From positions 1 to 64,000 of the IMG/VR virus record IMGVR_UViG_3300042340_000194: a stretch of 64,000 nt of DNA. The stretch is one strand, 5' to 3'. A program made the position numbers and the translations under genes. This DNA is from a virus. The notes below the pieces were generated by a model. It did not search any database and was not told where the DNA came from. It saw nothing but the letters and a program-made list of their open reading frames with translations. This document shows, piece after piece, positions 1 to 64,000 of this stretch; the first letter of the stretch is position 1, and each line of letters starts with the position of its first letter.

Positions 1-49
1 ATTCAGCAGATCACTATCGCCCTTTGTAGACCTCAACTACTCTAATTCC

Positions 50-2014
50 ATGATTAGCAGACTTTTTGACAGTCACTCTTTTTTCAATTCACCAAGTCAA
101 GGTAAACAGTTAGCTGACTGTCTATGGGATTTTTCCCTTTACAACGGGGCGGTAGGGGTGGATACAGAAACCACCGGATTGAACCCATTTAAAGATCGAG
201 TTAGACTTATTCAATTAGGTTCTCCTGGAGATTGTATTATTGTAGATCTTGATGGTTGGCGTTCCAGAGACCCTGATGGGAATTTAATTAGGGCAGTCCC
301 TTGGGGAAAGCCGGGACTTAGAGAGCTGAAGGTGCTGTTAGAAGCGGGGCAACCTAAGGTTTTACAGAACGCCGCGTTTGATTTGAATTTTTTAAGGGCA
401 GAGTCTGTGTTGATCAAGAGTCCTATATTTGATACTATGATAGCGTCTAAAATAATTACTAACGGTACTGACCATAAAAACGACTTAGGTTCTATAGTAG
501 CTCGCTACTTAAAAGTACACATGCCTAAAGAGTTACAGAAAGCTGACTGGGGTGGTGATATTACAACAGAGATGTTGAGTTATGCAGCTAAAGATGCTAG
601 GGCTCTGCCACTGTTAGTAGAACCTCTAACCAGCAAACTACAAGAAAGCAAAATTCTAAATTCGTCATCTACATCTCTGTTTGACGTGTTTACGCTAGAA
701 ATGCAGGCTTTACGGCCCATAGCGTATATGCAATGGTATGGGTTTAAGTTTGATAAGGCCCAAGCGTCAAGACTTAAAGCAGATCTTGAAGTAAAAGCCG
801 ATGAACTAAAAGCTACTTTTTTGACCGCTTTGGATGAGGAACTAAAACAGCGGCACCCCGAGGACGAGTCCAAATGGCTACCTAGGGATCCTGACGGATC
901 TTTGAACTTGCGCAAAACTAATGTTGGTAGAGGTGCAAATAAAATGCTTGCTGGGTTTAATCCTGGAAGCACTCAGCAGATGGCTAGAGCATTTACAGAT
1001 GCTGGGATTATTTTGCCTCCGCCTAAACCGGTAGTGGGTAAACCTTCGGTGCCTGGAAAAGTATCTCTAGATCAGACTCTTTTAGCTTTCCTTCGTAGTG
1101 AGTATCCGCTGATTGATCAATACATGACATGGAGCACGGCTAATACTCGTGTTTCTTGTGTAGAGACTTTGCTAAAAGCTGCCAAAATTCATGGGGATCG
1201 AATACATTGCAGATATTTGCAGATGGGTACTAATACTGGGAGGTTAAGTGCTAGTGAGCCTAACTTACAGCAAGTACCTAAAGAAAAAACGTTCCGTGCG
1301 CTGTTTATCGCAGAACCTGGGTATCAACTGATATGCGCAGATTTTAGTCAGATAGAACTGCGGGTAGCAGCGGAGCTTAGTGGTGACGAACGCATGTTAC
1401 AGGCGTATGCCGATGGTAGGGATTTACATACTGAGACTGCTTCTCTAATAGCACAGGTGGCTTTAGAGGATGTCACTAAAGAGATGAGGACTTCAGCTAA
1501 AATTGCTAATTTTGGGTTGTTGTATGGAGCTGGAGCTAAGACTTTCCAGCGCCAAGCGTTAGCACAATATGGCATCTTATATGCTATGACGGAATGTGAA
1601 GAGATTGTGACTGGTTTCCGTAGAGCTTATCCCAGATTGTATGAGTGGCAGCAAGAGCAAGGTCAAGGTACTTCAAAAGCCGTATTTACTAGGTATGGCC
1701 GCAGGCGTGTTCTTATAGGTTTTAACGACAAATACACAACTAGAGTGAATACTCCTGTTCAAGGCACTGCTGGCGACATCTGCAAGATCTCTATGGCTAT
1801 GCTTTGGGAGACTTTAGCAATAACCTCTGACTTAGACGCTCGCTTACTCAGTCAGGTCCATGACGAATTGATTATGGAGGTGAGGGATGAACTGGTCAAT
1901 GAGTGGCGGCACAGGCTGAAATCCACCATGGAGGCTGCCGGAGCTGTCGTTTGTAAGCGTGTCCCAATCTTGGCTGAGGTCGGAGTTGGAAGCACATGGG
2001 CGAATGCCAAATAG
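50..2014 (+). CDS. polA: DNA polymerase I (family A) with 3'-5' exonuclease domain
   Basis: This is the phage replicative polymerase, 654 residues, with a DnaQ-like 3'-5' exonuclease at the N terminus and a family A polymerase domain at the C terminus; there is no 5' nuclease domain. The exonuclease motif DTETTG places its metal ligands at D38 and E40. Polymerase motif A is DFSQIELR starting at D431, motif B is around residue 484 (KIANFGLLYGAG) and motif C is HDE at H604-E606. The residue of motif B matching E. coli F762 is Phe, so it is not the Leu or Tyr variant seen in many viral polymerases. It is the first gene of a plus-strand block opposite to the structural genes. The ATG at 50 is close to the window edge, and no clear Shine-Dalgarno sequence is seen. 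Confidence 0.95.
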   Translation: MISRLFDSHSFFNSPSQGKQLADCLWDFSLYNGAVGVDTETTGLNPFKDRVRLIQLGSPGDCIIVDLDGWRSRDPDGNLIRAVPWGKPGLRELKVLLEAGQPKVLQNAAFDLNFLRAESVLIKSPIFDTMIASKIITNGTDHKNDLGSIVARYLKVHMPKELQKADWGGDITTEMLSYAAKDARALPLLVEPLTSKLQESKILNSSSTSLFDVFTLEMQALRPIAYMQWYGFKFDKAQASRLKADLEVKADELKATFLTALDEELKQRHPEDESKWLPRDPDGSLNLRKTNVGRGANKMLAGFNPGSTQQMARAFTDAGIILPPPKPVVGKPSVPGKVSLDQTLLAFLRSEYPLIDQYMTWSTANTRVSCVETLLKAAKIHGDRIHCRYLQMGTNTGRLSASEPNLQQVPKEKTFRALFIAEPGYQLICADFSQIELRVAAELSGDERMLQAYADGRDLHTETASLIAQVALEDVTKEMRTSAKIANFGLLYGAGAKTFQRQALAQYGILYAMTECEEIVTGFRRAYPRLYEWQQEQGQGTSKAVFTRYGRRRVLIGFNDKYTTRVNTPVQGTAGDICKISMAMLWETLAITSDLDARLLSQVHDELIMEVRDELVNEWRHRLKSTMEAAGAVVCKRVPILAEVGVGSTWANAK

Positions 2015-2064
2015 TGACAAAGTGTGGTAATTGGTGCTAGAGTGATAATAGCCGCACTACTGCA

Positions 2065-2277
2065 GTGGCTTCCAGCCAAAACTCTCAGCTACGTCGTGAA
2101 ATAGCTTGCGCCCTCGGGGAAGCTCAGTCAGAAAGCTCCTGGGTGGAGGCGGGTATCGCGCTGGAGGTCACTAAACAGATCTTGAGGCGCCGGCTGCAGC
2201 ATATTACGCTCTTCGCTGCTGACGGGGCTGCGGTCGCTGGTGACCAGTTCATCCAGGATCTGCTGACAGCAAGTTGA
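2065..2277 (+). CDS. small hypothetical protein
   Basis: This 70-residue ORF uses a GTG start and fills most of the 337-base interval between the polymerase and the AbrB-like gene, on the same strand. The sequence is Ala/Gln-rich and probably helical, with no motif I recognise. It is the only sensible coding candidate in this interval, but base composition and length give weak support. It could instead be untranslated spacer. Confidence 0.35.
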   Translation: MASSQNSQLRREIACALGEAQSESSWVEAGIALEVTKQILRRRLQHITLFAADGAAVAGDQFIQDLLTAS

Positions 2278-2296
2278 GTTTTGCGTCTTCCAGGGG

Positions 2297-2325
2297 TTGT
2301 GTTAAGGCCCACCAGGGCGTACAAT
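2297..2325 (+). promoter_or_regulatory. candidate sigma70-type promoter for the AbrB-like gene
   Basis: A -10-like TACAAT at 2320-2325 lies 17 bases downstream of a weak -35-like TTGTGT at 2297-2302. It sits 26 bases before the GTG start of the AbrB-like gene. The -35 box matches the consensus poorly, so this is a moderate call. Confidence 0.4.
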
Positions 2326-2351
2326 ACTAAGGTCTGAACCAATTCAACTCT

Positions 2352-2807
2352 GTGACTCTTCTTACTGGCCGTGACCTCCTGGCCCTAGTCAAGGACAACC
2401 CTGAAATCAAGAACCGCTCGGTGCTGGCTCGCATGGCCGGTTACGAACGCAAGACCCGTAAAGGCGATATTGTCGCTGATCTTGGTCGGTTCACCGACGC
2501 TGTGCTTGAAGCCAAAGGTGTGAAGTTCGATTCTGAGACCCGAGGTCGTGCTGCTGCCAATGAGACAACTGTCCATAAAAATGGCTCGGTGCTGATTGGT
2601 GCGATCTACTCCAAACAGGCTGGTATCGGCCCTGGTGACACTCTGAGTATTACTGTCGATCCTGCTTCTGGGCAGATTGTCCTTGATGTGGCACAGCGGG
2701 TGGAGGGCAGTCCGTTGCCGTTCAAGGTGTACGAGAAGAAGCCGAAGGCTGTTGCCGAAGCGCCGGAGGCTACTGAGGCTGCTGGAGGGGAAACCACCGA
2801 AATCTAA
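2352..2807 (+). CDS. cyanobacterial-type AbrB-like transcriptional regulator (cyAbrB)
   Basis: This 151-residue protein resembles the cyAbrB family, which is almost confined to cyanobacteria and regulates carbon/nitrogen metabolism and other global programmes. The N-terminal part (about 1-60, LTGRDLLALVKDNPE and RMAGYERKTRKGD) is the cyanobacterial-specific segment. Residues about 75-115 (GSVLIGAIYSKQAGIGPGD) resemble the DNA-binding AbrB swapped-hairpin region, which in this family is C-terminal. The tail is Ala/Glu-rich. It starts at GTG 2352 and is followed at once by an intrinsic terminator, so it is probably a single-gene transcript. In a phage it may rewire host transcription or control its own early/late switch (inference). 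Confidence 0.85.
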   Translation: MTLLTGRDLLALVKDNPEIKNRSVLARMAGYERKTRKGDIVADLGRFTDAVLEAKGVKFDSETRGRAAANETTVHKNGSVLIGAIYSKQAGIGPGDTLSITVDPASGQIVLDVAQRVEGSPLPFKVYEKKPKAVAEAPEATEAAGGETTEI

Positions 2808-2853
2808 TTCGGTAATATCGGGCGGTCGTGAGCTGCCCTTTTTCTAAGTGATG

Positions 2854-2890
2854 AGCCTAGGGACGTAAAAGCCCTAGGCTTTTTTTTTTT
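2854..2890 (+). terminator. intrinsic terminator after the AbrB-like gene
   Basis: A perfect 9-bp stem pairs AGCCTAGGG (2854-2862) with CCCTAGGCT (2872-2880) around a 9-base loop. It is followed by ten T residues (2881-2890). It lies 47 bases after the AbrB-like stop codon. Confidence 0.93.
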
Positions 2891-2895
2891 GTCTG

Positions 2896-2925
2896 TTGAC
2901 AGATGCACGCGAGATAAGATAGAAT
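2896..2925 (+). promoter_or_regulatory. strong sigma70-type promoter
   Basis: A perfect -35 box TTGACA (2896-2901) and a near-consensus -10 box TAGAAT (2920-2925) are separated by 18 bases. The promoter lies just after the terminator and 26 bases before the ATG at 2952. Together with the terminator it isolates the downstream gene as an independent transcript. This is the best promoter I can see in the window. Confidence 0.82.
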
Positions 2926-2951
2926 AGTGTAAGTCACATCAACGGTTTACT

Positions 2952-3671
2952 ATGGCTGCCCAGAACGCTTCGACTCCTGGAGACAAGGCAGTGCAAAAGA
3001 TGGATAAGCAAGTACCTGTGGTGCAAGAAACTGTTAAGCCTGCGGTGCTATTTACTATAATTGCGCTGCATCCAACATTGTTGATGGAGATGGCGGATCC
3101 TGAGGAGGAAGGGCTTACGGATAAAACTGCATTAGTAGAAACGGGAGAGTGTTATGATGTGGTTAAAGTAGGTAATGTGGTGAAGTGCGGAGAACAAAAT
3201 GTCGTACTCGGGGGGTACGGGGGTAGCCGCGTAATCAGATCTTCAGCCTGGAGGCGGACTTTTCCAGGAGCATTACCGTTTGAGCCAGGTATTACTATAG
3301 ATTGGACTAACTTTATGTGCAGAGTGTCTCCTAATCTAACAGTAGGGGAGGTAGTACAATGGAATACAGAAGAAAGGCCAGTAAACGGCTCTTGGGAAGA
3401 GGGCGCAATTATGCGGATGGTGGATCTTTACGAAACCATAAGAGCTGCTTGGGGTGGATCTATTGGTGTAAGCTTGGTGTATCCTAGTACGATATACATG
3501 TATCCTACAAATGGTGCCGGCTTTTATGAGTTTTACAACTGGATTCGTACCAGATGGACTGGCGAACTCTGTGATGGGTCTAAAGCAGGATTCATCGGTT
3601 TGTCAATTCTGACTGGTGGTCACTTCGTGCCCGGTGCTGGGCGCACCCCTTCAGCGGAATGGGTCTACTAG
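2952..3671 (+). CDS. unknown 239-residue protein, strongly promoted
   Basis: I do not recognise this protein. It has a charged, disordered-looking N terminus (about 1-30), then a compact region rich in Trp, Tyr and Gly, with three Cys residues spread through residues 60-120 and one near the C terminus. No signal peptide or membrane segment is evident. It has its own near-consensus promoter and is convergent with the minus-strand late genes (its stop is 14 bases from the next gene). A separately and strongly expressed solitary gene in a phage is often an early host-takeover protein or a capsid or tail decoration, but nothing here decides between them. Confidence 0.75.
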   Translation: MAAQNASTPGDKAVQKMDKQVPVVQETVKPAVLFTIIALHPTLLMEMADPEEEGLTDKTALVETGECYDVVKVGNVVKCGEQNVVLGGYGGSRVIRSSAWRRTFPGALPFEPGITIDWTNFMCRVSPNLTVGEVVQWNTEERPVNGSWEEGAIMRMVDLYETIRAAWGGSIGVSLVYPSTIYMYPTNGAGFYEFYNWIRTRWTGELCDGSKAGFIGLSILTGGHFVPGAGRTPSAEWVY

Positions 3672-3684
3672 AATATTCTTGATC

Positions 3685-4068
3685 TCAACTCTCTTCATGA
3701 TGGTTCCTTAGTAGCCCATCGTGGAGAGACGTTTTTTTCTCCAGGTCTTCTATCCTGTTAAACACACTCACACGGTATTCCCTATTTTCTTCTTTCATAT
3801 CTTTAAGCTCATCACCAATGCGAGTTATACTTTGATGTATTCCCTCAAAGGCTACTGCAGCGTTCTGCCGCTCTTCAATGAATGCTTCAAATAGTTTGGT
3901 GTATTTTAGCTCATTAGTTTGTCTAAAGGCTAACTCTTCTCGGCGCTCTACTGCCTTAGCCTCATTTTCTTTCTTCTTTACCTCTTCTCTACGTTTCACC
4001 CCCTCCTCTACACGTTTACCAAGCAGCAAAAAAACTCCACCGATAAGTGCTACTGCAATTTCGCCCAC
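3685..4068 (-). CDS. small membrane-anchored coiled-coil protein
   Basis: This 127-residue protein has one N-terminal hydrophobic segment (about residues 3-18, GEIAVALIGGVFLLLG). It is followed by a long, highly charged Lys/Glu helix with heptad character to about residue 115. This topology is seen in phage spanin-like i-proteins and other small membrane proteins, but no lipoprotein partner is seen next to it, so the role is open. The start is GTG at 4068. It is the last gene of the long minus-strand late cluster. Confidence 0.65.
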   Translation of the reverse strand: MGEIAVALIGGVFLLLGKRVEEGVKRREEVKKKENEAKAVERREELAFRQTNELKYTKLFEAFIEERQNAAVAFEGIHQSITRIGDELKDMKEENREYRVSVFNRIEDLEKKTSLHDGLLRNHHEES

Positions 4069-4129
4069 AGTGGTAACGCGGTGTGCTCAGGTCAAAGCAT
4101 AGCTGAGGGGGTAAAGCTGCCTTCAAGCC

Positions 4130-4990
4130 TCATTCGCGGAATAGACGCACTGGGCCGGTTGTCACAAAATTTACAGAACCTTTAATAAAATCATCAGGGT
4201 TTGTATCTAGACTCGTATCTACTAAAAGCATTGAAGTTTGATAATACACACTTCCAGGTAGATATGCTACAGTGGTGTCCTGGATATTAACAGTTTTAAC
4301 TGCTGTGCGTTTTTTTAAGTATAGTTTCGCTTGAGCTATAGCATCATTTTCTACCATTAGAGCCATCCTAAGGATAATGTCTATGTCATTTGTGTTGTTA
4401 CTGTTTTCTAAAAAATCGACTAAAAAATCAAAAGTGCCAGAGCCTGATATAGTAGCTTTAATGGAATCTCCGAATTTTTCTCCTAACGATCCTGTATCGG
4501 TGGTGTTGCTACCTAACTTAAGGCTCCATTTTTTTATGTGCCCTTGAATATTCCATAGAGTTGTCCCTGTATTAGCTGCTATGTAGCTACTATTGGCTGT
4601 AGGATATGCTAGTAGTGTTACTTCTGTGGTGATGTTGGTTAAGCTAGGATGTAATGCGGTTAACACCGATGTAGCGTTGGTTGTACCTTTTAAGCATAAA
4701 ATAGTAGCTGTGGACGGTATTCCACTTAAACTTATTCTGGTAGATATAGTATTATCTTGGGCACCCACGGCTGTAGAATGCAAAGTTATTCTGTCCAGAG
4801 TGTCTCTCCAGACAAACCCGGTCTTAGTGCCTCCAGAGTGTATAAGTATAACTTCATCTCCAGGCCAAAATGCTGTAGAGTTAATAGTAAATCGGCTATT
4901 AGCAATGTCTAGCGCACTCGGGGGGAGCACTATGGGATCTGGGTAGGATCGGGCTAGTTGAATAATACCGTCTTTGCCGATAAGTGACAT
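4130..4990 (-). CDS. distal tail structural protein
   Basis: This 286-residue protein is rich in Thr, Ser, Asn and Ile and looks all-beta, as phage tail or tail-tube proteins do. No enzymatic motif is present. Its stop is separated from the previous gene by 61 bases, and its start touches the stop of the next gene (shared base 4990), showing translational coupling. It belongs to a block of distal tail genes downstream of the gpJ-like tip protein, so a tail tip, fibre or decoration role is likely. Exact function is not recognisable. Confidence 0.65.
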   Translation of the reverse strand: MSLIGKDGIIQLARSYPDPIVLPPSALDIANSRFTINSTAFWPGDEVILIHSGGTKTGFVWRDTLDRITLHSTAVGAQDNTISTRISLSGIPSTATILCLKGTTNATSVLTALHPSLTNITTEVTLLAYPTANSSYIAANTGTTLWNIQGHIKKWSLKLGSNTTDTGSLGEKFGDSIKATISGSGTFDFLVDFLENSNNTNDIDIILRMALMVENDAIAQAKLYLKKRTAVKTVNIQDTTVAYLPGSVYYQTSMLLVDTSLDTNPDDFIKGSVNFVTTGPVRLFRE

Positions 4991-5388
4991 TAGAATGATT
5001 TAGCAGTAGGTTTACCAGATAGTTGAACTGAGAGTTTACACACTTGAGCTTCCCCATAAGTAGCTGACAATCCAATATTAGTTATAACTGCATCTGATGT
5101 TAATGATCTATTCGTGTTGATGTCCCATACAAATTTGAAGTTTGGTAGAATTTCTGGGGTATCTGCATATATAGTGTCAAGGATGTTGACTACTGTAGGA
5201 TCTTGAGGATCGTAAAATAATAAAGCTGAAGCCTTAGTATCACGTAACCCAGCAATATAGGTATTATCAAAAAGATCAATAGTAGTTGTACGCATGGCTT
5301 CTCGACTTATGTCTAAGTCGATATTTTTGACTTTGCCAACCCGCACGTTATTAAAGTATAGACCTGCGGTGGTGCTAGTAAGAATCAT
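4990..5388 (-). CDS. small beta-rich tail protein
   Basis: This 132-residue protein has an alternating beta-strand pattern (start region TTAGLYFNNVRVGKVKNIDL) reminiscent of tail-tube-type folds. It overlaps the next upstream gene by four bases and abuts the downstream one. It is probably a virion component made together with the 286-residue protein. I do not recognise a named family. Confidence 0.62.
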   Translation of the reverse strand: MILTSTTAGLYFNNVRVGKVKNIDLDISREAMRTTTIDLFDNTYIAGLRDTKASALLFYDPQDPTVVNILDTIYADTPEILPNFKFVWDINTNRSLTSDAVITNIGLSATYGEAQVCKLSVQLSGKPTAKSF

Positions 5389-5813
5389 GCGGCGAAACTG
5401 GCCCTAAGCCCCCCAAGTGTACCGTCGAAGTCAAATAGGAAGGTGTCCCCGGAGACTAGATTTTGGGCTACGCCGTAATCCCACCAGCAGATGACTTTGT
5501 TGCCTACTGAAGAGTTGTATAGGACAGGATATTGGAAAGTATTGACGGTGCCAGTTGGGGAGAATGTAAGATCGTTGATCAGGGCTTTATAGACACCAGA
5601 ACTCTGTGTCGAGGAGGCTACTGTAAGGGTAAACCCTCCTAAAGTGTAGCCTCCCCCGGCAGTTATCTGGGTGATCCCCCCGAGGTCGGTTATTGTAGCA
5701 ACAGGGAGCGTGTTGGAGAGGGCCAGTTTTAGCGTATTAGAGCCGATGTTATGAATACCATTGTGAAGATCGGCTATGTAGGAATTGAAGAAATACTGGG
5801 GAGCGGTTGTCAT
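5385..5813 (-). CDS. phage structural protein (WWDYG family, small beta protein)
   Basis: This 142-residue protein matches a widespread phage structural family by pattern: an early TLKLALSNT stretch, a Gly-rich ITAGGGYTLGG turn, a YPVLYNSS segment, the WWDYG motif near residue 111 and a closing LFDFDGTLGGL. Members lie near tail or baseplate genes and are probably virion surface proteins, although the family has no firm function. Its start lies 59 bases from the next upstream gene. Confidence 0.75.
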   Translation of the reverse strand: MTTAPQYFFNSYIADLHNGIHNIGSNTLKLALSNTLPVATITDLGGITQITAGGGYTLGGFTLTVASSTQSSGVYKALINDLTFSPTGTVNTFQYPVLYNSSVGNKVICWWDYGVAQNLVSGDTFLFDFDGTLGGLRASFAA

Positions 5814-5872
5814 AATAGTGGATGCACGATGGACTGGTGTAATGATAGCATAGCGTAGAGGCTTAAATAATA

Positions 5873-7003
5873 CTATATATTAACTGTTATAGTAATAGTC
5901 CCACTATTTAGACTGTAATAAGGAGATTGTTGGGTAATTGTGGAAGCGTAGAATTGTAGTGTACCGGTTATACCTGAAGCCCCAAATACTATATTATATG
6001 TAGAACTATTTATAGAGTTTTGGCTACCTGCTAGGCCCAAGGGTGATGTACTTATTGATTGTGCGGAAGCGGTGTTATTGACACTAAGTAAATTAACAGT
6101 GTTGGCTGATCCGCATATAGGGTAAGGACCTACAAGATAGAAAGCACCAAATATTAAATTGAGTGTGTTTGTCCATATTATAGTATTAGCCCCTGCAGAA
6201 TTACCAGTACCGAAATAATAATCAAATCGTTGAGAATTTATAGTATTAGCCGCAATTGGATTGTTGTCATTAAAAGCACTTTCATTTATATTTCCGGCTA
6301 CTTCTTGCCCTACTGGCTGCCAGGATACCAAAGGGGCATCACACACTAATCTGGTGTAGATACAATTTCTTAAGTTAGGTGTCCCTCCGGTATTCATTGC
6401 CGATCCAGTATTGTTTAATTGTATAGCTCTTGTGTTACCGCTACTGTTAGGCACTGGTACATACCTTAAATTAGGATTATTAGACGTAAACACCATTGTG
6501 TTCGGTGTGGGATTATCTACAAATACGCCTTCATGGGATATTCTAGCTAGTGCAAGGGAGCGCGAAGTAAGTAATGCGGGTGTATTTAATAAAGCTGTGC
6601 TGCTGTTGTTTATTTGGTAAAATTCTCCTTCTAATTCTACTGATATGCTACCTACTCCAGCTATTAAATTATTTAATTTAGGTTCTGCTAAAAAACGCCA
6701 ACCTGTTGATTTAGGTCCAACTATCCGCCCTGCAAAATCCGTAGATTTAATGCCAGCTACGATCTCGGGGGGCAGTGCCAGGGGAAAGAACCCAGAGTAT
6801 GAAGAGTCCCAGGCGGAGAAGATAGACAGTATTTTGGCGGCTGATATGTTTGTGTAGTTTAATGTTAAAACAGCAGCGTTAGGTTTAGACGAGTTTAGGC
6901 GAGGCGAGAAGGTAGAATTAAGGAATTTCGGGGCAGTGACGTTGTAAACGGCTGGAGTAAAGCTGTAACTGGATGGTTTGTAAGCCGGGTAGAGGATAGC
7001 CAT
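5873..7003 (-). CDS. distal tail protein, paralogue of the neighbouring 421-residue protein
   Basis: The ATG at 7003 (MAILYPAYK) is preferred over an upstream GTG or TTG because it leaves a 5-base gap to the preceding stop at 7009; it gives 376 residues. The N-terminal 130 residues share a domain with the upstream gene: a YTN-x-S segment, an ILSIFSAWDSSY-like helix, a LPP or IP turn, and W-x-FAEPK followed by a Gly-rich VGSISVEL strand. The C-terminal part is Asn/Ser-rich, with many beta strands. It is probably a tail-tip or receptor-binding accessory. The low-complexity Asn-rich tail suggests fast divergence. Confidence 0.66.
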   Translation of the reverse strand: MAILYPAYKPSSYSFTPAVYNVTAPKFLNSTFSPRLNSSKPNAAVLTLNYTNISAAKILSIFSAWDSSYSGFFPLALPPEIVAGIKSTDFAGRIVGPKSTGWRFLAEPKLNNLIAGVGSISVELEGEFYQINNSSTALLNTPALLTSRSLALARISHEGVFVDNPTPNTMVFTSNNPNLRYVPVPNSSGNTRAIQLNNTGSAMNTGGTPNLRNCIYTRLVCDAPLVSWQPVGQEVAGNINESAFNDNNPIAANTINSQRFDYYFGTGNSAGANTIIWTNTLNLIFGAFYLVGPYPICGSANTVNLLSVNNTASAQSISTSPLGLAGSQNSINSSTYNIVFGASGITGTLQFYASTITQQSPYYSLNSGTITITVNI

Positions 7004-7008
7004 ATAAT

Positions 7009-8274
7009 TTATGTGGAGCCTCTCCGCAAGCGAGAGTAGCCACTCCATGTTGTTAGGACTGTATAGGAGGCATCAGCGAACTCCCATCGACCTCTAGATC
7101 TAGCTAAATCAAATGTGTCCGGGGTACTGAAGTTAATACCCATACCATAGTTAGTGTTTCCACTTGTTATGGGCTGTCCTTGTATCTTACTATATAGGTA
7201 AAATACGTCCGCACTTCCGCCTATACCGACATTTTGATAATATGATTCTACATAAACATCTATGTTAGAATACCAAGGCCCTAAGTAATACTGGGCGCTG
7301 TACTTTAGGTACGGAGAGCCGTCTAATTGTATGCCCCCTAACCCATAAGTTACTGGCACTCCCAATGAGGTGCGTAGTGGTAACCATCCGCTAACAACGT
7401 CGAATGTGGTCGGAGGGCCGCCGCCGCCAGTTCCCCCGTAACCACTTCTTTGATACTGTGTTCCAACCCATCTAACATAGGTGTAATCTGACATATCTGG
7501 AGACTGCCCTTCGTAATCGCAATCAGAGAAAGTAGACAAAGCTTCATCGTTACTAATAGGATTTATAGGTATAAAGGGAAAGTTTCCTCCTATCTCACTG
7601 GCCACAACTACAGGCTGTGAAACTAATATGACGTTAAGATCGCCATATCCTTTAATCTTACCGACCCATTTAGGGACTTCAGCAAAAAACCATTGTGAAT
7701 TTTTACCTCCAGTTAACATATATACAGCTAGCTGTTGGTTTACTCCAGTTAACGTAGCTATAGGAATACGCAGCGATTTATATGTACCATATAAAGCATC
7801 CCATAGAGCTAAAATTTGTTCAGCTACTGTGTCCGATAAATTTGTATAGTCAAGAGTTAGCGTAGCGTTAGTATTTGAATCTGACCATAACTGTACTTCT
7901 ACCTCACCTGACTGCGTTGGGTGTTCAGTTACAGGGTATTTAGGTGGTTTGAACTGTACTTGTGTGGGAATTGCAGAAGGGTAGAGTAAAGTCCCGGACA
8001 AGGTCCCCCCGAGTACGACTCTATCTATAACAAGGTTACGAGAAGTATGTCTTTGGGTTTTACTTGTAAATCGTCCTATGTGTGCGATTCTTTCTAGAGT
8101 AAGCACTCTGGAGCTTAGTGGGTACGCTCTTGAGACTATTAACCCATCAGAGGAATTTCTTGATATTATAAGATTTCTGCTATTTAGAGAGCTTTCGTTA
8201 GTGTAAGTAAGCGATAGTCCAGTTCTACCTATCAGTAGATTACGACTTACAAGATCAGCGGGAGTACCTGGCAT
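7009..8274 (-). CDS. distal tail protein with repeated tail-tip domain
   Basis: This 421-residue protein starts at ATG 8274, three bases after the gpJ-like gene ends. Residues about 100-230 hold the domain shared with the next gene (LTLDYTNLSDTVAEQILALW and W-FFAEVPKWVGKIKGYGDL). The N terminus carries short repeats of the form RNLIISR / RVLTLER / RNLVIDR. The C-terminal 190 residues are aromatic and Gly-rich. No enzyme motif is seen. The position just downstream of the tip protein supports a receptor-binding or tip-attachment role. Confidence 0.68.
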   Translation of the reverse strand: MPGTPADLVSRNLLIGRTGLSLTYTNESSLNSRNLIISRNSSDGLIVSRAYPLSSRVLTLERIAHIGRFTSKTQRHTSRNLVIDRVVLGGTLSGTLLYPSAIPTQVQFKPPKYPVTEHPTQSGEVEVQLWSDSNTNATLTLDYTNLSDTVAEQILALWDALYGTYKSLRIPIATLTGVNQQLAVYMLTGGKNSQWFFAEVPKWVGKIKGYGDLNVILVSQPVVVASEIGGNFPFIPINPISNDEALSTFSDCDYEGQSPDMSDYTYVRWVGTQYQRSGYGGTGGGGPPTTFDVVSGWLPLRTSLGVPVTYGLGGIQLDGSPYLKYSAQYYLGPWYSNIDVYVESYYQNVGIGGSADVFYLYSKIQGQPITSGNTNYGMGINFSTPDTFDLARSRGRWEFADASYTVLTTWSGYSRLRRGST

Positions 8275-8277
8275 TAT

Positions 8278-11200
8278 CTAACCTCTTTGTATGATCCAAT
8301 TAGTGTCAGTTACATAAGTGGTCCAGTTTTTGGTTATTAAAGAGTATCCATCATTATCAGTAGGATGATGTGTAGCTTTGACATCAATATCTCTATTGCT
8401 ATTTATAGATACCTCATCGACTTTGTAAGTACGCACTTGAGAGGTGATTGTTTTCTTCATAAAAATAATTCCAGCAGGGCTCGCTTTACCGTAAGTCCCT
8501 ACGGTAATAGTTCCTTCCGACAAGGCTGAGCTTAATCCATCCCAGTATGTAACTGTGTGGTTACCTGCAGGTAGAAGGTCTGGACGAGTAGTGACAAGAG
8601 TACCATCATTCAAAACAATACCATTAGCGAACGCATCATAATATGTATAATCAAGAGCTACACGAATATAAGCTCCTGGGTATAAGCCTCCAAGTATCCC
8701 TGAAGGACGGGTACTGAACTGCACAGAATGGGTGATCAGCCGGCGAAGCCGTACAATATAGCAAAGCGCATCGACACATTGTTCAAAATTGGTACAATAT
8801 TCGGATAGATCGAAAACCTCTATGGGGTCAGATTCTGGCCGGTCGGCCTCCCGCAATCGTACCTCTCGCTCAACTGGAAATACACCATTTCTCGTGTATG
8901 ACGCCCGCGAACGCTCTTCTCGCCATTTACCTGATGCTTGGATAGGTTGTCTATCTTCTTCTGGTATAAATGTTAGCGAAAACGAGTTGGGTAATATGTT
9001 GCCTGCAGTGTAAAGCCCGGATATTGGAGGTTTTCCGGTCCCGTCCTCGGGGAAGACCACCGCCGGCTCCATCGCTAACCTACCGTTTTTCTCTGTAATA
9101 TCTACTAACATAGTCCCGCCAATGTCAGCTAGCCATTGGCGTATATTAACTTTTTCTGTTAGTACACCATCAAAAAAGTATCGCCTCTTCTTTAGCCATA
9201 AGCCTGTATTGTAAAATGATTCTAGATCTAGCTGTTTATCGCTTACAGATTGACCAAGTCCTAAACGTGAGCTACGACATAGGTCATAACCTATGTCTGG
9301 TAGCAAATTACTGGGACCTGGACTATTGCTATGTAAAACTCGCCTTACCATACGTCCCCCGGTAACCCTAACCGAGAATTGGGCAAACTGGCTCCATTCA
9401 GTCGCTGCACGGAATACACCACCGACTATGGCTAAAAAGTCATATTTAGGTGTTGTTTCATTGGCGGTTATGACGTTAACATAGGTTATTTCATGTTCTG
9501 GACCCTGAGCAGCGGTAGTCTGCACCTCTTCGTACACAAAAGCTTCAGCTACCTTACCCCAACAATCAAGCATAGAGTCTCTACCTGCAGTGTCTGTCCA
9601 CTTATACCCTAAATCTTCGTTAGGTTCCCAAGAATGAAGTCTAAATGTATCGGATGTATTTTCTACTACTGTTCCAGACCATGTTATTAAATAACCTCCT
9701 AAGTTAAGAGTATTAGATGAAGATATGTTACCGTCTAATACAATAAAGGGGGCTACAGCCAGCCCATTGCGTATTTCCCAGCCGGTCAGTGGCTCAAGCT
9801 CAATTTGTGGTGTAGCTGCTACTGGCTGCTCTACACGTATGTAATTATATATTGCTTGCTGGCTTTGACTACGAATACCAATAGACGCCGGCAGCACAAC
9901 ACGAGTACCATCTTCAGTGACTATACTCATCCTCCAAAATGAGTATCTCTCTGCGGTGTCATTTAACTGACCTGATTGGAAGTTTTGAGTATCTATGTCT
10001 TTGTCTGGATCATGCAGAGTTTCATGGTATTTGTAGCCGGCTATATAGTTGACCTCATCCAATCTTTTAGCATCTTTGAAATTACAAAGACCTGAAGCTC
10101 TAATGCCTACTGCAGATTTTATTCCTATTTCAAAGCATTTTACTCTCTGGTTTAGCTGAATGTTTGCTATAGCGCAGCGGAATATCTGTGCAGTGCTCGT
10201 AGCGGTATCATAGTCAGTGCCGTTGGGATAACTAGCTAGGTTCTGCTGTCTAGTATTTGTGGCTTTTGCCCACTGTGGAGGATATATTATTTTGTCAGTA
10301 TCATCATTGTCTACTCTAGACAAAGGTATAATAGTAATAATTCCGCTACGGACTACTGTAAAGGTGTAGTATACAGATTGCCCCCCTCTAACCGGGTAGT
10401 TGTCCACTTCGCTACTAAACACTTTGTCTGATGGTGATATTTCCGTAACAACAGCTAGACAAGAACCTACCTTATATAGCTCACCTATGGATAGCGCATT
10501 AGCAGCACTCATTTGACGCGATGCTATTGTATTAGCTATATCTGCGCATTTTGCAATTCCAGGTTCGGCCTCAGATGGATTATTTGTGTTAGAAGCCTCA
10601 AATTTTATCTGTGTAGTCGCTGCAGATGTTTTCGACAACATATACACAAATGTATCTCCAACGTTTAGCACGGAGCTGCCAGTGCTTGTAGATATAATCC
10701 CACTGCGCCCTGACCACCAGTATCTAGATTTCCACATATCAGCTAGTGCTACGGCATCGTCATTTACACGAACCTCATATTTTTTCTTACTTTCTCTATT
10801 TTTAGTCCATAGATTTATTGTTGGACGAATACGAGGATTTATTCTCAACCCTAAGTTGTTAGGTATTATGTTGTAGACTCCAAATGTGGTTTGAGTAGAT
10901 GGCTTGGCCGTAAAGCAAGAATCTTGCCTCCATGCGTTCCCTTCAGATCTAATTGAAAATACATCGGCTCCTCCAGTATTTTCGGCGTTACCTATATCAG
11001 TGCTTGGGGATCTACCAGCTAAATAATCAGTGCTTCTTAATCTACCTCCATTACCAGCGTAGTATAGCGTTAGCCTCCCTGCAGCTTGGGCGGCTGCGGT
11101 GTCTAAATCATAAGTGCCTAAAGTGTTATCCCCTACGGCGAAACTCTTTGGATCTATACAGCAAATCCTGCCTTCCCCGAGCATGAAAATAGCTTTTAAT

Positions 11201-11673
11201 ATCTGGCTGCCACTGGAGCTGAGCATCTGGCTCCAGAGTAATTGCATGTTGACCCTCACTCCTCCATAGCGACCTTCCGGCCTCGGGGGTGAAGCCTGCG
11301 CCAGCATATAAAGCTGATTGGCGTATATTACTGGGGTAGTAGTACCAAGAATTGCTGGCTGTTGTACGCTATCGAAACCTCTTCTAGGGGCAAATTTCTG
11401 GTTTCTTGTGATGTTTACAGGATCTGGCGATTGTGTTTTAATGCCCCCATTTTTACCTCCACCTTGTTTTGGCTTAAAAAAGCTTGCAGCTATGTTAAAT
11501 CCTATGCTCAGTCCAGCAGATACTATTGCTAAAGTCTCAAGACCTGCTTGCGGTACACCAGGGTCTATTTTAACTTTGCTATCAATTTCTTGCTGAAACC
11601 ATTCCATTTGAGCTGGAGTAAGTCCCAGCATTTCTGCTAGGTACTCGTCGCTAGGTAAAGGTTTGTACCCCAT
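8278..11673 (-). CDS. tail tip / host-specificity protein (gpJ-like)
   Basis: At 1131 residues this is the size of lambda gpJ-type central tip proteins, which close the distal end of the siphovirus tail and contact the host. Residues about 45-70 are hydrophobic (LAIVSAGLSIGFNIAASFF), followed by a GGGKNGG linker, a feature common near the N terminus of such proteins. The gene order tape measure, gpL-like, NlpC/P60-like, then this protein is the lambda order M-L-K-I-J with some members missing. The rest is beta-rich. It starts at ATG 11673, sharing bases with the previous stop. Confidence 0.82.
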   Translation of the reverse strand: MGYKPLPSDEYLAEMLGLTPAQMEWFQQEIDSKVKIDPGVPQAGLETLAIVSAGLSIGFNIAASFFKPKQGGGKNGGIKTQSPDPVNITRNQKFAPRRGFDSVQQPAILGTTTPVIYANQLYMLAQASPPRPEGRYGGVRVNMQLLWSQMLSSSGSQILKAIFMLGEGRICCIDPKSFAVGDNTLGTYDLDTAAAQAAGRLTLYYAGNGGRLRSTDYLAGRSPSTDIGNAENTGGADVFSIRSEGNAWRQDSCFTAKPSTQTTFGVYNIIPNNLGLRINPRIRPTINLWTKNRESKKKYEVRVNDDAVALADMWKSRYWWSGRSGIISTSTGSSVLNVGDTFVYMLSKTSAATTQIKFEASNTNNPSEAEPGIAKCADIANTIASRQMSAANALSIGELYKVGSCLAVVTEISPSDKVFSSEVDNYPVRGGQSVYYTFTVVRSGIITIIPLSRVDNDDTDKIIYPPQWAKATNTRQQNLASYPNGTDYDTATSTAQIFRCAIANIQLNQRVKCFEIGIKSAVGIRASGLCNFKDAKRLDEVNYIAGYKYHETLHDPDKDIDTQNFQSGQLNDTAERYSFWRMSIVTEDGTRVVLPASIGIRSQSQQAIYNYIRVEQPVAATPQIELEPLTGWEIRNGLAVAPFIVLDGNISSSNTLNLGGYLITWSGTVVENTSDTFRLHSWEPNEDLGYKWTDTAGRDSMLDCWGKVAEAFVYEEVQTTAAQGPEHEITYVNVITANETTPKYDFLAIVGGVFRAATEWSQFAQFSVRVTGGRMVRRVLHSNSPGPSNLLPDIGYDLCRSSRLGLGQSVSDKQLDLESFYNTGLWLKKRRYFFDGVLTEKVNIRQWLADIGGTMLVDITEKNGRLAMEPAVVFPEDGTGKPPISGLYTAGNILPNSFSLTFIPEEDRQPIQASGKWREERSRASYTRNGVFPVEREVRLREADRPESDPIEVFDLSEYCTNFEQCVDALCYIVRLRRLITHSVQFSTRPSGILGGLYPGAYIRVALDYTYYDAFANGIVLNDGTLVTTRPDLLPAGNHTVTYWDGLSSALSEGTITVGTYGKASPAGIIFMKKTITSQVRTYKVDEVSINSNRDIDVKATHHPTDNDGYSLITKNWTTYVTDTNWIIQRG

Positions 11674-12068
11674 TACCGCAAATTATAGTAAAGCGGACTT
11701 TTTAACTGTAGTAGAGGTACTGTCGTGAGCCCTTGGCGGTGATGTACGGCTAGCAATAACTTATCAGGAACTACAACCCCAATGCCGAAAGACACTGGAG
11801 TTAGTAATGGGACTAGAGACCATAGCTCTTCATCTACAGCGGCTTTAATCGCAATGAGCTGGAACTCTTCGTATAGATCAGTCCAGCGGCGTTCTCGGGC
11901 CAAATTCTCCCATCGGGGGTCGATCTCGGGGGGATCCCTCCCGATCTCCTCCATGATGATCTGGGCCATCCTCAGGCAGCAACAGGCTTCACCGTTGCGG
12001 GGGTCGGCACCAATGCGGTGAGGTAGTCCTAGCCAGGGGTGCCAGCCGGTGTAACTCGGAGAAGTCAT
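11673..12068 (-). CDS. NlpC/P60-like tail tip assembly peptidase (gpK-like)
   Basis: This 131-residue protein has the signature of small phage NlpC/P60 proteins. A Cys cluster (EACCCLRMAQIIMEE, about residues 27-41) supplies the likely nucleophile at the start of a helix. A later GIGVVVPDKLLLAVHHRQG segment (about 95-113) supplies the likely His. Such proteins cut peptidoglycan or process the tip during assembly and entry. It lies between the gpL-like and gpJ-like genes, where lambda gpK sits. The three adjacent Cys residues make the exact nucleophile uncertain. Confidence 0.72.
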   Translation of the reverse strand: MTSPSYTGWHPWLGLPHRIGADPRNGEACCCLRMAQIIMEEIGRDPPEIDPRWENLARERRWTDLYEEFQLIAIKAAVDEELWSLVPLLTPVSFGIGVVVPDKLLLAVHHRQGLTTVPLLQLKSPLYYNLR

Positions 12069-12089
12069 GAATCAGTCTAAGGCTCTAGC

Positions 12090-12575
12090 TTAGGACGACA
12101 AAATATTACCAGTTGGGGGTAGATTACCCACGCGGTAGGACGATAGAACACCTTTAGGTACTTGTTGTACAACAGCATCAAAGGGGTTACGGAGATTTAT
12201 TGAACACTTTTGATCATTCTGGGGACCTCCGCTACAAGCCCATATCTGTGTTAATGCTGTGGTGCCTTCGGTGGGCTCTACACCTTCGGCGGTAGTGATT
12301 ATTACAGTTTGTATTTCTACTAACCAACCAGATAGGATGGCTTCGGTAAATAAAGATACTGTTAGCTCGTTAGGTACAGTAACTAATCCGCCGGATGATG
12401 TGGCACCACCTCGTTTGGATGATGATCCTGAAACCCCAAAGGGGGCGAATGTGTAGTAAGTACCTTCATACAGTCTGGCTTTGTTGATAAAATAATTTTG
12501 AAATGCTCTAGCCGGGATATAGTTGCCAGCTTTATCCACGAAGCGTATGTATTCAGCAAAACTGGATCTACGCAT
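12090..12575 (-). CDS. minor tail protein (gpL / DUF1833-like)
   Basis: This 161-residue protein has the closing pattern of DUF1833/gpL-type proteins: NPFDAVVQQVPKG near residue 133, then LSSYRVGNLPPTG. A central Cys pair (WACSGG and QKCSIN, about residues 112-125) may bind metal or a cluster, as in gpL. It lies directly downstream of the tape measure (shared base 12575), the canonical place. It probably forms part of the tail tip hub. Confidence 0.72.
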   Translation of the reverse strand: MRRSSFAEYIRFVDKAGNYIPARAFQNYFINKARLYEGTYYTFAPFGVSGSSSKRGGATSSGGLVTVPNELTVSLFTEAILSGWLVEIQTVIITTAEGVEPTEGTTALTQIWACSGGPQNDQKCSINLRNPFDAVVQQVPKGVLSSYRVGNLPPTGNILSS

Positions 12576-15500
12576 TAGGTTAGACCTAGGGCTCTGCGGA
12601 CATTGGGGTCGAGCTGCATACCACTATAGGCAAGGTCGCGCCCCTGGTTGGCGGCTTCTTGCACGCCCTGCCGGAACTCCTTCACGGTGACATACTCGAC
12701 ACCATTGATTGGCTGCGGTTCGTAGCGGATGTCTATGGCACCTCCGGGCAGGGACATCGGCCTCGGGGGAGCGGGGGGAGCCAGTGGGGTCAGGGCCGCA
12801 CGGGTGTTGCTGAACATCCCAGCGGTGGCGTCGGCAGGCAGGATCGAGCCGGGGCCCGAGGGGCTGAATAGTTCAGGGCCCCGTTCACCGACGATGTAGG
12901 AACTGGAGGGGAGGACGGGGCCGCCAGAAGCGCGGAAGCCTCCGAAGGTCTTGCCGAAGATGCCCAGCCCGCCGCCACCGAGCAGCCCCCCGAACCCGCC
13001 AAAAACACCACCCAGGCCCGCGAGGACATTCTGGGTGCCACCTTTGCCGATCTGGGAAAGGCCACCGAAGATAGTAGCCGCACCGGTCGCGAGAGTAACC
13101 ATCCCCCCGAGTACGGTCTGCAGACCAGTTGCTGCTTGGGTGGTAGCGGGGGCGAAGTCTTTGATAGTGTCGCCCAGGCCGGTTAGATCCGTATTGAGGG
13201 TTGTGATTGTAGAGCCTGCGCTCGTGGGGGCGAAGGCGTCGAAATAGCCGGCCTCGGGGGAGAAGCCTTTAGGGTCTAGGCCACCGAAGGTGGAGTTTGG
13301 TCCGGGGACAATGTTGTTTGTAGGATTTGCTGCAATCGCCAAAAGTGCTGCGGTATTCTCACGGGTAGCTATAGTGTTGTCTACTGTAGGGTTGGAAACA
13401 TCAGCACCAAAGAACTTAGCAAACATTTTGGTCATATTGTCTTCCATCGGCTTTAAGGACATATCCATAAACTGCTCCATGACACGCTCAGTCAGAGATT
13501 GACTAAAGGAGCTGGTAGCTTCTTTTATATCACCTCCAGATATAATAGATTTGAATACACTACGGAACCCTCCGCTAAATTCTTTGGCTAGCTCAGTACC
13601 TTTAGCCCAAGCCTCATTTTGTTTTTTCAGGGCTTTATCAAGAATAGCCAGTTCTAATGCAGCGGCGCGGGTAGCTGCAGCAAAAGCTGCAATCTCTTTC
13701 TCTACTTGACTATCAGACATACCTGGATTATTTTTCTTATAGTCCAAGCGATAGGTGGCTATGGATTCTTCTGCGCTATTAAGCCGTTGCCCTTGAAGAT
13801 CGTCTGGGTTTATACGAAGCCCTCTGAGACGGCCAGCTATAGAGATCTTTGCTTTTTCTATGTTATACCCAATATCGCGCACATCAGCTTGCACTTTTTC
13901 TATGCGAGTAGTTTCAGACGTAACAGCAAGAATTTCTTGACGTGTCTTTAAGTTAGTTCTTAGTATTTTTTCTTGCTCCGCGTAATAAGTATTTGTCTTT
14001 TTAATAAGTTCAGCTTTTTGTGTTTCAGTTAACACACCTCCTTCTGCAGTACGTTTTTCGTTTATAGATAAAAGTGTGTCTTTTCTGACTTTTTCCAGAG
14101 CTACTAGTTTCTGAGCATTATCAATAGTTAAGTCTAGCTCTTTAGGGTTATAGACTTGACTAGCAGCTTTTTTAATATTTTCTAGTGCAATCTTAGCATT
14201 ATTGAGTTCTATTGTGTACTGTTCAGTGCTTTGTATAGGCAGTGCATTTTTTAGGATTGCCTCAAACGCATCTTTTGTTTCAGCTTTGATTAACTGTGCT
14301 TTAAGGTCTTCTATTTTACCCATTTGAGCTTCCAAGCTTCTAGTGATCTTCTCCTGCTCGGAAGCTTGAGTATTCTGTATTTTAGCTAAATCTGGTATTA
14401 CCGGGGCGGTAGGGGGTGCAAGGTTTTGCTTTGCCGAGGGAGTGTCTCTGACTTTCCCATCAGTCCCTACCCACGCCTGGCCGTTCCAAGTGACGGGCTT
14501 GCCATTGAGGGTACTTTTTTCGCCAGGAGCCCTCCCACTGACCATGGTTGGCCCCATGCTTGTCCCTGTGGCTGTAGAACTGGCTAATCCATGTAAGAAT
14601 TGATTCCCAGTAGTAAGGGATTGAGCGACATAACCCCCACCTCCATCTGTCCACCTCGGGGCACTAGCAGGCATTGGGATCAATGTCCCTGCTGGTAACG
14701 ATATGTCAATAGCATTACGACTTTGTCCGGGTCTACGATTTCTTGTTGAATCGTGAGCACCTTGTTCAACGGCTAACCGCCTCCTTAGTTCCCGTTGATC
14801 AGTAAGATTTAGTATGTTTTTATTACCGGGCTCTAGTTTAGCAAGATTCGGTAGTTCCATGTACTCTACCCCTGACTTTTGCAGGGATAAGACTATGGCT
14901 AGTGCTTCCTCAATTACTTTCTGCTTGTTAGGTCCGCGTATATCAAGATGGGGTCCAGAAGAATTACCGGAAGATCCAACGCGGAAGCCAGAACTGACAC
15001 CTGGGGCGGTCATTGGACTAGCCCCACCACCTGTAGAATTTCCGGTTTCTCTGGCTTTCTGCTCCAACGCAGCCTGCTTCACTCTGTAATCTGAGACTTG
15101 CTTCTCGTAATCTCCGATTTTTAGACGTAAAGCTGCGATGTTCTTCTCCGTCTCATAACGATAATCAGCTATAGATTTCTCCATGCTATTGATTTCGATC
15201 TGCATCTGCCGGCGATTATCTTCAATCGTTTTCTCTCCCCTCATCTTAGTTGCAAGATATTCGTTAATACCTTGAGTTACACTGCGGCGCACCCCTTCTT
15301 GGCCTTCTAAGAGTTTGGTGTTAAGCCGCTCCGCAGCTTTAATTCTAATGTCACCCTCTAAGCTGATAATATTTGCAGTCTTTTGTAACGCCTGTTGACG
15401 CAGTTGGAACATATTATTCTCGTGTGCGCGTTCAAGGTCGCGTAATTGTTTACTAATATCAATTTTCTTTTGGCTAAGGATTTGGATGTTAGACTCTTGC

Positions 15501-18055
15501 TGTTCTAAATCTTTTTGATTAGCGATACGAGTCTGCTCTGCTTCTAGCTTGCCTTTCTCTTCTACAAGCTCTTTCATTTTCTCCGCCTGCATCGTTGTCC
15601 AGTCTGCATTAGGAGTAAAAGAGTTTAGAATAGCCATGCCTAACTCTTGCCAGGAGTTAACACCTCTAGTGGCTATGTCATAGTTAAGATCATTTATGGC
15701 TTTGCTAGTTTCTTGGATTTTCTTTGTTAATTCATCCCATCTGCCATTTACCGTAGCCTCATCCAGCTCTTTTGCTTTTTTAGCTGCGTATGAACTACTA
15801 TCTCCAACATCTTTATAGACAGTAGCTAAGCGCTTAAGCGCGAGTTCTGTTTTTGTCTGAGATGCAATTTCGTCATTTCGCCGCTGGAAGCGCCCAAAAA
15901 GGTCTACTGCAATGGTAACCGCTACTTGAACAAGTGTCATTATAGCTAAAAACTTGAAAAAGCCTAGTAGTTGAGTTCCTATAAAACCGCCTATTGAACT
16001 GCCTAGAGTTTTTATACCATTACCGACGTTCTCTGCTCCTTTCTTTGCCGCGTTCCCAACATCAACAGCACTGAATTTAAGTTTCTCTAAAGCAATAGCC
16101 ATTCTAATAGATTCTATTTCTACATCAGTAGCTGCTTGGTTTGCCCCTCGTCCTATATTTCTAAAAGTAGCAGCTACTTCAAGAATAATTATCTGCAGTT
16201 TAGCAAATTGTGGGAATATCCTTGCAAAAAACGAGGATATGCTAATCAACACTGTGCTTATAGTTTGAGATACTAAAGCTCCTATCCTGATCGCAGTGGC
16301 TATTACTAAAGTCCCTAACTCTAGTATTTTAGTAAGCGTAAATCCAAGTCCTTGGGCTATAGCTGCTATAGCTGAACTGACCCAAGTGCCAACTTTTGCT
16401 AGACCTGCCCCTATGGCTGCTATAACACTGTCAAACCCTCGCTTAAAGGCTACAAGACTCTGGATTACTGATGGGACAGTCATCCCAATTCTAATCATAC
16501 CATTTACACCTATCTTTTCCAGTACCGCGAACTGTGCGGTTAGCTGACTAAGATACTGAAATAAGGGCTGTTCTATTAGCTTCCCATAAAGAGTTAGCAG
16601 CGTAGAAACTGCAGGAATTACTGTGGCGTTAAGTACAGTAGCCAAGTTAGTGAACGAGTTTACAAGAATTTTTAATTGCTCGAATCTAAAGCTTGCGAAT
16701 CCTTCAAACAGTTCTTTCAGTCCTGAACCAACCATTACAAACGCCTTAATCATCTCATCTGTAAACTTGGCAATAGTAGGCCGTAGTTTCTCAATCTCTT
16801 GTTGAACTCGCAGAAACAAATCCGTTGTAGCTTTATTAACATCATCGAATACCCTCTTTTGCGAGTTGTCATCGAATTTCTGCAGGCTCGGGGCGGCCAT
16901 TGCTCCCCCGACCAGCCCTTGACCAAGGGCGGCCCCAGCTCGGCCCAGACCATCTGCGATCTGCATAGTCGGTTTGACGACCAGAGACATGCGCCGGTAG
17001 ACCTCCCCCAGGCCATCGAGCAAGGGCTGCAACATGGGTGCCCCGAGTGCGCGGCCCATTTCCTGCTGGATTTCTTGGATGTTGGAGGTGATCCCAGCAA
17101 AGCCCTGCGCTTGAATCTTTTGGCCGGCGGTGAACGCCGCTAGTTTCTTTGTAATAAACTCTACTAAATCTCCTGTCTGCTTCGCTTTTTGGATGTCTTT
17201 GTTTGTAATTCCTAGGGAACGGGCTAGGATTGAGTTGTTGTCAATGTCCCCACGGAGCATCGAGCCGACTTCTTGGACTGCTAGTCCAGGATCACTCATG
17301 CCAATAGTCCCTAGAGCTGCGCTAAAGCTAAGGGCGAGTTTTTTAGCATCTTCGATTGAACCGCCCACCTGGCCAATCTGGCTAGATACTGTGCCGAATA
17401 CTTGAATAATTGCTTCAGAGGTGGTCCCTGCTATGTTTAGTGATTCTCTACGAATATCTTCAATAGCTTTTTGAATAGGCCCTTTGAGCGCAAGCACGCT
17501 GTCTAACGGATTAGTTAGCTCAACCCCATTCCGAAGAACCTTATTTGTGGCAGCTATGGTAGTCTGAGTTTGCAGCATTACTTGCTGTAATCTGACTTCT
17601 CTACCTATGGTTTCCGCGAACATCCCGCCGTAAGCGGATTTTAATATGTTGACACTTTGAGTAATACCGAATATAGTAAAGCCTAGGCGGGCTAGACTAC
17701 TAATAAGAGTGTCAGATGCTAATAATGCTCCTTGGAGACTAACTGCTAAGGTTTTGCCTGGAGTAGCCTGGCTGAGCAAAAGCGCGGCTTTTGCGGTTGT
17801 TCTAAAAGTGTTCCCTAGAGATATCCCAATGGATTCAATATCCATCAGAGCCGGAACTACGTTCCTGGCGATGCCGTAGGTTATTTGTAGAGCTTTACCT
17901 ACATCTTGGATACCCTTGACTGTTTCGCTTAAACTCGGAAACTGAATATTAACTTTAATCGGGGTTTGTAAATTTTTTAACTTTCTATCTATACTATCAA
18001 TATCCTTATGCGTTGCGCTGGATTCACTCTCGATTCTAATTGTATAATCAGCCAC
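12575..18055 (-). CDS. tape measure protein with embedded M23-like domain
   Basis: This 1826-residue protein sets tail length and is ejected first during infection. Long coiled-coil stretches (about 770-1000 and 1240-1500) flank several hydrophobic segments between about 530 and 720. The C-terminal SGGPVLPSSSYIVGERGPEL block (around residue 1715) is typical of lambda gpH-like tape measures. Residues about 1015-1160 resemble a lysostaphin-type (M23) peptidase: GPHLDIR near 1034, AIDISLPAGT near 1113, and FLHGLA near 1152. The usual HxGxD motif is RNAID here, so one zinc ligand may be missing and activity is uncertain. The chaperone genes lie immediately upstream, as expected. Confidence 0.9.
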   Translation of the reverse strand: MADYTIRIESESSATHKDIDSIDRKLKNLQTPIKVNIQFPSLSETVKGIQDVGKALQITYGIARNVVPALMDIESIGISLGNTFRTTAKAALLLSQATPGKTLAVSLQGALLASDTLISSLARLGFTIFGITQSVNILKSAYGGMFAETIGREVRLQQVMLQTQTTIAATNKVLRNGVELTNPLDSVLALKGPIQKAIEDIRRESLNIAGTTSEAIIQVFGTVSSQIGQVGGSIEDAKKLALSFSAALGTIGMSDPGLAVQEVGSMLRGDIDNNSILARSLGITNKDIQKAKQTGDLVEFITKKLAAFTAGQKIQAQGFAGITSNIQEIQQEMGRALGAPMLQPLLDGLGEVYRRMSLVVKPTMQIADGLGRAGAALGQGLVGGAMAAPSLQKFDDNSQKRVFDDVNKATTDLFLRVQQEIEKLRPTIAKFTDEMIKAFVMVGSGLKELFEGFASFRFEQLKILVNSFTNLATVLNATVIPAVSTLLTLYGKLIEQPLFQYLSQLTAQFAVLEKIGVNGMIRIGMTVPSVIQSLVAFKRGFDSVIAAIGAGLAKVGTWVSSAIAAIAQGLGFTLTKILELGTLVIATAIRIGALVSQTISTVLISISSFFARIFPQFAKLQIIILEVAATFRNIGRGANQAATDVEIESIRMAIALEKLKFSAVDVGNAAKKGAENVGNGIKTLGSSIGGFIGTQLLGFFKFLAIMTLVQVAVTIAVDLFGRFQRRNDEIASQTKTELALKRLATVYKDVGDSSSYAAKKAKELDEATVNGRWDELTKKIQETSKAINDLNYDIATRGVNSWQELGMAILNSFTPNADWTTMQAEKMKELVEEKGKLEAEQTRIANQKDLEQQESNIQILSQKKIDISKQLRDLERAHENNMFQLRQQALQKTANIISLEGDIRIKAAERLNTKLLEGQEGVRRSVTQGINEYLATKMRGEKTIEDNRRQMQIEINSMEKSIADYRYETEKNIAALRLKIGDYEKQVSDYRVKQAALEQKARETGNSTGGGASPMTAPGVSSGFRVGSSGNSSGPHLDIRGPNKQKVIEEALAIVLSLQKSGVEYMELPNLAKLEPGNKNILNLTDQRELRRRLAVEQGAHDSTRNRRPGQSRNAIDISLPAGTLIPMPASAPRWTDGGGGYVAQSLTTGNQFLHGLASSTATGTSMGPTMVSGRAPGEKSTLNGKPVTWNGQAWVGTDGKVRDTPSAKQNLAPPTAPVIPDLAKIQNTQASEQEKITRSLEAQMGKIEDLKAQLIKAETKDAFEAILKNALPIQSTEQYTIELNNAKIALENIKKAASQVYNPKELDLTIDNAQKLVALEKVRKDTLLSINEKRTAEGGVLTETQKAELIKKTNTYYAEQEKILRTNLKTRQEILAVTSETTRIEKVQADVRDIGYNIEKAKISIAGRLRGLRINPDDLQGQRLNSAEESIATYRLDYKKNNPGMSDSQVEKEIAAFAAATRAAALELAILDKALKKQNEAWAKGTELAKEFSGGFRSVFKSIISGGDIKEATSSFSQSLTERVMEQFMDMSLKPMEDNMTKMFAKFFGADVSNPTVDNTIATRENTAALLAIAANPTNNIVPGPNSTFGGLDPKGFSPEAGYFDAFAPTSAGSTITTLNTDLTGLGDTIKDFAPATTQAATGLQTVLGGMVTLATGAATIFGGLSQIGKGGTQNVLAGLGGVFGGFGGLLGGGGLGIFGKTFGGFRASGGPVLPSSSYIVGERGPELFSPSGPGSILPADATAGMFSNTRAALTPLAPPAPPRPMSLPGGAIDIRYEPQPINGVEYVTVKEFRQGVQEAANQGRDLAYSGMQLDPNVRRALGLT

Positions 18056-18085
18056 GGCTTTTGTCGGTAGACCTCATAAACGAGT

Positions 18086-18607
18086 TTATCGCGGGGGCCC
18101 AGACGGGCTCGGGGGGCGGCTCATCCTCATATACACATGTACTGGGATGCGACGTTCTTGTACTAGGCGGTTTAACACATGTTTAGTATTTTCGGTTATC
18201 TGGAGTTTGCTTTCTTCGGCAGACACCCCGGAAGAACTAATGGCATCAGGGAAAGGCAAGAATAAATTAGGGTTCTTGAACTCTGTCTTCGCTTCAGGGT
18301 TAATGCTTCGCATGCCTATAAAATGAACGATACTAGCTAGCTGTGCCGTGGTAGCCGCTGCTATGTTAGCTTCTCGATGTTCTATCTCATCTAATTTCTT
18401 CATCAAAGCTTCAATAAGCTTTATCGGGGTTCTGATAAAGCGGTGCGCAGGGAAGTCATCCGCTAAGCAGGAATTGCGAAAGCGGATGTATATTTCCCCC
18501 CAGTCGAACTCTGGCTCACTCCAGAGTTTCTCGTAAGAACTCAGGACGGCGTCTATGTCTAGGTCGCCTTCGGCTGTGCGCGGGTTTTCGTTGTTTTTTC
18601 GTTTCCC
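18086..18607 (-). CDS. tail assembly chaperone T domain, reached by -1 frameshift (gpT-like)
   Basis: This frame is open from 18607 down to its stop at 18086 and has no convincing start of its own, although a TTG (18406) and an ATG (18403) occur inside. It lines up in the -1 frame with the upstream chaperone at a canonical slippery heptamer (18601-18607). Shifted translation gives a G-T fusion of about 341 residues, 170 from the G frame and 171 from this one. By analogy with lambda gpG-gpGT, the fusion binds the tape measure and recruits major tail subunits. The tape measure starts 30 bases downstream. Confidence 0.8.
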   Translation of the reverse strand, partial: GKRKNNENPRTAEGDLDIDAVLSSYEKLWSEPEFDWGEIYIRFRNSCLADDFPAHRFIRTPIKLIEALMKKLDEIEHREANIAAATTAQLASIVHFIGMRSINPEAKTEFKNPNLFLPFPDAISSSGVSAEESKLQITENTKHVLNRLVQERRIPVHVYMRMSRPPSPSGPPR

Positions 18608-19110
18608 TCAGTACCTTCGGATTTAGGCCAGCCATCACGCTCCCATAGTACAAATTCCAGCATGCTAGTAAGGACTTTGATTGGGATAATATTTGTTTCC
18701 TCCAGTTCCCATTTTTCTGTCGATTCCCATTCGGCAGTGTCTGGATTCTTAACTTCTCCCCGGTATTGGAGTAACATTAGAGCATAGGCTTGTAGCTTAG
18801 CGGTCGTGTTTTCCTGTGAGTTATTAAGCTCTTCGATTTCGTCAATGTAATCAAAAACAATACTACTGTCGTCTGCAGTATTGAGGTTCTGTAGTAGATC
18901 GACCGCTTCCTGATTAGTGATATTGCGAGCTATTGCGATTTTCTTAGCTAATCGCATCGAATCATAACTACCCTTCGAGTATTCTTTTTCGATAGCTAAA
19001 ATCTTAGTAGCTTCTGCTGGAGTTAAATCATTATGAATAGGGAACCTGAAAGGGCCGATTTCATGATAGGCGTCAGCCGGAAACAGTAGTCCTTTGTTGA
19101 AGTTGAGCAT
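18559..19110 (-). CDS. tail assembly chaperone (gpG-like)
   Basis: This protein has 183 residues from ATG 19110 (MLNFNKGLLFP). An upstream TTG at 19140 in the same frame is less likely. It is rich in Glu, Ala and Lys and helical, and carries no enzymatic motif. Its position between the major tail and tape measure genes, together with the frameshift signal near its end, identifies it as the G-type chaperone. Normal termination is at TAG 18559, 14 codons after the slippery site. It is required for tail assembly but is not part of the virion in known systems. Confidence 0.82.
   Translation of the reverse strand: MLNFNKGLLFPADAYHEIGPFRFPIHNDLTPAEATKILAIEKEYSKGSYDSMRLAKKIAIARNITNQEAVDLLQNLNTADDSSIVFDYIDEIEELNNSQENTTAKLQAYALMLLQYRGEVKNPDTAEWESTEKWELEETNIIPIKVLTSMLEFVLWERDGWPKSEGTEGNEKTTKTRAQPKAT
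18601..18607 (-). promoter_or_regulatory. programmed -1 ribosomal frameshift heptamer
   Basis: On the minus strand the sequence is G GGA AAC, read in the zero frame as GAG GGA AAC. This is a perfect X XXY YYZ slippery heptamer, one base different from lambda's G GGA AAG at the gpG-gpGT site. Slipping back one base gives GGG AAA and enters the open T frame, which has a stop just upstream of the site (TGA at 18608-18610). A second A-run (A AAA AAC, about 18593-18599) lies a few bases downstream and could contribute. Confidence 0.85.
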
Positions 19111-19342
19111 GATGGTGGGGAAGCTCAACCGACCAGGCAACCAAGGCGTTCTGGCAGTTGAGCCATTCGAGGGGTAGATCGACTACCACAGTAGCATCTT
19201 CAGAGGATAGGTGTACAGTCTGGTCTACACAATGAGGTTCTAAGTAGATAGCTCCGACCTTGACGGCCTCGGGGAGGATCTCGCAGTTAGCTGCGAAGAT
19301 CGTGCAAATCGGATCTAGTAGCAAATCGACTGCTTTCGACAT
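19073..19342 (-). CDS. small tail-module protein of unknown function
   Basis: The ATG at 19342 (MSKAVDLLLDP) gives 89 residues and lies just downstream of a terminator hairpin. It overlaps the start of the chaperone gene by about 38 bases, in another frame. The sequence is hydrophobic and beta-like, with three Cys residues. No family is recognised. Its place between the major tail protein and the chaperone suggests a minor tail or assembly role. Confidence 0.55.
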   Translation of the reverse strand: MSKAVDLLLDPICTIFAANCEILPEAVKVGAIYLEPHCVDQTVHLSSEDATVVVDLPLEWLNCQNALVAWSVELPHHHAQLQQRTTVSG

Positions 19343-19361
19343 TGGTAGAGGGAAAGCAAAG

Positions 19362-19382
19362 GAAAACCCCCGAGGTCGGGGG
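19362..19382 (-). terminator. intrinsic terminator or attenuator after the major tail gene
   Basis: On the minus strand, CCCCCGA (19376-19382) pairs with TCGGGGG (19367-19373) across a two-base loop. It is followed by TTTTCC and further T-rich bases. It lies 26 bases after the major tail stop and before the next start, a good place to make the major tail protein more abundant than its downstream genes. A second GC-rich inverted repeat lies just upstream of it. Confidence 0.68.
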
Positions 19383-19407
19383 CGGAGAAGCGGCGGGGCC
19401 GCCTCGA

Positions 19408-20436
19408 TCAAGCCGTGCGGAAGCTGGTGGAGAACCCACCCAAGGCCCGCCTGGTGCCGGTAGCACTGGCAGCACCGTTGCTGTCCACAGCCTGGGTCAC
19501 GGCGCCGTCGCGCATGATGAATTTGAAATTTGTGGCGGCAGGCAGGGATGTAGTGGGCGTGATGGTGGCCACTGCCGTGGTGGAGTTGAAGGCCACGGTG
19601 GCTGGGATCTGGACACCCGTAGAGGCCAGCTCCAGGCGGAACCCGGATCCATCGGCCTGCCCCAGGCTGGTTTGGGTCAGGGCCAGGGTGCCGTTGGAGG
19701 TGAACGTCACCGTCAGTGGAGCTGAGACCACAATGGCCGTGGCATTGTCGGCAGGGACCGGAGCGTACCTACGAGTGCCAGTTGACAAAGTGGCGTTAAA
19801 TGTCTGCAACAGGCCGGTCTGCAGCGACCCGTAGCTCAACGGTGTAGAGCCTGCATCGTAAAGACCGCTGATGACTTCGCCTCGACCAATAAGGTCGTAT
19901 GTGAGGTTCGTCAGGTTCTGCGGATCTACCCCTGGTTTGAGGTTCTGGACAGAACAATTAACCCCAGTAAAGCTGTAGATGTAGTTGCCGGTAGTACCAT
20001 TGGCTTGGCCGAGATCTTGCAAGATCTCCAGGTAGATTTCACTGTCGGCTGTCTGAGAGGCTAGTTCGATAATTCGGTAGCCTTCTTCGTAGGCACCACG
20101 GAAGGATGGGACATTAGAACCTGCGGAGAACTCCATGTCCTTCATAAGGAAGGATGTGATGGAGGCTTGCCAGCCAGCACCGGTCTTTCGGCTGTCTTCC
20201 CACCCACCGTCGCCGATCAGGCGGAATTTTTGGTCTTTATCGGATTTTGACCAGTTGAGGTTCTGGATCCCCTGAATCTCTGTGTAAGAGACACCAGTAT
20301 CTAGGGTTGGCAGGGTTACAAAGCCGGCATTGTCACGAGTACCGAAATAACGTGCGCCTGGTGCTAGAGCGACACACCGAACAATAGTTTCATTTGCATT
20401 GTGAAAGCTCTGGCCCACGGCGTAGGTGAATGGCAT
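19408..20436 (-). CDS. major tail tube protein with C-terminal Ig-like domain
   Basis: This 342-residue protein fits a siphovirus tail tube subunit. Residues 1-245 form the beta-rich tube domain (Asp/Gly-rich, RLIGDGGWEDSRKTGAGW around 73-90). Residues about 250-330 look like a bacterial Ig-like (Big_5) domain: PLTVTFTSNGTL, then an AVATITPTTSLPAATNF strand pair and an RDGAVTQAVDSNG close. In lambda gpV an Ig-like C-terminal domain also decorates the tube surface. It starts at ATG 20436 and is followed by an intrinsic terminator. Tail terminator and completion genes lie directly upstream. Confidence 0.85.
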   Translation of the reverse strand: MPFTYAVGQSFHNANETIVRCVALAPGARYFGTRDNAGFVTLPTLDTGVSYTEIQGIQNLNWSKSDKDQKFRLIGDGGWEDSRKTGAGWQASITSFLMKDMEFSAGSNVPSFRGAYEEGYRIIELASQTADSEIYLEILQDLGQANGTTGNYIYSFTGVNCSVQNLKPGVDPQNLTNLTYDLIGRGEVISGLYDAGSTPLSYGSLQTGLLQTFNATLSTGTRRYAPVPADNATAIVVSAPLTVTFTSNGTLALTQTSLGQADGSGFRLELASTGVQIPATVAFNSTTAVATITPTTSLPAATNFKFIMRDGAVTQAVDSNGAASATGTRRALGGFSTSFRTA

Positions 20437-20447
20437 GACTTAAACCT

Positions 20448-20933
20448 TTAGAAAGGGCGGAGGATCGAATTGAGGGAAGTGCCGCGAAAACGGACGGTCA
20501 GAGCTTCCAGGGCCACGTCAGACCCGGAGTTATACCGAAGGTTAGCTGTGGGAAAAAGCCTTGCCATACGGGATTGGACTTCTTTAAGGGTCACTGTTTG
20601 TCTAGTGGTGTCGTCGAATCCGTAATTGGTGAAGATGACTTTCCAGGTAGATACTAGAATTATCTGACCTATACCTGGGGTAACGCTTTGTTCGGGGACT
20701 TCCTCGATAATACATTGAATGCCGGAAGGTTTCCAGGACGACGGTACTTGATCTTTGCCTTCAGCAAAAATACATGGTATTTTCTGCCCAGTTTTTAGCG
20801 TGTAGTAGCCTGGCCACTGGCTGTCAGGTTTAAGCGTGATGTTGTCTGTTAAAAAATATTCTAACACAACCCTCTCTATCGGGTAACGTATGTCAGAGGG
20901 TTCGGGCACGTAAGTGCTGGTGGGTAGCGTCAT
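20448..20933 (-). CDS. tail terminator-like protein
   Basis: This 161-residue protein lies 11 bases upstream of the major tail gene, the usual place of the gpU-like tail terminator. It has a mixed alpha/beta pattern, with a long central strand set (GIGQIILVSTWKVIFTNYG, about 86-104) followed by a helix with LKEVQSRMARLFPT. No motif is diagnostic, so the call rests on size and position. Its start overlaps the preceding stop by four bases. Confidence 0.62.
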   Translation of the reverse strand: MTLPTSTYVPEPSDIRYPIERVVLEYFLTDNITLKPDSQWPGYYTLKTGQKIPCIFAEGKDQVPSSWKPSGIQCIIEEVPEQSVTPGIGQIILVSTWKVIFTNYGFDDTTRQTVTLKEVQSRMARLFPTANLRYNSGSDVALEALTVRFRGTSLNSILRPF

Positions 20934-21310
20934 AAGGATTTCGCAGCTTTTAGATTTTTAGCCAATAACTGAGCGTACATGGCGGGAAGTTCCGCGATAG
21001 GGTCTCGGGTCCAGGGCCGTCCGGGGAAACGAACGCCCTCGGGGGAAGTTCCGCCTTCATGGACTTCAGTGGAGTAGTCAACTTCCCAAGTTATCTCAAA
21101 CCCTCCTGTAGGTAATAGGCGTAGTACCGCGCTGTCTCGTAACTTTCCTGTAGAGACAATATCTCGGATTTTCGGGTTACTTGGGTAAGCCCATTCAGGG
21201 GATTCGATTTCTTGACGACATCTTTCATTAAACCATTCCCCGAGTTCGACTATGGTTTTTGTTTGGGCCGCTTCAAAATCATCAGCGATTGAACGGGTGT
21301 TGGCTATCAT
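20930..21310 (-). CDS. head-tail joining / neck protein (HK97 gp10-like)
   Basis: This 126-residue protein has features of HK97 gp10-type neck proteins: an N-terminal amphipathic helix, KIRDIVSTGKLRDSAVLR (about 46-63), an EITWEVDYSTEVHEGG segment (about 73-88) and RPWTRDPI near residue 98. These proteins sit between connector and tail. It overlaps both neighbours by a few bases, showing coupled translation. Confidence 0.7.
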   Translation of the reverse strand: MIANTRSIADDFEAAQTKTIVELGEWFNERCRQEIESPEWAYPSNPKIRDIVSTGKLRDSAVLRLLPTGGFEITWEVDYSTEVHEGGTSPEGVRFPGRPWTRDPIAELPAMYAQLLAKNLKAAKSL

Positions 21311-21705
21311 TAGCCACCTCCGGTTACTCGGAATATGCCGGATATGAGTTGCTTAAGGTCTGGGCGTGAAGCTGCGTGCATGCTAAGGTCAAATACAAGC
21401 TCAAAACGCCCTTCTACACCGTTGAGGGTGGCTAGTGCTTGAGATCCGTTTATGATGCGTGGGTCTAGCGTGCTCGGGGAAAGTAGTCGCCCGGATACGT
21501 TGTAAGTGGTTTGGTCAGTACCTGTAGATGACTTCCAGTTTGGTGGTTGAATAGCAAGATGGGCTATGTATTCAACTGTCTCTTCGTTGTAGTTATAGTT
21601 GCCGGTATCTGTGTTTATAGTTAGTGTGGTGCCGGGTACTTGGAATGCAAGTATTGCGTTACTCCAAGGGCTGTAGGCGGCAATAGTTTGGGTATTGGGG
21701 GGCAT
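21310..21705 (-). CDS. head-tail completion protein
   Basis: This 131-residue beta-rich protein (NTDTGNYNYNEETVEYIAHL around residues 31-50, then a LNGVEGRFELVFD strand pair) lies between the neck protein and the fibre genes. Size, order and fold pattern suggest a head closure or completion protein, but the family is not recognised. The 69 bases upstream (21706-21774) hold no gene that I can support. Confidence 0.58.
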   Translation of the reverse strand: MPPNTQTIAAYSPWSNAILAFQVPGTTLTINTDTGNYNYNEETVEYIAHLAIQPPNWKSSTGTDQTTYNVSGRLLSPSTLDPRIINGSQALATLNGVEGRFELVFDLSMHAASRPDLKQLISGIFRVTGGG

Positions 21706-21774
21706 GGTATCAAATCAGACATTGCTTAATTGAGCTTTCTTTATCATTGGGGTTTCATGGTTGCTGCTCTCCGC

Positions 21775-21903
21775 TCACGGCTGCAACCTCCCCCGCATCC
21801 ATCGCTGCAGGGACGGCACCGCCGTCACCAGATACCAGGCAGCCGGGAACAGCGCCAGGTGCCAGGCGGTCATAAGGGCGAGGTCGGCGGGGAACAGCAT
21901 CAT
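21775..21903 (-). CDS. small single-span membrane protein (42 residues)
   Basis: The start ATG (21903) overlaps the stop of the upstream fibre-associated gene as ATGA, and the ORF ends at TGA 21775. The protein has one hydrophobic stretch (about residues 8-29, LALMTAWHLALFPAAWYLVTA) and a basic C terminus with Arg residues. The coupled start and compact structure support a real gene. Function is unknown, with a holin-like or fibre-linked accessory possible. Confidence 0.45.
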   Translation of the reverse strand: MMLFPADLALMTAWHLALFPAAWYLVTAVPSLQRWMRGRLQP

Positions 21904-22400
21904 GGCGAAGAAAACGAATCCAACGCTTCGATCAATTCCGTTATGAACTGGCCCGGCAAATTACACCGAGTAATCAGCGCCAGCAGCTCTGACGCAAGGT
22001 CACTTTTTTCTGCTACCGGCAGAGTGGAGCCTCCCAGAATCCACACGATGCAATCTAAGTAGTCTTTGTGATCTCCTCGATCTTGAAACGAATTTAACGC
22101 AGCAGATATGTTCATCGCGCCATACTTTGCTTCCGGAGTTGACGAAAGCGCTGCCGCAACAATGCTGACGTAGCACGGATCGCGCAGTCCTTCCCGGTAT
22201 TCGATCCAGTCCGGCGGGGCGGGTGGTGCCGGCAAGGCCATCCATTCGGCCAGGTCGGCTTCGCTGGGCATAGGGTAACCCATGGCGTCCGCATCCCAGT
22301 GGTAAATCTCATCGGCTGTGCCATTAAACAAAACTCCCCAATCCACAAGCGACACCGAATGCGGGAAACGAGCGGCGATAGCTGCAGCAATTCCTACCAT
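21900..22400 (-). CDS. fibre-associated protein (possible fibre chaperone)
   Basis: This 166-residue acidic protein lies just downstream of the long fibre gene and overlaps it by seven bases. Residues 30-70 carry IYHWDADAMGYPMPSEAD and a Pro-rich WMALPAPPAPPDW stretch, similar in style to tail fibre assembly proteins and C-terminal fibre chaperones. The helical second half has no known motif. It shares the higher GC content of the fibre gene, suggesting the two moved together. Confidence 0.55.
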   Translation of the reverse strand: MVGIAAAIAARFPHSVSLVDWGVLFNGTADEIYHWDADAMGYPMPSEADLAEWMALPAPPAPPDWIEYREGLRDPCYVSIVAAALSSTPEAKYGAMNISAALNSFQDRGDHKDYLDCIVWILGGSTLPVAEKSDLASELLALITRCNLPGQFITELIEALDSFSSP

Positions 22401-24949
22401 GACGGAACCTCAATAGCCATTAGCTGAGTGGTATCAGTAGTGGGGTGCCCATAAACGTTTGTTACGTTAGCTGATTTGTACGCTTGTAACTTTATCCTTG
22501 ATGTTGCCAATAAAGCGACCAAAGCGTAGGGCTGGCATGAAGGGTAGCAGGAAGCTGCAAAGGCAGTCATCTCGTGCGCCGTTATAGCTACAGATGTATT
22601 TGAATTAAAAATCTGGCCAATCAATCGCGTAGCCGAGCCAGTAGTATTGTCCCACATTAAATGCGCCATAAGAATGTACTGCCCAGGCCGAAAATTTATT
22701 ATTCTGGAGTTAGCCGTATCTGCCATCGCCCCAGTATTATCAACATCAACACGAGAAAACGTCACGTCGGTCATCGTTAAATTCGAGATTGTCTGGTTTG
22801 ATGTCAAGGAGATCTGGCATTGCATAGGCTTGGTCACCCCAGAAAGCTTCAGCCATCCAGATCCGTCGCAATAAAGCACGGCAGACTCACCGGCCCACAT
22901 GATACGCCTATTCTGACCATTTATCAATTCAGAGGCATTGCCGCTAATTGTAAATCTCCTAGTCGCCGCGTCACTAATGCGAAATGATATAAACTTGCCA
23001 GCGTTACCGGCTGCAGCTGGCAAAGTTACCGTGTAATCAGCAGTTGTCCCAGATATAAGATGTTGCCTGCTTATTGTTGCTGTGGCTGTTGTAGTTACTG
23101 CAACTTCAGAACTTGCAAGAATGGCAAGGTAGTCAGAGCCACTGTCGGTGGCAGTGACGGTGAGTGCGCCCGCAACGATCGACAAACCAGAGCCCAGGGG
23201 ATAGACCTGCGGCGCCCCGGTGCCGCTCTCGCGGCCTAGCACGCCGGCCGTCATGGTCAGCCCGCTGGAGCCGATTGCCCCAGCAAGCGCCCGGCCAGCA
23301 ATGTTGCCGACAATCTTGTTAATTGCTTGAAGGATTGAATCTGTGGCGGCAACAGTTCCCGCCTCAGCAACAAAGCCCGTTAGTGCCGATCCAATCGCTC
23401 GGGCTGCGGCAAAGAATTGGTTGCCGCCGGTTTCCGTAAGGTCGCCTGTGCCACCAGATGTGGCCACCGTGGCTAGGCCCGAAACCTGGCCCGCCGAAAT
23501 CGTCGGAATATCGCTAGCCACCAGAGATCGAAACGTCGGGGCTGCTGCCATGCCGGTCGCAGGGCCAGCCCATACCAAGTTTGCACCCTGGGCCGCCAGC
23601 GTGGCGGTCAGGGTCCCCGCCGTGGTGACGGGCGACCCGGTAACACTGAACAGGGCCGGCAGGCTCAGCCCAACACTGGTAACAGTGCCGCCATCAGGGC
23701 CACCATGGCCGCCCGTGACGCTGATGGTTTGGTTGGGCCAGGTGCCGGTAATGTTTACGTGTGTGCCTGCCACCAGCCCAGGGGTGGCCGTTCCCGTGCC
23801 GCCATTGGCGATCGACAGCAGCCCAGACACCCCCGTCGCCAGGGGGAGCCCAGTGGCGTTCACCAGGCCCAGACTGGAGGGAGTGCCCCCTGCCCCGTCA
23901 AACAGCACGGGGGCCCCCGTGGCGCCGGCGTTCACCGCCAGGGCATTGGCAATACCGGTTCCTAGGCCGCTGATGGTGCTCAGGGCCTGCGTGCCGGTGT
24001 GGTTGCTTCGGGCCAGGTAATAGGCCGCGTTGTTTGCCGCCAGGGCCGTCAGGTTTGCGGAGAGAGGCTGATAGCTGCTGGCTGCGCTGACTGTGGTCAG
24101 GTAGGCGGCCAGCGTTGAGGCCAGCCCTGGAGGCTGCACCGCCGTCGCGGCTAGGGCCCCCTGGGCAGAGCTGGCAAAGTCCCCCGCCGACGCCAGCGCC
24201 GCTGAACCCAGCTCTAGGCTTACGCGCCCAGTGGCAGCATTGAGCCCGGTAGCCCCGCCAGACCACTGCCCGCGCATTGAGTAGGCCGTATCCCAGTTGG
24301 TCTGGCTGGTGTTGCTCGGCAGGCTGAACCCTGCCGGCAGGCCCAGCGTGAGGGTGACGCTGCCGCCCGTGGTGGTGCTGCTTGTGCTCCAGCCGCTAGG
24401 AACCGACAGCGCAACCGCTTGCACCGCCGCTTCAGCCTTTGCCCGGTTGCTGGGCGCCTGCAGCCCCGCCAGCTCAGCAGTCGCCAGCGGAACATCTGCA
24501 TCCTCTCCGGTACTGGATGTAAGCCTAAAGCCGTCTGGCCCACGTAGAGTTACTGAAAGGTCTGTCCCTACTGTGGGTTGGGGCGACGGAGTGATTGAGT
24601 CAGGTGTAGTCGATGAGTCGTAGAAATCATAGTAGCTATCAGTAAACCCTACTACTGCAATAGAATCTCTAAGTCTTTTATACTCTTGTCCATAAAGAGT
24701 GGAATCAAGACCTCCGCCTAGAGCTGCCCCCGAGGGTGCTCCTACTTGAGACCCGATTTGACTAATACGAGATGCGAGAAGATGTGCGGATAGATAGGCA
24801 ACCCCATCCATCCGCATACCGCCGTTTCCCCATACTGAGGCTGGAGTTTCGCGCTCAGCTTGCGCAATAATGGGGGTGATTACTCCAGCAGGCTGCTCCC
24901 CGAACTCGGGGAAACGCTCACAGAGGCTGGTAGCGTCAAACAGCGCCAT
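22394..24949 (-). CDS. head-tail connector (DUF4054-like) fused to long fibre with jelly-roll tip
   Basis: This 851-residue protein is a chimera. Residues 1-115 match the DUF4054 type of head-tail connector: FPEFGEQPAGVITPIIAQAE, a WGNGGMRMDGVAYLSAHLLAS helix region, then YGQEYKRLRDSIAVVGF. Such proteins normally end near residue 130. Here the chain continues into a Gly/Ala/Ser/Thr-rich fibre with repeats of the SGLGTG / GTVTSVGLSLP / GGTGT kind. It ends in a compact domain (about 710-851) whose strand pattern resembles C1q/TNF-like jelly-rolls. Codon use shifts to GC-rich after the connector part. It may form a neck whisker or collar fibre. Confidence 0.78.
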   Translation of the reverse strand: MALFDATSLCERFPEFGEQPAGVITPIIAQAERETPASVWGNGGMRMDGVAYLSAHLLASRISQIGSQVGAPSGAALGGGLDSTLYGQEYKRLRDSIAVVGFTDSYYDFYDSSTTPDSITPSPQPTVGTDLSVTLRGPDGFRLTSSTGEDADVPLATAELAGLQAPSNRAKAEAAVQAVALSVPSGWSTSSTTTGGSVTLTLGLPAGFSLPSNTSQTNWDTAYSMRGQWSGGATGLNAATGRVSLELGSAALASAGDFASSAQGALAATAVQPPGLASTLAAYLTTVSAASSYQPLSANLTALAANNAAYYLARSNHTGTQALSTISGLGTGIANALAVNAGATGAPVLFDGAGGTPSSLGLVNATGLPLATGVSGLLSIANGGTGTATPGLVAGTHVNITGTWPNQTISVTGGHGGPDGGTVTSVGLSLPALFSVTGSPVTTAGTLTATLAAQGANLVWAGPATGMAAAPTFRSLVASDIPTISAGQVSGLATVATSGGTGDLTETGGNQFFAAARAIGSALTGFVAEAGTVAATDSILQAINKIVGNIAGRALAGAIGSSGLTMTAGVLGRESGTGAPQVYPLGSGLSIVAGALTVTATDSGSDYLAILASSEVAVTTTATATISRQHLISGTTADYTVTLPAAAGNAGKFISFRISDAATRRFTISGNASELINGQNRRIMWAGESAVLYCDGSGWLKLSGVTKPMQCQISLTSNQTISNLTMTDVTFSRVDVDNTGAMADTANSRIINFRPGQYILMAHLMWDNTTGSATRLIGQIFNSNTSVAITAHEMTAFAASCYPSCQPYALVALLATSRIKLQAYKSANVTNVYGHPTTDTTQLMAIEVPSW

Positions 24950-24953
24950 CGGC

Positions 24954-25397
24954 TTAGCTGCCTCCGGTTAAAGTATCAATGCGTTTTTGAATAGCAGTGC
25001 GGACAGGCACGCGCTGGTCTTGCTCCAGCCAGGCTGCTAGACGCTGGAGATCATGAGTAGTTGTAATGACCTTGGTTGCATCTGGTAGTTTGAGATTAGC
25101 AATGGAGACATCCTCAGGAACTTTAAGGTCAGCTTCACTTAGAACTTCTTTGACCTCATCGCTTTCCATGACGCGGAGGGCGCCTAGATCCAAAAGACGG
25201 AGTGCATGGGGTCCGTGCGTTCCTGCTTTGATACTCTCCCAGTCGTCCTCGGGGATATTGTTGATCCCTTCGCGGATAGTCACACGAGTGGATTCCTCCG
25301 TTTCCTTAGAGATCGTGGTGTAGGTAATAGAACACCCATCCATAGGGGGGTTCTCCAGTGCAGGGCTGTAGAAAATGTTGACTCGATCGTGGCTCAT
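24954..25397 (-). CDS. head-module protein of unknown function
   Basis: This 147-residue acidic protein lies between the capsid and connector genes. The first half is beta-rich (SITYTTISKETEESTRVTI), the second helical with DLQRLAAWLEQDQRVPVR. No family is recognised. The position is typical of capsid-completion or accessory head proteins. It starts at ATG 25397, 33 bases after the capsid stop. Confidence 0.6.
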   Translation of the reverse strand: MSHDRVNIFYSPALENPPMDGCSITYTTISKETEESTRVTIREGINNIPEDDWESIKAGTHGPHALRLLDLGALRVMESDEVKEVLSEADLKVPEDVSIANLKLPDATKVITTTHDLQRLAAWLEQDQRVPVRTAIQKRIDTLTGGS

Positions 25398-25430
25398 GGG
25401 GAGATTTGTGTAGGGGCCGCTGGTAGCTTA

Positions 25431-26345
25431 TCAGGGTTTGTCCATCGCCATGACGGATCGGGGGAAGTAGATGGCCACACCACCGTGGCGGGCGTGGGCG
25501 GGAACGGTATATTCCAGGCCCTGGAGTTGAGGAGGGAAAAACTCCAGTGGCTGGGGGAGGTGCATCTCCAGCTTGTCCGGGTTACGCTCATAGGTCATGA
25601 TCCGGTCTTTAGACAAGAACCCGCCGGATTTAGAGGCAGTAAGCTCATTGATGGGTTCAATGTCCTTAATAACCTCGTTGGTATCGAGGAAAAACTCCAT
25701 GACAGTGGTGTCCGAAGCCGTCCCGAGCTTCATTGTGGAGATCTTTCGGAACACATTGTACGGAACCAACATGGTGTCTGGTTGTTCTTTCATGTTGCTG
25801 TTCTCGACGATCCGGGTTACCGGTTCATTGAGGAGTTCGAGAACTTCATCGGCGGTGATGCCGGACGTGTCGAACCACTTATCAGGTACGATCTTGTCGA
25901 GTTGATCGGAGTTGAAGAAGCCGCGAAGGCCGGCAGCAGGATCTCCGAAGTAGGAAATGCGCTGCATAGTTTCTTCATAGACGCGACGCACAGCGTTAGC
26001 GCGGCGTTGCTCCAGGTTTGTGTTGGGGACTTCAGCCGCAGCTCGCAGCTCCTGGACGGTGTAGCCAAAGCTGGAACCGTAGGATTCAACCTTGTGGGTT
26101 ACTTCCTTACGGAACACATCAGCGCGGGGGAGATCCTTTGCCTTATCGGCAATTCGCCGCATGGAGCCTTGTTGGTCGTAGATCCTATATGTGTAGGAAT
26201 CCTTCCCATTAGACACCTCGCTGTTAATGGGGAGTACACTAGCGTATTTGATGTCGGCATACTCGACTTCAAAAGCCCTAGTGATGATATGCTCAAGTTC
26301 CCTCGCGAGGAAGAAACCGTGGTTGTCGAGGCGTTGGTTGGACAT
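25431..26345 (-). CDS. major capsid protein (DUF2184-like)
   Basis: This 304-residue protein matches the DUF2184 type of HK97-fold capsid proteins. Features are an N-terminal helix (FLARELEHIITRAFEVEYAD), the DSYTYRIYDQQGSMRRIAD segment (about 49-67), a long spine-like helix (TNLEQRRANAVRRVYEETMQ, about 108-127) and a closing VPAHARHGGVAIYFPRSV strand. No separate scaffold gene is obvious. Cement and DUF2213 genes lie upstream, as in related phages. A segment of it (ITADEVLELLNEPVTRIVEN) recurs in a plus-strand gene at 30273-30614. Confidence 0.87.
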   Translation of the reverse strand: MSNQRLDNHGFFLARELEHIITRAFEVEYADIKYASVLPINSEVSNGKDSYTYRIYDQQGSMRRIADKAKDLPRADVFRKEVTHKVESYGSSFGYTVQELRAAAEVPNTNLEQRRANAVRRVYEETMQRISYFGDPAAGLRGFFNSDQLDKIVPDKWFDTSGITADEVLELLNEPVTRIVENSNMKEQPDTMLVPYNVFRKISTMKLGTASDTTVMEFFLDTNEVIKDIEPINELTASKSGGFLSKDRIMTYERNPDKLEMHLPQPLEFFPPQLQGLEYTVPAHARHGGVAIYFPRSVMAMDKP

Positions 26346-26353
26346 GGTCAGAG

Positions 26354-26367
26354 CCTCTCGCGAGGGG
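26354..26367. promoter_or_regulatory. GC-rich inverted repeat upstream of the capsid gene
   Basis: CCTCTCG/CGAGGGG forms an almost perfect 14-base palindrome in the 72-base gap before the capsid start. It could form a hairpin in the leader RNA, stabilising the capsid message or weakly terminating upstream transcription. There is no T-run. A similar palindrome (TTCCCTCGCGAGGAA) lies inside the capsid gene near 26299-26313. Confidence 0.35.
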
Positions 26368-26417
26368 AAATAGAAGGAGGGAGGGTTAAGTAGTGGGGGA
26401 CCTGTGATGGTCAGGGA

Positions 26418-27041
26418 TTAGGTGTCGGCGGTGAAGGTCGCGGCGGCCATCTCGATCTCCAAGACAGCCAGGCCAGCCCCGGTGGTCTTGGTGATCCAGC
26501 GGGCACCGTTGGTGAACAGGGTCGTCCGGGTGCCGGAGGCTGTTTTGCAGAACCTTCCCAGGAATGCCCCGGCCACGGTGCCGGAGTGGTCGGTATCCCA
26601 GAACCTGACAGCATCCGTCAGGGCCACGGCCTCGGTGACGTAGACCCAGATTTGGCCCCGGCGGATGACGTTGAGCGACTTCCGGTTGGGGTAGCCAGGC
26701 CGGCCATCGGCGGCCAGGTTGGTCCCTGGGATCCCGGCCGATAGATAGCTGGCATTGCCGGAGGTGACCCCTTCGAATGTGAAGGAATCCGCCAGGATGC
26801 CGAAGTTGCCGGTGACCCCGGTGGAGAGGGTCATGGCGTTATCGTCTCGACCGCCGGCTGTATCTACCTGCACCAAGGCTCCAAACGGCAGCGCCGCGCT
26901 GGTCTGATTGATCCCGGTGAAAGAGTCGTAAGAGTTGAGATTGGCCAGCATCCCTTCATGGGCACCAGCGGAAGTCAGGGGGTATGAACCTTGAACCCCG
27001 ATAGGGGAGGTTACTGTGGTTGGGGTGAAAGTTACAGGCAT
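26418..27041 (-). CDS. capsid cement / decoration protein
   Basis: This 207-residue Gly/Thr-rich beta protein fits structural cement proteins that often precede DUF2184-type capsid genes. Features are the N-terminal PIGVQGSYPLTSAGAHEGML, a central FGILADSFTFEGVT strand and KSLNVIRRGQIWVYV near residue 120. Such proteins stabilise expanded capsids. The start is ATG 27041. Confidence 0.74.
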   Translation of the reverse strand: MPVTFTPTTVTSPIGVQGSYPLTSAGAHEGMLANLNSYDSFTGINQTSAALPFGALVQVDTAGGRDDNAMTLSTGVTGNFGILADSFTFEGVTSGNASYLSAGIPGTNLAADGRPGYPNRKSLNVIRRGQIWVYVTEAVALTDAVRFWDTDHSGTVAGAFLGRFCKTASGTRTTLFTNGARWITKTTGAGLAVLEIEMAAATFTADT

Positions 27042-27089
27042 GGCCGGAGGTGTGAGTAGAGGGGATTAGCCTTTAATAGAAAGCAAGAG

Positions 27090-28400
27090 TCATCGCCTCT
27101 TAGAAGCAGTCAGCGGTTTCTGCCAACTATTGTTGGTTTTTTGCTTGTAGCTATCGGAGGATGCTGCAGCATCGCGCCGTTGAACCCCGCGAAGGGCCGT
27201 GCGCAGCTTGCCGGTGGAATCGGCAGCATCGGTTCGGGGAGCTGGTTCGGCCTCGGGGGGATCTTCGGCATCAAGCGTGGCCAGGGCCCCCTCAACCCGG
27301 CCCCTCATTTGGGCGACTTCCATCTCCTCATCTGGGGCCTCACCGAAGATGTTTTCGTATGCTTGGACATACAACTCATCGGCCTCGATGCCGTCGAAGA
27401 CGAAATCGTCTTCAAAGGCGGGTGCGAGGAGTTGAAGAGTGTCGAGGCGGGCGGCTACTAGGGTGTCCAACCGGGAGGCTGGGATTTGAGCGAGAACCGC
27501 GTCGATGTTGTCTTCATCGAGGTGAATCTCACTGGGTTCCCCGGCATCAATCGTGGCCTGGAGCCCATCGGCCCGCCCTTCGGCGATCTCCTTCTCAGCC
27601 TCCAGGTCGGAAAAATCACTCTGCAGGGTATTTAGCTTTTCCTGCAGAGTGGAATTAGCAGTGCGCAGTTCAGTAAGGGCCTTGCTGGAATCCCTCACAT
27701 AGGCTTGCACCAGCGGAGCATATTCAGAGGCAACCTCAACATCGACTCCATCGAGATTGATACGGGCCATAACGGGGTTCGCGGGGGGTACGGGCTCGGG
27801 GGAATCGAGGAGTGCTTGATCAAAAGATACCGCTGCCGTAGAATCCATTCGATCTAACAGCAACCTGACTTCTGGGCCAGCACGTCCTTTAGGGACAATG
27901 GCGATGTGGTTGACGCGGATATTGCGTTGGACACCGTCATAGGACTCGCCTGATGGTGTTTGACCGGGGGTAGGGTCATAATCGACTCGGTAGCCGGCGG
28001 ATACTTCTACAGCGTGATCGGGAGAATCTTTACGTTGGATGTTGTCGATGGATTTTTGGTCAGTGACAAGAAGCGCGACTTCAACAAAACCGTCGCTGAA
28101 GTGGACATGCGAGCCGGCATGCCCGATTTGATACATCTTTGTATTATCCGCATCAAGGAGCTGCGGAGGATGACGCCAAGTAACTGGCTTCATCCCGAAG
28201 GATGCTAGGGTTTCTGGCTTTCCTACTTCCTCTTCCGGGCGGTACTCAGTTTCGACCCTGCCGTCAGCGCGGCGATATTTCTGGAGGCCAGTGCGGGCGG
28301 TGCGGGCCCGGACCTGGAGGTATCCCGACTCCGGGTCGATCTTGCAGCCGACGATAGGCAGCGAGAGGAAGTCGTATCGGGTAGCTGTTGCTAGGCTCAT
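27090..28400 (-). CDS. DUF2213 prohead protein (putative maturation protease/scaffold)
   Basis: This 436-residue protein has a DUF2213-like domain in residues 1-190 (ATRYDFLSLPIVGC, then VTWRHPPQLLDADN, HAVEVSAGYRVDYDPTPG and HIAIVPKGRAGPEVRLL). DUF2213 is regarded as a likely prohead protease. The C-terminal half is acidic and coiled-coil, resembling a fused scaffold (LTELRTANSTLQEKLNTLQ onward). Position upstream of cement and capsid genes fits this. If it is a protease, it is the natural candidate to trim proteins packaged in the head. Confidence 0.78.
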   Translation of the reverse strand: MSLATATRYDFLSLPIVGCKIDPESGYLQVRARTARTGLQKYRRADGRVETEYRPEEEVGKPETLASFGMKPVTWRHPPQLLDADNTKMYQIGHAGSHVHFSDGFVEVALLVTDQKSIDNIQRKDSPDHAVEVSAGYRVDYDPTPGQTPSGESYDGVQRNIRVNHIAIVPKGRAGPEVRLLLDRMDSTAAVSFDQALLDSPEPVPPANPVMARINLDGVDVEVASEYAPLVQAYVRDSSKALTELRTANSTLQEKLNTLQSDFSDLEAEKEIAEGRADGLQATIDAGEPSEIHLDEDNIDAVLAQIPASRLDTLVAARLDTLQLLAPAFEDDFVFDGIEADELYVQAYENIFGEAPDEEMEVAQMRGRVEGALATLDAEDPPEAEPAPRTDAADSTGKLRTALRGVQRRDAAASSDSYKQKTNNSWQKPLTASKRR

Positions 28401-28436
28401 GCACCAGTTTACGGCTGGCGTTTAGGGGTAATCAGC

Positions 28437-29486
28437 CTAGTAGCTTTTTAACAAAGCGGTCTCTAAACTTCTGTAATAACCTTTTACAACTTTGTCTACG
28501 TGATCGGTTTCATAAGTGCGCAGCGCGTTTTCTAGAGGATCCCATTGAGGAGCCCAACGCCTTTCAAATGTTTCTACTGCGTATTCTGATAAACCTACGC
28601 GGCGTGGTACTTGAGTAAGCTCGTTGATGAAATCGCGGGCGCTAGTTCGATTTTCTGTAGCGAACTCAGCTAGGCCGAAGTCGATGAATTTAAGGCTTCT
28701 GGTTTTTGGGTTAAACATTATGTTTTTTAAGTGCCCATCGTTGTGTACGAGACCACTAATGTGTAAAGAGCGATAGAGGTCTAACATTTGGCGTTTTAAC
28801 TGTAGTGGTGCGGTGTATTTAAGCGAGAAAATACTAGAACTTACCCCATGCGTAGATAAAGGGGAATAATTGTTCAAGTGCTCCATGACCAATACCCGGT
28901 CAGTAGCTTTGTATAGCTGAGGGGATGGCACATTATTGATGTTAGCGTGCCTTAGTATCTCACCTTCAGGGAGTAAGCTTTCTGTGGGGCCGCTCAGGAA
29001 TTTATTAGGTGTCCCCCCGAGGTCGTTGTTCTTTAAGTATTTTATACCGTATTTATTAGACGGGTGGACAACATAATTACCGTAAGCACCTTGGCCCCCT
29101 AGACATCGTGGAGTCGGAACAAAGTCATCTTCTCTAATCCAGTGATCAATCTTGGATGCTGCACATGCAATTGCGTTGGCTTTCTTGTTATCTTCAAAGA
29201 CATCCCACTGTTTGCCGCGCTTCCGCGCCTCAGCTTCGATCCGATCCCAGTCCTCACCAGGGGCGGTGAATCCCTTCCAATCGGGGTCGCGGCGAACGAA
29301 ACGGCGGGCGGCGGAGATGCCTAGGGCTGCGATCCCGGCCCCAAGGGCGACTTTGCCGATCAGGCTCGGGGTGATTGTTGGATTAGAACTGGGCGCAGTG
29401 GTCTTTTTGGAGCATTTCTTGTTGTCTGGTATGCCTGACGCACCGCATTTTTTGTCGAATCTTAGTGAAGCGGTGGTTATGGGCAT
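28437..29486 (-). CDS. kinase-like protein with Cys motif and hydrophobic segment
   Basis: This 349-residue protein has three parts. The short N terminus carries the shared Cys motif (R9-x-DKKCGASGIPDNKKC, C14 and C25). A hydrophobic Gly/Ala segment follows (about 40-62) and ends in Arg residues. The rest is a protein-kinase-like fold: a Gly-rich loop GGQGAYGNYVV with Lys in GIKYLK, a helix-C type Glu (EGEILRHA), the catalytic loop HNDGHLKN and the metal-binding DFG. All key kinase residues are present. It is the first gene of the effector-like cluster and is divergent from the plus-strand island. Substrate unknown. Confidence 0.82.
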   Translation of the reverse strand: MPITTASLRFDKKCGASGIPDNKKCSKKTTAPSSNPTITPSLIGKVALGAGIAALGISAARRFVRRDPDWKGFTAPGEDWDRIEAEARKRGKQWDVFEDNKKANAIACAASKIDHWIREDDFVPTPRCLGGQGAYGNYVVHPSNKYGIKYLKNNDLGGTPNKFLSGPTESLLPEGEILRHANINNVPSPQLYKATDRVLVMEHLNNYSPLSTHGVSSSIFSLKYTAPLQLKRQMLDLYRSLHISGLVHNDGHLKNIMFNPKTRSLKFIDFGLAEFATENRTSARDFINELTQVPRRVGLSEYAVETFERRWAPQWDPLENALRTYETDHVDKVVKGYYRSLETALLKSY

Positions 29487-29549
29487 GATTACCGGTGGTA
29501 TGTATGCTATTCTAGCGAGGCACCTGCGTGGACACTTGTCTTGGGTTTT

Positions 29550-30014
29550 ATGGATAGAGAGACTCTGGTCAAGCTAAATGGCGATGTGGCGCAGTTAAAA
29601 GGTATTATGCAGCCTTTTAATGATGCTGCCGCTCAGGCCAATAAAGGTTTTATTGAGCTTGGGCGTACTCTGAACTTAGAGGCCCAACGGCGCAATGCCA
29701 TCTTGCGAGCATTGTTTTATTCATCGGTCAAGGCCGCATCACCTACTATTGGGCGTAAACGTCGCGCCCGCAGGGCTAGGGGAAGGCGGCTAGAGGTCAA
29801 GGCAGGAAATAAAACCAATAACGAGTTTCAGTCATACGACAGTGTCTGTCCTCCGATTAGTTCAAACCATATTGCGATCAGCGAAGATGGCGAACTCAGT
29901 TTTGTTTACCGTGCTCATATTGAGCACACATCAGGAGTGACTCCTGATGGGTCAGAATATAAGGCCATTGTAAGATCAATAAAACCAATCAGTGCTAGGA
30001 TTAAGGCGTTATGA
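29550..30014 (+). CDS. plus-strand island protein with basic TIGRKRR module
   Basis: The ATG at 29550 (MDRETLVK) gives 154 residues. The N-terminal 60 residues are helical. Residues about 65-80 form a strongly basic patch (SPTIGRKRRARRARGRRL) that recurs almost unchanged in the protein at 30273. The C-terminal half is beta-like, with SEDGELSFVYRAHIEHTSG. No family is recognised, but the basic patch could bind nucleic acid. It opens a plus-strand block of four coupled genes, opposite to its surroundings. Confidence 0.6.
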   Translation: MDRETLVKLNGDVAQLKGIMQPFNDAAAQANKGFIELGRTLNLEAQRRNAILRALFYSSVKAASPTIGRKRRARRARGRRLEVKAGNKTNNEFQSYDSVCPPISSNHIAISEDGELSFVYRAHIEHTSGVTPDGSEYKAIVRSIKPISARIKAL

Positions 30015-30280
30015 TATCCCCACTCCTCATGATAGACTTTGTAACCGTACAAACCACTGTAGCATTTGAGTTGTACATGGACGAACCCGCTGGTGGGTCT
30101 AGCCTAGAGGATCTAAATACTAGGATCTTAGTATTTAGAGAGAAGCTTATCGAGATTTATGGTTGCAATCCTGCAATTCTACGTGTAGTGGAACACCCTT
30201 TCTGGATACTTAATCCAGTGGCGGATCAGCCATTTAATCTAGTTAAACCACGCTCTTATTTTTCAAACTGCCATGTTTAA
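30011..30280 (+). CDS. small hypothetical protein
   Basis: This 89-residue protein is coupled to the gene before it by an ATGA overlap and overlaps the next start by eight bases. It has an alpha/beta look (TVAFELYMDEPAGG, then LNTRILVFREKLIEIYG). No family is recognised. Its place between two genes that share the basic module suggests one transcript of four genes. Confidence 0.55.
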   Translation: MISPLLMIDFVTVQTTVAFELYMDEPAGGSSLEDLNTRILVFREKLIEIYGCNPAILRVVEHPFWILNPVADQPFNLVKPRSYFSNCHV

Positions 30281-30614
30281 GGACGACCTAGGGATAAACA
30301 TACAAAATGCTGCTTGCAGTACTACAGGCATGACTGCTGATGAAATGCTTGAACTACTAAATGAGCCGGTTACGCGCATCGTAGAGAACTTTAACATGAG
30401 GGAGAAACTGGACACTATATTGCTCGATTCTAAGCAGTTTGCGTCTATATTATCTGAACGCACCAAGGCGGCAATGAATCGCGTCTATCACAATACGAGA
30501 CCTAACTATCTACCTATCTTTGTTAACGCCTCCCCCACTATTGGACGTAAACGCCGCAACCGTCGCGCTCGGGGGCGTAAACTAGCAGCTAATCGCCAAA
30601 AAGCTTGTGCTTAA
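30273..30614 (+). CDS. chimera of a capsid-protein fragment and the basic TIGRKRR module
   Basis: This 113-residue protein has residues 18-52 clearly related to the phage's own major capsid protein: TTGMTADEMLELLNEPVTRI here against TSGITADEVLELLNEPVTRI there, continuing through VEN-x-NM and DT. The corresponding DNA has diverged, so this is not a very recent copy. Residues about 85-103 are the basic SPTIGRKRRNRRARGRKL module shared with the 29550 gene. It overlaps the Dcd start by eight bases. It could be a capsid-assembly modulator, an RNA- or DNA-binding capsid ligand, or a decaying recombination product. Confidence 0.62.
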   Translation: MFKDDLGINIQNAACSTTGMTADEMLELLNEPVTRIVENFNMREKLDTILLDSKQFASILSERTKAAMNRVYHNTRPNYLPIFVNASPTIGRKRRNRRARGRKLAANRQKACA

Positions 30615-31212
30615 GAACGACATCTGGATAGGACAGCAAGCTGCCGCTGGGATGATCGAGCCCTATCAGGAATGTCTGTTGCGCCGCATTGAAACCTGGG
30701 AGGATAGCATTCTACAAGTAAAGCCGGTGTTGTCTTTTGGTGTTAGCAGTTATGGCTATGACATCCGGCTGTCGGCTCAGGAATTTATGACCTTCCGCCA
30801 TGTCCCTGGCACGGTGATGAACCCCAAGCGGGCCAATCCCGCCAACCTGGAGCCGGCCCCTCTCCATCAGGACGAGGATGGGCGCTACTTCATCCTGCCG
30901 GCGCATACCTACGGCCTCGGGGTAGCTCTGGAGAAATTGCGGGTGCCGCCGAATATCACTGTGATCTGCTTGGGGAAAAGCACTTACGCCCGGTTGGGGA
31001 TCATTGTGAATACCACGCCGGCAGAAGCGGCATGGGAGGGGCACCTAACCCTGGAGTTCAGTAATTCTTCTGGTGCTGATTGCCGTATTTATGCCGAAGA
31101 GGGTATCTGCCAACTGCTTTTCTTTGAGGGGGATCCCTGTGAAACTACTTATGCGGATCGGAATGGTAAATATCAATATCAGCCGGAACTGGTGACATTA
31201 GCAAGGGTTTGA
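30607..31212 (+). CDS. dcd: dCTP deaminase
   Basis: This 201-residue protein is close to the usual Dcd length. It would deaminate dCTP to dUTP, feeding dUMP to thymidylate synthesis. Motifs include SFGVSSYGYDIRLS near residue 43, the conserved GKSTYARLGIIVNTTPAEAAWEG block with the catalytic Glu region (about 123-145) and the closing YQ. It starts at GTG 30607 and overlaps the preceding gene. It is the only recognisable enzyme of the plus-strand island and complements ThyX (49527-50291) and MazG. Confidence 0.92.
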   Translation: MLKNDIWIGQQAAAGMIEPYQECLLRRIETWEDSILQVKPVLSFGVSSYGYDIRLSAQEFMTFRHVPGTVMNPKRANPANLEPAPLHQDEDGRYFILPAHTYGLGVALEKLRVPPNITVICLGKSTYARLGIIVNTTPAEAAWEGHLTLEFSNSSGADCRIYAEEGICQLLFFEGDPCETTYADRNGKYQYQPELVTLARV

Positions 31213-31242
31213 TTCTTACTTTATTGTGAAACATAATTAAGG

Positions 31243-32133
31243 CTATCGCAGCCGATTTCCCACACGTCTTGTCAGGCGGGGCGCATTACCTAAGTACCTA
31301 TCCCAGAACTTGTTGTAGGCTTGCTGTGTGGGAGCGTTTTTAGTAAGCCCGGTCTCCTTGATCAGATCAGAGAATTTCCTATGTTCTATAGGATCTAGTT
31401 TATTCAGCATGTAGTTAATGTGGTCCATATCATTGCGTAGACCTGAAGTAGGCATGAATTTGATCGGCTTGGCGTAGCCCCAGTCGATCAATTTAACATC
31501 GCCATCCTTGACCATAACATTACCCAGGTGCATGTCTCCATGTGCGTACCCGGCCTTATGCAGCTTCGACATCTCTAAGACAAACTGCTTCGCGTAGCGG
31601 GCCTTCTCCTGCTTGGTTCCGCTTTCTACGATTTTGGTTAAGTTCTTGTACCCGTCCATGTACTCGATTTGAGTTATAGATCGCGCCGAATCGACAGCTA
31701 GGACATTCGGAGTGTTGATGCCCTTATCGTGTAGTTTGGCCTGCAGCGTGACTTCACGCAGGAACTGTCGCCGCCCGACAAGGGTTTTCTTGAAGTTTGT
31801 CTTGAAGACTGATTTACGATCCGGGGAGACGTGAATGGCCCCGGCATAACCTTTGGCTAGGAACTTACTACCTTTGGGGAGATTTTGCGGAGTTGATAAT
31901 GCAATAGCTTCCTTGAAGGCACGTTCAATTGCAGGAGTCCATCTTCTCCTGTTGAGCACTCCTACAAGAACGACTCCTGTAGCTACGGCTGCGGTGGTTG
32001 TTCTCGGGGTTATGATACCTCCTGAGCTGCTTGCAGGGGCTACGCTTTTTCCACACTTCTTGTTCGCTGCAATGCCGGATTTCCCGCACTTCTTATCCAG
32101 GCGCAGCCGCGCTGCGGTCAGTTGCAATTCCAT
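31243..32133 (-). CDS. second kinase-like protein with Cys motif
   Basis: This 296-residue protein is built like the 349-residue kinase. It has a short leader, the Cys motif (R11-x-DKKCGKSGIAANKKC, C16 and C27), a hydrophobic stretch (about 42-58, TTAAVATGVVLVGVL) ending in RRR, then a kinase/phosphotransferase domain. Domain motifs are a GYAGAIHVSPDRKSVFKT loop and Lys, Glu in FLREVTLQAKLH, the catalytic AHGDMHLGN and IDWG in place of DFG. Key residues are present. The domain is only distantly similar to the first kinase, so the leader is shared more closely than the enzyme. Convergent with dcd, 30 bases apart. Confidence 0.8.
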   Translation of the reverse strand: MELQLTAARLRLDKKCGKSGIAANKKCGKSVAPASSSGGIITPRTTTAAVATGVVLVGVLNRRRWTPAIERAFKEAIALSTPQNLPKGSKFLAKGYAGAIHVSPDRKSVFKTNFKKTLVGRRQFLREVTLQAKLHDKGINTPNVLAVDSARSITQIEYMDGYKNLTKIVESGTKQEKARYAKQFVLEMSKLHKAGYAHGDMHLGNVMVKDGDVKLIDWGYAKPIKFMPTSGLRNDMDHINYMLNKLDPIEHRKFSDLIKETGLTKNAPTQQAYNKFWDRYLGNAPRLTRRVGNRLR

Positions 32134-32444
32134 TTCCGTAACGACTTATTGATCCGTGAATCCTGGTTATTAGCGGTTTTCGCGCTGGTTAGCTTACGCT
32201 TCATTCCCGACATGCGGGCACAGAACCTCCGTCGTCTTTCTGCTCTCGCTGATCCGGGTTTGAGCTTGGAGGGGTCGGTCGTTACCGCGAGGGAGAGCTT
32301 CGAGCCTGGATGTTGCTTGCGGTAGGAGGCGATGCCTGCGGCGTTAAGGCCGCCCTCGGGGTTTTTGCCTTCCTTGCGCTGCCAAGCGGGGGATTTGTCA
32401 AGGCGGATGGTTAGAGGTGTGAGTAGTCCCACCTCAGTTACCAC
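32118..32444 (-). CDS. DUF6321-like basic protein
   Basis: This 108-residue protein matches a small phage family by pattern: SPAWQRKEGKNPEGGLNAAG, PSKLKPGSARAERRRRFCAR, then MSGMKRKLTSAKTANN with DSRINKSLRKW. It is strongly basic and probably binds nucleic acid or a virion component; function is not established. The start is GTG 32444. Before the domain it has LTIRLDK, like the R-x-DK leaders of its neighbours. It overlaps both neighbouring genes. Confidence 0.78.
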   Translation of the reverse strand: MVTEVGLLTPLTIRLDKSPAWQRKEGKNPEGGLNAAGIASYRKQHPGSKLSLAVTTDPSKLKPGSARAERRRRFCARMSGMKRKLTSAKTANNQDSRINKSLRKWNCN

Positions 32445-33270
32445 TAAAGAGCCTGCGCTTCTGCCTAATCAGCCCGATTTGGGTTTTACGCGCAGCGCGG
32501 CGTGTTGAAGCAACCCCAGCTTGGGCTTTAGCCATTGTTGTAGATACTGCAGCTTTTGTCGCCTTCCGTACTCTCGCTTTAGATGGAGGTATAGCGCCTT
32601 GAGACAACATCCCCCGAGCTTGTTTGTTATTCATAGACCGTGCCATACTGGCTTGTGAGTTGCTAACTTGATTTGTCCATGGGTCTGGAATGCCACCAGC
32701 GGAATTGGTAGGGCGAGGATTGGACATGCGGCTAGTCACACGTAAGTTTTTCGCAACTCTTAGGTTAGACATAGCATTTTTCTGCATTCCTCGATATTTC
32801 ATAGCACCCACTGTACCTGCAGCAATACTACCAGCAACGGCGGCTACTTTAAGGCCGGTCTGGACGTTTTCATTACCAAGGGAGGATTTTACAGTACCGA
32901 CTAAGCCTTTAGTACACTTTTTGCCTTCAGCAATGCCGGAAGCACCGCACTTCTTGTCCTCTCTTACACTCAACACACCACGGATATAATTCTTACTGTG
33001 TTTATTGATTCCAAGTTCACAAGCATCAAGATATTCCATAGGAGTAAGTACAGCGTCCATTGCTGCTTTAGCTGCGCAGCCACAAGAGCCACTCTTCTTA
33101 CCCTTCTTCATGCAAGCGGCACAAGGCTTCTTACCTTTCCCGTGGGGGGCATCACCGTACTCGGGGGACTCTCCCTCCTCCATCTTCGAAGACTCCATTC
33201 CTTTCCCCGCAGCGCTGCCCTCGGCGGCCTTTTTACGACCCTTTTTAAGGAATGCTGCGGGGATCGGCAT
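32434..33270 (-). CDS. Cys-rich, basic virion-type protein with shared motif
   Basis: This 278-residue protein starts with a Lys/Glu/Gly-rich segment and a Cys cluster (CAACMKKGKKSGSCGC, about 49-64). Residues about 103-121 carry the shared motif (REDKKCGASGIAEGKKC, C108 and C119). A hydrophobic Gly/Ala segment (about 136-155) and a long basic C-terminal region follow (ARVRKATKAAVSTTMAKAQA onward). No enzyme domain is seen, so this may be a structural or DNA-condensing member of the set. Confidence 0.7.
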   Translation of the reverse strand: MPIPAAFLKKGRKKAAEGSAAGKGMESSKMEEGESPEYGDAPHGKGKKPCAACMKKGKKSGSCGCAAKAAMDAVLTPMEYLDACELGINKHSKNYIRGVLSVREDKKCGASGIAEGKKCTKGLVGTVKSSLGNENVQTGLKVAAVAGSIAAGTVGAMKYRGMQKNAMSNLRVAKNLRVTSRMSNPRPTNSAGGIPDPWTNQVSNSQASMARSMNNKQARGMLSQGAIPPSKARVRKATKAAVSTTMAKAQAGVASTRRAARKTQIGLIRQKRRLFSGN

Positions 33271-33302
33271 GGCCTGGGTAGATAGGGATTCTCCCCCTCA
33301 GG

Positions 33303-33881
33303 TTACCGTTGAGGCACAGCCGGCAAGATTCTATGCACCCAGGCCCTCTTTAGGTTGTAATCAGGTCGGCGATCGTACCATTGAGCAGCGTCCCAAACAC
33401 TCACGCTGGGCATGCACGCAGCATAGATGGTTTTATCGGAATAAAACCCGTCGTAGAATGTGGACTTGGGGTTGTTATAGGTCCAGCTAGGGCCGTCGAA
33501 CTCCGACCAAGGATCTTTGACATTGAAGGCATAAGTGGCGTCCGCTTTCAGTTTCACACCATCGAGAGCAATAACATGCCCAGATCCGGTGAAATAGCCG
33601 TGAGTGATGAGAAACTCACCAGCTTTTAGATAACCAACAATGTCATTGAGCGAAGCGGTGTTGTTGTAGATATACCGGTCACCGATATAACCACGAATTA
33701 CTTTGCCCATGTTGGTAGTATCCCCCGCCGCACCAGGCAGGCGGTTCAATTTACGACGAACACCTAGCACGTCTTTATCACCTACCGCCATCGCAATGCA
33801 GGCGGACTGACATGTAGAAGCGTCAGGCTGGGAGAGGTTGAGTGCGTGGACTGTTGTTTTCCACTCTTGACTGATGATCAT
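33303..33881 (-). CDS. C39-like cysteine peptidase
   Basis: This 192-residue protein has the triad layout of papain-like C39_2 peptidases. The nucleophile Cys lies in DASTCQSACIAMAVG (C24 or C28), followed by the usual helix. The His lies in GSGHVIALDG (around residue 102) and the Asp in FNVKDPWS. Such domains cleave peptide bonds, often after Gly-Gly, or peptidoglycan bridges. It is adjacent to a small two-span membrane protein, so a lysis role is possible. Its place among Cys-motif proteins also allows a virion effector role. Confidence 0.74.
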   Translation of the reverse strand: MIISQEWKTTVHALNLSQPDASTCQSACIAMAVGDKDVLGVRRKLNRLPGAAGDTTNMGKVIRGYIGDRYIYNNTASLNDIVGYLKAGEFLITHGYFTGSGHVIALDGVKLKADATYAFNVKDPWSEFDGPSWTYNNPKSTFYDGFYSDKTIYAACMPSVSVWDAAQWYDRRPDYNLKRAWVHRILPAVPQR

Positions 33882-33929
33882 GACGATAATTAAGGATAAA
33901 GAGAGAAAAAGGGAGAGGTGGATGTGTGA

Positions 33930-34181
33930 TTAAGTGACCTCGTCCTCCTCACGAGGTTTGCGAAGAGCTGGGTTATATGTATTAAAACCATTCACGAAGC
34001 CAGCCTTCTCAGCCATACTTTTCATAAAAGGAACTCCCATAATAGAGCCACTGACAATCCAACAGCTAGGCCACCCACCAGGCAGGGTGGGGGAATGTTC
34101 GCAACGGATTAGAAAACCTACGCCGAATATAACTGTGGCTACGACAGGAACAGTCAACACCTTTGGCCAGCGTATTTGCAT
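33930..34181 (-). CDS. small membrane protein, holin candidate
   Basis: The ATG at 34181 (MQIRWPKVL) gives 83 residues. Two hydrophobic segments, VLTVPVVATVIFGVGFLI (about 8-25) and a Gly/Pro-rich one around SCWIVSGSIMGVPFM (about 38-52), are followed by a charged tail ending KPREEDEVT. Size and topology suit a class II-like holin. It precedes the C39-like peptidase gene in transcription order. No other holin-lysin pair is obvious. Confidence 0.55.
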   Translation of the reverse strand: MQIRWPKVLTVPVVATVIFGVGFLIRCEHSPTLPGGWPSCWIVSGSIMGVPFMKSMAEKAGFVNGFNTYNPALRKPREEDEVT

Positions 34182-34200
34182 TTTGATTGGGTGTGGCACT

Positions 34201-37200
34201 TTAGTTAGAGGAAGTGGCGGGCTCGGGGGGAACTGTCTTAGCTCCGGTGGCATTCTGCTGTACTTCAGCTCGCAGGGATTTACTACTACGCTTTACCTTG
34301 TTAGGATCGTAACCTCCGTACCATACATCAATCATACGATCTTCAATTTCTGAGCGTAGTTGAAGTAGTGCTTGCTGCTTATTTGTGCTAAGAGCTTTGA
34401 TATACCGACTTTTAACATCTCTACTTTTATTACCAAATAAAACTTGTAGATCACCCTCTATTGGTTTATCGCTGGCTATACGCCATACCATTTCATTAGT
34501 CAACTCCTTTGAGCGGGCACGGTCCACTGTTAAATAACTGTGTGCCTCTTTCTGTAACTGCTTATCTAATAAATAACTATCACCAGCCTTAAAGTATTTT
34601 CTCCAGTTAGCCCCAAACTCTGGGTTATTAGGATCAATTTTTTCGCTAAGTCCATGAGGAATATTATTATTCTGTAACATGCGCACCGGACTGCTAGCGA
34701 ACGCACGTTTACCCATAGTTGCGTAAAACACATCTCCTTTGCTGACCCATGTTCGCATATTCTCATCTGTATGATTAAACACCCCGAAAGTGGGGCCTGC
34801 TACATTAACAACTTTGACATCTCTATAACCCATTTCGGCTAGAATAGCTAATGTTTCCGACGCCACATTTCCCCCATTGCTGTAGGCTAGCATGTGGACA
34901 GGCTTGCCGGTTAACCGCCGTTGTGCTGCGACAAAAGCTGCTGCACGTACTGCATCAGGATTAAACCCACGAGTTTCTATATTACCTCGCAAATAATCCA
35001 TCTGCTTAAACGCATTCTTCATCTCTATACCCATAGTAACCGGCTTCTGAGCTACTTTAGGGAGCATACCTATGCGGGCTTTCCGCGTCTTCATGTCTAG
35101 ATCGTCGGCACCTTGCTTAATAGGTTGGGAGATTTTGTTAGCAAAAGGGAGTATATCATGCTCGCCCCAGATCTCCCGAAAAGCTCCACCTTCAGCCATC
35201 AAATGACTACCTTGACCACGCTTAGTAAAAGTACCATCGTCTGCATAAGAAAGCATGACCACTGCGCCTTTGCTATTCTGTGTTTGCCCGTAAAATGCTG
35301 GGGTATTGTCCATACCACTAAACCCAGTATCATATCCTTTATCTTTGAAGTTGTAAGTAGATGCTTCAAACGGAGTAACGTCTTTGACATCCTTACCTAA
35401 ACGCTTCGCCGCTTTTTCGTTAAACTCGCGCACCATATCCTTAGCCATAGCCTCGGCGTCTATAGCAGATCTGGACACATTTCTCCTATAGGCGAATACC
35501 TGCTGAGATTTCACCCCGAGTGCGAGCCCTACGGCTGTGGCAGCCACTGCTCCAGCACCGATAGCCACATTACGGAGAGTATTGTCCTTATCTTTTGGGA
35601 TTGCTGCAGATTGCCCACCTCCGCCAGAAGCGGCTTGAGCGGCCAATGTTTTCTTAGAGCAGTTCCTATTATCAGGAATACCGGATTTACCGCAGCGCTT
35701 GTCCTGCCTAATAGTCGCAGCGAAAGCCTGGAAATAAGCATCACCGCGCTCGGGGGGCTTTCTTGCTTCCATGCGGCGGCGCTGGATTACTACGCGGGCA
35801 GCCGCCTCCGCTGACTTCTGGTTTTTATATAAAGGCTTGCCATTAGGCAATGTCCTATCCATTAGGGCTTTAAGCACGTCTAGATAAGACTGCTGCTCCT
35901 CTACATTAGTAAATTTGAAACTCTCCCTAGCCCGTCGAGGACGGTTCATCGGAGGTATCGGCGGAATAGCTCTACCGGTACGTGTGTTTAGCTCATTAGG
36001 GGGTCTTATTTGAAGCCCTTCGAATGCACCGGTCCCCCTGAGTATTGTCAAAGCTTCGGAAGGGTCTTTGATCGGCCTACCTGCGTGCTCTGAGGCAGCC
36101 TTTTGGATAGTCAGGCTCGGGGCAGACCATATCGTATTGACACTGGCGGGAAAGCCATTAGTTTGGAAATAATGCTGGTTAACTAGATCCGCAGAGTATG
36201 GGCCTTTAACCGCCTGCCTACCTGCTGTAGGGTAGAGCCGCGTAGCAAAGAACTCCGCATGCCCCTGCATCGCGTTCTGCATTACTGGGTATTGGTCTAG
36301 AGGTACGGATTTCCTTAAGCCTGTTGGCCCATAGACTTTAGGTAAAGAGTTAATAATAGACTCGTAGAAAGTATCATAGCTTGAGATTGTCTTACCATAG
36401 ATAGTTCTTGCTGTGCCAATTGCTCGGAAATTGGGGTGCAGCGTACCTAGGAGCTGGCTACGGGCTTGTTCTCTGGCTGCTGGGGTTAGCTGTTGAGCAT
36501 CGAGCAGCGTGTTAGCTAAGCTATGGCGATCTTCTAATTTACCTAGGTTAAAGCCCCGGTCTTTCGCGTAATTAGTCAACGTTTTATGCTCAGCATCCAA
36601 TTGATCTGCGATCTGCTGCACCAGCTTCACGCCTGACACTTCAGCCCCGCCAGTCACCTTGTAATGAGTTCTGAGGAAATCCTCCCCCGAGAGCGTCGCG
36701 AATTGATAACCGTCACCGACTCTATAGATTTGCTGCTCTTTCAAGCGTGGCGTGCTCCACATCGCTTTGTATGAGGCTTTATGCCACTCACCAAAGTCTG
36801 TGTAGGCGCTAGGACTTACATTTTTAACCCGCTGGCCGACAGCCGAAAATGGGGAATAGTCTAAAGGACTGGTTTTAAGAATATCAGAAGTATCGGGTAA
36901 TCCGTAGTTTCTACCAGCTACTGCTCCTACGCCATTGCGACGGCGCACTAATTCAGCGACAGCATTACGAGCTTCAGTTTTGGTACGCGCACGCGCCGGA
37001 TGTAGATCTAGCACCGAATGCAGTGCATTACTTACACTGTCATCAATGTTTTTACCAATACCTTCCCTGTAGCTGCGGATATTGCTTAAGATGCCGTGGG
37101 CACGAACTCCTCCCCCGAGTACGGCAAGAGCTACACCGATGCCTATAGACCCTTGAACTAGAGCAGCTTGTAGTTCTTTTTTCTTCTTAAGATCTTGAGG

Positions 37201-37515
37201 GGATGCTTTAACAGCACCGCGAATGACGGCTTTTCTACCGCCTTCTAATTCTGAGAAGTTACCAGTAGTTATGCCTTTTCTAAGGCGACCGAGCCCTCTT
37301 TGTGTGCTGGCGAGTGCAGCTAATGGATCACTACCTCTTCCCGCAGCTTTTAAATGTCCATCACCGCCTTCCCCCTTTAGCCGGCAATCCCATTCAGGAG
37401 GAATGCAGCGAGATCCACAACGCCGATTAGGCGGCTTACACGCAATGGTGTTTCGAGTCTTAGCGTCGATCCTCGATTGAGTAATCAGGAAAGTAGCCGT
37501 ACGAATGTTGGTCAT
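34201..37515 (-). CDS. two-module virion-type protein with lipase-like domain
   Basis: This 1104-residue protein contains two successive cassettes. Module one starts with a Cys motif (ACKPPNRRCGSRCIPPEWDC, about 26-45), then a hydrophobic stretch (about 117-140) and an unrecognised domain to about 590. Module two starts with IRQDKRCGKSGIPDNRNC (C608 and C619), a hydrophobic segment (about 645-668), then a lipase-like alpha/beta-hydrolase. Its nucleophile elbow is LAYSNGGNVAS (Ser-Asn-Gly-Gly, around residue 885), with a possible catalytic Asp in SKGD and a His downstream. The gene lies directly after the portal, where head-morphogenesis proteins usually sit, but I cannot recognise a MuF domain. 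It starts at ATG 37515, overlapping the portal stop. Confidence 0.72.
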   Translation of the reverse strand: MTNIRTATFLITQSRIDAKTRNTIACKPPNRRCGSRCIPPEWDCRLKGEGGDGHLKAAGRGSDPLAALASTQRGLGRLRKGITTGNFSELEGGRKAVIRGAVKASPQDLKKKKELQAALVQGSIGIGVALAVLGGGVRAHGILSNIRSYREGIGKNIDDSVSNALHSVLDLHPARARTKTEARNAVAELVRRRNGVGAVAGRNYGLPDTSDILKTSPLDYSPFSAVGQRVKNVSPSAYTDFGEWHKASYKAMWSTPRLKEQQIYRVGDGYQFATLSGEDFLRTHYKVTGGAEVSGVKLVQQIADQLDAEHKTLTNYAKDRGFNLGKLEDRHSLANTLLDAQQLTPAAREQARSQLLGTLHPNFRAIGTARTIYGKTISSYDTFYESIINSLPKVYGPTGLRKSVPLDQYPVMQNAMQGHAEFFATRLYPTAGRQAVKGPYSADLVNQHYFQTNGFPASVNTIWSAPSLTIQKAASEHAGRPIKDPSEALTILRGTGAFEGLQIRPPNELNTRTGRAIPPIPPMNRPRRARESFKFTNVEEQQSYLDVLKALMDRTLPNGKPLYKNQKSAEAAARVVIQRRRMEARKPPERGDAYFQAFAATIRQDKRCGKSGIPDNRNCSKKTLAAQAASGGGGQSAAIPKDKDNTLRNVAIGAGAVAATAVGLALGVKSQQVFAYRRNVSRSAIDAEAMAKDMVREFNEKAAKRLGKDVKDVTPFEASTYNFKDKGYDTGFSGMDNTPAFYGQTQNSKGAVVMLSYADDGTFTKRGQGSHLMAEGGAFREIWGEHDILPFANKISQPIKQGADDLDMKTRKARIGMLPKVAQKPVTMGIEMKNAFKQMDYLRGNIETRGFNPDAVRAAAFVAAQRRLTGKPVHMLAYSNGGNVASETLAILAEMGYRDVKVVNVAGPTFGVFNHTDENMRTWVSKGDVFYATMGKRAFASSPVRMLQNNNIPHGLSEKIDPNNPEFGANWRKYFKAGDSYLLDKQLQKEAHSYLTVDRARSKELTNEMVWRIASDKPIEGDLQVLFGNKSRDVKSRYIKALSTNKQQALLQLRSEIEDRMIDVWYGGYDPNKVKRSSKSLRAEVQQNATGAKTVPPEPATSSN

Positions 37516-39377
37516 TTAACGTCCTCGGGGGCGGGCTTGAGCGTGAAGATCGTCTGCTCGGGTAGAAAAGCCGCTAAGCCTTTCCTAGCAGCCCGGAGCG
37601 AGGCATAGCCAGTAACCTGCGGGCCAGGGAGGATCGCCCCATCGAGCTTAATGGTGGAGTTGAGCAGGGCATAGCGCCGGGATCGGCTGGGCCCGAGCAA
37701 CACCAGGCCGCCAATATCCGGGCCTGTTGCGTCGTTCCGGGTAGTGGTCCCCACCGGATAGCCCAGGCTGGCGCCGTCTTGATGCTTGATCACGTCGATG
37801 GTCAAGCCCAGAGCCTCGTAGCTGTCGGTCTTGGGCGCGGGCTTCGCCGGTTGAGACTCTTGAGACGCAGGTTGAGACTGGCCAGGGACCTCGCCGCCCT
37901 CGGGGGGAATCGGCTGGCCGTCTGGTCCTAAACCCTGCGCCTGGAATGCTTGTGCTTGTAACTGATTCATATTGTTCTCAAACATGCTATCCTCTTGCAT
38001 TTGTAGCTGGGCAGATACGTTCTCGTCCAGCACAGTCTCAATACTGTATTCCGCTGAGCCGTAGCGATTATTTCTAATTTCTATAGGACTTAGCACTCTT
38101 AATGCTGCATAAATATTGTCTATTTCAGCTCTGGACTTCTGTACAGCGAGCTTCTCCGTGGCGGTCTCAACGAACACCGAGGGGAACGAAATTTCCCACG
38201 ATTCTGGTGGGGTGCCCCGCATGGGACTGTCCTTGGCCCGCATGAAAAGCTCAAAAATATCGGAAATAGGGTCTTGGCAATAGACAGTCTGCCAGTCCTC
38301 TACTAGAGAGGCCCATACTCGCTCTTCAAACCGCCCTTCTTTCCCGAGGCCGCCAGGACTGGTGCCCATTAGAATTGACGCAGGCCAACCAGTAGTAGCC
38401 TGCATGTACTCAGCAAAAGGTGCGGTGGCTTGCGCCATGTTACTGAGGGATCTTTCAGCAAAGCCTATCTCTTCATTCGCGTCTATTAAGAATCCTCCAT
38501 AGGAGGATCTAGACATGTTGTTTATTTCCATGCGTTTCATCACCTGATTAGCGTTACCGGCTCTCACCATCTCCATTAACCCTGGCACTTTATGCCAAAA
38601 CAAAGAAGAGTCTGTAACACTAGAAGATAATCCTCTAATGGACGTTTCATACAGTTTCCATGAATCCCATACTACTTGTAATGGTGCTTGGCCCCAGCCT
38701 TGTTGTTGTTGGCGCTGTCGCCAGGGTAGGTACAGTCCATCAAAGCGGCTAACTCTAGTGTGATGGATACGCATATTTGTTACAGGGCTTTTCTGGTTCT
38801 CGTCTAATTTTTGATTAGTAGTAATTCTGTACATCTCGGGTTTGGAGTAGTCCATAACGGACACGTCCATGGGAAATATTTCGTGGCGTGATAACGCACA
38901 CAGCCCACGAATACCACGAATGCGGTCGTAGTTTACAGGTGTTTCCGGGTCTTCGTTGCCATCATCAACTAGAGCGACAATGACCGATCCGCCGTAGAGG
39001 CGTTGAAGGCGGACAGCTTCGGCATACACCCGGTGGAATTTCAACTGTTTAAGGTAGGCTTCAAAATCTGTGATCTGGTCAATCTCTTGGGAAGCTTTCC
39101 GGCCTCCTAGTTTAATTGTGACACGATGTTTGAGAACTTCATCGGCAATAGAATCGACAAAACGCCGGGGTAGTCCTACGGAGTAAAGAGCTTCGAGTTC
39201 TGGATGAGAGAGTAGATAGCTAGTCCGTATGCTTGTTGATTGGCTTCGGTCTTTACCTGCTATTCCCATGCCTGTAAAGGCATTGACTAAAGCTCCATCT
39301 GTACGCATGCCATCAGCATCGCTACGATTGCCGATAGCGACGGAATTATCGGGAGCTTCGGGAGATACTGATTTCAA
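37512..39377 (-). CDS. portal protein with C-terminal extension
   Basis: This 621-residue protein matches DUF1073-type portals: PELEALYSVGLPRRFVDSIA (about 58-77), VRLQRLYGGSVIVALVDDG (about 122-140), HHTRVSRFDGLYLPWRQR, and TGWPASILMGTSPGGLGKEG followed by an E-R helix. It forms the dodecameric DNA gate. A Gln/Pro-rich linker (about 470-525) leads to an unrecognised domain of about 95 residues with TRNDATGPDIGGLVLLGPSR. The longest frame starts at TTG 39377; ATG 39308 (MRTDGALVNAF) is a credible alternative. The order small terminase, large terminase, portal is standard. Confidence 0.9.
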   Translation of the reverse strand: MKSVSPEAPDNSVAIGNRSDADGMRTDGALVNAFTGMGIAGKDRSQSTSIRTSYLLSHPELEALYSVGLPRRFVDSIADEVLKHRVTIKLGGRKASQEIDQITDFEAYLKQLKFHRVYAEAVRLQRLYGGSVIVALVDDGNEDPETPVNYDRIRGIRGLCALSRHEIFPMDVSVMDYSKPEMYRITTNQKLDENQKSPVTNMRIHHTRVSRFDGLYLPWRQRQQQQGWGQAPLQVVWDSWKLYETSIRGLSSSVTDSSLFWHKVPGLMEMVRAGNANQVMKRMEINNMSRSSYGGFLIDANEEIGFAERSLSNMAQATAPFAEYMQATTGWPASILMGTSPGGLGKEGRFEERVWASLVEDWQTVYCQDPISDIFELFMRAKDSPMRGTPPESWEISFPSVFVETATEKLAVQKSRAEIDNIYAALRVLSPIEIRNNRYGSAEYSIETVLDENVSAQLQMQEDSMFENNMNQLQAQAFQAQGLGPDGQPIPPEGGEVPGQSQPASQESQPAKPAPKTDSYEALGLTIDVIKHQDGASLGYPVGTTTRNDATGPDIGGLVLLGPSRSRRYALLNSTIKLDGAILPGPQVTGYASLRAARKGLAAFLPEQTIFTLKPAPEDVK

Positions 39378-39438
39378 GCGCGGTCCTGCCTGCTTTCAGT
39401 GTAGCGACGGCCTCGGGGGGCGACAAGAGATGAGGGTC

Positions 39439-39578
39439 TTTTCATAGAGATGGAGGTTTTTTAATAGAGATGAGGGGTGGTTTTTCATAGAGATGGAGCT
39501 TTTTTCATAGAGTCCAGGGGTTTTTAAGAGAGTTGGGGGTATTTTCATAGAGTCCAGGGTTTTTTAAGAAATCCAGCA
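39439..39578. repeat. degenerate tandem repeat with phased T-tracts between portal and terminase
   Basis: About seven units of 18-24 bases follow one another in the 231-base portal-terminase gap. Each has a run of 4-6 T, then CATAGAG or AAGAGAG, then ATGGAGG, TCCAGGG or similar. T-runs begin at 39439, 39457, 39481, 39500, 39521, 39542 and 39560, so they recur about every two helical turns and should bend the DNA. No gene is supported here. The place suggests a packaging (pac or cos) recognition element or a regulatory region. Confidence 0.72.
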
Positions 39579-39608
39579 ATATATGTACATTTTTCGCGTA
39601 GCACGCGC

Positions 39609-41105
39609 TCAGGCCGCCTTGAGGAAGCCCAGGAGATCGACGGATCCGGGGGCCGCCATGGCTGCCAGAGCCACACCCATCACCGTGTCATCGTGGGCCG
39701 ACCCCCCTGCCCCCCGCTTTCCGTGGTCATCCCGGCGGAATGCTCGATGCTCAGCAGCAATGATCCCATCAGGGAATATTAGGTCATCATCCTCCATCAT
39801 AAAGAGAGTTCTGTCGGTTATTGCGTTTTTGATGGGATCAGACATATAGACTAGCTCTATTTCAGTCCCCATGGATTGCAGTGCAAGCGCCTCCGCTATG
39901 ACAATGCCCATGGAGTTCTTCTCTACTATGATTTTAGAAGGTAGAAAATTCTCTATCAACTCTTTTACTTTGGCTAAGCTGTACGGGGAGGATTTGTAGT
40001 GTTCCCGATACATGGCTGCCACGCGCCGTGGTTTAGAGGTTACGTCAAGCACTACAGCGGTGAAGTAGTCATTACCTCCTCCGTTGGGATCCACTCCCAT
40101 GGAGTAGATGCGGTTTGCCATACCGCATTCATCGAAGGAACCTTTAGCACATTTTTTGACTAACAGGCTGTCATATATGGCAGATGCGGTAGCACCGAAT
40201 TTAAGCTCAAATTCCGCCGCCCATTGGTTTAGTGTTAGCTTCTCTTGTTTTCTATAAGTTGCTGGCCAGGTAGGATCTGCACCATACTGTGGGTGCATTG
40301 AGTAATGAAGCGCTACCCGTGCCCATCCGTCCGCTTCCCCGGCTTTGTTTAGAAGGGCTTGAAGGCCTATTAGATCACGACGTTCTACATAGTCATACCA
40401 GTCGGAGGGGAGGCCCGTTGTCCACATTTCGCCGAACCAGTCTGACTCCATGTCTGGAGTAGAGACTATGATCACTTTCCCGGCTTTGCCTAACTTCATC
40501 AGTGAAGGGCTGGCTCCTTGATATAAATCTTTTACTCCGTCGATAAAGGCGGCTTCGTCGAGGAAGAGTACAGAACAGGCTGGGATACCACGAACGCCCC
40601 GACCTGTAGGAGCTAAGAAATGTAGAGTGCCTCGCCCTTTCCAGGATAGCCGCTTAGTGCTATCCGATAGCCATGTTAATGACTCACCTTGGAGGGATTC
40701 CGCCATGAAGCGGACCCGTATAGCTAGCTCCTCGGAGTCCTTGCCTGTTTTTGAGACAATTACGGCAGTAAAGCCGGGTTCTGTTAATGCCCTGTTTAAT
40801 AGATAATTACAGATAACTTCCGATATGCCGATCTGCCTAGATTTGAGGACTTGAATCCGGCGAGAATTGTGGAGTATGCGTACAAATTCTTTCTGAAATT
40901 CATACGGCGCAAAGGGTTCAATCTTGGCACCGTCATCGTCACCAGTTTTGATCCAAGTAAGCGGCGCGAACTCCTCCCAGTTCTTTACAGGAGGTAACGA
41001 AGTTAGTAGCTTTGCACTGGCGTGATTAGCTGCTGCAGCTTCGCGCTGAGCTACCTTCTTCTCCAGTTGAGCCAGACGAGATTTGAGTGACGCTCCGGTT
41101 CTCAC
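39609..41105 (-). CDS. terminase large subunit
   Basis: This 498-residue DNA-packaging motor and nuclease has a Walker A variant SRQIGIS at about residues 86-92, Walker B with its catalytic Glu in VLFLDEAAF (about 178-186) and a coupling motif in VIIVSTPDMESDW. The C-terminal RNase H-like nuclease has its first Asp in SMGVDPNGGG and a late Asp in SAHDDTVMGVALA. It starts at GTG 41105, overlapping the small subunit stop as GTGA. Confidence 0.92.
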   Translation of the reverse strand: MRTGASLKSRLAQLEKKVAQREAAAANHASAKLLTSLPPVKNWEEFAPLTWIKTGDDDGAKIEPFAPYEFQKEFVRILHNSRRIQVLKSRQIGISEVICNYLLNRALTEPGFTAVIVSKTGKDSEELAIRVRFMAESLQGESLTWLSDSTKRLSWKGRGTLHFLAPTGRGVRGIPACSVLFLDEAAFIDGVKDLYQGASPSLMKLGKAGKVIIVSTPDMESDWFGEMWTTGLPSDWYDYVERRDLIGLQALLNKAGEADGWARVALHYSMHPQYGADPTWPATYRKQEKLTLNQWAAEFELKFGATASAIYDSLLVKKCAKGSFDECGMANRIYSMGVDPNGGGNDYFTAVVLDVTSKPRRVAAMYREHYKSSPYSLAKVKELIENFLPSKIIVEKNSMGIVIAEALALQSMGTEIELVYMSDPIKNAITDRTLFMMEDDDLIFPDGIIAAEHRAFRRDDHGKRGAGGSAHDDTVMGVALAAMAAPGSVDLLGFLKAA

Positions 41106-41581
41106 TCGGCCTCGGGGGGCGTAGCTTCCTCGACGGTTGCCGACTCAAGGTCAAGAAACGCCTGGCCTGTAACACCTGTGGTGGCGCTAGTGAGACGTTC
41201 AATGCGCTCTTCGAGTTTTTTGATTATGGCTTCCGTCTCTCGCTGTTCTCTGTAGACATTAGCGGACGCCATTATGGTCGATGCTGCCCTGATTCTATCG
41301 GCTTTTAGCGCTGTGTTATCGTTCATAATCGTCTTGAGCACATTTAGGCATTCAGGTATTAACCCAACACCTTGTGTTCCGCTAATATCGGTCCTCTCTT
41401 GGATCCGGCGGGTCAGGCCGGTCATGAACACAGCGGTGTTCCTCCAGTTGTGGACCGTTTTGGGGTCCACCTTAGCGATCCTGGCGGCTTCGCCTAGAGT
41501 ATGGCCTTCCGCAATGGCCTCCGCGCAGATGATCTGCTTTGCGGTGAGTCCTTCATTGTTTACTGGGCGCTGAGCAACCAC
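41102..41581 (-). CDS. terminase small subunit
   Basis: This 159-residue protein has an N-terminal helix-turn-helix (LTAKQIICAEAIAEGHTLGE then AARIAKVDPKTVHNWRNT, about 13-50), which would bind the packaging site. A helical oligomerisation region follows and ends in an acidic tail. It lies directly before the large subunit and is coupled to it. The start is GTG 41581. The 113-base gap upstream shows a short inverted repeat (GATAG/CTATC) but no convincing promoter. Confidence 0.85.
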   Translation of the reverse strand: MVAQRPVNNEGLTAKQIICAEAIAEGHTLGEAARIAKVDPKTVHNWRNTAVFMTGLTRRIQERTDISGTQGVGLIPECLNVLKTIMNDNTALKADRIRAASTIMASANVYREQRETEAIIKKLEERIERLTSATTGVTGQAFLDLESATVEEATPPEAE

Positions 41582-41694
41582 TGGGGGTATGGGCGAAGCC
41601 GGAGAGATAGGCAGAGTCTATCTAAGGGTGCCAGAAATTACCGCAGATTGCCGGGTTTTTCCACCGGAGGCGGAGAAGTGGCGTGGTAGTAAGC

Positions 41695-42111
41695 TCATGT
41701 CGATGTCTGCTCGTGGGGATCAGTAGCGAACATCCACGGTGCAAATTCCTTTAGCAGAGCTTCCGCTACATTAGGTTTTATCTGTCGTACCATCCTCTCT
41801 ATCAACCCTTCTACCAACTCCTCAATAAAAACATCAATATCGTCGTTGTATATGGATTCCACCCTATCCATATCTACACGAAGGGCGAACTTTACTTGTT
41901 CGTATATCGGATGATCTCGACCAGACTGGACGATCACCATATATGTGTTGTCTATTGGTTGTTTAACATCGCACATTACTAATGGGAAGTTTTGCGTTAC
42001 TTCGTGTGCCACCCGGTAGGGTAGAAAGGCGGGCAGCGGGGCAGGGTTAGAAAACGGGAAAGCGATGGCGGGCATGGTTAGGATCCAATAAGGTTTGCTC
42101 GGCGGTCCCAT
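41695..42111 (-). CDS. hypothetical protein
   Basis: This 138-residue protein has an internal ATG option at 42075 (MPAIAFPF), which avoids the overlap with the upstream gene and may be the true start. The middle is beta-rich (NTYMVIVQSGRDHPIYEQVKF). A helical acidic part follows (DVFIEELVEGLIERMVRQ). No family is recognised. It is the first gene upstream of the terminase pair. Confidence 0.6.
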   Translation of the reverse strand: MGPPSKPYWILTMPAIAFPFSNPAPLPAFLPYRVAHEVTQNFPLVMCDVKQPIDNTYMVIVQSGRDHPIYEQVKFALRVDMDRVESIYNDDIDVFIEELVEGLIERMVRQIKPNVAEALLKEFAPWMFATDPHEQTST

Positions 42112-42359
42112 CTCTTGCGCACGTCACGGGTACGTTTAGCAAGATCAGTTCCTAGTGGGGCTTCATCTGATACCTGTGCTAAACATTTAACGCAATATAT
42201 CATAACCACGTCAGTAGGGTCATTAAGTTTGATGCTGACAAAAAGCTTATCCTTAATGGTTAGACGTTTTCGGATGACGAATTTACCCTTCCCGCCACAG
42301 AATGGGCAAGGCTTGACAGCTATCAATGGTTTAGCAGGGACTCTCGCATTCGGTGGCAT
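42078..42359 (-). CDS. Lar-like zinc-ribbon protein (possible restriction alleviation)
   Basis: This 93-residue protein has the layout of Lar-type proteins: KPCPFCGGKGKF (Cys pair about 18-21), then VMIYCVKCLAQVSD (second Cys pair about 53-56) and a closing A-x-R-x5-WDRRANL, close to the usual AWNRR. Lar from prophage Rac relieves type I restriction in E. coli, but most homologues are untested. It is a small accessory gene near MazG. Confidence 0.72.
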   Translation of the reverse strand: MPPNARVPAKPLIAVKPCPFCGGKGKFVIRKRLTIKDKLFVSIKLNDPTDVVMIYCVKCLAQVSDEAPLGTDLAKRTRDVRKRWDRRANLIGS

Positions 42360-42418
42360 GGGATCAAGCGGGCTCGGGGGTCACAGGGGCTGTCTCAGTA
42401 TGAGTCTCATGGGACTCC

Positions 42419-42985
42419 TCATCGGTTGTCACCGCTCCCGCCCAGTTGGCCGCGCTTCTGGCGGTCTTGAGTCTTTTGGATATTGGCCTTAGCTATTGCG
42501 TCAAGACTTAGTCCTAGTTCAGTGGCTAGTTGGGTCAGATACCAGAGGACATCACCTAATTCTAGTTTGATTGCTGCTATGGTATCGGCGTGGAATTGTC
42601 CGTTATGATCACGGAGAACTTTTTTAATCTTCTCAGCAACTTCTCCGGTTTCACCGCATAAGCCTAGTGCGCAGTAGATGATGGAGTTCTTGTCGGGGTA
42701 GACCGCAGTCTCTGATGACGTTATTTGGTAGTCTGTGAAAGTCATTAACTCCATGAGTTGTGGTGATTGCGGTGATGGGGGTTCTGAGATGAGTCCTGAG
42801 CGTTGGAGTTGGGCCTGGAGAAGCTCATCACTGCCGGGTTCGTCATTAGTGACTTGAAACACGCATGAAGACTTATCCTGACATGTTTCGCGCAAGAAGA
42901 TTTTAGCCGCATGTTCGGGTGAAGCCTCGTGGCGGTGGTGATACCTTTCACGAGTGACGTCACAGACAACGCATTTAATGATCAT
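42419..42985 (-). CDS. mazG: MazG-like nucleotide pyrophosphohydrolase with N-terminal zinc-type extension
   Basis: This 188-residue protein carries a MazG domain in residues about 80-180: GLCGETGEVAEKIKKVLRD supplies the E-x2-E metal motif, and LELGDVLWYLTQLATELG supplies E-x2-D. It would hydrolyse (d)NTPs or possibly (p)ppGpp. The first 45 residues carry CVVCDV, HHRH, SPEHAAK and a C-x-D segment that look like a small zinc-binding module joined to MazG. Phage MazG is common in cyanophages. It overlaps the upstream gene by four bases. Confidence 0.86.
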   Translation of the reverse strand: MIIKCVVCDVTRERYHHRHEASPEHAAKIFLRETCQDKSSCVFQVTNDEPGSDELLQAQLQRSGLISEPPSPQSPQLMELMTFTDYQITSSETAVYPDKNSIIYCALGLCGETGEVAEKIKKVLRDHNGQFHADTIAAIKLELGDVLWYLTQLATELGLSLDAIAKANIQKTQDRQKRGQLGGSGDNR

Positions 42986-43176
42986 GGGAATCTGGGTGGT
43001 AATGAATAATGGAGATGTCCGTTCTCAGGATAGCGGGTGATCTCGTCAGGATCGGCCTGCTGAAGCCAGGCCCACCAGTGAGCGCAGGCGACTAGGAAGG
43101 TCACTGGGTCATCTGGGAAGAGGGGATGATCATCCATGGACAGGGTGTAACAGGCTCGGGGGTAATACATCGTCAT
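42982..43176 (-). CDS. small aromatic-rich protein
   Basis: This 64-residue protein has a Trp/Ala-rich middle (FLVACAHWWAWLQQADPDE) and many His and Tyr residues. It is coupled to both neighbours by four-base overlaps, which supports translation. I do not recognise a family. An inner ATG (MDDHPLFPDD) is possible. Confidence 0.6.
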   Translation of the reverse strand: MTMYYPRACYTLSMDDHPLFPDDPVTFLVACAHWWAWLQQADPDEITRYPENGHLHYSLPPRFP

Positions 43177-43868
43177 GGGGCTGTCTCATCTTGAGACTCA
43201 TGAGACTGAGAATGATTCTCATCCCCCAGGCTGTGCCGCCGGGTCCGCTTCCTCACAGACTTGGCACTATTTTTGAGCCAGCGCTCTTTGACAACTTCGG
43301 GTATATCTTGTTGCTGCTTTACCCACTCTGTCACTTCCTCGATAGCGTTAGCATGGGCTGCAGCTTCCATGCGGTTGTAGAGAACATCATCCTGTAGCAA
43401 TTGCCGAAGTTGGCCACGCAGGATACTGTTATAGGCTAATACTACTTTGTGGGCAATAGTTGTGTATGATTCTGCATTCTCTGGTGTTAGCCGGTTACGT
43501 GCTCGTCTGCGGCTTTCATGCTCACGTTTGCGCGCTCTATCCGCAGCAGCTTTCCTCTCGGTTTCTCTAATATCTAAGATGGCTCTAATCTGAGTGCGGA
43601 ATCTAATGTAAACTTCTCTAGTGCGATCTAGTTTCCACATCTTAGTCTCTATGCTCCGTCTATTAGTAATAAGCAGATTATCTCCTTGTAAACTCGTAAC
43701 CATAGATCTGTAATCATGCTTGATAGTATCAATATTGGCGGCTAGATGGGCTAGTAACAGTATAAGTCCGTCGTTATCTAACTTATCTAAGTCGTCAAAA
43801 TAAAGAGGCTCATCAAGATTTTCACCCCATAAAACATAAACTCGTTCTTTACTCGGATCGAAAGGCAT
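43173..43868 (-). CDS. helical charged protein of unknown function
   Basis: ATG 43868 (MPFDPSKERVYVLWG) gives 231 residues and forms a TAATG overlap with the stop of the gene before it, so it is preferred over upstream starts. The N-terminal 30 residues are beta-like. The rest is a long basic/acidic helical region, with a dense Arg/Lys stretch at ADRARKREHESRRRARNR (about 113-130). It may bind nucleic acid. No family is recognised. Confidence 0.65.
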   Translation of the reverse strand: MPFDPSKERVYVLWGENLDEPLYFDDLDKLDNDGLILLLAHLAANIDTIKHDYRSMVTSLQGDNLLITNRRSIETKMWKLDRTREVYIRFRTQIRAILDIRETERKAAADRARKREHESRRRARNRLTPENAESYTTIAHKVVLAYNSILRGQLRQLLQDDVLYNRMEAAAHANAIEEVTEWVKQQQDIPEVVKERWLKNSAKSVRKRTRRHSLGDENHSQSHESQDETAP

Positions 43869-44305
43869 TAGGTGGACTCCGTGTGAGTAGTGAAAATCCG
43901 GCGGGCCGCTTCGATGACGGTGTTCATGTCGTCCTCGGGGTAGCCCCACCCGTAGTTCGAGCAGAAGATTTGATCACCATAATGGATCGGCAGTTTGTCG
44001 AATAACTCAGCTCCGGTGGGGATTACTCCTTGGATGTATTCTCTTAATCGGATGATGAGACTTCGCATGGTCCCGCCTTGAGAGAATCCCCGCCATTCCC
44101 CGTTGTAGTGGGTATAGATGAGGCGCTTTGTGTAACAGTCGATTAGATTTATTCGGCCTTGTCCGTCCAGGCACAGTACGCTTACGCGGTCTTGGTGGGA
44201 AAAGAACTTTCGCCCGGTAGTGGCTATGACTCGGATGAACTCATTGGCTTTAGCCAGTCTTTCGGCTTTGTCGGGCAGGGCCCGTAAACGATGAGGATAG
44301 GTCAT
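43868..44305 (-). CDS. hypothetical protein
   Basis: ATG 44305 (MTYPHRLRAL) gives 145 residues and overlaps the stop of the small membrane gene before it as ATGA. It has a mixed fold with VSVLCLDGQGRINLIDCYT and a tail with FCSNYGWGYPEDDMNTV. No motif is recognised. It is translationally coupled on both sides. Confidence 0.65.
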   Translation of the reverse strand: MTYPHRLRALPDKAERLAKANEFIRVIATTGRKFFSHQDRVSVLCLDGQGRINLIDCYTKRLIYTHYNGEWRGFSQGGTMRSLIIRLREYIQGVIPTGAELFDKLPIHYGDQIFCSNYGWGYPEDDMNTVIEAARRIFTTHTEST

Positions 44306-44433
44306 AATTGATTCTCCCCACAAGCGTAAGCGATTAAAGTCCAAGCAAGTATTCCAAGAGGTGTAGGATGAAGTGCAGTTGTTATGAAGAGGGTGCCTAA
44401 GCCTAACAGTAAAGAAAGTTGGGATTCTGTCAT
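44302..44433 (-). CDS. small two-span membrane protein (43 residues)
   Basis: ATG 44433 overlaps the preceding stop as ATGA, and the TGA at 44302 overlaps the next start as ATGA, so the gene is locked into the operon by both ends. Two hydrophobic stretches, LSLLLGLGTLFITTAL (about 6-21) and LGILAWTLIAYACG (about 26-39), are joined by a His-Pro turn. Together with the adjacent 68-residue membrane protein it could form a holin/antiholin pair. Confidence 0.6.
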   Translation of the reverse strand: MTESQLSLLLGLGTLFITTALHPTPLGILAWTLIAYACGENQL

Positions 44434-44636
44434 GGCTTCCCTCCACGTCTCATACAGCCATATGCGGTCAGCAGTAGTATTAAAGCTGGTAGTGCTATAG
44501 AACTTAAAATCAAAATATCCATCTTAGTTATAGGTGTAGATGGGGCGTTGGACTCTTGAGACATTAAGCGGGCTGCGTTGGAGGCGGTCATAGAGGCTCC
44601 GGTAGCTATTACTCCTGATGCCGATGCTCCGATCAT
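44430..44636 (-). CDS. small membrane protein with C-terminal span
   Basis: This 68-residue protein has a Ser/Ala-rich N-terminal half and one membrane span near the C terminus (ILILSSIALPALILLLTAYG, about 42-61), then a short basic tail. It overlaps the genes on both sides by four bases. A shorter start at MDILIL would give a 30-residue peptide. Function is unknown. Confidence 0.6.
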   Translation of the reverse strand: MIGASASGVIATGASMTASNAARLMSQESNAPSTPITKMDILILSSIALPALILLLTAYGCMRRGGKP

Positions 44637-45091
44637 GATTGCATCTCCCCGGCTTTAGCCTGGGGCAGCAACTGCCTAGCCGCCCAAGCGCGAACTCTTG
44701 ACCAGCGCTGGCGCATGGCGGCCTCGCAATTACTGGCTGACCAGCCTTCGTTTGCCTCGACAACCTCCCATGCGAGCGCCGTCGCAACATTGAAAGGCTC
44801 CGCAAAGTGGGGAGGGTCCAAATCCTCTTCTCGTGGGTCGAAGTACAACGGCACAGCATCGGTTCCTCTGTAGCGGCGAACCGCGCCAAAGGCACAGCAG
44901 CAACCTGTTTCTTCGTTTTCTAGTGCTCCGGCGGAGAGCTTCGGTTCAGGCAAGGCGTCGAGCCCCGCCGCAAGATCGCGCAGGAACTGTTGGCCGCGAT
45001 TGCCACGGATAGCAGATCGCAGGGCCCCGGCTTGCTGGCCCTCCATCCAGGGTTCGGCGTCGCCATAGTCGTCTTGGTAGAGGCGGCTCAT
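44633..45091 (-). CDS. hypothetical acidic protein with CCC motif
   Basis: ATG 45091 (MSRLYQDDYGD) gives 152 residues and overlaps the preceding stop. A Cys triplet occurs in EETGCCCAFGAVRRYRG (about 61-77), followed by a Phe/Pro segment and a helical EAMRQRWSRVRAWAARQ. The composition is more GC-rich than the tail genes. I do not recognise the family. Confidence 0.62.
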   Translation of the reverse strand: MSRLYQDDYGDAEPWMEGQQAGALRSAIRGNRGQQFLRDLAAGLDALPEPKLSAGALENEETGCCCAFGAVRRYRGTDAVPLYFDPREEDLDPPHFAEPFNVATALAWEVVEANEGWSASNCEAAMRQRWSRVRAWAARQLLPQAKAGEMQS

Positions 45092-45357
45092 GGCTCCACC
45101 TGCCCGGCCACGGGCGCTGGTATTTTGTGGCAGCATTCAGAGCACAGGTAGTGCCCGTCCGACTCGCAATCGGTAAAGTCCCCCAGCTTGCAGGGGCGAG
45201 GTTCGAACGCTGGGCACGGGCTATCTGGGTCGCGGTTGCCGGGGATGCCGGTCGGCTTTTTGCCGCTGGCTTGCATCTGCCTGGCGTAATGGCGATAGGC
45301 CCAGGTCGCGATTGCGAGGTAGGCGTCTGCCAGGGTTGGGATCTGGAGTAGTAACAT
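45088..45357 (-). CDS. small Cys-rich protein, possible zinc binding
   Basis: ATG 45357 (MLLLQIPTLAD) gives 89 residues. The N-terminal 25 residues are hydrophobic/helical. The second half has a CP-x7-C spacing and FTDCESDGHYLCSECCHK (about 61-78), plausible zinc ligands. It overlaps both neighbours. No family is recognised. Confidence 0.6.
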   Translation of the reverse strand: MLLLQIPTLADAYLAIATWAYRHYARQMQASGKKPTGIPGNRDPDSPCPAFEPRPCKLGDFTDCESDGHYLCSECCHKIPAPVAGQVEP

Positions 45358-46340
45358 CACTCCCCCTCCCCAGCCTGGGGCGCCTGACCGAAACCGCCCG
45401 CAGTTGCAGTGGCGTAAGTGGCCCACGCCCAAGATGCACCTGAGGTAAAAGCATCAAATTCGGCGTCCTGAGAGGTTAGTCCGTAACGGGAGCTTGCCTC
45501 TTTCGTTAACTGAGATCTAAAGGCATGAATAGCTGATTGCCGTGTCAAGCCCGATCCCGCCTCTGCCGGCGCTGGCGGGCTGGCCAGGTTTTCCCCAGGC
45601 CCTGGGGCCGCTGCAGGGGGGTGTCCCCAGCGGGCAAGCGAAGCGGAGAGCATGTCTCGCAACATCTCAAGGGTTTCACCCTGATCGTTGTAATAATGAA
45701 ACCCGAACTCGGCGCACAGCTCGTCAACATCGGCGAGGGTGGGCCCTTCCCCCTTCTCCGGCGCGGGCGGGGATGGCAGTGTAGCAATCATGCGCTTTAA
45801 TCGCTGACGCAATCTGTGGTGATTGCTGCTATTGGCGCGACTGTCAGAGTCGCCAATACAAAAATCAAGCGCTTCAATTATTCGCTGAACATCAGCCGGT
45901 GCCAAACGGGAGGAGGAAGAAGCAAACTGAAACGCTCTCACTCCCCAGATGCCTCGTAAAAGGGTTTCTGGATGCACCTCCAGCCCACGACCCATCTGGC
46001 GGAAGAAAACCTCCAGCAGTTGCTTGTCCGCATCCTCACCTTGGGGATCAATGTAAGGAGCTGGCGGGATGGCGTCGTAGCGGCGTAACTGGCCTAGTGC
46101 ATTGGCGACTAAATCGAAGTCGTCAGAGCCGGAGCTTGCGTCTCCATGTTGAATCCGCTCCAGTGCGCACAGGGCCTCTTCCGCCAACGTTGGCCTATCC
46201 GGCTCAGTGTTCAGGGCGGCGCGGCCTGCGGCGACGGCATCATCCCAGGCCGTCATATCAGGGTCTGCGCCATTGGCGCTGGCCAAGTCTTCCAGCTCGA
46301 TCAACCGCTTCAGTGCGGCACGGGGCGTTGGGGTGCTCAT
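45357..46340 (-). CDS. hypothetical GC-rich protein
   Basis: ATG 46340 (MSTPTPRAALKRL) gives 327 residues; the longer upstream frame is unlikely because it overlaps another gene. It is helical and acidic, with repeated Ala/Pro linkers (SPPAPEKGEG, PAAAPGPGEN). Two copies of a DADKQLLEVF / DVQRIIEALDF-type segment lie in the first half. The C-terminal GFGQAPQAGEGE tail is acidic. No motif is recognised. Confidence 0.62.
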   Translation of the reverse strand: MSTPTPRAALKRLIELEDLASANGADPDMTAWDDAVAAGRAALNTEPDRPTLAEEALCALERIQHGDASSGSDDFDLVANALGQLRRYDAIPPAPYIDPQGEDADKQLLEVFFRQMGRGLEVHPETLLRGIWGVRAFQFASSSSRLAPADVQRIIEALDFCIGDSDSRANSSNHHRLRQRLKRMIATLPSPPAPEKGEGPTLADVDELCAEFGFHYYNDQGETLEMLRDMLSASLARWGHPPAAAPGPGENLASPPAPAEAGSGLTRQSAIHAFRSQLTKEASSRYGLTSQDAEFDAFTSGASWAWATYATATAGGFGQAPQAGEGE

Positions 46341-47323
46341 GGTTGGGTTGCAATGGTGGAAGGATTCCCGGCCACGGGCGCTGGTTGTGAGATAGCGCGA
46401 TAGGGGAGCAGCCAGCCTGCGGGGTAGACCATATCTGGGTTGGTCAGTTGCCAAGGGCCCTGCGGCCCCGGACTCCACCAGCACTCGCCATTGGAGTTGC
46501 TCCACCCAAGCTGCTGCCTCCATGCCGAATCATCCCCGGTCGGGACTGGCGTGGTGGCGGGGACACCCCAGCGGGCGATAGCGTACTCAATGGCAGGGAG
46601 TAAATCACCATCAAGATGCTTCTTACTGATCAGATACGCTACGGCTCCTCGGATCTGGCCCTCAGTTGCTATCTGGCTTACCAGGTTGCGGTGATGGTCA
46701 GATAACACCGCCGCAGCTTGAGCTTGAGTGTTGAAGGGATACACAGAGGCATCCCAGTCTTCCTCGACAATACCGGCCAACCTGGCGGCCTCATCGAATA
46801 AAGGGCTGAACTGTTGATGGGTGACCCACCCATAGGCTGAGTAGGCATGATGGAAAGCGGTTAGTAACGCATCAATATTGTCTTGTTTCTCGATAAGGCT
46901 GGAGGCATGAAGGTTTCGATCACGGGCGATGGCTCGGGACTGGGCCCAGGCCAGTTGCTCGAAAGACTCCAGAGACTCCCATTGATGGAGCTGATCAGCT
47001 TGAGCGTTCCACTGCTCGATTAGATCATGCTCAGATAGCGGGCCGGGAGGAATGTCGTCACAGGTCGCATTGGCCTGTTGCAGGCCCTGCTGTTGTGGTT
47101 GTTGTGATTCGGTAGGCTGCGGGCTCGGGGGATCCTCGGTCATTTCCAGTAAAATTGGTTCATTTTTAACCGGGCACATCGCCCAATGAGTTATCCCTGC
47201 AGCGAAACTCGCTGGTTGTTGAGAGAACTTTTTGAAGAGTAGCGAGGGGTGATGCCCGTTACATCGAGAACAGCCTACTACATCGGTGTAGTAGGTTTCA
47301 GGTAGATCTGTGAGGTTTGTCAT
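46337..47323 (-). CDS. hypothetical protein with N-terminal zinc motif
   Basis: This 328-residue protein begins with a likely zinc module: VGCSRCNGHHPSL (about 16-28), then THWAMCPV (about 46-53). Such pairs occur in many phage accessory proteins. A Gln-rich linker follows. The middle is helical, and the C-terminal Trp/Pro-rich part has GECWWSPGPQGPWQL and WLLPYRAI. It overlaps the next gene by four bases. Confidence 0.62.
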   Translation of the reverse strand: MTNLTDLPETYYTDVVGCSRCNGHHPSLLFKKFSQQPASFAAGITHWAMCPVKNEPILLEMTEDPPSPQPTESQQPQQQGLQQANATCDDIPPGPLSEHDLIEQWNAQADQLHQWESLESFEQLAWAQSRAIARDRNLHASSLIEKQDNIDALLTAFHHAYSAYGWVTHQQFSPLFDEAARLAGIVEEDWDASVYPFNTQAQAAAVLSDHHRNLVSQIATEGQIRGAVAYLISKKHLDGDLLPAIEYAIARWGVPATTPVPTGDDSAWRQQLGWSNSNGECWWSPGPQGPWQLTNPDMVYPAGWLLPYRAISQPAPVAGNPSTIATQP

Positions 47324-47337
47324 GAATGGGGATCTTT

Positions 47338-47838
47338 TCAGGAGTTGGTTAAAGAATGCGGTAGTTGTGGAGTTGGGCTCAACGCCTGTAAAATCAGATA
47401 TTGGTTGTTCTTGTCTTCAAGGTTGTGCAGTGTGCCGTCCCTCCGATACAGCCAGTTGCGCATAATAGGGTCTTCTACCATCTGTACCACATCTCCGTGA
47501 TGGATGGTTCTATGCCCCAAAGCGCCATGCCGAACCATGTACCAAGTTGGGCCCGGTTCCACAGACCCAGCACTGACTCCAGGGCTTAGCTGCAATTGCA
47601 TGGGCGCTACTTGCGGGAGCACCCATGCAATATTAGGGTCTCTGTAGCCTGGTGGGACAATGCAACCGAAGTTGTTATCGGAATAGCTGATGTTACCAAT
47701 TACCTCGGCGTAGCCTTGCCCTACTGCTAGTAATGGCCGATCAGGTCGGGCATGTACATCACCGATGATAATTAGATCACCTTGAGATAAGAAGCGGAGT
47801 AACGGGCGGCGGATTGAGCGGATTAAGCGTTTGAACAT
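47338..47838 (-). CDS. hypothetical protein, basic N terminus
   Basis: This 166-residue protein has a basic N terminus (KRLIRSIRRPLLRF) and a short GDLIIIGDVHARPD segment resembling the start of a metallophosphatase, although the downstream GNHE-type motif is missing. The rest is beta-rich. I would not call it an enzyme. It lies between the zinc-motif gene and an interrupted gene. Confidence 0.6.
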   Translation of the reverse strand: MFKRLIRSIRRPLLRFLSQGDLIIIGDVHARPDRPLLAVGQGYAEVIGNISYSDNNFGCIVPPGYRDPNIAWVLPQVAPMQLQLSPGVSAGSVEPGPTWYMVRHGALGHRTIHHGDVVQMVEDPIMRNWLYRRDGTLHNLEDKNNQYLILQALSPTPQLPHSLTNS

Positions 47839-47873
47839 GAGGGTTTTCGTGATAGAAGGGTGTTTGAGGTGGG

Positions 47874-48257
47874 TCAGATGTCGCCCCAGTCTTCGGGGCC
47901 TAGCCCGTAGTAATCTCGATAATTCCCAAAATCTGTAATATTAGAATCTGAAGGATAGCGCGATAGGGCTTTCGTAATAAGGTAATCATTTAGCGCTCGC
48001 AGTTGTCTAGGAGATAGCCACGGAGGGTCGTAGTCACGCGGATAACGGGTAAGCGTACATTATTGGCCTACACATGAAGCAATTATATAAGCGTAGGCTG
48101 AGGTAGTTTTTGTACTAAGTCTAAGCCGGAACGGCTTGTTGTCTAGTAACTTCTGTAGCAGTATATTCTGTTGCTTAGCATTTAGATCTCTGCCTACTAA
48201 TCTGTTTAATTTTAATCTATCGTAACTTATGATACAGAATCGTGAAGAATTGCTCAT
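47874..48257 (-). pseudogene. small gene interrupted by an in-frame TAA
   Basis: The first 65 residues (48060-48257) start at ATG 48257 and stop at TAA 48058-48060. The same frame then stays open for about 61 more codons to TGA 47874-47876. It has a normal protein-like composition (LTRYPRDYDPPWLSPRQLRA, then a FGNYRDYYGLGPEDWGDI close) but no start codon of its own. The downstream part ends 36 bases before the next gene. Either a nonsense mutation split one gene, or stop readthrough makes a longer form. The upstream part may still work alone. Confidence 0.5.
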
Positions 48258-48691
48258 TGTAGATTCAATGCCTGTCTTGCTGAAGGTCTATTGATAGCAG
48301 CGGTGTCCTTGATAAGAACACTATTTGACAGTTCTTGCTGCTGCATATCTATGTACTCTCTAATCTTTCTTAAGCGTAAATCTACCTGGGAAGAGTTCGA
48401 ATATCTACTAACCCAAGCCATATCATCGGCGATCTGCTCTCGTGTAGGAGGAGGCACATTGTGTATATTAGCAGCTATCTTTAATATCGGATGGGCCTGG
48501 GGCCTATCACTTCCGCTGTATGCAGTGTATGCAGGGAATGCTTGGTACACCGCTTCGCGGAGTGCGGCTGCTACCGCTCTACGGTAGTACATGTTAGTCG
48601 CCCCATTAGCGTCTCGATACGCCTGAAGTATTGCCTCCGAGGCGGGAGTTAGCTCAGGAAATTCGACGGAGTTTGAAGTAGAGCTGGTCAT
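48254..48691 (-). CDS. hypothetical protein, paralogue of the 51707-52123 gene
   Basis: This 145-residue helical protein shares a pattern with the 138-residue protein at 51707-52123: FPELTPASEAIL against FPPLTEQSKAVL, AAALREAVYQAFP against SAALREAMRQSYP, and IAANIHNVPPPT against IADNIHNIHPTP. Function is unknown. It overlaps the interrupted gene by four bases. Confidence 0.65.
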   Translation of the reverse strand: MTSSTSNSVEFPELTPASEAILQAYRDANGATNMYYRRAVAAALREAVYQAFPAYTAYSGSDRPQAHPILKIAANIHNVPPPTREQIADDMAWVSRYSNSSQVDLRLRKIREYIDMQQQELSNSVLIKDTAAINRPSARQALNLQ

Positions 48692-48741
48692 GACGAGTGA
48701 TGCTGTGGTTGTAACGTTGGTGGTGAGTGGATGAAGATTGG

Positions 48742-49056
48742 TTAAGGGTTAACCGAGGATCTGGCCACTACGGCGAGATCCTCTAGAGCTTTAGCAATAT
48801 CTTCAATGCCCGCTAGCGCGGCCGTAGGGTTTAGGAAAGGCCGCTGAGCGATATTAGCACGAACGGGGTAGTTACGGTGATCTTTTTGATCACGGACATA
48901 AATCACAGAGTTCGCAGGAAGCTCGAACTCTCCGGTCCACCAGGGCTGACCGCATTGTTTACTACTGCATCGTCGTTTGCGGATAATGGACTCGATGGTG
49001 TCATTTCTGGTTGTAACGACAGAGTGGGTTTTGCCTCCACAGGACGGGCAGAGCAT
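48742..49056 (-). CDS. zinc-ribbon protein (NrdR/Ogr-like N terminus)
   Basis: This 104-residue protein starts with MLCPSCGGKTHSVVTTRN and RKRRCSSKQCGQPWWTGEF, a C-x2-C and C-x4-C zinc ribbon with the basic middle seen in NrdR and Ogr/Delta-type regulators. The ATP-cone domain of NrdR is absent. A small transcriptional regulator role is plausible. It starts six bases after the stop of the gene before it. Confidence 0.72.
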   Translation of the reverse strand: MLCPSCGGKTHSVVTTRNDTIESIIRKRRCSSKQCGQPWWTGEFELPANSVIYVRDQKDHRNYPVRANIAQRPFLNPTAALAGIEDIAKALEDLAVVARSSVNP

Positions 49057-49061
49057 GGCGA

Positions 49062-49316
49062 TCAGGGCTGTTGAGATTGAGAATCAGTCGCAAGAGGCTT
49101 TGGAGATTCCCAGTAGACGCAGTGGTCATCGAGTTCCTAGCGGCGAGAAATGGAGCCTCCTGTCGGCCTCGGGGGGATCCCCCCTGGCCAGTATTGGCAG
49201 GCCGGGATGGCTGGGATCTTGATGCGCTTTGTGCATTGCCCCTCCCCGCTGGGGTGGAGCCGCCCGGTGCTGGTGAGGCGCCATTTGGCGTGAATGCAGC
49301 CGTTGCAGGTTTTCAC
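49062..49316 (-). pseudogene. small Cys-rich phage protein interrupted by an in-frame TAG
   Basis: From GTG 49316 the frame encodes MKTCNGCIHAKW, a TGRLHPSGEGQCTKR segment, IPACQYWPGG and TGGSISRR, then meets TAG at 49137-49139. It continues with ELDDHCVYWE to TGA 49062. The Cys residues on both sides (C4, C7, C29, C41 before and one Cys after the stop) and the closing DHC-x-YWE look like one intact small zinc protein of a common phage type. The full frame ends six bases before the next start, as a real gene would. So this is either a recent nonsense mutation or suppressible amber readthrough. Confidence 0.6.
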
Positions 49317-49320
49317 GGGA

Positions 49321-49530
49321 TCAGGAGGTTAATTCGGAACTACGGGCGGCGGATCGAGCGAAACGCCTATAGTTTATTTTGTGGTCGATGTCAAGACTTT
49401 TATTTGTGGCTTGTAATATGTAGCGTGAACGGTTGATTAACGATTGTACTCTGTGTGGGTCTTTATCTGGTTGTTCTAAAGTGTTGCATAGCTCAGTGCA
49501 GAGATCAGAAAGAGTTTTGATACTGGTCAT
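49321..49530 (-). CDS. small hypothetical protein
   Basis: This 69-residue helical protein (LSDLCTELCNTLEQPDKD, then RVQSLINRSRYILQATN) starts at ATG 49530, overlapping the ThyX stop by four bases. No family is recognised. Coupling to ThyX supports expression. Confidence 0.6.
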   Translation of the reverse strand: MTSIKTLSDLCTELCNTLEQPDKDPHRVQSLINRSRYILQATNKSLDIDHKINYRRFARSAARSSELTS

Positions 49531-50291
49531 GGTGCCAGCCTCGCCTTACCCCAACGTTTTTCTTTGTAGTAAGCAGCGATAGCTGGCGTCCATTTTTCAA
49601 ACTCAACCATCATCAGCTCGCAGAGGGCTTGGATCTCTAGCTGTGCGTCGAGCTTCGTTCGTAGATCGAGGAAGTGCATAAGCGAACGGATGTTGAAGCT
49701 AACTACGAAATTCTGGCGATACTCAAAGGCTAATACTCCTCGGGCGTGTTCTTCGGCTACGCCTTGATGGACTAGATCTGAATAGCGCTTAGCAGTTTCA
49801 TTCATAAGATACATGTCGTTGTCACGGTCTTCTTTGGAATACTTGTAATAGCTTCCATTTCGTCCATGATAGAGCCCCACAGGGCGTTGAAAAAATATGT
49901 CATTGAACTTAAGCATGCTATTTATATGTCTAACATAATCCACAATCCTTGATCCTGTGTAACGCATCGACTGAACATCGAAAGAAATCCCGACCCGATG
50001 TGTACGGGCCTGTTGCATTACCGAATGAGGGAATCCTGCTACACCGAAGACAATGACGTTGTGCTCTAACGGGCCGTAATGGCCTCGTTCACCGGAGAGG
50101 AGGCGTTTAACGAGGATTAGGCCGGCATCGTGCTCGGGGGGCGGTGTCTCATCCCCCACGAAGCCTTCGGAGTAGTCCTGGTGCATGCCGAACCAAGAGG
50201 CTTGGCTGGGATTGTGGAGGGCAGTGAGGGTTTTGACGCGGAGCCGGGGGTCGCTTTGGATGATGTCCGAGGCGGTGATGGTGAGAGACAT
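49527..50291 (-). CDS. thyX: flavin-dependent thymidylate synthase
   Basis: ATG 50291 (MSLTITASD) gives 254 residues. It makes dTMP from dUMP using FAD and methylene-tetrahydrofolate. The ThyX motif RTHRVGISFDVQSMR lies at about residues 95-109, close to the RHRxxSxNxxSxR family motif in the form common in cyanobacteria and their phages. The C-terminal part has NFVVSFNIRSLMHFLDLR, including the conserved N-x-RS-x2-HFL-x-LR. It works with Dcd, which supplies dUTP/dUMP. Confidence 0.95.
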   Translation of the reverse strand: MSLTITASDIIQSDPRLRVKTLTALHNPSQASWFGMHQDYSEGFVGDETPPPEHDAGLILVKRLLSGERGHYGPLEHNVIVFGVAGFPHSVMQQARTHRVGISFDVQSMRYTGSRIVDYVRHINSMLKFNDIFFQRPVGLYHGRNGSYYKYSKEDRDNDMYLMNETAKRYSDLVHQGVAEEHARGVLAFEYRQNFVVSFNIRSLMHFLDLRTKLDAQLEIQALCELMMVEFEKWTPAIAAYYKEKRWGKARLAP

Positions 50292-50296
50292 GGGGA

Positions 50297-50716
50297 TCAA
50301 GAATTAAATGGTTGAGATGGGGATTGAGCTAAATCATAATCATCGACTAACTTTTTAGCAGCGCGGATCTTTCGGACTAACGTCTTCTGCTCACGCTTAG
50401 TCATCGAAGTGATATGCCAGTGATCACAGCATTGACATAGGTAGCTAGAGCCGGCGTGGCCGGTGTGTCGGAGAAAGGTAGAGATCTCGCGGCGGCTGTT
50501 GTAAGCCGCTTTGCAGCGGCATGCACCCTCTAATCTCTGGAGAAAGTTTCGGGCTTCTGCGAGTTCACAGAAGAAGTTGGGGGATTCTCCAGAAACTCCG
50601 CTGAGGATGTTTGGATTAGCCGGTGCAGCCGCTGGCGGGGCCTGTCCATGCTGGGGACTCCTGTTTTTTCTGGAGGCGGCGGGGCGCCGATGGGATAGGT
50701 GGGTAAACTTCGCCAT
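50297..50716 (-). CDS. small zinc-finger protein
   Basis: ATG 50716 (MAKFTHLSHRR) gives 139 residues. After a Pro/Ala-rich start it has EGACRCKAAYNSRREIST (about 77-94) and SSYLCQCCDHWHITSM (about 103-118). This matches a recurring phage zinc module, C-x-C-K-x-Y-x-S-R followed by Y-x-C-x2-C-x2-WH-x-TS. A basic helix follows. It overlaps the next gene upstream by 187 bases in a different frame. Confidence 0.65.
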   Translation of the reverse strand: MAKFTHLSHRRPAASRKNRSPQHGQAPPAAAPANPNILSGVSGESPNFFCELAEARNFLQRLEGACRCKAAYNSRREISTFLRHTGHAGSSYLCQCCDHWHITSMTKREQKTLVRKIRAAKKLVDDYDLAQSPSQPFNS

Positions 50717-50811
50717 CGGCGGGAGAGGAGAAAACGGATTAGCAATGATAATAGGAGGATGAGAGTGATGTAAGGGGTTAGCCAGAGGCGAAGCCGTTTT
50801 AGAAAAGGCAT
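50530..50811 (-). CDS. small membrane protein with Pro-rich tail, overlapping gene
   Basis: This 93-residue protein starts at ATG 50811 by a TGATG overlap with the gene before it. A basic N terminus leads to one span (LTPYITLILLLSLLIRFLL, about 11-29), then RR and a Pro/Arg-rich soluble tail. The last two thirds share DNA with the zinc-finger gene in another frame. The layout recalls nested lysis genes, but no lipobox is seen. Confidence 0.55.
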   Translation of the reverse strand: MPFLKRLRLWLTPYITLILLLSLLIRFLLSRRWRSLPTYPIGAPPPPEKTGVPSMDRPRQRLHRLIQTSSAEFLENPPTSSVNSQKPETFSRD

Positions 50812-51014
50812 CAGTCTCCACCTTCGGTGAGATAGCTAGTGGCGGAGGAATCCGCGAACCGCCGGGGGCGGGGGGCCTCACCGGAGGAGATGCTCTGGGC
50901 TCGGTCGATAGCAGCGGAGGTCTCGCTCAAGACGCTCACCAGGGGGCTGGCGACGGGAGCGAGTTCCTGGAGCAGGGCTGCGGCGGCGGCGAAGAACGGG
51001 AGGGGTTTAGACAT
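50811..51014 (-). CDS. small hypothetical protein
   Basis: ATG 51014 (MSKPLPFFAAAAALL) gives 67 residues. The N-terminal 30 residues are Ala/Leu/Val-rich, possibly a membrane anchor or signal-like helix; the rest is polar. It overlaps the HTH gene by eight bases and is coupled to the membrane protein gene downstream. Confidence 0.5.
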   Translation of the reverse strand: MSKPLPFFAAAAALLQELAPVASPLVSVLSETSAAIDRAQSISSGEAPRPRRFADSSATSYLTEGGD

Positions 51015-51390
51015 GGGGAAGTTCGTCGAGGGGTTCAATAAGGTTGCTGCTAAGCAACGAGGCGCGGTAGCGATTAACCGCCGCGTGGAGGATGTAGGCG
51101 GGCTGGATGTGAAGCAGCTTCGCCAGGTCTCGTATGAACTCGTCGTTCTCGGGGGAGAGTGACGTGTTGAATCGCTGAGTCAGCTTGGTCGATGTTGGTC
51201 GGTAGCTGTCTGCTCGCTCCTGGCTGATGGCTCCTTGTGCGACGGCTGTGGTGAGCCGTTGGTGTACGGCCTGGCGGCTGATGTCTAACCTCCTCCCGAC
51301 TTCTGCGTAATTGCAGACACCGTATTTGGTTAGAACCTCTTCGCAGGTATCAAGGATTGATTGAAGAGAAGTCTTCGAGACGTAAGTCAT
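51007..51390 (-). CDS. HTH plus ribbon-helix-helix-like DNA-binding protein
   Basis: This 127-residue protein has a helix-turn-helix in residues about 26-58 (NYAEVGRRLDISRQAVHQRL). A second part (about 68-115) fits a ribbon-helix-helix: LTQRFNTSLSPENDEFIRDL then a LLHIQPAYILHAAVNRYRAS helix. It is probably a transcriptional regulator of the early/accessory block. ATG 51390 lies inside the preceding gene. Confidence 0.68.
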   Translation of the reverse strand: MTYVSKTSLQSILDTCEEVLTKYGVCNYAEVGRRLDISRQAVHQRLTTAVAQGAISQERADSYRPTSTKLTQRFNTSLSPENDEFIRDLAKLLHIQPAYILHAAVNRYRASLLSSNLIEPLDELPHV

Positions 51391-51571
51391 CTGGACGGTG
51401 AAGCGAGGGGATGCTGAAGTCCCCTGGCGGGAAGAAGCGATACGGTTGGTCGCAGTTTTTTAAGTTTTGATTGGCTTGCTGGATCTCCTCCTCGGTGGCT
51501 GTTGTTTGGTAGAGGATTACTCCGGTTTCCAGGTGGTGCATGGCGTAGACCGCGTGGATATTGGAAGACAT
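51350..51571 (-). CDS. small hypothetical protein
   Basis: This 73-residue alpha/beta protein (AVYAMHHLETGVILYQTTAT, then EEEIQQANQNLKNCDQPYRF) starts at ATG 51571. It overlaps the HTH gene by 41 bases. A competing frame at 51387-51698 is low-complexity and less likely. The 135 bases upstream (51572-51706) hold nothing else I can support. Confidence 0.55.
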   Translation of the reverse strand: MSSNIHAVYAMHHLETGVILYQTTATEEEIQQANQNLKNCDQPYRFFPPGDFSIPSLHRPDDLRLEDFSSINP

Positions 51572-51706
51572 GCAGAGGCAAGCCTTTTAGGAGGCTTAAA
51601 GGAGATTTAGAGAACTCCGTTGCAGCGGGCGCAGTGCCGGGGAGGCTGGTCGGGCCTTCATAGTCTGGCGCAGGGGGTGAGGAGGTGGGGTTCTGCATGG
51701 GGCGGC

Positions 51707-52123
51707 CTAGGCGGGAAGGTGGTGGGCCAGGCCACGTTGGAGGGTCCTGAGTTTGTCTTGAGATATTGTTGCTGAGTTGTTGAGGCTAATCGCGTCATTA
51801 CTGTCGATCATCTCCTGTAATAGCTTGTGCATCTGCGATGGTGTGGGGTGTATGTTGTGGATATTGTCGGCAATATTGCTGAGCTGATTCCATGCTCGAA
51901 ACTGCTCCCCAGATACTGCTCCAGGATAAGATTGCCTCATTGCTTCACGGAGGGCAGCACTGAAGAAGCGGCGGATTACTTGCACTTCTAAAGTAGTTAT
52001 GCCATCTAAATCTAATAGGCAATTTCCAAGCATATCACTACTGAGTACGGCTTTAGATTGCTCTGTTAACGGAGGGAACTCTTCGTAGGGGTTCACGGAT
52101 TTGACTGGAATAGTTGATGGCAT
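51707..52123 (-). CDS. hypothetical protein, paralogue of the 48254-48691 gene
   Basis: This 138-residue protein shares a central pattern with the 145-residue protein at 48254: a PPLTEQS segment, SAALREAMRQSYP and IADNIHNIHPTPSQM. The two lie about 3 kb apart on the same strand and are likely an old duplication. Function is unknown. Confidence 0.65.
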   Translation of the reverse strand: MPSTIPVKSVNPYEEFPPLTEQSKAVLSSDMLGNCLLDLDGITTLEVQVIRRFFSAALREAMRQSYPGAVSGEQFRAWNQLSNIADNIHNIHPTPSQMHKLLQEMIDSNDAISLNNSATISQDKLRTLQRGLAHHLPA

Positions 52124-52129
52124 TGTAGA

Positions 52130-52291
52130 TCAGCAGAGGTTAATAAGAAGATAAAGCGTCATGAGCTGGCCTACCACAGCGGCGATAGAAAGGTCTAATG
52201 ACGGGGATTTGATGTTGTACCCCATCAACCCTCCGGTGAGAAAGCTGATGAGGAGGGTTAAGGCTATCTCGACTCCCTTTTGCATAGTCAT
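52130..52291 (-). CDS. small two-span membrane protein (53 residues)
   Basis: ATG 52291 overlaps the stop of the Acb2-like gene as ATGA. The protein has two hydrophobic spans: VEIALTLLISFLTGGLMGY (about 7-25) and LSIAAVVGQLMTLYLLINL (about 34-52). It ends six bases before the next start. Function is unknown. Coupling to an anti-defence gene makes it interesting as a possible partner. Confidence 0.62.
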   Translation of the reverse strand: MTMQKGVEIALTLLISFLTGGLMGYNIKSPSLDLSIAAVVGQLMTLYLLINLC

Positions 52292-52563
52292 GAGATCATC
52301 TGCTCCAGGGTGACTACATCAGGCTCGTTACGAGCTATCGCAGCATTTGCCCACATCATGGCTTCCTCAATCTTAGTTAAAGCGAGCGATTGCTCGCGGG
52401 AACGTGGGGTGAGATCGAGGACGAGCTGAGCTAGAGATTTAGCGTTTTCTCTGAGTAAGAAATACTTAGAGACTTGGTCAGGGCTGGGAGTGTGATAGCA
52501 GAAGATGTTGTTAATGTTGTAAGGGTGCGGAGAAGTGGCGGGATTGTCGTGAGTAGAGGCCAT
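52288..52563 (-). CDS. acb2: Acb2/Tad1-type anti-CBASS protein
   Basis: This 91-residue protein fits the Acb2/Tad1 hairpin family. Acb2 forms a hexamer that sequesters cyclic di- and trinucleotides and blocks CBASS; related Tad1 binds Thoeris signals. Residues about 20-80 carry the family pattern: CYHTPSPDQVSKYFLLRENA, then LAQLVLDLTPRSREQSLALT, and EEAMMWANAAIARN. The helix pair and the MWANA-x-IARN block are the strongest identifiers. The N-terminal 18 residues are Asn/Pro-rich. The call is from pattern memory; which signal it binds cannot be read from sequence. Confidence 0.82.
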   Translation of the reverse strand: MASTHDNPATSPHPYNINNIFCYHTPSPDQVSKYFLLRENAKSLAQLVLDLTPRSREQSLALTKIEEAMMWANAAIARNEPDVVTLEQMIS

Positions 52564-52612
52564 TGGTGCAAAATCGGATGATAGTGGAAGTTTAGAGCGT
52601 AGCCGCTGGTTA

Positions 52613-53629
52613 TCAGCAGACTTCGCTCCAGTCGATAGAAATCGCCGGGTGGAGTTCTCCGTCTACAAGCAGTTGCGCAAAGTCTTTGGCCGAGTGATCC
52701 AAGACCATTTCCTGGATAAACTCGGACAGCTTGCGGCGTTGCGCTTTGGTAGGGACGGTGGTAGGAGAGGGGGGCGTGGCTACGGGCTCGGGGGTACGGG
52801 CCCAGGGGGCACATCCTCTATTCACCACCAGGCTTACTTGTGGAACTACTTCAACCTTCGCTGCAGCGGCTGCCACCACTACTTCTTTCTCCTCTTCTGC
52901 TCTCGCGGCACGTTGCTCGGCGGCTTCGGTTTTCTTACGCTCCGCGTCCAGCGCGGTAGCGGCCTCTGCCTCCGCTTCTTCTTTAGCCTTGGCTGCGGCC
53001 TTATCAGCTATATCCTGCTCCCGTTTAACACGGGCAGCTTCTGCAGCATCCTTGCGCTCTTGTTCCCTTCGGGCCGCCGCTTCTTCAGTGTCCAAAGCGG
53101 CTTGGAGGGTTTGCTCCAACGCGGCGGTAGCAATGACTAGCTCCGCATCCGCCTTAGGGGTAAACTCTTCAAAGGTTTTATGGTCAATCCCCTTCAGGAT
53201 GTCTAGGTATTCCTGGATCTGTGCGGATCCAACTCCTACTGGAGCTTTCCCCATGTCGATGATGACCTGAATATTGTTTTCGTGCTCTGCTATACGAGCA
53301 TCTTCTTCATCTTTGATACTCTTGAGGATTGTTTCATGAGGCGTTATGAGCGATGTAACACGCGCTTCTAGTTTTTTAGAGAATGTGTTGACATCTTGAA
53401 TATATGTTTGAGCTGCTTCATTCTGCGCTTTGCGAGTCTTATCAACCGAAGCTCTTACTTTACGCAGCTTGGCTACATAACTACGCGCTCTCTTATTTAC
53501 ATCGGGATTTTTATAGTCACCAAAATCGGCTATTGCTTCTTTTTCCGCTATTTTAATGTCTGAAGTGACACGGTCAAACGGTGTAAATACTTCAGTATCC
53601 AGAATTGGGGCAGTGGTAGCGAGAGTCAT
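52613..53629 (-). CDS. coiled-coil protein (DUF1351-like)
   Basis: This 338-residue protein is mostly a long charged coiled coil: DVNKRARSYVAKLRKVRASV (about 44-63), then a KEEAEAEAATALDAERKKTE-type region (about 215-260). A Pro/Thr linker leads to a small C-terminal helical domain (SEFIQEMVLDHSAKDFAQLL). DUF1351-like proteins accompany phage recombination genes, but no exonuclease or RecT is visible beside it here. It may be a structural or recombination accessory. Confidence 0.62.
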   Translation of the reverse strand: MTLATTAPILDTEVFTPFDRVTSDIKIAEKEAIADFGDYKNPDVNKRARSYVAKLRKVRASVDKTRKAQNEAAQTYIQDVNTFSKKLEARVTSLITPHETILKSIKDEEDARIAEHENNIQVIIDMGKAPVGVGSAQIQEYLDILKGIDHKTFEEFTPKADAELVIATAALEQTLQAALDTEEAAARREQERKDAAEAARVKREQDIADKAAAKAKEEAEAEAATALDAERKKTEAAEQRAARAEEEKEVVVAAAAAKVEVVPQVSLVVNRGCAPWARTPEPVATPPSPTTVPTKAQRRKLSEFIQEMVLDHSAKDFAQLLVDGELHPAISIDWSEVC

Positions 53630-53892
53630 GACGTGGAGGGGCGAGAGGAGTAAAGAGAGACGGCAGCGCGGGTGGTGGTAGACGCTCGATGGAGGTTCCG
53701 CCCTGCAGCGAGGATGTCGCAGACCACTGCCGGGGGAAGATCTTTGAGATGGCCCTGCCGCAGGAGTAGAGCGAGATGAGCTTTGATTTGGTCGAGTCGA
53801 TTGGCTGTGTTGTTTAGTTCTACGGCTCGTTGGTAGCTTCTGCCATGGGGGGATTGGAGGTTGTGTGGTTGAGATAACTGGAGGGATGGCAT
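53626..53892 (-). CDS. small hypothetical protein
   Basis: ATG 53892 (MPSLQLSQPHN) gives 88 residues. It is helical in the middle (RAVELNNTANRLDQIKAHLA) with a LPPAVVCDILAAGRNLHRA helix. It overlaps the coiled-coil gene by four bases. No family is recognised. Confidence 0.52.
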   Translation of the reverse strand: MPSLQLSQPHNLQSPHGRSYQRAVELNNTANRLDQIKAHLALLLRQGHLKDLPPAVVCDILAAGRNLHRASTTTRAAVSLYSSRPSTS

Positions 53893-53941
53893 CAAGGGAT
53901 AAAGGGAGGTAGAGGGGAGAGCTAGTGCTATCCCCGTGGGG

Positions 53942-54334
53942 TTAACTAGAGGTGGTGTCCTCCTGCTCCGCACGCTTGTCGATTTTCTGGTAGGCAAGTT
54001 TGAGTAGCTCGTCTACAGAAAGTTCAGCGGCGTTGAGGAAGACATCGTCTAGGGCATGGCGGTCTGCGGTTTTGACAGATCCTGCGGATTTGAGATGGAT
54101 GGATAGTTGTTTACCCACAGCAGATTGTAGGTAATAACGCCCAGTATCCCACACGGGATCGCAGTAACCTATCCCTGTTTCTACTGATAGCTCAGCAACG
54201 ACGAAGCTAGAAAGAAGGAAAGATCTCTCTCCCCATCTTAGTGCTAGTTGTTTACCGTCAGAGACTAGATTGACACCTTGCTCGTTAAACCGCCGATGGT
54301 CCGCATCGCTGCTTGTATGCGAGAACACGACCAT
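53942..54334 (-). CDS. hypothetical protein
   Basis: This 130-residue protein has a beta-rich first half (GKQLALRWGERSFLLSSFVV) and a helical acidic end (DELLKLAYQKIDKRAEQE). It starts at ATG 54334, three bases from the next gene. No motif is recognised. Confidence 0.6.
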   Translation of the reverse strand: MVVFSHTSSDADHRRFNEQGVNLVSDGKQLALRWGERSFLLSSFVVAELSVETGIGYCDPVWDTGRYYLQSAVGKQLSIHLKSAGSVKTADRHALDDVFLNAAELSVDELLKLAYQKIDKRAEQEDTTSS

Positions 54335-54337
54335 GGA

Positions 54338-54697
54338 TCAATACCGCAAAGCGGCGATCTCTTCAGGGGTTTTCTTGAGGAGTTTGGCCAGCTCGTTTTC
54401 TGATTTTGGTAGCAGCATTCGTAGGCGATTGCGCTCCGTGAGGCGCTCGGAGATTAGCTTTTTTGCTTCGCCTCTAGTAGTCAGGGCTGATTCGGCTTCA
54501 GCCTCTTCGAAGATAGCTAGTGTGCTGTCTTTTGTAATAAGCTCGGAGGGAGTAATTAACAATTCGGGACCTACATCACCTACATTGAGCAAGGACTCGC
54601 TGGAAATGAAACACTCACGAGGATCGTTATTGGATTGGGCGGGCTCGGGGGGAGTGGTGGGGCCGCCCATGCTGCGACTGAAGGAAGGTGAAGACAT
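54338..54697 (-). CDS. hypothetical helical protein
   Basis: This 119-residue protein has a Ser/Pro-rich N terminus and a helical C-terminal half ending LLPKSENELAKLLKKTPEEI. This helix pair could be a small DNA- or protein-binding fold. The 126 bases upstream (54698-54823) hold short inverted repeats, including GTTAC/GTAAC and TTAAC/GTTAA, possibly a promoter or operator, but no gene. Confidence 0.55.
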   Translation of the reverse strand: MSSPSFSRSMGGPTTPPEPAQSNNDPRECFISSESLLNVGDVGPELLITPSELITKDSTLAIFEEAEAESALTTRGEAKKLISERLTERNRLRMLLPKSENELAKLLKKTPEEIAALRY

Positions 54698-54823
54698 CAG
54701 AGGGTGGTAATGGAAAAAGAAGGGGGAATTAACTCAATCAAGGTTAATTAGGTGTGGGCGTTACAAGAGTAACGGGGGGCTTTAGAGGACCTTGGGCAGA
54801 CCCCCACCTTCAGTGATTCGGTC

Positions 54824-55075
54824 TTAAATATAAAGCACCCCCTTAGTGTCATTCACCTCGCGCCAGTATTCGGGCCAGGAGGGTTGAGTGCGTGGGAGAG
54901 CAGTGGAGTCACACCTAGCCCTAAACCAGGCGTAGCGGGCTTGCATGCGGCGGCCTCGACGAGGGACAGCGGGCCAGTTTGCAATGTTCTTGGCGGCGAG
55001 GTTTACCTCGCGAGAGGATGCAATGGGGAGAGATGCGCAACTTTGGGCTATTCGTCGGATCTTGCGGAGGTTCAT
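54824..55075 (-). CDS. small basic protein
   Basis: This 83-residue protein is rich in Arg and Trp (RRGRRMQARYAWFRARCD around residues 39-56), then WPEYWREVNDTKG. It may bind nucleic acid. No family is recognised. The start is ATG 55075. Confidence 0.55.
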   Translation of the reverse strand: MNLRKIRRIAQSCASLPIASSREVNLAAKNIANWPAVPRRGRRMQARYAWFRARCDSTALPRTQPSWPEYWREVNDTKGVLYI

Positions 55076-55120
55076 GGGAGGAGAAAGAGAGGGAGGGAAG
55101 AAAGGGGGAGGAAGAGTTAG

Positions 55121-55381
55121 TCAGGCTGCGATAAAGTCTGCGCAGATGACGCATTGCTGTAGTCCGGGTACAGCAATGCCGATCAATTCGACCTTAACCA
55201 TATCTGGGCTTTCACACCATGCACTGCAATGGGAAGGGCTGCACCAATCCATTAGTTCGCCATCTCCATTAGGGCGAATGTTTCTTGCTGTATCCTCATC
55301 CTTCGCGCATACAACAGCACTCTTGAAAGTGTCATAATCGTCTGCTTCTAAGTCTTCTCGGCTGATTTTGTAGATGTTCAT
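55121..55381 (-). CDS. small acidic phage protein
   Basis: This 86-residue protein starts MNIYKISREDLEADDYDTFK and ends with GLQQCVICADFIAA. The middle has CSPSHCSAWCE. The pattern of YDTFKSAVVCAKDEDTAR resembles a recurring small phage protein that follows a VxA-x-DE-x-AR layout. Function is unknown. Confidence 0.62.
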   Translation of the reverse strand: MNIYKISREDLEADDYDTFKSAVVCAKDEDTARNIRPNGDGELMDWCSPSHCSAWCESPDMVKVELIGIAVPGLQQCVICADFIAA

Positions 55382-55569
55382 GGTTGGGACTTGCTGCTTT
55401 TGGGTCCAAATGGCACCCAGTGATGGGTAATTCCAGGAAACTGGAGATTTAATCCGCTAACCACTTCTTCGGGATTTGGTAGATGTACACCCTGACCAAC
55501 ACCTTGTGCGCCGGTCAGGGCACTGCGCCAGTGTATGTGGCCAAACTGCGAGTCATTCTGCGGGTCCAT
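55378..55569 (-). CDS. small hypothetical protein
   Basis: ATG 55569 (MDPQNDSQFGHIHW) gives 63 residues; a longer frame to 55629 exists but is less likely. Gly/Pro-rich, with no motif. It overlaps the next start by four bases. Confidence 0.5.
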   Translation of the reverse strand: MDPQNDSQFGHIHWRSALTGAQGVGQGVHLPNPEEVVSGLNLQFPGITHHWVPFGPKSSKSQP

Positions 55570-55606
55570 AGAATTGCCTCTGTGATGATGGATGAATGGA
55601 TAAAAG

Positions 55607-55798
55607 TTAATCAGAGTCGATTTCAACAAATCGCAGATTGTGGCGGTAGAAACCTTCCGCGACTAGATCGTCGATAGCATTGATAGCTTCTAGATCATCA
55701 GCAAATTCGTTGTCTTCATTTACAATGCCATGCCCTAGCAAGCTGGGATCATCAGTCCAGTGACCATCATGAAAAGTTTCGATGCGGTAATAAGCCAT
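55607..55798 (-). CDS. small acidic protein
   Basis: ATG 55798 (MAYYRIETFHDG) gives 63 residues. A GHWTDDPSLLGHGIVNEDNE stretch and an EAINAIDDLVAEG helix follow. The compact alpha/beta pattern is like other small proteins of this region. The longer frame to 56014 overlaps the DUF932 gene and is rejected. Confidence 0.58.
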   Translation of the reverse strand: MAYYRIETFHDGHWTDDPSLLGHGIVNEDNEFADDLEAINAIDDLVAEGFYRHNLRFVEIDSD

Positions 55799-55854
55799 GG
55801 TTGTTGATGCGATGGAATTGAATTGATTGCCGGGAAGCCCCGGCGGGCTGGGGG

Positions 55855-56961
55855 TCAAACCAAAGCAAGGCACGCTTCGCGAGCACGCTCGATGCGCTGG
55901 GAGCCGGCTCCGCCGTAGAGAGCCTCCAGGCGGCCACGGGCCCGATCGAGAGGGTCCTTCGCCCGCCCGGTGTCCCAAGTGGTGTACTGGGTGATGGCGT
56001 TGTAGAGCCCCCAAAGGGAACCACGCATGCCAGGGAAGTCGAAGCCGATCCCAGTGTCGCCATAGGCGTGGCTGCGGATTGCATCCACCTCGTCGTTGAG
56101 ATCTAGCAGTGTGCGCTTGCGCATTGTCGAACGGTCGGTGCTGGTGCGGTCACGGATGGGGACTGCGAGGCGATCCGCGAAGGCAGCGCTCAATACCTGT
56201 GCGGCATGTTCAGTGGTCACCTGGACATCCGCCATGGCGCGGAAGCCCTCGATTGTGGTGTGGAATTGCTGGATCTCCGCGTCTATGATACCGGGAAGAC
56301 GACGGATAAATTCCGTGATCCCACGGCTGTGCCTGTGCTTAAGCGCATCGCCTTTCTTAGTGGCTTGGTTGAACACCGTGCCGTCGAAGTATGATAGTTG
56401 ATTGGCGCAGAACAGTCGTTTATCTGTGAAGTAAGCGCGGAGAGAGCTACCCTTGTGGCCGTTACTTAGATGGAGGTAGCGGCGGACTACGTCGCCGGGG
56501 AGGACATCATTCTGAGCGTTGATTGTAGCCGTGATGTAGACACGCTCGCCTCCGTTGATGGAGAGGATGTCCTCTATTTGGGCGCGGCCTTCTAGAGCAT
56601 CGAAGATGCCTCTAAGTTCGTGGTTCTGGACAGGGGTATAGCCAGGGCCGTGGATGGCCAGGAGCCCACCTGTGTCGGAGCGGACGATGGATTTATAGGC
56701 TGCGGTTGGGTGATATGCACCACCGGGGACTCCAGTGGTAAAGCCCACATCGGTGGTGTCTGCAGTCCAGGTGAGTCCAGCCTGGGAGAAGGCGGCCTCG
56801 GGGGTGGCGTCGGAGGAGACAAGGATGCCGCCAGCTACCTCGCTGAGGGGGTTGACGGCGTAACCGGCGGCGCGGTAGTTGCCGTAGACCATGAGACCCT
56901 TGCCGTCACGAGCAAAGGCTTGATCGACAGTGGTGCTGGTCTGGTTGAAGGAGTTCTGCAT
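55855..56961 (-). CDS. DUF932-like protein
   Basis: This 368-residue protein matches the DUF932 phage/plasmid family: YKSIVRSDTGGLLAIHGPGY then TPVQNHELRGIFDALEG (about 88-125), RRYLHLSNGHKGSSLRAYFT (about 164-183) and LFCANQLSYFDG. Its function is unproven; members often accompany recombination or replication genes. It starts at ATG 56961 and is preceded by a cluster of inverted repeats (56995-57088). Confidence 0.82.
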   Translation of the reverse strand: MQNSFNQTSTTVDQAFARDGKGLMVYGNYRAAGYAVNPLSEVAGGILVSSDATPEAAFSQAGLTWTADTTDVGFTTGVPGGAYHPTAAYKSIVRSDTGGLLAIHGPGYTPVQNHELRGIFDALEGRAQIEDILSINGGERVYITATINAQNDVLPGDVVRRYLHLSNGHKGSSLRAYFTDKRLFCANQLSYFDGTVFNQATKKGDALKHRHSRGITEFIRRLPGIIDAEIQQFHTTIEGFRAMADVQVTTEHAAQVLSAAFADRLAVPIRDRTSTDRSTMRKRTLLDLNDEVDAIRSHAYGDTGIGFDFPGMRGSLWGLYNAITQYTTWDTGRAKDPLDRARGRLEALYGGAGSQRIERAREACLALV

Positions 56962-56994
56962 GAAGGTGGGGGGGGCCGCGATTGCGGGTATGAG

Positions 56995-57088
56995 GTCAAC
57001 CTATCAAGAACAGGAGAGGTTGTCAACCTGTTGATAGGGGGCAGGTTAGAAAGCCTGCGACGACTGGACTTACGTCAACGTGGTTGAC
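56995..57088. promoter_or_regulatory. cluster of GTCAAC inverted repeats upstream of the DUF932 gene
   Basis: GTCAAC occurs at 56995-57000, 57022-57027 and 57074-57079. The last pairs with GTTGAC at 57083-57088 to make a 15-base palindrome. A larger inverted repeat (CCTATCAA at 57000-57007 against TTGATAGG at 57031-57038) surrounds an AGGTT-GTC-AACCT core. This looks like an operator for a dimeric regulator at the promoter of the minus-strand DUF932 operon. The HTH protein (51007-51390) or the AbrB-like protein are possible binders. Confidence 0.6.
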
Positions 57089-57110
57089 CGCCAGGCGGAT
57101 AAGGCGAAGC

Positions 57111-57719
57111 CTAGGAGGGTTCCCTTATGGCGTCCAGATGGGCAACGAGGTAGCTCTCGATGGCGCGGAGGTGGTCAAAGATCTCGTTGCGGGATTTTCG
57201 AGCAGCTTCGAAGCTCCCGTCCGGTAGGTCTTGGTAATTGCGCCCGTGGAAGTCAATCTTTAGGAACAGGGCCGACGCTGCATTCTGAGCATCAAGAGCC
57301 TCGGTATAATCTTTTACCAGTGATTCACGGGTGTTGCCGTTTATATTGATCCTAGGGAGGATAAGCTCGGGGGGCTGTGGGGTGGAAGGTTGGGTCATTG
57401 GAGGAGGGGTTGGATTAGACTGAAGATCGAGTTGTAATTGAGTGGTCTTAGCTAGCCGCCGCAGTTCTATAGCGGTAGCTAGCCCGGCATTGGTGAGGCG
57501 CAGGTTGAAGTAAGGAGGGTCAGTGTGTTGGTGCTCGACAATTACGATTAGATGTAATCGTTGGAGAACGTAGGCAGTTTTTCTAAAGCGTTGAGAGTTT
57601 ATGGCTATAGCTGTAGCCCCTGCGTTTAGGAGGTTTAGGAGTAGCCGCTGTTGAGCTATAGAGAGCTTAAAGCTATAGCTGCCGTCAGGTTTGAGTTTAA
57701 GGGCTTTCGGGGATTTCAT
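57111..57719 (-). CDS. hypothetical protein with winged-helix-like N terminus
   Basis: This 202-residue protein begins with a helical region (SIAQQRLLLNLLNAGATAIA, then RFRKTAYVLQRLHLIVIVEH and YFNLRLTNAGLATAIELRRL) whose layout resembles a winged helix. A Pro-rich linker follows, then a helical C-terminal part with ESLVKDYTEALDAQNAASAL. It could be a regulator; no family is certain. Confidence 0.58.
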   Translation of the reverse strand: MKSPKALKLKPDGSYSFKLSIAQQRLLLNLLNAGATAIAINSQRFRKTAYVLQRLHLIVIVEHQHTDPPYFNLRLTNAGLATAIELRRLAKTTQLQLDLQSNPTPPPMTQPSTPQPPELILPRININGNTRESLVKDYTEALDAQNAASALFLKIDFHGRNYQDLPDGSFEAARKSRNEIFDHLRAIESYLVAHLDAIREPS

Positions 57720-57904
57720 GGCTCATCCTCATCTTTCTCATCAATAACGGGTGGTTCGGCTTCGTGTTTGGTGATGGCTCTTGTCCATCTACCGATGTAC
57801 TCCTTGAGCATTTCACGGCGTTCATCGTCATAGAGTAAATCACTGGAAAAGATTGAAGCGTCGATGCCTTCGCAGGCGTCTTCTAGATACTTGAGCATGT
57901 TCAT
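57716..57904 (-). CDS. small acidic helical protein
   Basis: This 62-residue protein has an acidic tail (VIDEKDEDEP) and a helical core (ERREMLKEYIGRWTRAITKH). It overlaps both neighbours by four bases. No family is recognised. Confidence 0.58.
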   Translation of the reverse strand: MNMLKYLEDACEGIDASIFSSDLLYDDERREMLKEYIGRWTRAITKHEAEPPVIDEKDEDEP

Positions 57905-58065
57905 GGTTGATCAGAAGGTAAAGTCTCATCTAAGTGGTCGGTCATCCTTAGTACAACATTGTTGTAAGTGACTTCTAGATCGTGCGCCTCTTGGCGAAGC
58001 GCTAGCGCTCGGTTGTAGATGGCTGTGCCGATTCTGACAAGAGCATCAATTTGTGGTTCGGTCAT
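57901..58065 (-). CDS. small helical protein (54 residues)
   Basis: ATG 58065 leads to MTEPQIDALVRIGTAIYNRA and ALRQEAHDLEVTYNNVVLRM. The TGA at 57901 overlaps the next start as ATGA. It fills what would otherwise be a 165-base gap. The sequence is a clean amphipathic helix pattern, so a real gene is likely. Confidence 0.6.
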   Translation of the reverse strand: MTEPQIDALVRIGTAIYNRALALRQEAHDLEVTYNNVVLRMTDHLDETLPSDQP

Positions 58066-58069
58066 CGGA

Positions 58070-58438
58070 TCAACCGGCTTTAGCCGGGACAGAGGGTGAT
58101 GGTAAATTAGTTATCCTTAGCGCCCAGTACCCATCTTGACGCTCCTGCCATTCGCCTGCGCGGATACTGCGCCCATCGTCGGTTTCAACCTCTATGAATC
58201 GAGGACCTTCTGGCCCAGGCGGACCGTCAAAGATAATATTCACAGCTTCTACTTTAGTGGTAGAAGCTGCTGGGGCTGGACAAAGTGTTTGGATAAGCAG
58301 ATCGGCGGATGCTTTGTTGTTGAAGTAGGCAACGATCCCACCGGATTGTTCGTCTACGACTCCGTACCAATCCGGCATCCACTGAAACAGATAATGCGAA
58401 GTGTCGATGTCGGTAATCCAAAAACGTGAGTTACTCAT
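58070..58438 (-). CDS. hypothetical protein
   Basis: ATG 58438 (MSNSRFWITDIDTS) gives 122 residues. The first half has FQWMPDWYGVVDEQSGG, the second IEVETDDGRSIRAGEW. It ends in VPAKAG, encoded by a CCGGC-N4-GCCGG hairpin. No family is recognised. Confidence 0.6.
   Translation of the reverse strand: MSNSRFWITDIDTSHYLFQWMPDWYGVVDEQSGGIVAYFNNKASADLLIQTLCPAPAASTTKVEAVNIIFDGPPGPEGPRFIEVETDDGRSIRAGEWQERQDGYWALRITNLPSPSVPAKAG
58074..58087. repeat. CCGGC-N4-GCCGG hairpin (copy 1)
   Basis: A 5-bp GC stem with loop TTTA overlaps the last codons of the 58070-58438 gene. Identical stems with other loops lie at 58451-58464 (TGCT) and 58891-58904 (GTTA). All three sit near 3' gene ends. They may affect mRNA stability or weak termination; none has a T-run. 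Confidence 0.55.
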
Positions 58439-58670
58439 GATGGGTGTTCGCCGGCTGCTGCCGGAGAGAAGGAGGTAAAAGAGGAAGACAGTGGTGTGGC
58501 TGATGTCTAGTATAAAGCATGTTTGCTCGTGCCATATCTTCACGCAGTATGATGTTATCAATCATCCAAGTAATTACCCAATCATTGTGTGCATCCCAGT
58601 CTGTAAACAGGGTGTTACATGGATCCGGCTCATAAATGGGATCTCGATACTTGCCGTGGTAAAGGCTCAT
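58431..58670 (-). CDS. small hypothetical protein
   Basis: This 79-residue protein starts MSLYHGKYRDPIYEPDPCNT and has a DWVITWMIDNIILREDMARA helix. Its C terminus is Pro/His-rich and contains the second CCGGC hairpin. It overlaps both neighbours. No family is recognised. Confidence 0.55.
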   Translation of the reverse strand: MSLYHGKYRDPIYEPDPCNTLFTDWDAHNDWVITWMIDNIILREDMARANMLYTRHQPHHCLPLLPPSLRQQPANTHHE

Positions 58671-58882
58671 GGCTTTACTAAGAAATATTGACTGGTTTCC
58701 CCATTGATGCGTTCCGACTTAGATACGCCTACGACTGTTCCGTCTCTCTTCTTCCAGTCAGAGGTGTATGGATAAGGAGTTCTGCGCAAATAAGGATGAA
58801 CGTCAATGCCTTTTTTAGACAGTTCGTTGATTATTGCATAGAATTGTTCTTGTGTAACTGGAGTGAGGTTGTTAGTGCTCAT
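58667..58882 (-). CDS. small hypothetical protein
   Basis: ATG 58882 (MSTNNLTPVTQEQF) gives 71 residues. A helix (YAIINELSKKGIDVHPY) is followed by a beta-like RDGTVVGVSKSERINGETSQ. It has a compact domain look; function is unknown. Confidence 0.58.
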   Translation of the reverse strand: MSTNNLTPVTQEQFYAIINELSKKGIDVHPYLRRTPYPYTSDWKKRDGTVVGVSKSERINGETSQYFLVKP

Positions 58883-58886
58883 GGGG

Positions 58887-59339
58887 TCAACCGGCGTTAG
58901 CCGGGGCGAGGGTGTTCTTATTCTTAGCAAACGGGAGAAGGGGTGGTGGCGCCTGATTGGGCCTTACCGCATAGAGCACACCGAGGATGCCGTTGACATC
59001 GCCATTTCGCAGATACTTGGCTCGCTCGTGAGCCTGCTTTCGAGCGTGTACACCGGTCTCATCATCGCTCTCGCTCTGATAGCGCTCATCCAGTTGCCAG
59101 CCAGAAACGTCAGACCAGTCGTGTTCATCGGAATAGTCCTCGCACATCCATACGCTGTAGATGGTATTGGGGTTGGGGTAAAGGTCCATGGGGCTAATTG
59201 CGACCTGCACGTTTACCCAATAGACACCGTACTGGTCCGGGCAATACGAAAGGTCCTCAGGGTCATCGCCAATTCGGACTTCGGCTTCGTCATAGTTGGC
59301 GCGGATGGCGTCGCGCAGTCGTTCTTCAATGGTGCTCAT
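58887..59339 (-). CDS. hypothetical acidic protein
   Basis: This 150-residue protein starts MSTIEERLRDAIRANYDEAE. An aromatic acidic middle (VWMCEDYSDEHDWSDVSGWQ) follows. It ends LAPANAG over the third CCGGC hairpin, matching the PAKAG end of the 58070 gene. No motif is recognised. Confidence 0.6.
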   Translation of the reverse strand: MSTIEERLRDAIRANYDEAEVRIGDDPEDLSYCPDQYGVYWVNVQVAISPMDLYPNPNTIYSVWMCEDYSDEHDWSDVSGWQLDERYQSESDDETGVHARKQAHERAKYLRNGDVNGILGVLYAVRPNQAPPPLLPFAKNKNTLAPANAG

Positions 59340-59350
59340 GATTGTTTACC

Positions 59351-59569
59351 TTAGGATACTTTTAACAATTGACGGACTTTAGCTGGATGGGTCTGTAGCC
59401 AGTTAACTAGATCATCAAATGGTACTTTTAGCCCAAAGTCGTATGTGAGTTGGTTGTCGTTGTACCACAAGTTGAGGTCTAGGCGGTCCTGATGGGAACT
59501 AGCCTCAACCGGGTCCTCAAAGAGAAGCCCGTCAGTTGTAGCAAAGCGCTCAACTTTTTTAACAGTCAT
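59351..59569 (-). CDS. small phage protein
   Basis: ATG 59569 (MTVKKVERFATTDG) gives 72 residues. The RFATTDGLLFEDPVEASSHQ segment follows a pattern seen in many small phage proteins, F-x-T-x-DG-x-LF-x5-EA-x2-H. Function is unknown. It overlaps the next gene by four bases. Confidence 0.65.
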   Translation of the reverse strand: MTVKKVERFATTDGLLFEDPVEASSHQDRLDLNLWYNDNQLTYDFGLKVPFDDLVNWLQTHPAKVRQLLKVS

Positions 59570-59784
59570 GGTAGCCACCGCATAATAATGATCCCCTCAG
59601 GAGTGAAACGGACACGTTTTTGTTCGTGGTCAAGCTCAACCAGATCTGGGGGGCTTTGGTCTACAACATGTGGCCAAAGAGGGGTGCTGCATTGACGCCA
59701 GCCATCCCCAATGTCAGGGCTACGCTCGATTAGGCGGAGCATGATTTTTTGATTGTCTGTAATTGATGGTTTAGCGGTGCTCAT
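59566..59784 (-). CDS. small hypothetical protein
   Basis: This 72-residue protein starts MSTAKPSITDNQKIMLRLIE and ends with VRFTPEGIIIMRWLP. The layout of helix then hairpin resembles a short winged-helix-type fold, but this is weak. It is coupled to both neighbours. Confidence 0.57.
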   Translation of the reverse strand: MSTAKPSITDNQKIMLRLIERSPDIGDGWRQCSTPLWPHVVDQSPPDLVELDHEQKRVRFTPEGIIIMRWLP

Positions 59785-60107
59785 TGGGCGGGCTCGGGGG
59801 ATGGTTTTAATGCTGTAAATACTGGTAACTTCAAGTCCTCAACATTGCCGTTAGCTTTTATCTCTTCTTTAAGATAAGAGAGGAAGAAGCGCTCAGGGTT
59901 GCATTCGGCTGAGCTAGCGCATAAATGCCAGCGTATAAACAGGATCTGATAGATTACATGGTTCCTGCATTGGTCTAAAGTCCATCCTTGACGGATTTTG
60001 GACATTAGATCATTAGTGGCATCACTATTGACAAGATGCCATTCAACACTCTCTACAGCGTTGCTGATCTCTTGCCGAACCTTCTCATCCGCTATTTGAT
60101 GACTCAT
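59781..60107 (-). CDS. hypothetical helical protein
   Basis: This 108-residue protein is mostly helical, with WTLDQCRNHVIYQILFIRWH and ERFFLSYLKEEIKANGN. It ends in a Pro-rich tail. It lies between small coupled genes; no family is recognised. Confidence 0.58.
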   Translation of the reverse strand: MSHQIADEKVRQEISNAVESVEWHLVNSDATNDLMSKIRQGWTLDQCRNHVIYQILFIRWHLCASSAECNPERFFLSYLKEEIKANGNVEDLKLPVFTALKPSPEPAQ

Positions 60108-60110
60108 GGC

Positions 60111-60521
60111 TCAACCCTGCGAAGTAGCTTTGCTGCTAACAGCCAGCGCAGCGTAGATTGTCGGAGTATTCTTTGCTGTCTTATTAAGCTGCTCCAGCTT
60201 CTGCTCTTGCTCAATCTTAAGCATTTTCGCCTGCAGCGCTACGCTGTATTCCCACTTATTCCTACTCTTGATCTGCACTTGAAACTCCCCAACATCAATC
60301 CGGCTGATGTTATTCTTAACAGCGTGCGCTTTTAGCGCTGCGACATGACCGTCTAGCTGCGCTTTCAGCCGGTCCATCTCTAACTTGATGGCGAACGCCT
60401 TGGCCACCCTGCCGCCAATCTCCCCAGTAGGAGAGTAAGTCTTTGGCTGAGGGGGTACTTTGATCTGCGAACGGGGCTTTGTGGCAGTTGTGGAAGTGGC
60501 TGGAGCAGTGGAGGTAGGCAT
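60111..60521 (-). CDS. helical protein, possible DNA-metabolism accessory
   Basis: This 136-residue protein has a disordered Thr/Pro N terminus, then AFAIKLEMDRLKAQLDGHVA and a beta hairpin (VGEFQVQIKSRNKWEYSVAL), ending in a coiled coil. The helix-hairpin-helix layout recalls small phage proteins with a DUF-type siphovirus Gp157-like shape, but identity is unsure. The 99 bases upstream hold only a GC-rich inverted repeat. Confidence 0.5.
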   Translation of the reverse strand: MPTSTAPATSTTATKPRSQIKVPPQPKTYSPTGEIGGRVAKAFAIKLEMDRLKAQLDGHVAALKAHAVKNNISRIDVGEFQVQIKSRNKWEYSVALQAKMLKIEQEQKLEQLNKTAKNTPTIYAALAVSSKATSQG

Positions 60522-60620
60522 GGATGGTACGGCAGAAGCCGGGGTGAGTGGGACCAGGGCGCAGAGGGCGCCAGGAAGCCCCCTGCCGGGGGAGACAGGA
60601 GGCTTCGGGGCGTCGTCTGA

Positions 60621-60860
60621 TTAGTATAGAACCGTTTGTGTAAGAGTAAACCAGACTTGTTCGTCATTGATGCGTCCTCCACCCTTTTGGAGGTGTAGGA
60701 GGAACTTGAGCAGATCTGTGACGTTACTGTAATCGACTTCGTCTTTAGTAAAGTCGAGTAGCTGCTCTACTGTAGGTAGTTGTTTGAAGGGGGCTACGAA
60801 GTAGTGTCCGTGTTGGTTGTGGTCATTGTGGGATCGGGTTAGGATCCAGACTTTACCCAT
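60621..60860 (-). CDS. small hypothetical protein
   Basis: This 79-residue protein starts MGKVWILTRSHNDHNQHGHY. A VEQLLDFTKDEVDYSNVTDL helix and a closing QVWFTLTQTVLY strand follow. The compact alpha/beta shape supports a real gene. The family is unknown. Confidence 0.58.
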   Translation of the reverse strand: MGKVWILTRSHNDHNQHGHYFVAPFKQLPTVEQLLDFTKDEVDYSNVTDLLKFLLHLQKGGGRINDEQVWFTLTQTVLY

Positions 60861-60878
60861 GATGGTTAGTGGAAGAGG

Positions 60879-61133
60879 TTACTCTTGTAGAGGTGTGATG
60901 AACCTTATCTTATCAACATGGACGGCTTCTACCTTACCGTCTACATATTCAACGATGGCCACGGGTTGTAACCCCGGCCCATTTTCGTATTCCTCGTGGT
61001 CGGTAGAGAAGCAGTGGAACTCTGCTCGTTTGTCAAACGGGGCGCTCCAGGCACCATTTACCCATAACTTACAAGTTACGATGCAGGTACGGGTGGTCTT
61101 CTGTTTGCGTAAAAAGCGGGAGAGGAAGGACAT
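60879..61133 (-). CDS. small beta-rich protein
   Basis: ATG 61133 (MSFLSRFLRKQ) gives 84 residues. The sequence alternates beta strands (TTRTCIVTCKLWVNGAWSAP, VAIVEYVDGKVEAVHVDKI). An overlapping frame at 61069-61236 covers its first 65 bases. No family is recognised. Confidence 0.57.
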   Translation of the reverse strand: MSFLSRFLRKQKTTRTCIVTCKLWVNGAWSAPFDKRAEFHCFSTDHEEYENGPGLQPVAIVEYVDGKVEAVHVDKIRFITPLQE

Positions 61134-61236
61134 GGGGAGAACGGTTAGGATGGGTGGCATGGAATACCGCAGATGCGGCGAAAGCTAGGCCCATAGCCAC
61201 GCCGAAGGCGTATTGGGAGAGATGGGCTAGTTTCAT
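61069..61236 (-). CDS. small single-span membrane protein (55 residues)
   Basis: ATG 61236 overlaps the preceding stop as ATGA. One hydrophobic stretch (YAFGVAMGLAFAASAVFHA, about 9-27) is followed by a Pro/His-rich tail. The tail overlaps the next gene's start region. The coupled start supports expression; function is unknown. Confidence 0.42.
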   Translation of the reverse strand: MKLAHLSQYAFGVAMGLAFAASAVFHATHPNRSPHVLPLPLFTQTEDHPYLHRNL

Positions 61237-61496
61237 GGAGTTTCCGCTAGCCCTGCTTGCTCGACCACCCAGTCTTTTAGATCCAGAGTGGTTGACCCCT
61301 CATTAGTAGCTGCTCCCCAGGCGGAACAAATCCATCTGTGTTCCTGTGCTGGTATGTAATTAGCAAGAGCTTTTTCATTAGCAAGCGGATCTCTGCTCAT
61401 GGCATCTACGGCGATCTTCATGATAGGCCGTAGCCTATTTAGAACCAATCGCTTAGCTACTTGCTCTTCAGAAAGTGGTGGGGTTGACATGTTCAT
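61233..61496 (-). CDS. small hypothetical protein
   Basis: ATG 61496 (MNMSTPPLSEEQ) gives 87 residues. The helical core AKRLVLNRLRPIMKIAVDAM is followed by EHRWICSAWGAATNEGS. No family is recognised. It overlaps the 61468-61629 gene by 29 bases. Confidence 0.57.
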   Translation of the reverse strand: MNMSTPPLSEEQVAKRLVLNRLRPIMKIAVDAMSRDPLANEKALANYIPAQEHRWICSAWGAATNEGSTTLDLKDWVVEQAGLAETP

Positions 61497-61629
61497 CGGA
61501 ATCAGGATTGGGGTAGTAGGAAAGAAAATCGTCAAGCCAGTCCCCCGGAGGGGACTCGTTATCATCCCCCTCCGGGGGGTCGGGTGGGTCCATGGGAGGA
61601 TCCATGGACCGGACAGAGCGGGGATACAT
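61468..61629 (-). CDS. small acidic Pro-rich protein (53 residues)
   Basis: ATG 61629 forms a TGATG overlap with the stop of the gene before it. The protein is strongly acidic and Pro-rich (MDPPMDPPDPPEGDDNE, then DWLDDFLSYYPNPDSDEH). It looks like a disordered peptide that could mimic DNA or bind a basic partner. Codon structure is consistent with translation. Confidence 0.52.
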   Translation of the reverse strand: MYPRSVRSMDPPMDPPDPPEGDDNESPPGDWLDDFLSYYPNPDSDEHVNPTTF

Positions 61630-62327
61630 CAGAGATCCCCGGAGTTATCGCCACGGGCGATAGCCGCTGCTTTTTTGCGACCAGCCCCGTGGGCCCAGAA
61701 CGCGACAATAACTGTGCGAGCTGGACGAGCACAGATAGGGCCCTGCTTTCCTCCGCAGTTAGAGCAGGTAATATACTCTGCTGTGTTAGCGGGACATTGG
61801 ATGACGGGGATCCCGTCGATCTTGAAGTGGGTGGGGGATTCAGGAGGAACCACTAGGACAGTTGGGAGGCCCTGCCGGAAGGAGGAGGCGGCGTCCTCGG
61901 GGGTCTCCGTGGAGATGTTTATGCAGAATCCCCGGCTGATTGCTTCTCGAATTACGAGGAGATTGGCGGGAGATAGGACGTGATGCGTGTATGTCCAGGC
62001 TTTGAGATGGGCAGCGGCAGCGGCCAGGCCAAGGACAAGCCGGGGGATGAGCTGGCCGGTATTGTGCCAGAGATCGCCAGCCACATTGTGGCGGAAATAG
62101 GCGCCGGGGCGTAACTCCCGGAGCTTGGCGAATAGGGATTCTGGGGAGATCCCGGTAGTGGGGACTTTTGACCAGTGGAACAGGACCATGCCGTAGGAGG
62201 CATAGCAGCCGTGGCCCTTGAGCGGGCAGGTTGTGGGACAGGAGGACTCTTCGGTTAGAGTCAAAGAGATCGGCCCGGTTTTGGCATTGCCGGAGCGGGC
62301 GATGAAGTGGGACAGAGGTGCAGTCAT
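61629..62327 (-). CDS. Cys-rich phage protein (DUF7227-like)
   Basis: ATG 62327 (MTAPLSHFIARSG) gives 232 residues. The N-terminal part has KTGPISLTLTEESSCPTTCP then LKGHGCYASYG (three Cys). The middle has RHNVAGDLWHNTG and TYTHH. The end has VIQCPANTAEYITCSNCGGK and VIVAFWAHG. This matches a recurring phage family that I recall as DUF7227. The Cys set may hold a metal or Fe-S cluster. Function is unknown. Confidence 0.72.
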   Translation of the reverse strand: MTAPLSHFIARSGNAKTGPISLTLTEESSCPTTCPLKGHGCYASYGMVLFHWSKVPTTGISPESLFAKLRELRPGAYFRHNVAGDLWHNTGQLIPRLVLGLAAAAAHLKAWTYTHHVLSPANLLVIREAISRGFCINISTETPEDAASSFRQGLPTVLVVPPESPTHFKIDGIPVIQCPANTAEYITCSNCGGKQGPICARPARTVIVAFWAHGAGRKKAAAIARGDNSGDL

Positions 62328-62707
62328 GGGGATGAACGAGTGTCGGTCATAGTCCAGCAGAAGCCGTCCCAGTAATGCCAAGTGATTAGCTCAGCATCGC
62401 GGAGGAAGGCTTTTACTTGACTAAAGGTCCTGAAGTGTAGACACATCTCACTACGACAGTAGTGGTAAGATGGCCCTTCGGTAGAGGATTCTATATCCTC
62501 TCCCTTACTGTTATATCGACCTGTTAGTCTTTTGATTTTGTCGTTGATGCCTGACATGCCTCCAGGCGATACCAACATGGCGGCTAAGGGGCCGCTATTG
62601 TAGGATTCGACTAGGGTTTTTTGGAGAGATTCGCCGTAAGACCCGTGGCAGCGGGACACGAGGAATAGCTCGTCAGCTACTTTAGCGACGAGGTAAGAGC
62701 GGTTCAT
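62324..62707 (-). CDS. hypothetical protein
   Basis: This 127-residue protein starts MNRSYLVAKVADELFLVSRC. The middle is Gly/Ser-rich and the end aromatic (AELITWHYWDGFCWTM). It overlaps the DUF7227-like gene by four bases. No family is recognised. Confidence 0.6.
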   Translation of the reverse strand: MNRSYLVAKVADELFLVSRCHGSYGESLQKTLVESYNSGPLAAMLVSPGGMSGINDKIKRLTGRYNSKGEDIESSTEGPSYHYCRSEMCLHFRTFSQVKAFLRDAELITWHYWDGFCWTMTDTRSSP

Positions 62708-62730
62708 GGGAAGATTGTGGGTAGAGGGAT

Positions 62731-63036
62731 TTAACGTTTACCAAGTCGTATACATCGCTCCTCCCAACTAACAATATCTCCAGATGGCACCATGCGGTGA
62801 GTGCCGTCACCTAACGGATCCGCCCCGTAGTCGGGATCACCCGGTTCCCAGGGTAGGATTGACTTTGGCGGTTCGTAGTGTATCCCGGCTGATTCGTACA
62901 TCAGACGCTTTTGGCCTTCACCAGTGGTGTAGTCATAGCCGTAGTTGGGTTTAGGCATGAATATGGCGGCAGGAAGGGCCCCGCGTATATACTCCCCGGT
63001 CCATACCGAGGTTTGGTCGGTTTTGGATTTAGACAT
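62731..63036 (-). CDS. hypothetical protein
   Basis: This 101-residue protein is Pro/Gly/Tyr-rich, with PKPNYGYDYTTGEGQKRLMY and ILPWEPGDPDYGADPLGDG. Few secondary structures are evident. It may be a small structural or binding protein; function is unknown. Confidence 0.57.
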   Translation of the reverse strand: MSKSKTDQTSVWTGEYIRGALPAAIFMPKPNYGYDYTTGEGQKRLMYESAGIHYEPPKSILPWEPGDPDYGADPLGDGTHRMVPSGDIVSWEERCIRLGKR

Positions 63037-63039
63037 GGT

Positions 63040-63243
63040 TTAAGCCTCTGGGTTTGGAGTAAGTCCTAGAACCTTAATAATGGCCCCAGTGGTGTGGTAA
63101 GGATAGCGGACACAGGTGTGGCCGCAGAACTGCCAAGACGAGAAAGTCTGTGAGAACCAGAGATCTGCTGGGTTGATTCCTACAGAGGTAAGCTGTTCCG
63201 CAGTTACGGGAGGAATTGAAGGGTTGCTGAAGTGTGTTTTCAT
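63040..63243 (-). CDS. small hypothetical protein
   Basis: ATG 63243 (MKTHFSNPSIPPVT) gives 67 residues. It has a PVTAEQLTSVGINPADLWFS helix and a SWQFCGHTCVRYPYH segment with two Cys. Its start overlaps the stop of the gene before it. No family is recognised. Confidence 0.57.
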   Translation of the reverse strand: MKTHFSNPSIPPVTAEQLTSVGINPADLWFSQTFSSWQFCGHTCVRYPYHTTGAIIKVLGLTPNPEA

Positions 63244-63884
63244 GAAAAAGGTTCCTCTTTCAGCCAACAGTCGTATCTACTAAAGTCCACACACAAGTAA
63301 GCGGTCTGCCCTTCATCAGCGCAGTTAAGAAACTCATCAGCTACTGAAGCTATTTTGTCAAACAGGCGTGTAGAGATTGTGTAATTGTCCAATTTTTTGA
63401 ATCTTCTTATATAAGCCTGGTAGCCTTTACACACCCAAGCCACAGATGAGCCTATGTCGATCGTTATGGTTCCTTCAACTTCATGTTCAGCTTGTTTTAT
63501 TCCCTGTTCTATACCTTTTCGCATTAGCTCAACAATCTTCTTATCTTGTATGTAGCTATTACACGGCAAGCTACAGAAAGCGTTTCCATTGTAGTAACAA
63601 CTTTCAGCCATACGGGATACGTCCATCGCAATATCATCTAGATCCAGCATTCTATACCCCCCAGGACTACTCCAACCACACTCTAGCCTTCCAGCTACAA
63701 TCCCTCCTATAGCCATTAGCTCATCAACTACTGGATTAGGGTGAGGAGTCACGGGGTGTTCAAGTATGTCATGGGCTATACCTAATCCCCGCAAGGGGTC
63801 GAAGTAGGGTCTACCTACGTCTACGACGAGCCCAAGCCCACCATACTCTTCGTGCTCTTTGACTGTGATCTTGTAGGTTTTCAT
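63240..63884 (-). CDS. hypothetical protein
   Basis: ATG 63884 (MKTYKITVKEHEE) gives 214 residues. The middle carries Cys residues in RLECGWSSPGGYRML and CYYNGNAFCSLPCNSYIQ, possibly metal-binding. Helix-rich later parts include VELMRKGIEQGIKQAEHEVE. No family is recognised. Confidence 0.6.
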   Translation of the reverse strand: MKTYKITVKEHEEYGGLGLVVDVGRPYFDPLRGLGIAHDILEHPVTPHPNPVVDELMAIGGIVAGRLECGWSSPGGYRMLDLDDIAMDVSRMAESCYYNGNAFCSLPCNSYIQDKKIVELMRKGIEQGIKQAEHEVEGTITIDIGSSVAWVCKGYQAYIRRFKKLDNYTISTRLFDKIASVADEFLNCADEGQTAYLCVDFSRYDCWLKEEPFS

Positions 63885-64000
63885 GAGAAAAGGGTTACCT
63901 CTGCAAGATGAGAGAATCTTCCCCAAATCGAGTGCATGTGCTCATCTGAGATTAGACGAGAGTGGAGCATTCGACCTGTTTGGTCGGAAGCTTCTACTTT
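63881..64000 (-). CDS. C-terminal end of a gene cut by the window edge
   Basis: The frame is open from the window edge (64000) to TGA 63881, which overlaps the next ATG. The 39 residues include SDQTGRMLHSRLISDEHMHS and end LAEVTLFS. The start lies outside the window. Coupling to the next gene supports it. Confidence 0.5.
   Translation of the reverse strand, partial: KVEASDQTGRMLHSRLISDEHMHSIWGRFSHLAEVTLFS

Follow-up and report, generated by a model that had tools for sequence, protein, structure and literature searches.

A predicted Acb2-type nucleotide-signal sponge in a cyanophage-like genome and a Tad2-like gene in its place in related phages

The stretch of DNA analysed here (the window, 64,000 nucleotides) belongs to a viral record of 75,601 bases (IMGVR_UViG_3300042340_000194, hereafter G000). 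The genes at the locus of interest are listed in Table 1: an acb2-like gene and two further genes of a variable cassette, a region referred to below as the slot, are enclosed by conserved flanking genes. The acb2-like gene starts with ATG, stops with TGA and encodes the product MASTHDNP...MMWANAAIARNEPDVVTLEQMIS. Its stop codon and the start codon of the 53-aa gene overlap in the sequence ATGA, so the two are probably co-translated. Just downstream of the slot region lies a gene for a ThyX thymidylate synthase (window 49527-50300, minus strand; TIGR02170, E=8e-49). Further away, a 1104-aa ORF beside the portal gene (window 34201-37515, minus strand) is without a PHROG or Pfam match. Scans of the window for Rfam families and tRNAs found nothing, no PADLOC model matched the slot proteins and no NCBIfam model matched the 91-aa protein.

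Table 1. Genes and features of the slot and its flanks, in window coordinates.
Feature	Position	Strand	Basis
338-aa Ala/Glu-rich protein, PHROG 1376, conserved upstream flank	52613..53629	-	56% identical to L183:14292-15278 (G008)
acb2-like gene, PF24729 (Acb2/Tad1 hairpin) protein	52288..52563	-	91 aa; ORF, PF24729, PHROG 1454 and 9ptq matches
Hairpin domain, two long antiparallel helices (predicted)	52330..52497	-	Residues ~23-78; PF24729 match on genome and AlphaFold2 model
53-aa hydrophobic, probably membrane-spanning protein, variable cassette	52130..52291	-	ORF; weak PHROG 13641 match
138-aa protein, unknown function, variable cassette	51707..52123	-	ORF; no PHROG, no Pfam above cut-off
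73-aa protein, conserved downstream flank	51350..51571	-	RFFP-GDF-IPSLH block common with L183:13230-13430 and L191:942-1142, read directly
127-aa helix-turn-helix protein, conserved downstream flank	51007..51390	-	55% identical to L183:12797-13204 (G008); HTH families just under cut-offs

A sequence-only reading of this DNA had assigned the 91-aa protein to the Acb2/Tad1 family on account of a helix-hairpin pattern and a MWANAAIARN block. Profile comparison bears this out. In a Pfam profile search the protein matched PF24729 (E=2.1e-19) over profile positions 2-58 of 58, and thus over practically the whole profile, scoring 69.9 bits where the curated cut-off is 27 bits. The MWANAAIARN block is present at residues 70-79, and only ~22 residues precede the domain. 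The protein is also matched by three PHROGs without a known function, 1454 (E=1.3e-23), 15810 and 31113. The nearest solved structure by sequence is 9ptq, named 'Acb2 homolog 43' (phmmer, E=4e-4), which a 13-sequence profile reached among PDB sequences with E=6.7e-10. The profile reached Tad1 chains as well (E ~0.0005-0.002, compared with E=0.11 for the single sequence), and matched T4 Vs.4 weakly (E=0.6-0.9).

Homologues are numerous: they occur in 313 phage records, IMG/VR yields 550 confirmed relatives, and a search of 84,980 species genomes gives 54 loci, mainly in Paenibacillus, other bacilli and actinobacteria; none of these 54 loci came from a genome titled as a cyanobacterium. Ten residues (H24, R38, A45, P53, R56, E57, A68, A72, N73 and A74) never vary across 67 viral relatives. 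The number of homologues and the invariant residues together argue that the match is not due to chance. PF24729-type proteins from phages of other hosts (Paenibacillus, Brevibacillus, Mycobacterium, Gordonia and Microbacterium) reach up to 62% domain identity to the window protein and are mostly labelled hypothetical or phosphomannomutase. The latter label, found on many Paenibacillus and Brevibacillus phage genes (e.g. KT151955.1 78971-79177; L012:1495-1701), is evidently a misannotation that has propagated. One phage homologue is annotated as a 'cyclic nucleotide inhibitor', and Statler gp57 has been announced as a putative Acb2 (PMC13348362). Three divergent relatives of ~119 aa (L007:2731-3090, L008:2833-3192, L009:116-475) carry an N-terminal extension ahead of a AITKIEEAMMWLEERTKTR block and are possibly Tad1-type proteins. 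Gordonia phage Remus has its acb2-like gene directly beside one for ThyX.

An AlphaFold2 model built with the 67 viral relatives had a mean pLDDT of 85.5, rising to ~98-99 over most of the hairpin. Helices were predicted at residues 17-20, 28-51 and 56-79, with low confidence at 83-90, and the model contains no beta-strands. The predicted fold is thus the helical hairpin described from the sequence, formed by helices 28-51 and 56-79. When the model was searched against 350,542 PDB chains with Foldseek, the top hit was Vs.4 (T4 Acb2) with cGAMP (probability 0.90, TM 0.53, E=0.88), and the first eleven hits included Tad1 and Acb2 (8h2x, 8h2j). Every E-value was non-significant and, because a helical hairpin makes a poor query, this ranking is taken as corroboration only.

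Alignment of T4 Vs.4 to the family profile paired Y8 with Y23, T68 with T63 and F82 with A77. The N-terminal part of this alignment is weak and the pairing of Y8 with Y23 depends on an ungapped reading. Among the 67 viral relatives, position 23 is Tyr in 63, position 63 is Thr in 66 and position 77 is Ala in 66. The effects of the T4 residues are drawn from two papers on Panoptes (PMC12657218, PMC12657230): Y8A abolishes activity (PMC12657218, PMC12657230), T68M reduces binding (PMC12657230) and F82 makes a stacking contact with the base (PMC12657218). On this alignment, the branch to which the window protein belongs retains the T4 Acb2 pocket in part, with a change at one stacking position. 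Since the equivalent of F82 is A77, its cyclic-dinucleotide specificity or affinity may differ from that of T4 Acb2.

The genome had also been called cyanophage-like from its sequence, a description that is well supported by similarity of marker proteins. The best relatives of all four markers in the phage collection are phages of cyanobacteria: TerL has its nearest relatives in Cylindrospermopsis and Nodularia phages (27-30% identity) and the DNA polymerase in Pseudanabaena phages (28-29%); for the portal the nearest is Synechococcus phage S-CBS4 (35%), followed by Aphanizomenon phage CL131 (27%), and for the DUF7227 protein it is Synechococcus phage S-SRP01 (39.5%). By the same similarities, the host is probably a cyanobacterium. 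No close DNA relative was found among named phages for the region 26.0-50.5 kb. Outside the window, a phage sigma-70 factor (L010:5020-5916, minus strand; record ~67.0-67.9 kb) had cyanoRpoD as its best model, below the cut-off. A relative of this virus, G001, runs nearly unbroken across the ends of the record (position 75601 of G000 beside position 1), and the genome is therefore probably circular or circularly permuted.

Related contigs were found through the portal protein. In one of these (G008, IMGVR_UViG_3300027746_000020), whose portal is 67% identical to that of the window, the place of the acb2-like gene is taken by a 92-aa Tad2-like ORF (L183:14017-14295, minus strand; PF11195, E=5e-25, 88.3 bits against a cut-off of 25 bits). 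G009, with a similarly related portal, also has a PF11195 Tad2-like gene above the cut-off in the slot, as does G004, a distinct contig with a portal 71% identical to the window's and the same gene order. Two related lineages within one phage group thus show the replacement. PF11195 was not detected in G000, nor was PF24729 in the fragmentary contigs G004 and G009 or in G008, which may not be complete. No similarity was found between the window acb2-like protein and the Tad2-like protein of G008. The latter carries a C-terminal tandem duplication (LLANDWCLFDDLLANDWCLF), which its homologue in G004 lacks.

The remaining cassette genes of the slot also differ between these phages. The 138-aa and 53-aa proteins of the window and the 101-aa and 56-aa proteins of G008 are not recognisably shared, and the 53-aa and 56-aa proteins show no clear similarity to each other. 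Near-identical phages (96-100% portal identity) have contigs that stop short of the slot: G001 is without the region at ~44.3-55.8 kb of the window, G002 ends at ~50.0 kb and G007 spans 8.1-46.8 kb. As these contigs do not cover the slot, a missing acb2 match in them says nothing, and a presence/absence comparison with near-identical phages was set aside as uninformative. A search of viral contigs with the flanking genes returned only contigs already known.

The two families also meet elsewhere. A tad2-like gene is present in 3 of 142 acb2-like loci (two in Paenibacillus bouchesdurhonensis, one in Mycolicibacterium sphagni), each time directly upstream and on the same strand. Conversely, 5 of 80 tad2-like viral loci contain an acb2-like gene, directly adjacent in four and on the same strand in all five. 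The chance of four out of five being adjacent is ~5 in 10,000 if each has a probability of ~0.1 when placed at random within ~5 kb either side, a rough estimate in which the loci are not fully independent of one another and adjacent pairs supplied 3 of the 6 seed sequences. The acb2-like and tad2-like genes of mycobacteriophage MalagasyRose overlap by one base. Within the genus Anayavirus the two alternate, Marshawn having only an acb2-like gene and Curiosium only a tad2-like gene across their whole genomes, and in both the sponge gene belongs to a left-end module ahead of the terminase. No paper on this pairing was found, in a literature search that missed most of the relevant journals.

Less expected are the exchange of one sponge family for an unrelated one at a single locus and the recurrent adjacency of the two. 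It is an evenly balanced proposition that genes of PF24729 and PF11195, as a pair or as alternatives, recurrently make up a 'signal-sponge cassette' in phages of cyanobacteria, actinobacteria and bacilli, that is, one slot in which the sponge is exchanged, or both are stacked, to match the nucleotide signals of the host. Alternatively, the exchange could be a coincidence, with two common small phage genes lying by chance in a region that is variable overall. It is true that PF11195-like genes occur widely among phages, and the other occupants of the slot (the 138-aa, 101-aa and membrane proteins) vary too, as a variable region would predict. Coincidence nevertheless sits poorly with the direct adjacency of all three tad2-like genes found near the 142 acb2-like genes, with the four adjacent and uniformly same-strand genes near the 80 tad2-like ones, and with an alternation in the unrelated genus of Marshawn and Curiosium, and we consider it rather unlikely. 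If the cassette reading is true, the small uncharacterised neighbours in the slot become candidate counter-defence genes.

PF24729 covers binders of CBASS cyclic nucleotides and/or Thoeris signals. We consider the acb2-like protein to be a small Acb2-type nucleotide-signal sponge (probability roughly 0.85), with its ligand, oligomeric state and effect in vivo inferred from the family. Such a protein would be expressed during infection along with the neighbouring genes, and its hairpins would assemble into an oligomer, which is a hexamer in known Acb2. The oligomer would tightly bind the nucleotide alarm signal produced by the host after infection, without degrading it, so that the host effector would stay inactive and the cell would not abort the infection. 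A counter-defence role is supported by genomic evidence independent of the family match, namely the Tad2-like slot exchange and the pairing and alternation seen elsewhere. By analogy with known members, the ligands are most likely CBASS-type cyclic di- or trinucleotides and possibly a Thoeris-type signal; the likeliest specific role is anti-CBASS, and a Thoeris-type signal is its main rival.

According to that rival, the protein would absorb Thoeris-type cyclic ADP-ribose signals, as in the Tad1 branch, and not CBASS nucleotides. PF24729 includes Tad1, whose chains the acb2-like profile reaches at the E-values given above; the stretch SREQSLALTKIEEAMMW resembles Tad1's SRENACALTHVEEALMW, and the genomic alternate is Tad2-like, a family named for anti-Thoeris activity (PMC12043709). 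We judge this unlikely, since the 91-aa protein is without the N-terminal beta-sheet of Tad1, its model consists of helices only and the closest solved sequence is named an Acb2 homolog. Loss of signal binding in favour of another role (e.g. structural or regulatory) is very improbable: the PHROG family is of unknown function, the F82 equivalent is not conserved and most members are known from sequence alone, many Paenibacillus phage homologues even carrying the phosphomannomutase label, but the putative pocket residues hardly vary among the 67 viral relatives and the Tad2-like replacement or adjacency in several unrelated phages would be hard to explain otherwise.

In the sequence-only reading the family is right and the sponge role well supported, the latter on the grounds of the family and of the Tad2-like replacement in related phages. 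Its further prediction is CBASS or a related nucleotide-signal defence in the host lineage. For CBASS itself, this conclusion would require a CBASS signal as the ligand, and the signal could as well be a different cyclic nucleotide or a Thoeris-type ADP-ribose signal; a literature search with limited terms found nothing on CBASS or Thoeris in cyanobacterial genomes. The present data extend Acb2-type sponges to a little-described cyanophage-like virus group and predict nucleotide-signal immunity in the hosts of that group. Moreover, the slot exchange and the tad2-acb2 pairs provide an independent genomic argument that PF24729 and PF11195, both large and mostly unannotated, serve a common purpose. 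A direct comparison would be possible between related phages with different sponges, and the slot neighbours become counter-defence candidates. Because sponges trigger Panoptes (PMC12657218, PMC12657230), one might speculate that sponge swapping offers an escape route from Panoptes-like guards.

Among known systems, the window protein is closest in architecture to Acb2 (Pseudomonas phage gp24, T4 Vs.4), with which it has the PF24729-type hairpin in common. It is small and, in the model, all-helical, with a short N-terminal helix followed by two long antiparallel helices, and its predicted architecture is that of the short Acb2 type. Known Acb2 is a hexamer with distinct cyclic-dinucleotide and cyclic-trinucleotide sites. 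In length the window protein (91 aa) lies near Vs.4 (88 aa, from the alignment) and Pseudomonas phage gp24 (94 aa; PMC12043709). The equivalents of Y8 and T68 are kept, whereas sequence identity to Acb2 is low, the F82 equivalent is Ala and the phage group is another one. 'Acb2 homolog 43' (9ptq), for which the literature search found no describing paper, has the REKS/REQS--TK-EEAM block in common with the window protein but lacks the full MWANAAIAR motif, having EAMFFATKAAA instead.

Tad1 (e.g. 7uav/8smd) has a C-terminal hairpin of the same Pfam family and an SRE---ALT--EEA-MW block in common with the window protein. However, Tad1 carries an additional N-terminal antiparallel beta-sheet (beta1-beta4) ahead of the hairpin (PMC12043709). 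The model of the window protein is without strands and this part is therefore missing; as 91 aa also leave no room for the sheet, membership of Tad1 was rejected. Tad2 (PF11195) is likewise a phage sponge for nucleotide signals and is found at the same locus in G004, G008 and G009, but its sequence is unrelated to that of the window protein. Its assembly differs from that of an Acb2-type sponge and, despite its anti-Thoeris name, Tad2 binds cyclic dinucleotides too (PMC12043709).
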